A stretch of 16,292 nt of DNA, taken from NCBI GenBank assembly GCA_016215705.1, contig JACRIR010000037.1, positions 1 through 16,292 of the forward strand. Direction: 5' to 3'. The notes beneath the pieces are model-generated. The model saw only the letters and a program-made list of their open reading frames with translations, ran no database searches and was not told the origin of the DNA. Positions 1 through 16,292 of the stretch are shown one piece after another; within the stretch, counting starts at the first letter, position 1; each line of letters opens with the position of its first letter. The translations under genes were made by a program, and so were the position numbers. Source of the stretch: Candidatus Poribacteria bacterium. Its GTDB lineage: Bacteria; Abyssobacteria; SURF-5.

Positions 1-104
1 CTCCTCTCTCTCACCCTTCAGGCGTGGTGGGGGACCGGAGGCAGCCGCTTGTCTTCACAGTTCAAAACATGCGCGCGGGAAGGAGCGCATGGCCAAACAA
101 TCAA

Positions 105-124
105 CTCCACGCCCGGGCGTGGAG
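105..124. repeat. 20-bp perfect palindrome
   Basis: The sequence CTCCACGCCCGGGCGTGGAG is its own reverse complement over 20 bases with no loop. It abuts the first copy of the direct repeat at 122-143. It could be a protein-binding site or part of a mobile repeat. It has no T-tract, so a terminator is unlikely. Confidence 0.75.
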
Positions 125-181
125 CCCCAGGCTTCCTTATCAAGATCAAGGGGAACGTCGAGCCCCAGGCTTCTTTATCAA
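122..181. repeat. Direct repeat, two 22-bp copies 38 bp apart
   Basis: GAGCCCCAGGCTTCCTTATC plus AA occurs at 122-143 and again at 160-181 with a single C-to-T difference. It looks like a local duplication or a fragment of a dispersed intergenic element. No coding or RNA function is visible. Confidence 0.7.
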
Positions 182-246
182 TGGGAACACGAAAGGACAA
201 CAACCAAAGCACACTGCTCACAACACGTACGGTGCAACCACTTGAC

Positions 247-330
247 CGTAAACCATAAACCGTGAACCACGAACCATAAACCATGAACCATGAACCATGA
301 ACCGGTGACAGTAGACCGTGAACCACAAAC
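247..330. repeat. Heptanucleotide tandem array, 12 units, consensus CATGAAC
   Basis: Twelve consecutive 7-base units stay in register from 247 to 330. Three adjacent units are exactly CATGAAC (282-302). The others are variants such as CGTGAAC, CATAAAC and CACAAAC, and two central units (303-316) are more diverged. Reading the array on the minus strand gives a spurious Trp/Phe/Val/His-rich peptide. The purity gradient fits slippage-driven expansion followed by decay. Confidence 0.85.
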
Positions 331-367
331 TGACGGAGACCTGTCTCTTGCGCCAGATACTTCCTTG

Positions 368-397
368 TTGACATTTAGGCTTGAAAGCCAATAGAAT
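368..397 (+). promoter_or_regulatory. Sigma70-type promoter for the C45 acyltransferase gene
   Basis: A consensus -35 TTGACA (368-373) is followed by an 18-base spacer and TAGAAT (392-397), which matches the -10 consensus at five of six positions. Transcription would begin near 404, about 40 bases before the GTG start at 445. The spacer contains a small inverted repeat, GGCTTGAAAGCC (378-389), which could be an operator half-site pair or chance. Confidence 0.6.
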
Positions 398-444
398 TTG
401 TCAGGTCTCCTGGTGTACATGAAACAAGATCGGAGGGCCAAAGC

Positions 445-2313
445 GTGTTCTCGCTCATAATCGTTCTTATCCTGCTCTTCATCTTTGCTATCATTGCCAT
501 TCTCATCTGGCCCGTTCTCGGCGACGGCAGCGAATGCCTTCCAAACGCCGAAGAACTCCGATGGTTAAGCTCGACCGCGATTGCCAACGATGAGAAAGGA
601 CGCCAGTCATTCGGGCGCGCCTCGCTCGAACGCCGCGGTGGACTAAGCGTCCTCAAACTGTGCGGCTCACACTACGAAATGGGATACCAGCACGGGATTC
701 TCCTAAGAGACGATATCAGGGGAGGCGCCGTTCCTTTTTATGCAAGACCGACCGAGAACTTCCCGCCGTTCAAACACATGAATGCAATCATGCGAAAGCT
801 TCTGGCCCTATACTTCGATTGGACCATATACCGGCCTTTGCTCAAGTGTTCACCACGACAATACCTGGCCGAACTGAAAGGACTGGCCGATGGAAGCGGT
901 CTGCCATTTGCCGAAGTCCTTCGAGGCAACATGCTCTCCGACTTCAACATGAATCTCATCAAGGTCCTCGAAAAGAAAGCCCTCAAGAAAGTGGGGGAAA
1001 CCGGCTGCACCAGCTTCGCCGCATTCGGCAAGGCGACTACCGACGGCAAGCTCGTCATGGGCCGCAACACCGATTACGCAGGCGGCGGCCTGTGGGACAC
1101 ACATCAAACCGTAGTCTTCTACGAGCCCGACGACGGCTATAAGTTTGTCAGCGTTAGCTCGGCCGGCCTGATCAAATGCAATTCGTGTATGAATGAAAAA
1201 GGAGTCTGCCTCGGCGCACATTTCCTGTTCCTCAACGACACCAGGCCCGACGGCGTCAGTTTCACGTTCCTCGAAATGGATATCATGAAGAAAGCGTCCT
1301 CGGTCGAAGAGGCGCTCGCAATTGTGAAACAGAATCCACGAGCTGGTGCATTTGCGTTCTTGCTGGCTGACGGTAAGTCAAATGAGGCCGTCGTCGTTGA
1401 GGCAAGCGCAAACCACGTCGGCGTGCGCCGGCCTGACGACAGCATAATATGGGAAACGAATATGGGCACGACCGACGAGATCAAACCGGTCGACGTGCTC
1501 CTCAGAAACGGAATCGGCAAAAACCCCATCGCGCGCTTCGAGCGTATGCGCATGCTCGCGAACGAGAACAAAGGCAGAATCAATCCCCAACTGGCGGCTC
1601 AATTCATGGGCGACCACATGGATATGTGCTCCGATAGCCTGCGGCCGGCCGGCGGGATAATTTCGCAAGCCTCGAATCTTACCAGCGCAGTATTCAGCCC
1701 GGCCACTTTCGACTTCTGGGTGGCCGATGGTCTCGCGCCGGTCTGCAACAACACTTATACCGGATTTAACTTTGTGCGCGAACTTTCCGACAGCGACCCG
1801 AAAGTGGAGCCGCCAACGCTTGCCCCGAATGACTATGTCAAGACGCTGGACTACAAGGGACTCAGAAAATTCTATGAGGCCGCAGTGAAATTCATGATCC
1901 CGCCGACGGATGAAGAGGCGGCGCTCGGCAAACTCGAGGAAGCCGCCGCGCTCAGGCCGCGGGAAGCTGTCTACCACAGGATGGCGGCGAAATTGTCGTT
2001 TCGGCTTGGCGAAACTTCCCATGCCGCAGAACATCTTAAACGCGCTCTCGATTGCGTTCAGAGCCCGAGCGAACTCGCACAAACCCACTTGCTCCTCGGA
2101 TTTGCGAACGACCTTCTGGGCAAACGAAATGAGGCGGCAAGCTGTTATGAGTCCGCTCTGAAAGTCCCGAACTCGGACAGGAACGGCGTCCTTTCCGCCG
2201 TCAATCCGTTTGTTCTTGCCGATGCGAAGAAGCACCTGCAGATGCCTTTCACCGCGAATGATGCAAAGAGAATCGAGATAAGCTTCGAACTTACGAGCAA
2301 ATATGACTTGTAA
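445..2313 (+). CDS. C45-family Ntn-hydrolase/acyltransferase, membrane-anchored, with C-terminal TPRs
   Basis: The 622-residue protein begins with a hydrophobic segment (about residues 2-24) that looks like an uncleaved signal anchor, so the enzyme probably faces the periplasm or outside. Residues about 65-450 match the C45 family (acyl-CoA:6-aminopenicillanate acyltransferase-like autoproteolytic Ntn hydrolases). A KLCGSHYEMGYQHG segment lies near 71-84. A GCTSFAA motif places the likely nucleophile and self-cleavage residue at Cys188, and GRNTDY at 206-211 completes the usual core. Residues about 490-580 form two to three TPR-like helical pairs, an unusual addition to the family. The GTG start is supported by GGAGGG at 432-437, about 7 bases upstream, and by the promoter at 368-397. 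The substrate is unknown; acyl transfer or amide hydrolysis is the family expectation. Confidence 0.8.
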   Translation: MFSLIIVLILLFIFAIIAILIWPVLGDGSECLPNAEELRWLSSTAIANDEKGRQSFGRASLERRGGLSVLKLCGSHYEMGYQHGILLRDDIRGGAVPFYARPTENFPPFKHMNAIMRKLLALYFDWTIYRPLLKCSPRQYLAELKGLADGSGLPFAEVLRGNMLSDFNMNLIKVLEKKALKKVGETGCTSFAAFGKATTDGKLVMGRNTDYAGGGLWDTHQTVVFYEPDDGYKFVSVSSAGLIKCNSCMNEKGVCLGAHFLFLNDTRPDGVSFTFLEMDIMKKASSVEEALAIVKQNPRAGAFAFLLADGKSNEAVVVEASANHVGVRRPDDSIIWETNMGTTDEIKPVDVLLRNGIGKNPIARFERMRMLANENKGRINPQLAAQFMGDHMDMCSDSLRPAGGIISQASNLTSAVFSPATFDFWVADGLAPVCNNTYTGFNFVRELSDSDPKVEPPTLAPNDYVKTLDYKGLRKFYEAAVKFMIPPTDEEAALGKLEEAAALRPREAVYHRMAAKLSFRLGETSHAAEHLKRALDCVQSPSELAQTHLLLGFANDLLGKRNEAASCYESALKVPNSDRNGVLSAVNPFVLADAKKHLQMPFTANDAKRIEISFELTSKYDL

Positions 2314-2365
2314 AAAGGGGAAAAGGCGAAAAGGAAAGATAAAAATGTCCTTCGGATTCCCTTGC

Positions 2366-2448
2366 CGTCATTCTGAGCGAAGCGAAGAATCTCTCTCCTG
2401 CTCACGAGCCAAATGAGGTGGGGATTCTTCGCTTCGCTCAGAATGACG
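2366..2448. repeat. 26-bp perfect inverted repeat, possible terminator or dispersed element
   Basis: Arms 2366-2391 and 2423-2448 are exact reverse complements over 26 bases, separated by 31 bases. The arm contains TTCTGAGCGAAGCGAAGAAT. No T-run follows, so it is not a classical intrinsic terminator, although the strong hairpin between two plus-strand genes could still affect transcription or protect the upstream mRNA end. Its form suggests a dispersed palindromic repeat. Confidence 0.8.
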
Positions 2449-2529
2449 AGATGGAGTACCGTCTTGGACTCCAATCCAAAATCCAAAATCGGATGATTCG
2501 TGTTCCACTTCTTCTTGGAGGAAAGACCA

Positions 2530-3330
2530 ATGCCGAAAGTGAAAGTCAGTGACATCGAAATGTATTACGAATGCATGGGAGAAGGCGCGCCTGTAGTGCT
2601 CGTGACCGGCTATGGCATGGACCATTTCGCGTGGGCGATGCAGACGCCGGCCATTGCAGAAAACCACAAAGTCTACATGGTTGACAACCGTGGAGTCGGC
2701 CAGACCGACAAACCGAAAGGTCCATATACAATAAAAATGATGGCTGATGACCTCGCAGGTTTCTTCAAGGCCCTCGGCATCGAGAAGGCGCATTTAGTCG
2801 GGCATTCGATGGGCGGAATGATTTCACAACAATTTGCGCTCGACCATCCCGCGATGCTCCGTAGCCTCACACTCGCCGCCACCGCCTGCCGTATCCCACA
2901 AGGCGCACATATTCTGCTGGGGCTCTGGACCGACATACTCGAAAAGCTCGGCAACGAAGGCTTCGTGAACAACGTCATCGGGTGGTGTTTCACATTCGAT
3001 TTCATCGATAAGCAGTATGAGATGCTGATGACGCTGCGGCAGATGTCGCTGGATCACCTCAGCGATGTGCCTCTCCTGGTAGCGCCTTTCAGGGCTCAAT
3101 GCGCCGCAATCACGGCATTCAATGTCGCCGACAAAATCCGCGGCATCAAGACGCCGACTATGGTGCTGGTCGGCAAGGGCGATATCTTGACGCCGCCTGG
3201 CTTTTCAGAAGATATCGCGGCGCGCATTCCGGGCAGTTTCTTGAACGTCATCGAGGGCGGTCACGGCTTCAACAGCGAAGTCCCCATGGCCTTTAACCAC
3301 GCGTTGCTGGAGTTCTTCGAGAAACACTAG
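2530..3330 (+). CDS. Alpha/beta hydrolase
   Basis: A 266-residue alpha/beta-fold hydrolase of typical length. The nucleophile elbow GHSMGG puts the catalytic serine at 93. The acid is probably Asp218 in VGKGDILTPP, and the base is His245 in EGGHGF. The DNRGVGQTD segment (52-60) is the usual loop before the elbow. The substrate cannot be read from the sequence; esterases, C-C hydrolases and haloperoxidase-like enzymes share this pattern. The ATG at 2530 is preferred over an in-frame GTG at 2500 because GGAGG lies at 2517-2521, about 8 bases upstream, and the protein then starts directly at the first strand. No signal peptide is seen, so it is probably cytoplasmic. It is convergent with fliS. 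Confidence 0.85.
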   Translation: MPKVKVSDIEMYYECMGEGAPVVLVTGYGMDHFAWAMQTPAIAENHKVYMVDNRGVGQTDKPKGPYTIKMMADDLAGFFKALGIEKAHLVGHSMGGMISQQFALDHPAMLRSLTLAATACRIPQGAHILLGLWTDILEKLGNEGFVNNVIGWCFTFDFIDKQYEMLMTLRQMSLDHLSDVPLLVAPFRAQCAAITAFNVADKIRGIKTPTMVLVGKGDILTPPGFSEDIAARIPGSFLNVIEGGHGFNSEVPMAFNHALLEFFEKH

Positions 3331-3409
3331 GCAGGGAAAGTCTTCACCGCAAAGGACGCGAGAAAAGCACAAATAGATGGGGCGCGTTCGCTTCCTGATC
3401 CCGACTCTC

Positions 3410-3946
3410 TCATGCCGTCACTGACAATAGACGCGAGTTGTCAGTGGGATGGCGCTGCAGTCCGGGCCTTGCGCCGTTCCCGTTTCCATCCGAGCCGTTG
3501 TGGCCGTTGCCACCGTCGCCGTTCTCGGGAACGTATTCCGCCAACGCTTTTTCAAAATCAATCTCGGCCCATGCCGACCGCAGGTTACTCAGAATGGTCA
3601 ACACATTATCGAGCAGCCGGGTCTCTTTGGTAAAATTCACTTCAATCAGGCGGCCTATCATATAGACGTACAGGCGCTGAAGATTCTTCGCTACGTCTCC
3701 GCCTTCTTCCACGTTGAGGATGCGAAGCAACTCGGTGACAATGTCGCGGGCTCGCACGATCGACTTGTAACTTTGAGGATAATCCTTCCTTCCGATCGCG
3801 TCCTTGGCCTCGGTCGTGAATTTGATGGCGCCGTCGTAGAGCATGAGGATGAGCTCTTTCTGGCTCAACCCGTTAACATGTTCCTCACGATAGCATTTCG
3901 CCGCCTTCACCTGAACGATGTCGTTCTTCTGCTGCTTGCCCGTCAT
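3410..3946 (-). CDS. fliS: Flagellar chaperone FliS with Gly/Asn-rich tail
   Basis: FliS binds the C-terminus of flagellin in the cytoplasm and prevents early polymerisation before export. The segment CYREEHVNGLSQKELILMLY followed by DGAIKF is the typical family N-terminal core, and helical segments through ALAEYVPENG complete the bundle. After that comes a low-complexity Gly/Asn/Asp stretch (about 20 residues) and a short basic end not usual for the family. The ATG at 3946 (178 residues) is chosen because GGGGG lies 8 bases upstream. An in-frame GTG at 3979, one base past the fliD stop, would add 11 residues and cannot be excluded. The gene is last in the flagellin-flaG-fliD-fliS run and probably cotranscribed with fliD. 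Confidence 0.88.
   Translation of the reverse strand: MTGKQQKNDIVQVKAAKCYREEHVNGLSQKELILMLYDGAIKFTTEAKDAIGRKDYPQSYKSIVRARDIVTELLRILNVEEGGDVAKNLQRLYVYMIGRLIEVNFTKETRLLDNVLTILSNLRSAWAEIDFEKALAEYVPENGDGGNGHNGSDGNGNGARPGLQRHPTDNSRLLSVTA
3419..3446 (-). terminator. Hairpin at the 3' end of fliS
   Basis: CACTGACAA (3419-3427) and TTGTCAGTG (3438-3446) form a perfect 9-bp stem with a 10-base loop, overlapping the last codons of fliS. No U-tract follows on the minus strand, so it may stabilise the operon mRNA end or assist factor-dependent termination rather than act as an intrinsic terminator. Confidence 0.4.
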
Positions 3947-3980
3947 CTCATTTGCCCCCGCTACTGAGAATAACTCCACA

Positions 3981-6284
3981 CTATTTCTTGCCGAGTTTGT
4001 CCATTGTCGGCAGGTTTGACAGTTGTTGCACGAGGAAATCCCCTTGCGATGTCATTGTGGCCAACGCCGCCTCGAGCCGGGCGAATTGCTCGACCAAATC
4101 CTGTCTTTTCTCGTCGAGCCGCTGTTCCATATCTTCGATGTCGGCGTCGAGTTCATCTATTTTTCGCGTGAAGGTGTCCACCCGCGACGTAACCCGCCCG
4201 TCAACGGGGTCGGTCAAGAAATCGAGCTGGTCGCTCAGTCGGGCTGCAATGCCGTCTATCACTGTCACGACAGCCTCGGAGTCCGACAAATCCACCTCGG
4301 CGGACATTAGCGTCACAAGAAGCGAAAGGCCGTCGGTGGTCGCATTGCCAAGGTTTCCCTTAAGTATTTGTCCCTTGCCGGTCGCCGCCTCGCCATTGAT
4401 TGTGCCGGCGACGTCGTTGCCCGCCGTCGCAACGGCGTCCGTGAGACCGAGCGCCGCAAAGGCGCTGTTCGCGGGTTCCGTGCCTAGTTCCACCTTGGAT
4501 GAGGAGCCGTAACTGGATGAAGTAAACACGAGATGTCCACCGGTGAATTCTACCGTGATGTCTCTGCCCGCGAGTTGCGAATCGGCGTCGAGTTGCGCCT
4601 GTATCTCGTTGGCAAGCTCCTCTCCCGTGTTGTATGTTTGCGCGGTCAGAGTCAAAATCGAGCTTTCCTTGTTGTCAACCTTCAGCCGAATCTGGTTGTT
4701 TCCACTCGTAAGTGTTACCGGAAAACTGCCGAGATCGACGCCCTCGAGTGTTCCATGCGTAGCGGCAGAAGTTATGTCAACCACAAAGCCGGAACTGCCC
4801 AGAACGGTCCTGGATGTCGAGGAAATGTAGGTAACATCCGAATTCGACGTGGCGAAGCTTGTGGAAAACAAGTCCATGACGCCGTCGAGATTCGATGCGA
4901 GGGCTGTCTCGAGTTTGGCAGAGTCAAGAACGAGACTGCCGGTCTCGCCGACTGAGGTTATGCCGATTGCCGCCAGTCGATTCATATCGCTCGGTAGGCC
5001 GGGGATGACGCCGGTTGCAATTCGCCGCAGATCGTTCTGCGCCGTCACGAGGAGCGAGTCGCCGATGAGTAGACCGGCCTCTTCTGTGGTAGTGTCATAC
5101 CGAAGCTGATCGTTCAAGAAATCTATGACTTGATTATACGAGTCTACGAAGCCTTCAATGGCAGTCCGAACGGCTTCGGTATCATTTGCCACCGTCAGCC
5201 TGACAGTTGTCGCAGGGTCTGCCGAGTTCAGATTCAGCGTGACCCCCGGAATGACATCTGTGAATGTATTGGTGGTCCCCCTTATTGTGATAGGCGCGCC
5301 GCCTCCTGAACTGCTGCCCAGCGTTATCGAAGCGTCCTGCGCAACCTGGATAGTGGGCACAAACGTGTCAACGGAGAAGTAATCTCCGGCGGTGAGCGTG
5401 CCGCTGTCGCTGAAAGCTACGGAAACGCCGTCTTCCATGAGCGTTCCCGCGGAAGAGGTGAGGAACCCCGCGCCGCCGTTGTCCTCGAACGTGAGTCCGC
5501 CATCGGTTGAATAGCGGAACGTGGCGGCGCCGACGGCGCCGCCGGACATAATCTCAACGAGAAAAGTCTTGTTCTCGTTCCCTGTGTAAGTTCCCAGTGC
5601 TGTGGCGTTTCCCGTGTACGAAGAGCTATTGCTTTCGCCGACTTCGACCGCATCGATGCTGTTGTTCTCGAAGTCGGGCGCGGTCCCCCCAGTGAGGTCC
5701 AACGTCGCCTCAATGGTATTGGCAGCGCCGCTCACCGAACCGGTCAGCAGTAATCGATACGGATTAGAGGCACTGCCATCATTAATGATTGTCGCCGTGA
5801 CACCTGCATCGGCATTATTGATAGCGTCTCTCAATTCGCCGAGCGTGTCGTTCCCTTCGTCTATTTCTATTGTGGTTGCGGTTCCCGAGCCGACCCGGAT
5901 GGCCACTGTGCCCGTCCCGATGCTCGTCGTGTCCGTGTCCGCAAAACCTTGCGAGGCCAATTGGTGCGCCTGCGCGAGTTGATTGACCCTGATAAAGTGA
6001 GTGCCGGGGGCAGCATTGCCGGTGACTGTAGCGGTAAGCAGGGACTCGTTGCTTGAGGTGACAGCCTTTGTCTGGAAACTATTCTGTTTAGAGAGGGACG
6101 TCGCCGAAATGCGAAACGCCAGGAGGAGCCCGCTGAAACTCTGAATGGCTGTGAGCTTCGCGGTCTCTTCCGCCTTCGTGGCAGTCACAAGGTCGATGCG
6201 AGTCTGCTCCACCTTGATCATCGCATCCACGATGGAATCCCAGTCTATTCCTGTGTATATTCCGGAAAAGGTTATGCCACCCAT
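3981..6284 (-). CDS. fliD: Flagellar filament capping protein FliD (hook-associated protein 2), enlarged
   Basis: FliD forms the cap at the filament tip and guides flagellin subunits into place. The N-terminus (SGIYTGIDWDSIVDAMIKVE, residues 7-26) is the standard FliD_N signature. The C-terminal coiled coil, with VDTFTRKIDELDADIEDMEQ followed by LVEQFARLEAALATM, is the FliD_C hallmark. At 767 residues it is far longer than the roughly 470 of enterobacterial FliD. The extra length lies in Ser/Thr/Gly-rich inserts at about 205-320 and 480-640, the latter carrying a module like Flagellin_IN/hook_IN repeats (YNTGEELANEIQAQL). The ATG at 6284 has AAGGGG six bases upstream. It lies 18 bases after flaG and ends next to fliS, so the three genes form a tight transcription unit. 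Confidence 0.93.
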   Translation of the reverse strand: MGGITFSGIYTGIDWDSIVDAMIKVEQTRIDLVTATKAEETAKLTAIQSFSGLLLAFRISATSLSKQNSFQTKAVTSSNESLLTATVTGNAAPGTHFIRVNQLAQAHQLASQGFADTDTTSIGTGTVAIRVGSGTATTIEIDEGNDTLGELRDAINNADAGVTATIINDGSASNPYRLLLTGSVSGAANTIEATLDLTGGTAPDFENNSIDAVEVGESNSSSYTGNATALGTYTGNENKTFLVEIMSGGAVGAATFRYSTDGGLTFEDNGGAGFLTSSAGTLMEDGVSVAFSDSGTLTAGDYFSVDTFVPTIQVAQDASITLGSSSGGGAPITIRGTTNTFTDVIPGVTLNLNSADPATTVRLTVANDTEAVRTAIEGFVDSYNQVIDFLNDQLRYDTTTEEAGLLIGDSLLVTAQNDLRRIATGVIPGLPSDMNRLAAIGITSVGETGSLVLDSAKLETALASNLDGVMDLFSTSFATSNSDVTYISSTSRTVLGSSGFVVDITSAATHGTLEGVDLGSFPVTLTSGNNQIRLKVDNKESSILTLTAQTYNTGEELANEIQAQLDADSQLAGRDITVEFTGGHLVFTSSSYGSSSKVELGTEPANSAFAALGLTDAVATAGNDVAGTINGEAATGKGQILKGNLGNATTDGLSLLVTLMSAEVDLSDSEAVVTVIDGIAARLSDQLDFLTDPVDGRVTSRVDTFTRKIDELDADIEDMEQRLDEKRQDLVEQFARLEAALATMTSQGDFLVQQLSNLPTMDKLGKK

Positions 6285-6302
6285 CGCGATCCCCTTTGCT
6301 TA

Positions 6303-6695
6303 TCAACCGCTTTCGTCAAGGAGGATACCGACAATGTTGCGTATCTTCGCGTAAACGTCCAACAACTCCTGGGGCGGAATCTGGCGAATAACTTCGCCGT
6401 TTTCATCCAACACCTGAACGGCAGACCGTCCGCTTTCCTCATCGCGGATAAAGTTGAGGCTGCTTCCGATCTCGTGCAGGTACTTGTTGATTCCGTCAAG
6501 AGTCTTCTCCATCTCAGCAGCGTCCACTTCTACAGTTTCCGTCTCAGCGACGGTTTGCGACTGCGTTGCGGACGCAAACTGCGATGTCGCTGGCGGGCTG
6601 CTTACAACTCGACGATCGGTACTGACGCCGGACGTTGTTCTTCCAGCAGCCGGGTCAAGGCCTGGGTAGCCTGCCTGATCTATCCTGATGCCCAT
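6303..6695 (-). CDS. flaG: FlaG family protein
   Basis: A 130-residue FlaG-family protein. The N-terminal half is a low-complexity Ser/Thr/Ala/Glu-rich region. The conserved domain is C-terminal (about 58-125): LDGINKYLHEIGSSLNFI, then VQVLDENGEVIRQIPPQELL. In other bacteria FlaG sits beside flagellin and fliD and affects filament length; its biochemical role is unsettled. The ATG at 6695 has a very strong Shine-Dalgarno, AAGGAGGT at 6704-6711, 8 bases upstream. It lies 78 bases downstream of flagellin on the same strand and 18 bases upstream of fliD. Confidence 0.88.
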   Translation of the reverse strand: MGIRIDQAGYPGLDPAAGRTTSGVSTDRRVVSSPPATSQFASATQSQTVAETETVEVDAAEMEKTLDGINKYLHEIGSSLNFIRDEESGRSAVQVLDENGEVIRQIPPQELLDVYAKIRNIVGILLDESG

Positions 6696-6720
6696 CAGAT
6701 TCTACCTCCTTGGGTTTCAA

Positions 6721-6743
6721 GCCGCGCATTGAATCCGCGCGAC
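6721..6743 (-). terminator. Hairpin between flagellin and flaG
   Basis: On the minus strand, GTCGCGC (6743-6737) can pair with GCGCGGC (6727-6721) around a 9-base loop, a 7-bp stem with one G-U pair. There is no U-tract. It sits 30 bases after the flagellin stop and just before the flaG ribosome binding site, so partial attenuation or 3' protection of the abundant flagellin mRNA is plausible (inference). Confidence 0.35.
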
Positions 6744-6773
6744 CTTGATCCCAAATGGGCCGTTAGGCCGAAC

Positions 6774-8552
6774 TTACCCCAGCAACTGAAGTACCGTCTG
6801 TGGAATTGCATTCGCCTGCGCCAATACAGACACGCCTGCCGACAGGAGTATCTGGTCCCTTGTGAATGAGCTTATTTCCGCCGAGATATCCACGTCTCTG
6901 ATCGTGCTCTCGGAAGCGGCCAAGTTCTCCTCCGCGATATTGAGGGAGCGCAAATTCGTCTCGAGCGTATTCTGCTGGAATGCGCCCAACTTTGCGCGCA
7001 GCCTCGAAATCTCGTCGATCGCCTGGTCGATGAGCGTGACAGAGTCGTTCGCGCCCTCGACGCTTTGAACATCGATTTCGTTCAGGTTCGCAAAGTTGCT
7101 GTCGTTCAAGATACCGAGAGCAAGTTTGTCCGATGAAATATCCTGGACGGATATCCTCACCACCTGATCCTGATTCGGTCCAACCTGGAACTGCAGCGAG
7201 TTGTCAAGGACCGAAAGCGTGACCGACGAGTTTGCGGTCGGAACGTTGAAGAAGCCGAAGCTGACATCCAGTGTGCCGAGCGCCTCGCCGGCCGAGTCAG
7301 TGCCGGCGCTCAGTGTCGCAGTCTCGCCCGAAGACATATTCACTTTCGGGCCAGAACCAAGCTGGACATCGAAGGAAGCGGCTGTCACTTCAACGTTGAG
7401 GGTTGCGCCGTCTATGAGGTTCTGCGAGCTGAATGCAGCCTCGAACGTCAGCGCAAGCGAGCCGCCGTCGGCGTCGAAAACCACAAAGCTCGTGGACGCT
7501 GTGGCAAGTCTCACAGTTGCGCCGTCGTCGAGTTGTACCCCGACGTTTGTGCCGTTGGCAGCGGTCACTGACGCCGCCGAGAAGCCATACTCCTGAGCCA
7601 GCGCCGCGCTTGCGAACGCTATCGTCAGGGTCTGGCTGGCGCCGACGGCCGTGCTGTTGCCGTCAATAATAATAGAGTATGTGTCGTCTCCATTATCAAC
7701 GGCGACAAACCTGCTTCCGGTCACCTCGGCGTTAATCTCGGCCACTATGTTGGAGACCGTGTTGACCTCATCACCCTCGAAGGTCACCACGCTCGTGCCG
7801 GCCGCGGACGTTATCGTTATCGTCGTAGCCGTCAGCGTGCTGTTGCCGTCGAACAATGCCTCGAGCGATGATGTCACATAAGCGCCGGTCGCCTCGGAAA
7901 CCACGAGGCTGTGCGACCCCGGCTCCAGACCATTCGGGTCTCCGTCGCTGCCCGTGCCCGCCAGCCTCACGTTGCTCAGCAAAGCGAACGAGTCCGAAGT
8001 GATCGATGCGCTCGCGTTTGTTATATTCGTGATGCTGAGGGTGTACGAGCCTGTGGCAAGGGTGCTGTCGGTCATAGTCTGCAGACCGACCGTGTTAGGA
8101 CTCGTGAGAGAAACCTCGTTCTCGAACGTGCCATCGAGCAGTGTCTGGATACTGAACTGCGTCGTGTCCGAGATGCGGGTTATCGTCTCGAGAGCGTTGG
8201 CGATTTCCGCCTGGTCCGCCGCGAGCGACGTCGCGTTGTTGATGCCCGAGTTTGCCGCATCGAGCGCCAACTCGCGCATGCCGATCAGCAGCGAGTTCAC
8301 CTCGTTAAGAGCGCCCTCAATCGTCTGCACGAGGTTAACCGCTCTCTCAGAGTTGACAATAGCCGCGTTCAGGCCGGCAAGCTGCGACCTGAGCTGCTCC
8401 GAAATCGCCAGACCGGCAGGGTCGTCGGCTGCGGTGTTGATGCGCAGGCCCGACGACAACCTCTGCACCGACCTGAACAATCTGGAGTCGGCGAGCAACA
8501 GATTCCTGTGCGCGGTTATCGCCGTTATGTTGGTGTTGATCCGTAAACCCAT
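6774..8552 (-). CDS. fliC: Flagellin with large central variable domain
   Basis: The filament subunit, 592 residues. The D0/D1 N-terminus is classic: MGLRINTNITAITAHRNLL at the start, QRLSSGLRINTAADDPAGLA at 30-49, and GMRELALDAAN at 91-101. The C-terminus is equally conserved (LGAFQQNTLETNLRSLNIAE at 522-541, then RDVDISAEISSFTRDQILLS and a Leu-Gly end). Between about 150 and 455 lies a variable, beta-rich, Ser/Thr/Ala-dominated region without cysteine and poor in lysine, the part that would be surface exposed and a natural target for O-glycosylation. The start at 8552 is fixed by AAGGAGG at 8559-8565, six bases upstream; the ATG at 8558 abuts that motif and is too close. Transcription is from the sigma28 promoter at 8819-8845 through a leader of about 260 bases. 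Confidence 0.95.
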   Translation of the reverse strand: MGLRINTNITAITAHRNLLLADSRLFRSVQRLSSGLRINTAADDPAGLAISEQLRSQLAGLNAAIVNSERAVNLVQTIEGALNEVNSLLIGMRELALDAANSGINNATSLAADQAEIANALETITRISDTTQFSIQTLLDGTFENEVSLTSPNTVGLQTMTDSTLATGSYTLSITNITNASASITSDSFALLSNVRLAGTGSDGDPNGLEPGSHSLVVSEATGAYVTSSLEALFDGNSTLTATTITITSAAGTSVVTFEGDEVNTVSNIVAEINAEVTGSRFVAVDNGDDTYSIIIDGNSTAVGASQTLTIAFASAALAQEYGFSAASVTAANGTNVGVQLDDGATVRLATASTSFVVFDADGGSLALTFEAAFSSQNLIDGATLNVEVTAASFDVQLGSGPKVNMSSGETATLSAGTDSAGEALGTLDVSFGFFNVPTANSSVTLSVLDNSLQFQVGPNQDQVVRISVQDISSDKLALGILNDSNFANLNEIDVQSVEGANDSVTLIDQAIDEISRLRAKLGAFQQNTLETNLRSLNIAEENLAASESTIRDVDISAEISSFTRDQILLSAGVSVLAQANAIPQTVLQLLG

Positions 8553-8558
8553 GTTCAT

Positions 8559-8620
8559 CCTCCTTGATGCGTGCGCCCAACCCAGATGAGCGACGCTGTT
8601 GCGCGGGCCTCCTTGCCCGC
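8559..8620 (-). promoter_or_regulatory. Candidate two-site CsrA control element of flagellin mRNA
   Basis: On the flagellin mRNA strand, GCGGGC-AAGGAG-GCCCGC (8620-8603) is a perfect 6-bp GC stem presenting AAGGAG in a six-base loop. About 45 bases further on, AAGGAGG (8565-8559) is the flagellin ribosome binding site. CsrA binds GGA in hairpin loops with ARGGA context and bridges a second site over the Shine-Dalgarno, as known for the Bacillus subtilis hag leader. The match here is seen in the sequence; the regulation is inferred. Confidence 0.5.
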
Positions 8621-8818
8621 AAGCCAATTTCGCAGGTATTGGCCTTGACCTCGAATCTCTTTTAGGTCGGATTCGACGACCATTTCAACCAGGGACTGTT
8701 TCCGCGTCAGCCCCCGGCACTCTCCCCTCTTATTGTCATTCCCGCGAAAAGCCCGCCCTCGCCCGGATGAAGAGGAAGAGCGAAGATGGCAATCCGTCAT
8801 AGATGATTCCGTTGTTTT

Positions 8819-8845
8819 ATATCGGCACATGGGAGGAAAACTTTA
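8819..8845 (-). promoter_or_regulatory. Sigma28 (FliA) promoter of flagellin
   Basis: Read on the minus strand, TAAAGTTT (8845-8838), an 11-base spacer and GCCGATAT (8826-8819) match the FliA consensus TAAAGTTT-N11-GCCGATAA at 15 of 16 positions. The start point would be near 8811, giving a leader of about 260 bases before the flagellin ATG. Confidence 0.88.
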
Positions 8846-8889
8846 GAACACTCGCGTCCATTGCTCACAGTCCCCATAGATAGACAATT

Positions 8890-8918
8890 TTGTAATCGCT
8901 GAACCAATCGTGTATACT
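8890..8918 (+). promoter_or_regulatory. Sigma70-like promoter for the methyltransferase gene
   Basis: TTGTAA (8890-8895), a 17-base spacer and TATACT (8913-8918) resemble a housekeeping promoter, with four and five of six consensus matches. It points away from the sigma28 promoter, whose -35 lies 44 bases to the left. A small GCCCA/TGGGC hairpin follows at about 8932-8948 in the leader. Confidence 0.5.
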
Positions 8919-9067
8919 TTGGAGCATGTAAGCCCATTGCACGTGGGCGTTTGGAGAAAAGATGAAGCCCGAGACCAAAAACACGCCTGCCTATTTCTCT
9001 TTCAGTCTCTTCCTCCCCTTTCGTCTTGTTCCTTTCGTCTATTCCTTTTTCTCAGGAGGAGAACGGT

Positions 9068-9832
9068 ATGGTGGGTGACACTGAACTACGAGCCCTATAT
9101 ATCGGCCTTATTCAGAAGTGCCTGACCAACACCATCTACGAAGACCCCCCAAAAGACCCATGGACCGGCGGCCAATACGACCCGAAGATAAGGGATCGCG
9201 GACTGGATTGGCCCTCGAAAGCGCATACCATGATCGGTACCCAACGCATGACCAATCTCAGGAAACTTACCGAACATGTCATCGCCAACAATGTTCCCGG
9301 CGATCTGATAGAGACCGGCATATGGCGAGGCGGCGCCTGTATCCTCATGCGAGCGATACTTAAGGCCTATGGTGTCATTGATAGAATTGTCTGGTGCGCA
9401 GACTCTTTCGAAGGCTTGCCCAAACCCGACTCGCATCTGTTTCCGCAAGACGCCGGCGATGTCCACCACACATATGATTCGCTCGCTGTTTCACTTGAAG
9501 AGGTAAAAGCCAACTTCACAAGATATGACCTGCTCGATGACCAGGTGAGATTCCTCAAGGGCTGGTTTAAAGACACTCTGCCCACCGCCCCCATCAAGAG
9601 CCTATCCATATTGCGTCTCGATGGCGATATGTACGAATCGACCGCCGAAGCGTTCCTGTACCTCTACGATAAACTGACTCCGGGCGGTTTCGTTATTGTC
9701 GATGACTATGGGGCCCTGGGCGGATGCCGTTCCGCCACCAACGACTTCCGCAGACAGCGCAACATCACCGACCCCATTCAGAATATTGACGGAATAGGTG
9801 TGTTCTGGCAGAAATCTCAAGCAAGCTTCTGA
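9068..9832 (+). CDS. TylF/MycF-family O-methyltransferase
   Basis: A 254-residue SAM-dependent methyltransferase of the macrocin O-methyltransferase (TylF) family, usually acting on sugar hydroxyls with a divalent metal. The SAM-binding motif is DLIETGIWRGGA (79-90). The acidic loop ADSFEGLPKPD (111-121) is a family signature. RLDGDMYES (183-191) and FVIVDDYG (208-215) supply the likely metal-binding aspartates. The ATG at 9068 is chosen over an in-frame upstream start at 9026 because AGGAGGA at 9054-9060 lies 7 bases before it, and the extra upstream residues read as non-conserved. Its place between flagellin and glycosyltransferases suggests it methylates a sugar on flagellin or a surface glycan (inference). 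The last codons overlap a 24-bp near-duplication. Confidence 0.85.
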   Translation: MVGDTELRALYIGLIQKCLTNTIYEDPPKDPWTGGQYDPKIRDRGLDWPSKAHTMIGTQRMTNLRKLTEHVIANNVPGDLIETGIWRGGACILMRAILKAYGVIDRIVWCADSFEGLPKPDSHLFPQDAGDVHHTYDSLAVSLEEVKANFTRYDLLDDQVRFLKGWFKDTLPTAPIKSLSILRLDGDMYESTAEAFLYLYDKLTPGGFVIVDDYGALGGCRSATNDFRRQRNITDPIQNIDGIGVFWQKSQASF

Positions 9833-9852
9833 CAGAAATCTCAGACAAGCTT
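9809..9852. repeat. 24-bp near-tandem duplication across the methyltransferase stop
   Basis: CAGAAATCTCAAGCAAGCTT (9809-9828) recurs as CAGAAATCTCAGACAAGCTT (9833-9852), differing at two bases. The gene's TGA stop falls between the copies, so the duplication may have set the present 3' end. Confidence 0.7.
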
Positions 9853-9855
9853 TGT

Positions 9856-9880
9856 GTAGGGGCGGCCCGTGAGGTCGCCC
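9856..9880. repeat. GTAGGGGC-type palindromic repeat, diverged copy
   Basis: GTAGGGGCGGCCCGTGAGG followed by TCGCCC starts with the same GTAGGGGC as the copies at 9949-9971 and 14617-14641. Its arms 9860-9867 and 9873-9880 pair with one G-T wobble around a 5-base loop. Confidence 0.5.
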
Positions 9881-9948
9881 ACAAGGACGCAAGCACTAAA
9901 TTGGGTTGCCATCTGAGGCCACCCGCGAGGACCCAAGCGCATATTTGG

Positions 9949-9971
9949 TAGGGGCGCAATTCATTGCGCCC
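9949..9971. repeat. GTAGGGGCG palindromic repeat
   Basis: After TAG, GGGCGCAAT (9952-9960), a TC spacer and ATTGCGCCC (9963-9971) form a perfect 9-bp inverted repeat. The same element, inverted or with one changed pair, occurs inside the large glycosyltransferase gene at 14573-14596 and 14617-14641. Confidence 0.8.
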
Positions 9972-10013
9972 GAACGAAATCCACAAGAACAAATTTGACA
10001 AATCACTAGACCG

Positions 10014-11930
10014 ATGAACAAAGAAATTTGGAGCCAGGCCCCATCCCTAACCTACAGGGGAATAACACGCAATGTCCCCCTGCAGAACTTCGCCGGACGC
10101 AACTACCTGGCCTACACCGACCCGATCTTGATTGCACAGCTTGAGATCAAAAACGATGAACGCGTGTTGGATGTCGGGGGCGGCGCGGCTCCTTGTTCCC
10201 GCGCGGACGTCGTCACTGACGCATATCTTGATGACGACACGCATCGCGTCGGCAAACCCACGCCAAAAGACAAAAAGTACGTTGAATGTTTTGCCGAGAA
10301 CCTTCTATTCGATGACGGCGAATTCGACGTCGCCATATGCAAACATGTGCTCGAGCACGCAGTTGACCCGGAAGCAGCTTGCAAAGAGATTGCCCGGGTC
10401 GCTCGCCGTGGATACATAGAAACCCCCAGCCCATGGAGCGAGTATTTCTACGGCTATCCTCCCCACCGCTGGATGATATCCGCCGAAAACGGGGTTCTGG
10501 TTTTCCGTCCCAGACCGTTTATCAGAAGTCCTTTCCTGAATTGCCTCCGCTGGATGGAATACTGTGACGCTGATTTCAGCCTCCGGTGGAATCTTGAATA
10601 CAGGAATCTGATAACCACCCAGTTTCCATGGAAGGGGGAAATCCCCTATAGGATCGAATCAGGCGCCGGTTTCAATTATGATGATCCCGAACAGGCATTT
10701 GAGTCTCATTTATCCTTCGTCATAAATGCGCTGCGCTTCGGAGGAGTGCCTGCAGGTGAACTGGAATACGAGGCGCGCGCGGCGCTCAAGTTTCGACCGC
10801 AATCCGCCATCGCTTTCAACGCCCTCGGTGTGGTGCTGCGGCTTGCCAGACAAAATGAGAAAAGCCAGGAAGCCTTCAGTGAAGCGTGCCGACTCGAACC
10901 GAACGATGGAGTCTTTCGTCACAACGCGCAACTACCGCTGAACTCTTCCCAGTGCCAGTTGAAACTTCTTCCTCCTGAGCCGGCAGACTCCGGCCTTCCT
11001 GCTGAAGACTTCGCAGGAAAAGTGTTCTATTCAGGTTCCCGGGAACATGATTCTCTGCTGGCAACTCAGTTGAACATCAAGGACGAAGAAAAGGTCCTTG
11101 ACGTCATGAACCAGGGGAACATTTTCGCCAGAACAAATTTCATCGTGGACGTCAGCGGCGAAACGCTGACTTACCGCAGTGAAAAAGAAACCCGTTTCCT
11201 GGGGTGTGCCCCGCCGTCCGCGTTCACGGCGATGCCGTTCCCGGACGGCTCGCTCGACGTTGCAATTGCGCGCGATGCGCTCGCATACATGGACCACCCA
11301 TCAAAGCTATGTTCGGAAATCCAACGTGTGGCCCGACGCGGCTTCATCGAAGTTCCCCACCATTATTGGGAATACGTGTGGGGAAATCCTAAGCACAGAT
11401 GGCTATGCGCATTCGAGAATGGCGTGTTGGTCTTCAGAAGAAAACCGTTTGCCAAAATCCCCTTCAAGAGTGTGATGGTCCCACTTGTCCTGAAGTTCCC
11501 TGAGCTGCGACATCGGATCGAGGTCTCTCTGCGCAATGTGTCGTTCATCCAGTTGGCATGGGAAGGCCGCTTCGATTTCCGGGTGGAAGACGATCCGGCA
11601 TGTCCCTATGACTATCATCGCCCTAAAGATGCTCTCCTCGCGCACATAGACTGCGGATATAATCTGTGCAACCAGGGCGCGCCACAGGCGGCGTTGCCTG
11701 AAGCTGAAGCGGCCTTGGCAATTGATGGCAACCACCCCGACAGTCTCAATATGCGCGGCCTTATTGCATGGGCCTCGGGACACTATAAGGAAGGACTCGA
11801 GCATGTTCGCCGGGCGGCCGAATTGGCGCCGGAAAACAAAACCATCGCCGAAAACTTCCGCTTCATGCGAGAAAAATACACGCAAATTTCAGCAAACAAA
11901 GACACCGGAGATAAGCAACCGAGAACATAG
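10014..11930 (+). CDS. Tandem class I methyltransferase / TPR protein with degenerate second domain
   Basis: A 638-residue protein made of two homologous halves. Half one (about 25-235) is a type-11-like SAM methyltransferase: motif I VLDVGGGAAP (51-60), an acidic strand end at VTDAYLDD, then FDVAICKHVLEH (104-115). A TPR-like pair follows (about 250-296). Half two (about 335-530) repeats the order and shares RVARRG, HRW and ENGVLVFR with half one, but motif I has become VLDVMNQGNI (361-370) and the HVLEH equivalent is DALAYM, so it is probably inactive for SAM binding. A second TPR block ends the protein (about 540-615). The ATG at 10014 lacks a strong Shine-Dalgarno. It lies 181 bases after the TylF-like gene on the same strand. 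A glycan or protein methylation role is inferred only from context. Confidence 0.75.
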   Translation: MNKEIWSQAPSLTYRGITRNVPLQNFAGRNYLAYTDPILIAQLEIKNDERVLDVGGGAAPCSRADVVTDAYLDDDTHRVGKPTPKDKKYVECFAENLLFDDGEFDVAICKHVLEHAVDPEAACKEIARVARRGYIETPSPWSEYFYGYPPHRWMISAENGVLVFRPRPFIRSPFLNCLRWMEYCDADFSLRWNLEYRNLITTQFPWKGEIPYRIESGAGFNYDDPEQAFESHLSFVINALRFGGVPAGELEYEARAALKFRPQSAIAFNALGVVLRLARQNEKSQEAFSEACRLEPNDGVFRHNAQLPLNSSQCQLKLLPPEPADSGLPAEDFAGKVFYSGSREHDSLLATQLNIKDEEKVLDVMNQGNIFARTNFIVDVSGETLTYRSEKETRFLGCAPPSAFTAMPFPDGSLDVAIARDALAYMDHPSKLCSEIQRVARRGFIEVPHHYWEYVWGNPKHRWLCAFENGVLVFRRKPFAKIPFKSVMVPLVLKFPELRHRIEVSLRNVSFIQLAWEGRFDFRVEDDPACPYDYHRPKDALLAHIDCGYNLCNQGAPQAALPEAEAALAIDGNHPDSLNMRGLIAWASGHYKEGLEHVRRAAELAPENKTIAENFRFMREKYTQISANKDTGDKQPRT

Positions 11931-11934
11931 AATC

Positions 11935-11983
11935 CAACGAAAAACGGGGACACGGTGCGGCATCATGTCCCCGTTTTTCGTTG
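11935..11983. terminator. Bidirectional terminator, 18-bp perfect stem between convergent genes
   Basis: Arms 11935-11952 and 11966-11983 are exact reverse complements with a 13-base loop. The stem has a GC-rich inner part (CGGGGACA) and an A5/T5 outer part, so either strand ends in a U-tract. It lies between the end of the plus-strand methyltransferase (11930) and the end of the minus-strand glycosyltransferase (11999), as expected for a shared terminator. Its core is related to the palindrome at 13091-13127. Confidence 0.8.
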
Positions 11984-11998
11984 AAACGCAGCCGGGCG

Positions 11999-12823
11999 CT
12001 AGACCACGGCCTTCATAAACTCCACCATCGGATAACTCTTCTTGAACTGGCTGTGTGTGTCGATCCTTACGCGCTCTATTTCATCCATGTGGCTCAGATA
12101 GAAATAGCATGTCTCTACGATTTTGTCATAGGGCGCCATGCAGAGCTCCACTGCATCATATGGATTGACTGGAGACGTCTCTGAAACAACAAAACAGGCG
12201 TTATTAAGCAAATACGAAATCCTCGGGGCCTCGAATATTCTCATGCCATAGTAGTGGACATTGAGGACTATCCTCGAGCGGGAAATCAAAGCGTCTCTCT
12301 GCTTTCCATATTGGCCAAACAGAACCCTGACCTTCGCAATACCGGCCAGTCTGTCAAGAATAGCTTTCCTTCTGTCGCCGACGCTCCCATAGAACATTAT
12401 GTCGATGTCTTTTTGCTGCCCTCGTTCGATTAGCTCAAGCGCCTCATGATATCCAATTGGCAGATGTTTCGCCTCAATATTCAGACGCCTGAGAAACTCA
12501 ATGTTCTCCCTCGAATAATCCCACACGGCGAACGCATTCTCCAACAACTGCCTGATGTTGTCGCTATACCAACCTTCTTTTGCGTCCAATTGCTCCAATT
12601 GGTAAGGGATATACCGATATTTCCGCAGGACCTCCTCGAAACGCAACAAGTGATACCCCAGCAGAACGTTAATCCTCTCTGCTGATAACGTGTTCACTGT
12701 GTAATCACAGTCTATCCCGATGGAATTCAACGAGCTTTTCAGCAAAACGGCTATTTCATGGAAACACAGGGAATGGACATACCCTTTGGGCATAATCAAG
12801 CATATTCGGTATTTTGTCTTCAA
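11999..12823 (-). CDS. Putative glycosyltransferase, GT-B/group 1-like
   Basis: A 274-residue soluble protein resembling small group-1, CgeB-like glycosyltransferases. It opens with a strand (YRICLIMPKGYVHSLCFHEI, 5-24) and an N-terminal domain up to about 120. The C-terminal half has DIDIMFYGSVGDRRKAIL (139-156), IVLNVHYYGMRIFEAPRISY (185-204) and then LLNNACFVVSET (205-216), the last two matching the donor-binding half where the lineage keeps an acidic residue after a small-residue turn. No membrane segment is visible. The start is a TTG at 12823: an in-frame stop lies just upstream, and the ATG at 12793 would cut into the first strand. Only a weak GGAAG precedes it. The gene faces the large GT2 gene divergently. 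Sugar donor and acceptor are unknown. Confidence 0.6.
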   Translation of the reverse strand: MKTKYRICLIMPKGYVHSLCFHEIAVLLKSSLNSIGIDCDYTVNTLSAERINVLLGYHLLRFEEVLRKYRYIPYQLEQLDAKEGWYSDNIRQLLENAFAVWDYSRENIEFLRRLNIEAKHLPIGYHEALELIERGQQKDIDIMFYGSVGDRRKAILDRLAGIAKVRVLFGQYGKQRDALISRSRIVLNVHYYGMRIFEAPRISYLLNNACFVVSETSPVNPYDAVELCMAPYDKIVETCYFYLSHMDEIERVRIDTHSQFKKSYPMVEFMKAVV

Positions 12824-12843
12824 TTCAGTCTTCCGTTCTCATG

Positions 12844-12868
12844 AAAAAAGGGAGCATGCTGTCTCCCT
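12844..12868 (-). terminator. Terminator-like hairpin just upstream of the minus-strand glycosyltransferase
   Basis: On the minus strand, AGGGAG (12868-12863) pairs with CTCCCT (12854-12849) around an 8-base loop and is followed by six Us (12849-12844). It lies only about 20 bases before the TTG start, so it would act on leader transcription as an attenuator, or block read-through from the right. The stem is short, hence moderate confidence. Confidence 0.45.
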
Positions 12869-13090
12869 CTAATCATCTCCATTTCCCTTCGGGGGAGAGG
12901 GAAACTAATTGCCCCGCCTTTGATGAAGAGGGAATGGGGGAATTCTACCTCATTAACTCATATCGGCATATTTTGCCGAAGATTGAGTGGTTAGACGCTC
13001 CGCTCTCCATTGCGCTAAACCCATTGAACTCAAGGAAGACGCGCATATTGCCGATATAACTCGTGACGCGATCAGTCGCAGGCGAAGGTT

Positions 13091-13127
13091 AAATTGGGGA
13101 CACCATGCCGCATGGTGTCCCCAATTT
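13091..13127. repeat. 17-bp perfect palindromic repeat, GGGGACA family
   Basis: Arms 13091-13107 and 13111-13127 are exact reverse complements with a 3-base CCG loop. The core GGGGACACCATGCCGCATGG followed by TGTCCCC matches 22 of 27 positions of the core at 11946-11972. The flanking A/T arms differ between the two sites but are self-complementary in each, which suggests a dispersed palindromic element rather than a chance terminator. Confidence 0.8.
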
Positions 13128-13240
13128 GACCGGAACCAGCCGGACAATTTGTGAAGGTCGCCCCGTGAGAATTACGGCAGACATTCAAGAAATTGACGGT
13201 AAGCAATGCGAAACACCTTTCGGGAGAAGGATGAGTTCAT

Positions 13241-16200
13241 ATGAAAAGAAAAAAGCGGAATAGAAACCCGCATGCGCCGTCAATTGCGCTCTGTATGATA
13301 GTCAAGAATGAAGCCGCAAATCTTGAACGCTGCCTCAAGACCGTACAACCACTTGTATCCGAAATCAATATTGTGGATACAGGTTCGACCGACAACACCA
13401 TAGAAATAGCGAGACGCAATGGAGCGAGTGTGCAAGCGGAGCAGTGGATGAACGACTATAGCCGCCCGCGAAACACTTCTCTCAAAATGGCGTCAGCCGA
13501 CTGGATTCTTGTACTCGACGCCGATGAGACCCTGGATTCCGACGCAATCGCAACGATCAGGGTGGCAGTCCGCAAGCCCGGCATCGCCGGATACGTTCTC
13601 CCCACCCGCAACTACATGGACGACTCGTCGGTCGCCAATTTCGTCCCGAATGACGGAAGCTGCGAGCTTGCGCGCGCATTCAAGGGATGGGTGGAATCCC
13701 GAAAGGTCCGCCTTTTCAGGCGGCGCCCCGGCATACAGTTCGAGGGCGAGATTCACGAGGTCATCGGGCCCTCCATCCGGCGCGCCAACGGAAGAACCGA
13801 ATTCCTAGACGCCGTCGTCCACCATTTTGGTTTTCTTGCGCCCGTGGGCTCACTCAAAGAGAAGACCCGGAAAATGGCAGCGCTCGCCGAGGCGAAGTGC
13901 GCCGGCCGGAACGGCAACTGCCAAGCGCATTACGAACTCGGCGTCATCTCGGCCAAACTCGACAACCTCGAAAAAGCAGAGAGTTGTTTCAGAAAAGCAA
14001 TTGCGCTTCGATATGATTTTGCGCTGGCCCATTATGATCTGGCAGTCGTTCTTGCCAGGATGGGTCGCAACGAAGAAGCAGTCTCGGAATACCGGTCAAC
14101 GCTCAAGCTCGATCCGAATAATGCCGATGCCCTGTGCAACCTCGCGGTCTGTCTGCAAAAACTACACTGCGATAAGGATGCCGAAGAAACGTACCGCTCG
14201 CTCCTTGAGAAGCATCCACTCGATACGCGAGGATGGAACAATCTTGGCGCGCTGTTGGCATCGGCCGGCAGATTGACGGAGGCCGAGCAATCGTTTGAAA
14301 ACGCCGTCCGGATCGATCCGGACTTCTCCCTCTCGCTCCAAAACTTGGAGAGCATCCGAACACTGCGAGCAGGGAGAGCGAATCAATCCGACGCCTCAGC
14401 GAAACACCCAATCCAGACTGTAGGGGCGTCCAGCCCCAGCGGGACCGCGCCCTCTTCTGATTCTGTGGGTGCGAATTCATTCGCACGATTTCTGCCCTCT
14501 GAACTACTCACGCCCAAAATCATGAATTCTCGTCGTGATTTCTTGCACGAACCTAACGCATATCAATCACACGGGCGCAATGAATTGCGCCCCTACACAC
14601 ACGAATCAAGAAATCCTGTAGGGGCGCGATTCATCGCGCCCGATGCGCGCTGGTTGCGGCTATGCCGCGCTGAGAACTCCGCGGCCTCTATGGCCGGCAA
14701 GAATTCCCCAACCCTAGCCCTCATCATGATCGTGAAAGATGAGCAGGACAACCTCAGCGAATTACTTCCCGCAATCTCTTCTTGTTTCGACGAAATCGTC
14801 ATCGTTGACACAGGCTCCAGCGACAAAACCGTCGAGATCGCCCAAACGTTCACGGAAAAGGTGTTTCATTTCGCATGGAACGATGACTTCTCAGCGGCAA
14901 GAAACTTCGCGCTCTCGAAAGCCCGGTCCGACTGGATTCTCTGGCTCGATGCCGATGACAGGATGAAGCCGGAAGATGTCTCTCTGATGAAGGTCCATAT
15001 CTCGAGCGCAAACAAGGCATTCTTGCTCAAAGTTGTGTCCTCCGCCGGCGGCGCCGACGCAGCCGAGTTCATTCAACTTCGCCTTTTCCCGAACCTCGTG
15101 GGGATCGCGTGGGAAGGCCGAATACACGAACAAATTCTCCCGTCGATGAAGCGAAAAGGATTGGAGTTTGAGCTGTTGGCCGAAGCGTCCATTATTCACA
15201 CGGGATACAACGACGCGAATATCCTGAAAAAGAAAACCCTTCGCAATATAGCCCTGCTGGAGAAGGAACAAGAGTGCAGACCCGATGATTCCAATGTCCT
15301 GCACCACCTCGCGCAGGCTTACGCCATTATGGGCGATATCGACAAAGCCATCGAGGTTTCGGAAACTCTCGTGCATATTCTCCGTGAACACCCGATAAGT
15401 GAGTTCCTGACATCTGCAATAAACCGGCTGATACAGTGGAATCTCTTCAAAAGAGACATCGACACGGCGCATGAATGGTGCAAGCGGCTGCTCGCAATGG
15501 AACCGCAGAACCGGCTCCTGCGCTTCTTCATGGGAGAGATTCATTATCGGAAAGAACTGTTCGATGAGGCCATAGACTGGTTCACGCAATTCTGCGCCGC
15601 GAAGGAAACGATCGGCCTCACACCGGTTCCCTGGGCTGCCCTCGATGCAAACGCGCATAACTACCTCGGCCTCGCCTTCAAGCAAACGGGGCGGCGTGAA
15701 GACGCGCGCGCCGAATGGCGCACGGCGATTCACCTTGGCGCCAAGGTCGAGGCATATAAGAACCTCGCCCTGATGTGTCTCGAGGACGGCAATGCCCCCG
15801 AAGCGGAATCGGCGCTGCGCGCAGCGTTGGAACGCGGATACAGCGATGCCGATATCTGGAATAATCTGGGCGTTGCCCTTGCTCGCGCGCACAGGTTTAT
15901 TGAGGCTGCCGACGCATTCCGCAAGGCGCTCTTTCTCGATCCCTCCAACGCCGCAATGCGCGGAAACCTCGACCGCATAGAACATGAAACACGCCGCCAA
16001 CTCAGCCTGAACATGATTGTCCGTGACGAAGAAAAGAATCTCCCGGAAATCCTCGCGCCTATCGCGAATCTCTTCGATGAGATAATCATCGTCGACACGG
16101 GCTCGAAGGATAATACGGTCGCCATAGCCGAACAGTTCGGCGCTCGGGTCATTCGGCATCGATGGAACGACAACTTTGCCGACGCGAGAAATGCCGCGCT

Positions 16201-16292
16201 CAATGCCAGCACGGGCAAATGGGTCTTCTGGCTCGACGCGGATGACAGAATCGAGCCCCGGGCAGTGCGTACGCTCCGCAAGTTCATCGAGC
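13241..16292 (+). CDS. Large multi-domain GT2/TPR glycosyltransferase, open at the right edge
   Basis: Reading from the ATG at 13241 (GGGAGAAGG at 13222-13230 upstream) gives 1017 codons without a stop to the window edge, so the gene is partial. Domain 1 (about 15-200) is a GT2 fold: CMIVKNE (18-24), DTGSTD (46-51), LDADET (92-97). TPRs follow at about 225-375. A Ser/Pro/Asn-rich linker (376-488) is built from intergenic-type repeats. GT2 domain 2 (about 491-655) has IMIVKDE, DTGSSD (523-528) and LDADD (569-573). TPR-like helices run about 680-910. GT2 domain 3 starts near 920 with NMIVRDE, DTGSKD (952-957) and LDADD (998-1002). The DxD-type motifs are intact in all three. Such GT2-TPR proteins transfer sugars to proteins or glycans; flagellin next door is a plausible target (inference). 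The GT2 call is firm, the acceptor is not. Confidence 0.88.
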   Translation, partial: MKRKKRNRNPHAPSIALCMIVKNEAANLERCLKTVQPLVSEINIVDTGSTDNTIEIARRNGASVQAEQWMNDYSRPRNTSLKMASADWILVLDADETLDSDAIATIRVAVRKPGIAGYVLPTRNYMDDSSVANFVPNDGSCELARAFKGWVESRKVRLFRRRPGIQFEGEIHEVIGPSIRRANGRTEFLDAVVHHFGFLAPVGSLKEKTRKMAALAEAKCAGRNGNCQAHYELGVISAKLDNLEKAESCFRKAIALRYDFALAHYDLAVVLARMGRNEEAVSEYRSTLKLDPNNADALCNLAVCLQKLHCDKDAEETYRSLLEKHPLDTRGWNNLGALLASAGRLTEAEQSFENAVRIDPDFSLSLQNLESIRTLRAGRANQSDASAKHPIQTVGASSPSGTAPSSDSVGANSFARFLPSELLTPKIMNSRRDFLHEPNAYQSHGRNELRPYTHESRNPVGARFIAPDARWLRLCRAENSAASMAGKNSPTLALIMIVKDEQDNLSELLPAISSCFDEIVIVDTGSSDKTVEIAQTFTEKVFHFAWNDDFSAARNFALSKARSDWILWLDADDRMKPEDVSLMKVHISSANKAFLLKVVSSAGGADAAEFIQLRLFPNLVGIAWEGRIHEQILPSMKRKGLEFELLAEASIIHTGYNDANILKKKTLRNIALLEKEQECRPDDSNVLHHLAQAYAIMGDIDKAIEVSETLVHILREHPISEFLTSAINRLIQWNLFKRDIDTAHEWCKRLLAMEPQNRLLRFFMGEIHYRKELFDEAIDWFTQFCAAKETIGLTPVPWAALDANAHNYLGLAFKQTGRREDARAEWRTAIHLGAKVEAYKNLALMCLEDGNAPEAESALRAALERGYSDADIWNNLGVALARAHRFIEAADAFRKALFLDPSNAAMRGNLDRIEHETRRQLSLNMIVRDEEKNLPEILAPIANLFDEIIIVDTGSKDNTVAIAEQFGARVIRHRWNDNFADARNAALNASTGKWVFWLDADDRIEPRAVRTLRKFIE
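14418..14451. repeat. GTAGGGGCG-type repeat within the GT gene, diverged copy
   Basis: GTAGGGGCGTCCAGCCCCAG and the following bases to GCGCCC begin with the same motif as the copy at 14617-14641. It is read in frame as TVGASSPSG in the linker of the large glycosyltransferase. Confidence 0.5.
14469..14486. repeat. Palindromic repeat GTGCGAAT-TC-ATTCGCAC in the GT linker
   Basis: Perfect 8-bp arms around TC, with the same ATTCAT centre as the copies at 9952-9971 and 14622-14641. It is read in frame within the glycosyltransferase linker. Confidence 0.7.
14573..14596. repeat. GTAGGGGCG palindromic repeat, inverted copy in the GT linker
   Basis: GGGCGCAAT (14573-14581), GA, ATTGCGCCC (14584-14592) then CTAC: this is the exact reverse complement of the intergenic element at 9949-9971. 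It is translated in frame as GRNELRPY. Confidence 0.8.
14617..14641. repeat. GTAGGGGCG palindromic repeat, direct copy in the GT linker
   Basis: GTAGGGGCGCGATTCATCGC followed by GCCC, with perfect 9-bp arms 14622-14630 and 14633-14641 around TC. Relative to the 9949 copy, one base pair of the stem has changed on both arms (A to G and T to C), a compensated change that keeps the palindrome. Confidence 0.8.

Follow-up and report, generated by a model that had tools for sequence, protein, structure and literature searches.

Probable insertion of a GTAG-type REP mosaic into the existing linker of a multi-module GT2-TPR glycosyltransferase

REP doublets of the BIME/REPIN type are thought to be mobilized by RAYTs. 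GTAG REPs consist of a GTAG end and a short palindromic stem-loop, occur in high copy number and are mostly intergenic; they form tail-to-tail dimers with spacers of 20–100 bp, and when they are located within genes, some of them code for 20–30 amino acids and clusters for 43–82 amino acids (Di Nocera et al. 2013, PMC3733652). Rickettsia palindromic elements (RPEs) are palindromic, about 150 bp long, code for a conserved peptide and are tolerated in frame in unrelated genes; nearly half of them reside in genes (PMC10969869).

The repeat analyzed here is read in frame in a glycosyltransferase gene on contig C186 of genome G000 (5.47 Mb, 270 contigs). This contig is the window, that is, the whole stretch of 16,292 nucleotides that was analyzed. 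Just like GTAG REPs, the repeat is a GTAG-ended stem-loop of 20–40 bp that is dispersed in high copy number, forms inverted dimers and is mostly intergenic with some copies in genes, but the dimer in the window is embedded in a longer mosaic of 174 bp. With BIMEs and REPINs it shares the presence of two inverted REPs, the conserved spacer, the mosaic make-up and the absence of a target-site duplication. In-frame insertion in otherwise conserved genes, that is, at two sites in the GT2-TPR gene and also in the genes for pyruvate dehydrogenase (PDH) E2 and CobU, none of which is shared by the relatives examined, is a trait in common with RPEs. The latter, however, are known from Rickettsia and its relatives whereas the host studied here belongs to a phylum other than Pseudomonadota, and in-frame copies are rare here, accounting for only a few per cent. 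The likeness to RPEs is one by description and, as far as the phylum tells, the element is probably not an RPE by descent. The phenomenon as such is already known from RPEs and from GTAG REPs situated within genes and calls for no new mechanism; with the present case, which includes an outgroup comparison, REP-type repeats captured in frame become known from a small and poorly sampled candidate phylum as well.

The reading frame of the glycosyltransferase gene runs from position 13,241 to the end of the window without a stop codon, also across 14,418–14,641 where the palindromes are concentrated (Table 1). The remainder of the gene is located on contig C235 of the same genome, joined by an exact overlap of 141 bp, and the entire protein comprises 1306 amino acids. 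When modeled with AlphaFold2 on the basis of a shallow alignment of three orthologues, linker residues 378–488 obtained pLDDT values below 50 with flanks mostly at 70–90, and the linker is predicted to be disordered. In the translated sequence, residues 420–477 include the peptide strings NELRPYTHESR and NPVGARFIAPDAR.

Table 1. Location of the gene, its linker and the repeats discussed in the text. Positions are those of the window unless a locus or contig is given.
Feature	Position	Strand	Basis or remark
GT2-TPR multi-module glycosyltransferase gene	13241..16292	+	Pfam Glycos_transf_2 (three) and TPRs
Linker, residues 378–488	14372..14704	+	between TPR block 1 and GT2 domain 2
Degenerate GTAG palindrome (GTAGGGGCGTCCAGCCCCAGCGGGACCGCGCCC)	14420..14452	+	four relatives in fetched loci; weak fold, z −1.6
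REP2 palindrome GTGGGTGCGAATTCATTCGCAC, coding VGANSFA	14465..14486	+	single-strand fold, z −3.6
Composite dispersed element, BIME-like mosaic, 174 bp	14499..14672	+	26 near-full-length own-genome copies aligned
5′ hairpin of element (AAATCATGAATTC...GTGATTT)	14517..14541	+	conserved in copies; fold
REP1 arm (GTAGGGGCGCAATTCATTGCGCCCG on − strand), coding GRNELRPY on +	14572..14596	−	fold, z −4.1
Spacer of tail-to-tail REP dimer, 21 nt	14597..14617	.	arm spacing of 45 bp recurs among many copies in the genome
REP1 arm GTAGGGGCGCGATTCATCGCGCCC, coding VGARFIAP; compensated variant	14618..14641	+	fold, z −4.7
REP1, single intergenic copy in the window	9948..9972	+	25-nt match to linker arm
C-terminal REP2 cluster, VDANSFAHEDSVGADSV...VGANSFAH	L071 (G000:C235) about 540–690		
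PDH E2, single GTAG REP1, coding VGARFIAP	L036 1501–1524 = G000:C52:31313–31336		
CobU with REP2 palindrome	L131 1401–2102 = G000:C113	−	

An earlier note on this DNA had described up to four palindromes in both orientations in the linker, one of them the exact reverse complement of an intergenic copy and another with a compensated base-pair change, all traversed by an open frame, and all of these observations were borne out. Three of the palindromes are strong, while the fourth is a degenerate copy of the form GTAGGGGCGTCC...GGGACCGCGCCC; only the upstream REP1 arm lies on the minus strand. This arm is 100% identical over its 25 nt to the reverse complement of the intergenic copy, which is flanked by an ORF ending at 9832 and another one starting at 10,014. 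Members of the REP1 family follow the pattern GTAG + GGGCGC[AG]AT TC AT[TC]GCGCCC. We collected 124 distinct REP1 sites, which are not a random sample as they comprise the first 100 places in the order of contig numbers and, in addition, the best of the full-length copies. The variable stem pair is A-T at 67 of these sites, G-C at 53, G-T at three and A-C at one, such that pairing is kept in 123 of 124 cases, and the compensated change from A-T to G-C is a covariation across the whole family. None of 200 shuffles folded as well as the palindromic stretch of the linker, and the long hairpin of the linker repeat is very stable (z −6.1).

Regarding the size of the repeat, the earlier description was right for the palindromes but fell short of the true unit. 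A search of the own genome with 14,400–14,660 showed that a larger segment, the 174-bp element, recurs in dozens of places with about 76–93% identity; its ends are uncertain by 1–2 bases. Near-full-length copies measure about 173–183 bp, or 207–211 bp where an extra GGGGACAC palindrome occupies the spacer. The element starts with CTGTACTACTCAC, continues with the hairpin and two GTAG-headed REPs, the GTAG ends of which face each other across the spacer, and finishes with GGTTGCGGCTATGCCGCGCTG. The inverted −/+ REP1 arms are spaced 45 bp start-to-start in many copies. The last 22 bases of the element occur alone in a sister genus, and the unit is therefore a mosaic. Two further palindromes, including the degenerate one, precede it in the linker. 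The ends of the element match at only 8 of 20 positions and are not inverted repeats, and a target-site duplication was not found at its borders (flank similarity of 3.24 vs. 3.21 in shuffles). This is as expected of REPs and was counted in favor of that explanation; classification as a classical MITE was rejected on these grounds. A search for Rfam families in the window returned no match to the element. Intergenic inverted repeats that are nearly perfect and have GGGGACAC at their core are also present at 11,935–11,983 and 13,087–13,131 of the window, and in some of the copies in the genome, for example L010, L082 and L086, a palindrome of this type is nested in the spacer between the REPs.

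At up to two mismatches, REP1 has 243 matches in its own genome and REP2 has 52, compared with none for either reversed control pattern; the abundance of REP1 is far above chance. In two sister genera of the same phylum, represented by G002 and G001, 50 and four REP1 matches were detected, respectively. As estimated from the sampled stretches, only three of the 124 REP1 sites are located well within conserved coding regions, two of them belonging to the window gene and the third to that for PDH E2 (dihydrolipoamide acyltransferase); if nothing but the length of the ORF is considered, the number rises to at most 15 of 124. Given that coding sequence takes up about 88% of the window according to the ORF list, the intergenic bias is strong. 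This part of the earlier interpretation is therefore supported: a dispersed repeat found overwhelmingly between genes contributes in frame to a linker. Other long ORFs that extend across REPs (for example AroA-like, URO-D-like and D-Ala-D-Ala carboxypeptidase) were discarded as read-through upstream or downstream of real genes, a judgment based on where the repeat is situated in the ORF and on reading of the sequence, for the carboxypeptidase also on Pfam. Contigs C20, C39 and C145 have ends that are no more than about 2 bp away from a REP1 copy. REP repeats break the assembly, and our REP counts are therefore probably underestimates.

How does such a repeat come to be part of an open reading frame? 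Among the 26 aligned copies, frame +2 of the element is open in 11, the other five frames in 2, 0, 0, 1 and 0, and it is this usually open frame in which the window copy is read. The closest copies have TAA where the window copy has CAA at 14,564 and contain 4 bp more near 14,651; reverting one or the other in silico closes the ORF of the window at residue 442 or 479, respectively. These two changes are private to the window copy and, though seen in one copy only, are suggestive of the survival of frame-keeping changes. In silico excision of exactly 14,499–14,672 produced a stop codon at the join, a result that was set aside in view of the uncertain ends.

We consider it very likely that a GTAG-type REP mosaic and the two neighboring palindromes were inserted into the pre-existing linker of an already fused GT2-TPR glycosyltransferase. 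The 174-bp unit with its tail-to-tail dimer, and alongside it two single palindromes, would have entered an existing flexible linker by REP mobilization, possibly with the help of a Y1/RAYT-type transposase that uses single-stranded DNA as substrate. The insertion would have survived for three reasons: it landed in the one frame and orientation in which the element is usually open, the linker segment that it hit is not constrained by folding, and the frame was kept open by small changes in the window copy. The element would now code for about 58 residues that are predicted to be disordered, and the protein with the inserted linker presumably still works. As to the putative mobilizing enzyme, REP1 was not seen in the available DNA beside any of the three Y1_Tnp genes of the genome, two of which start at contig ends, nor did this DNA contain a RAYT gene flanked by a REP of the window type; in G002, a Y1_Tnp gene has a REP2-like palindrome at a distance of about 240 bp.

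The linker is not the only place where such repeats are read in frame. The C-terminal TPR region of the glycosyltransferase harbors another in-frame insertion, about 50 amino acids long, which consists of REP2-like units and is without counterpart in both relatives. The single REP1 in PDH E2 sits in the Lys/Glu-rich interdomain linker of the lipoyl/E3-binding region, and an in-frame stretch with a REP2 palindrome adds about 52 residues to the CobU protein of G000 (223 residues span 166 positions of the Pfam CobU profile); neither is present in the respective orthologue from G001. Four separate in-frame insertions are tolerated alongside the strong intergenic bias. It is conceivable but unlikely that REP mosaics in this phylum serve as a recurrent source of frame-compatible disordered linkers, some of which are not just tolerated but maintained by selection. 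That the REP-coded linker in the window gene was itself selected, either as a longer tether between two GT2 modules or for a translational pause brought about by its hairpin, appears improbable to us. The stability of the hairpin would fit this idea, as would a linker about 40 residues longer than that of G002 and the fact that three of the four in-frame insertions in the sampled genes affect the GT2-TPR protein or another interdomain linker; however, the same element is found everywhere in non-coding DNA, and the linkers of the relatives are shorter and different.

An open frame could also be a coincidence if the element had inserted in a decaying gene, be it a pseudogene or a gene in two parts. 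Indeed, frame +2 is open in a good part of the copies anyway, and the open frame alone is therefore weak evidence of selection. Still, decay is very unlikely, as the entire frame of 1306 amino acids is intact despite two separate insertions, the GT2 domains and TPRs are good Pfam matches, and the two private changes both preserve the frame.

According to the earlier note, insertion of the repeat had fused two originally separate GT2-TPR genes, or a former intergenic region had been captured as coding linker. This is a tempting reading, because the repeat is normally intergenic and the repeat-rich, unstructured join is situated right between two modules. The orthologues, however, are single multi-module GT2-TPR frames devoid of the repeat, comprising 1592 codons in G002 (contig C44) and 1125 codons in G001 (contig C110), and a homologue consisting of two adjacent genes was not seen in either of these relatives. 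In G002, module 1 is followed by a linker of about 57–68 residues and module 2, the same order as in the window gene. Fusion therefore predates the repeat. On this sequence comparison, the repeat did not create the fused gene but entered an existing linker, and both variants of the earlier proposal are highly improbable. The orthologous modules are 51–56% identical and the linkers have diverged in length and sequence, which is why the exact empty site is unreadable; the G002 linker has an additional TPR-like stretch, so that replacement instead of plain insertion is possible. Two findings had been named as speaking against the proposal, repeat-free homologues with a conserved linker of equal length and a motif that is generally tolerated in coding sequence. 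Homologues free of the repeat do exist, but their linkers are not conserved and the repeat is rarely coding, so neither applies in full.

A chimeric join induced by the repeat in a fragmented metagenome bin is likewise extremely unlikely, since, for all the 270 contigs and the three contig ends at REP1 copies, the same module order is found in G002, the reading frame continues through the join and even the closest of the other element copies share only 89–91% identity with that in the window, well below the level at which copies collapse.

Comparison of the window gene with its counterparts in L069 and L070 yielded module orders of 1-2-4, 1-2-3-4 and 1-3-4 for the three genera, which suggests gain or loss of modules by recombination. 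Other repeats in the window comprise a perfect intergenic inverted repeat of 26 bp (CGTCATTCTGAGCGAAGCGAAGAATC; 2366–2391 and 2423–2448), a tandem duplication of 24 bp at the 3′ end of a TylF-like methyltransferase gene (9803–9850) and, at 245–330 in what is probably non-coding DNA, tandem-like 14-bp repeats (ACCGTAAACCATAAACC...).
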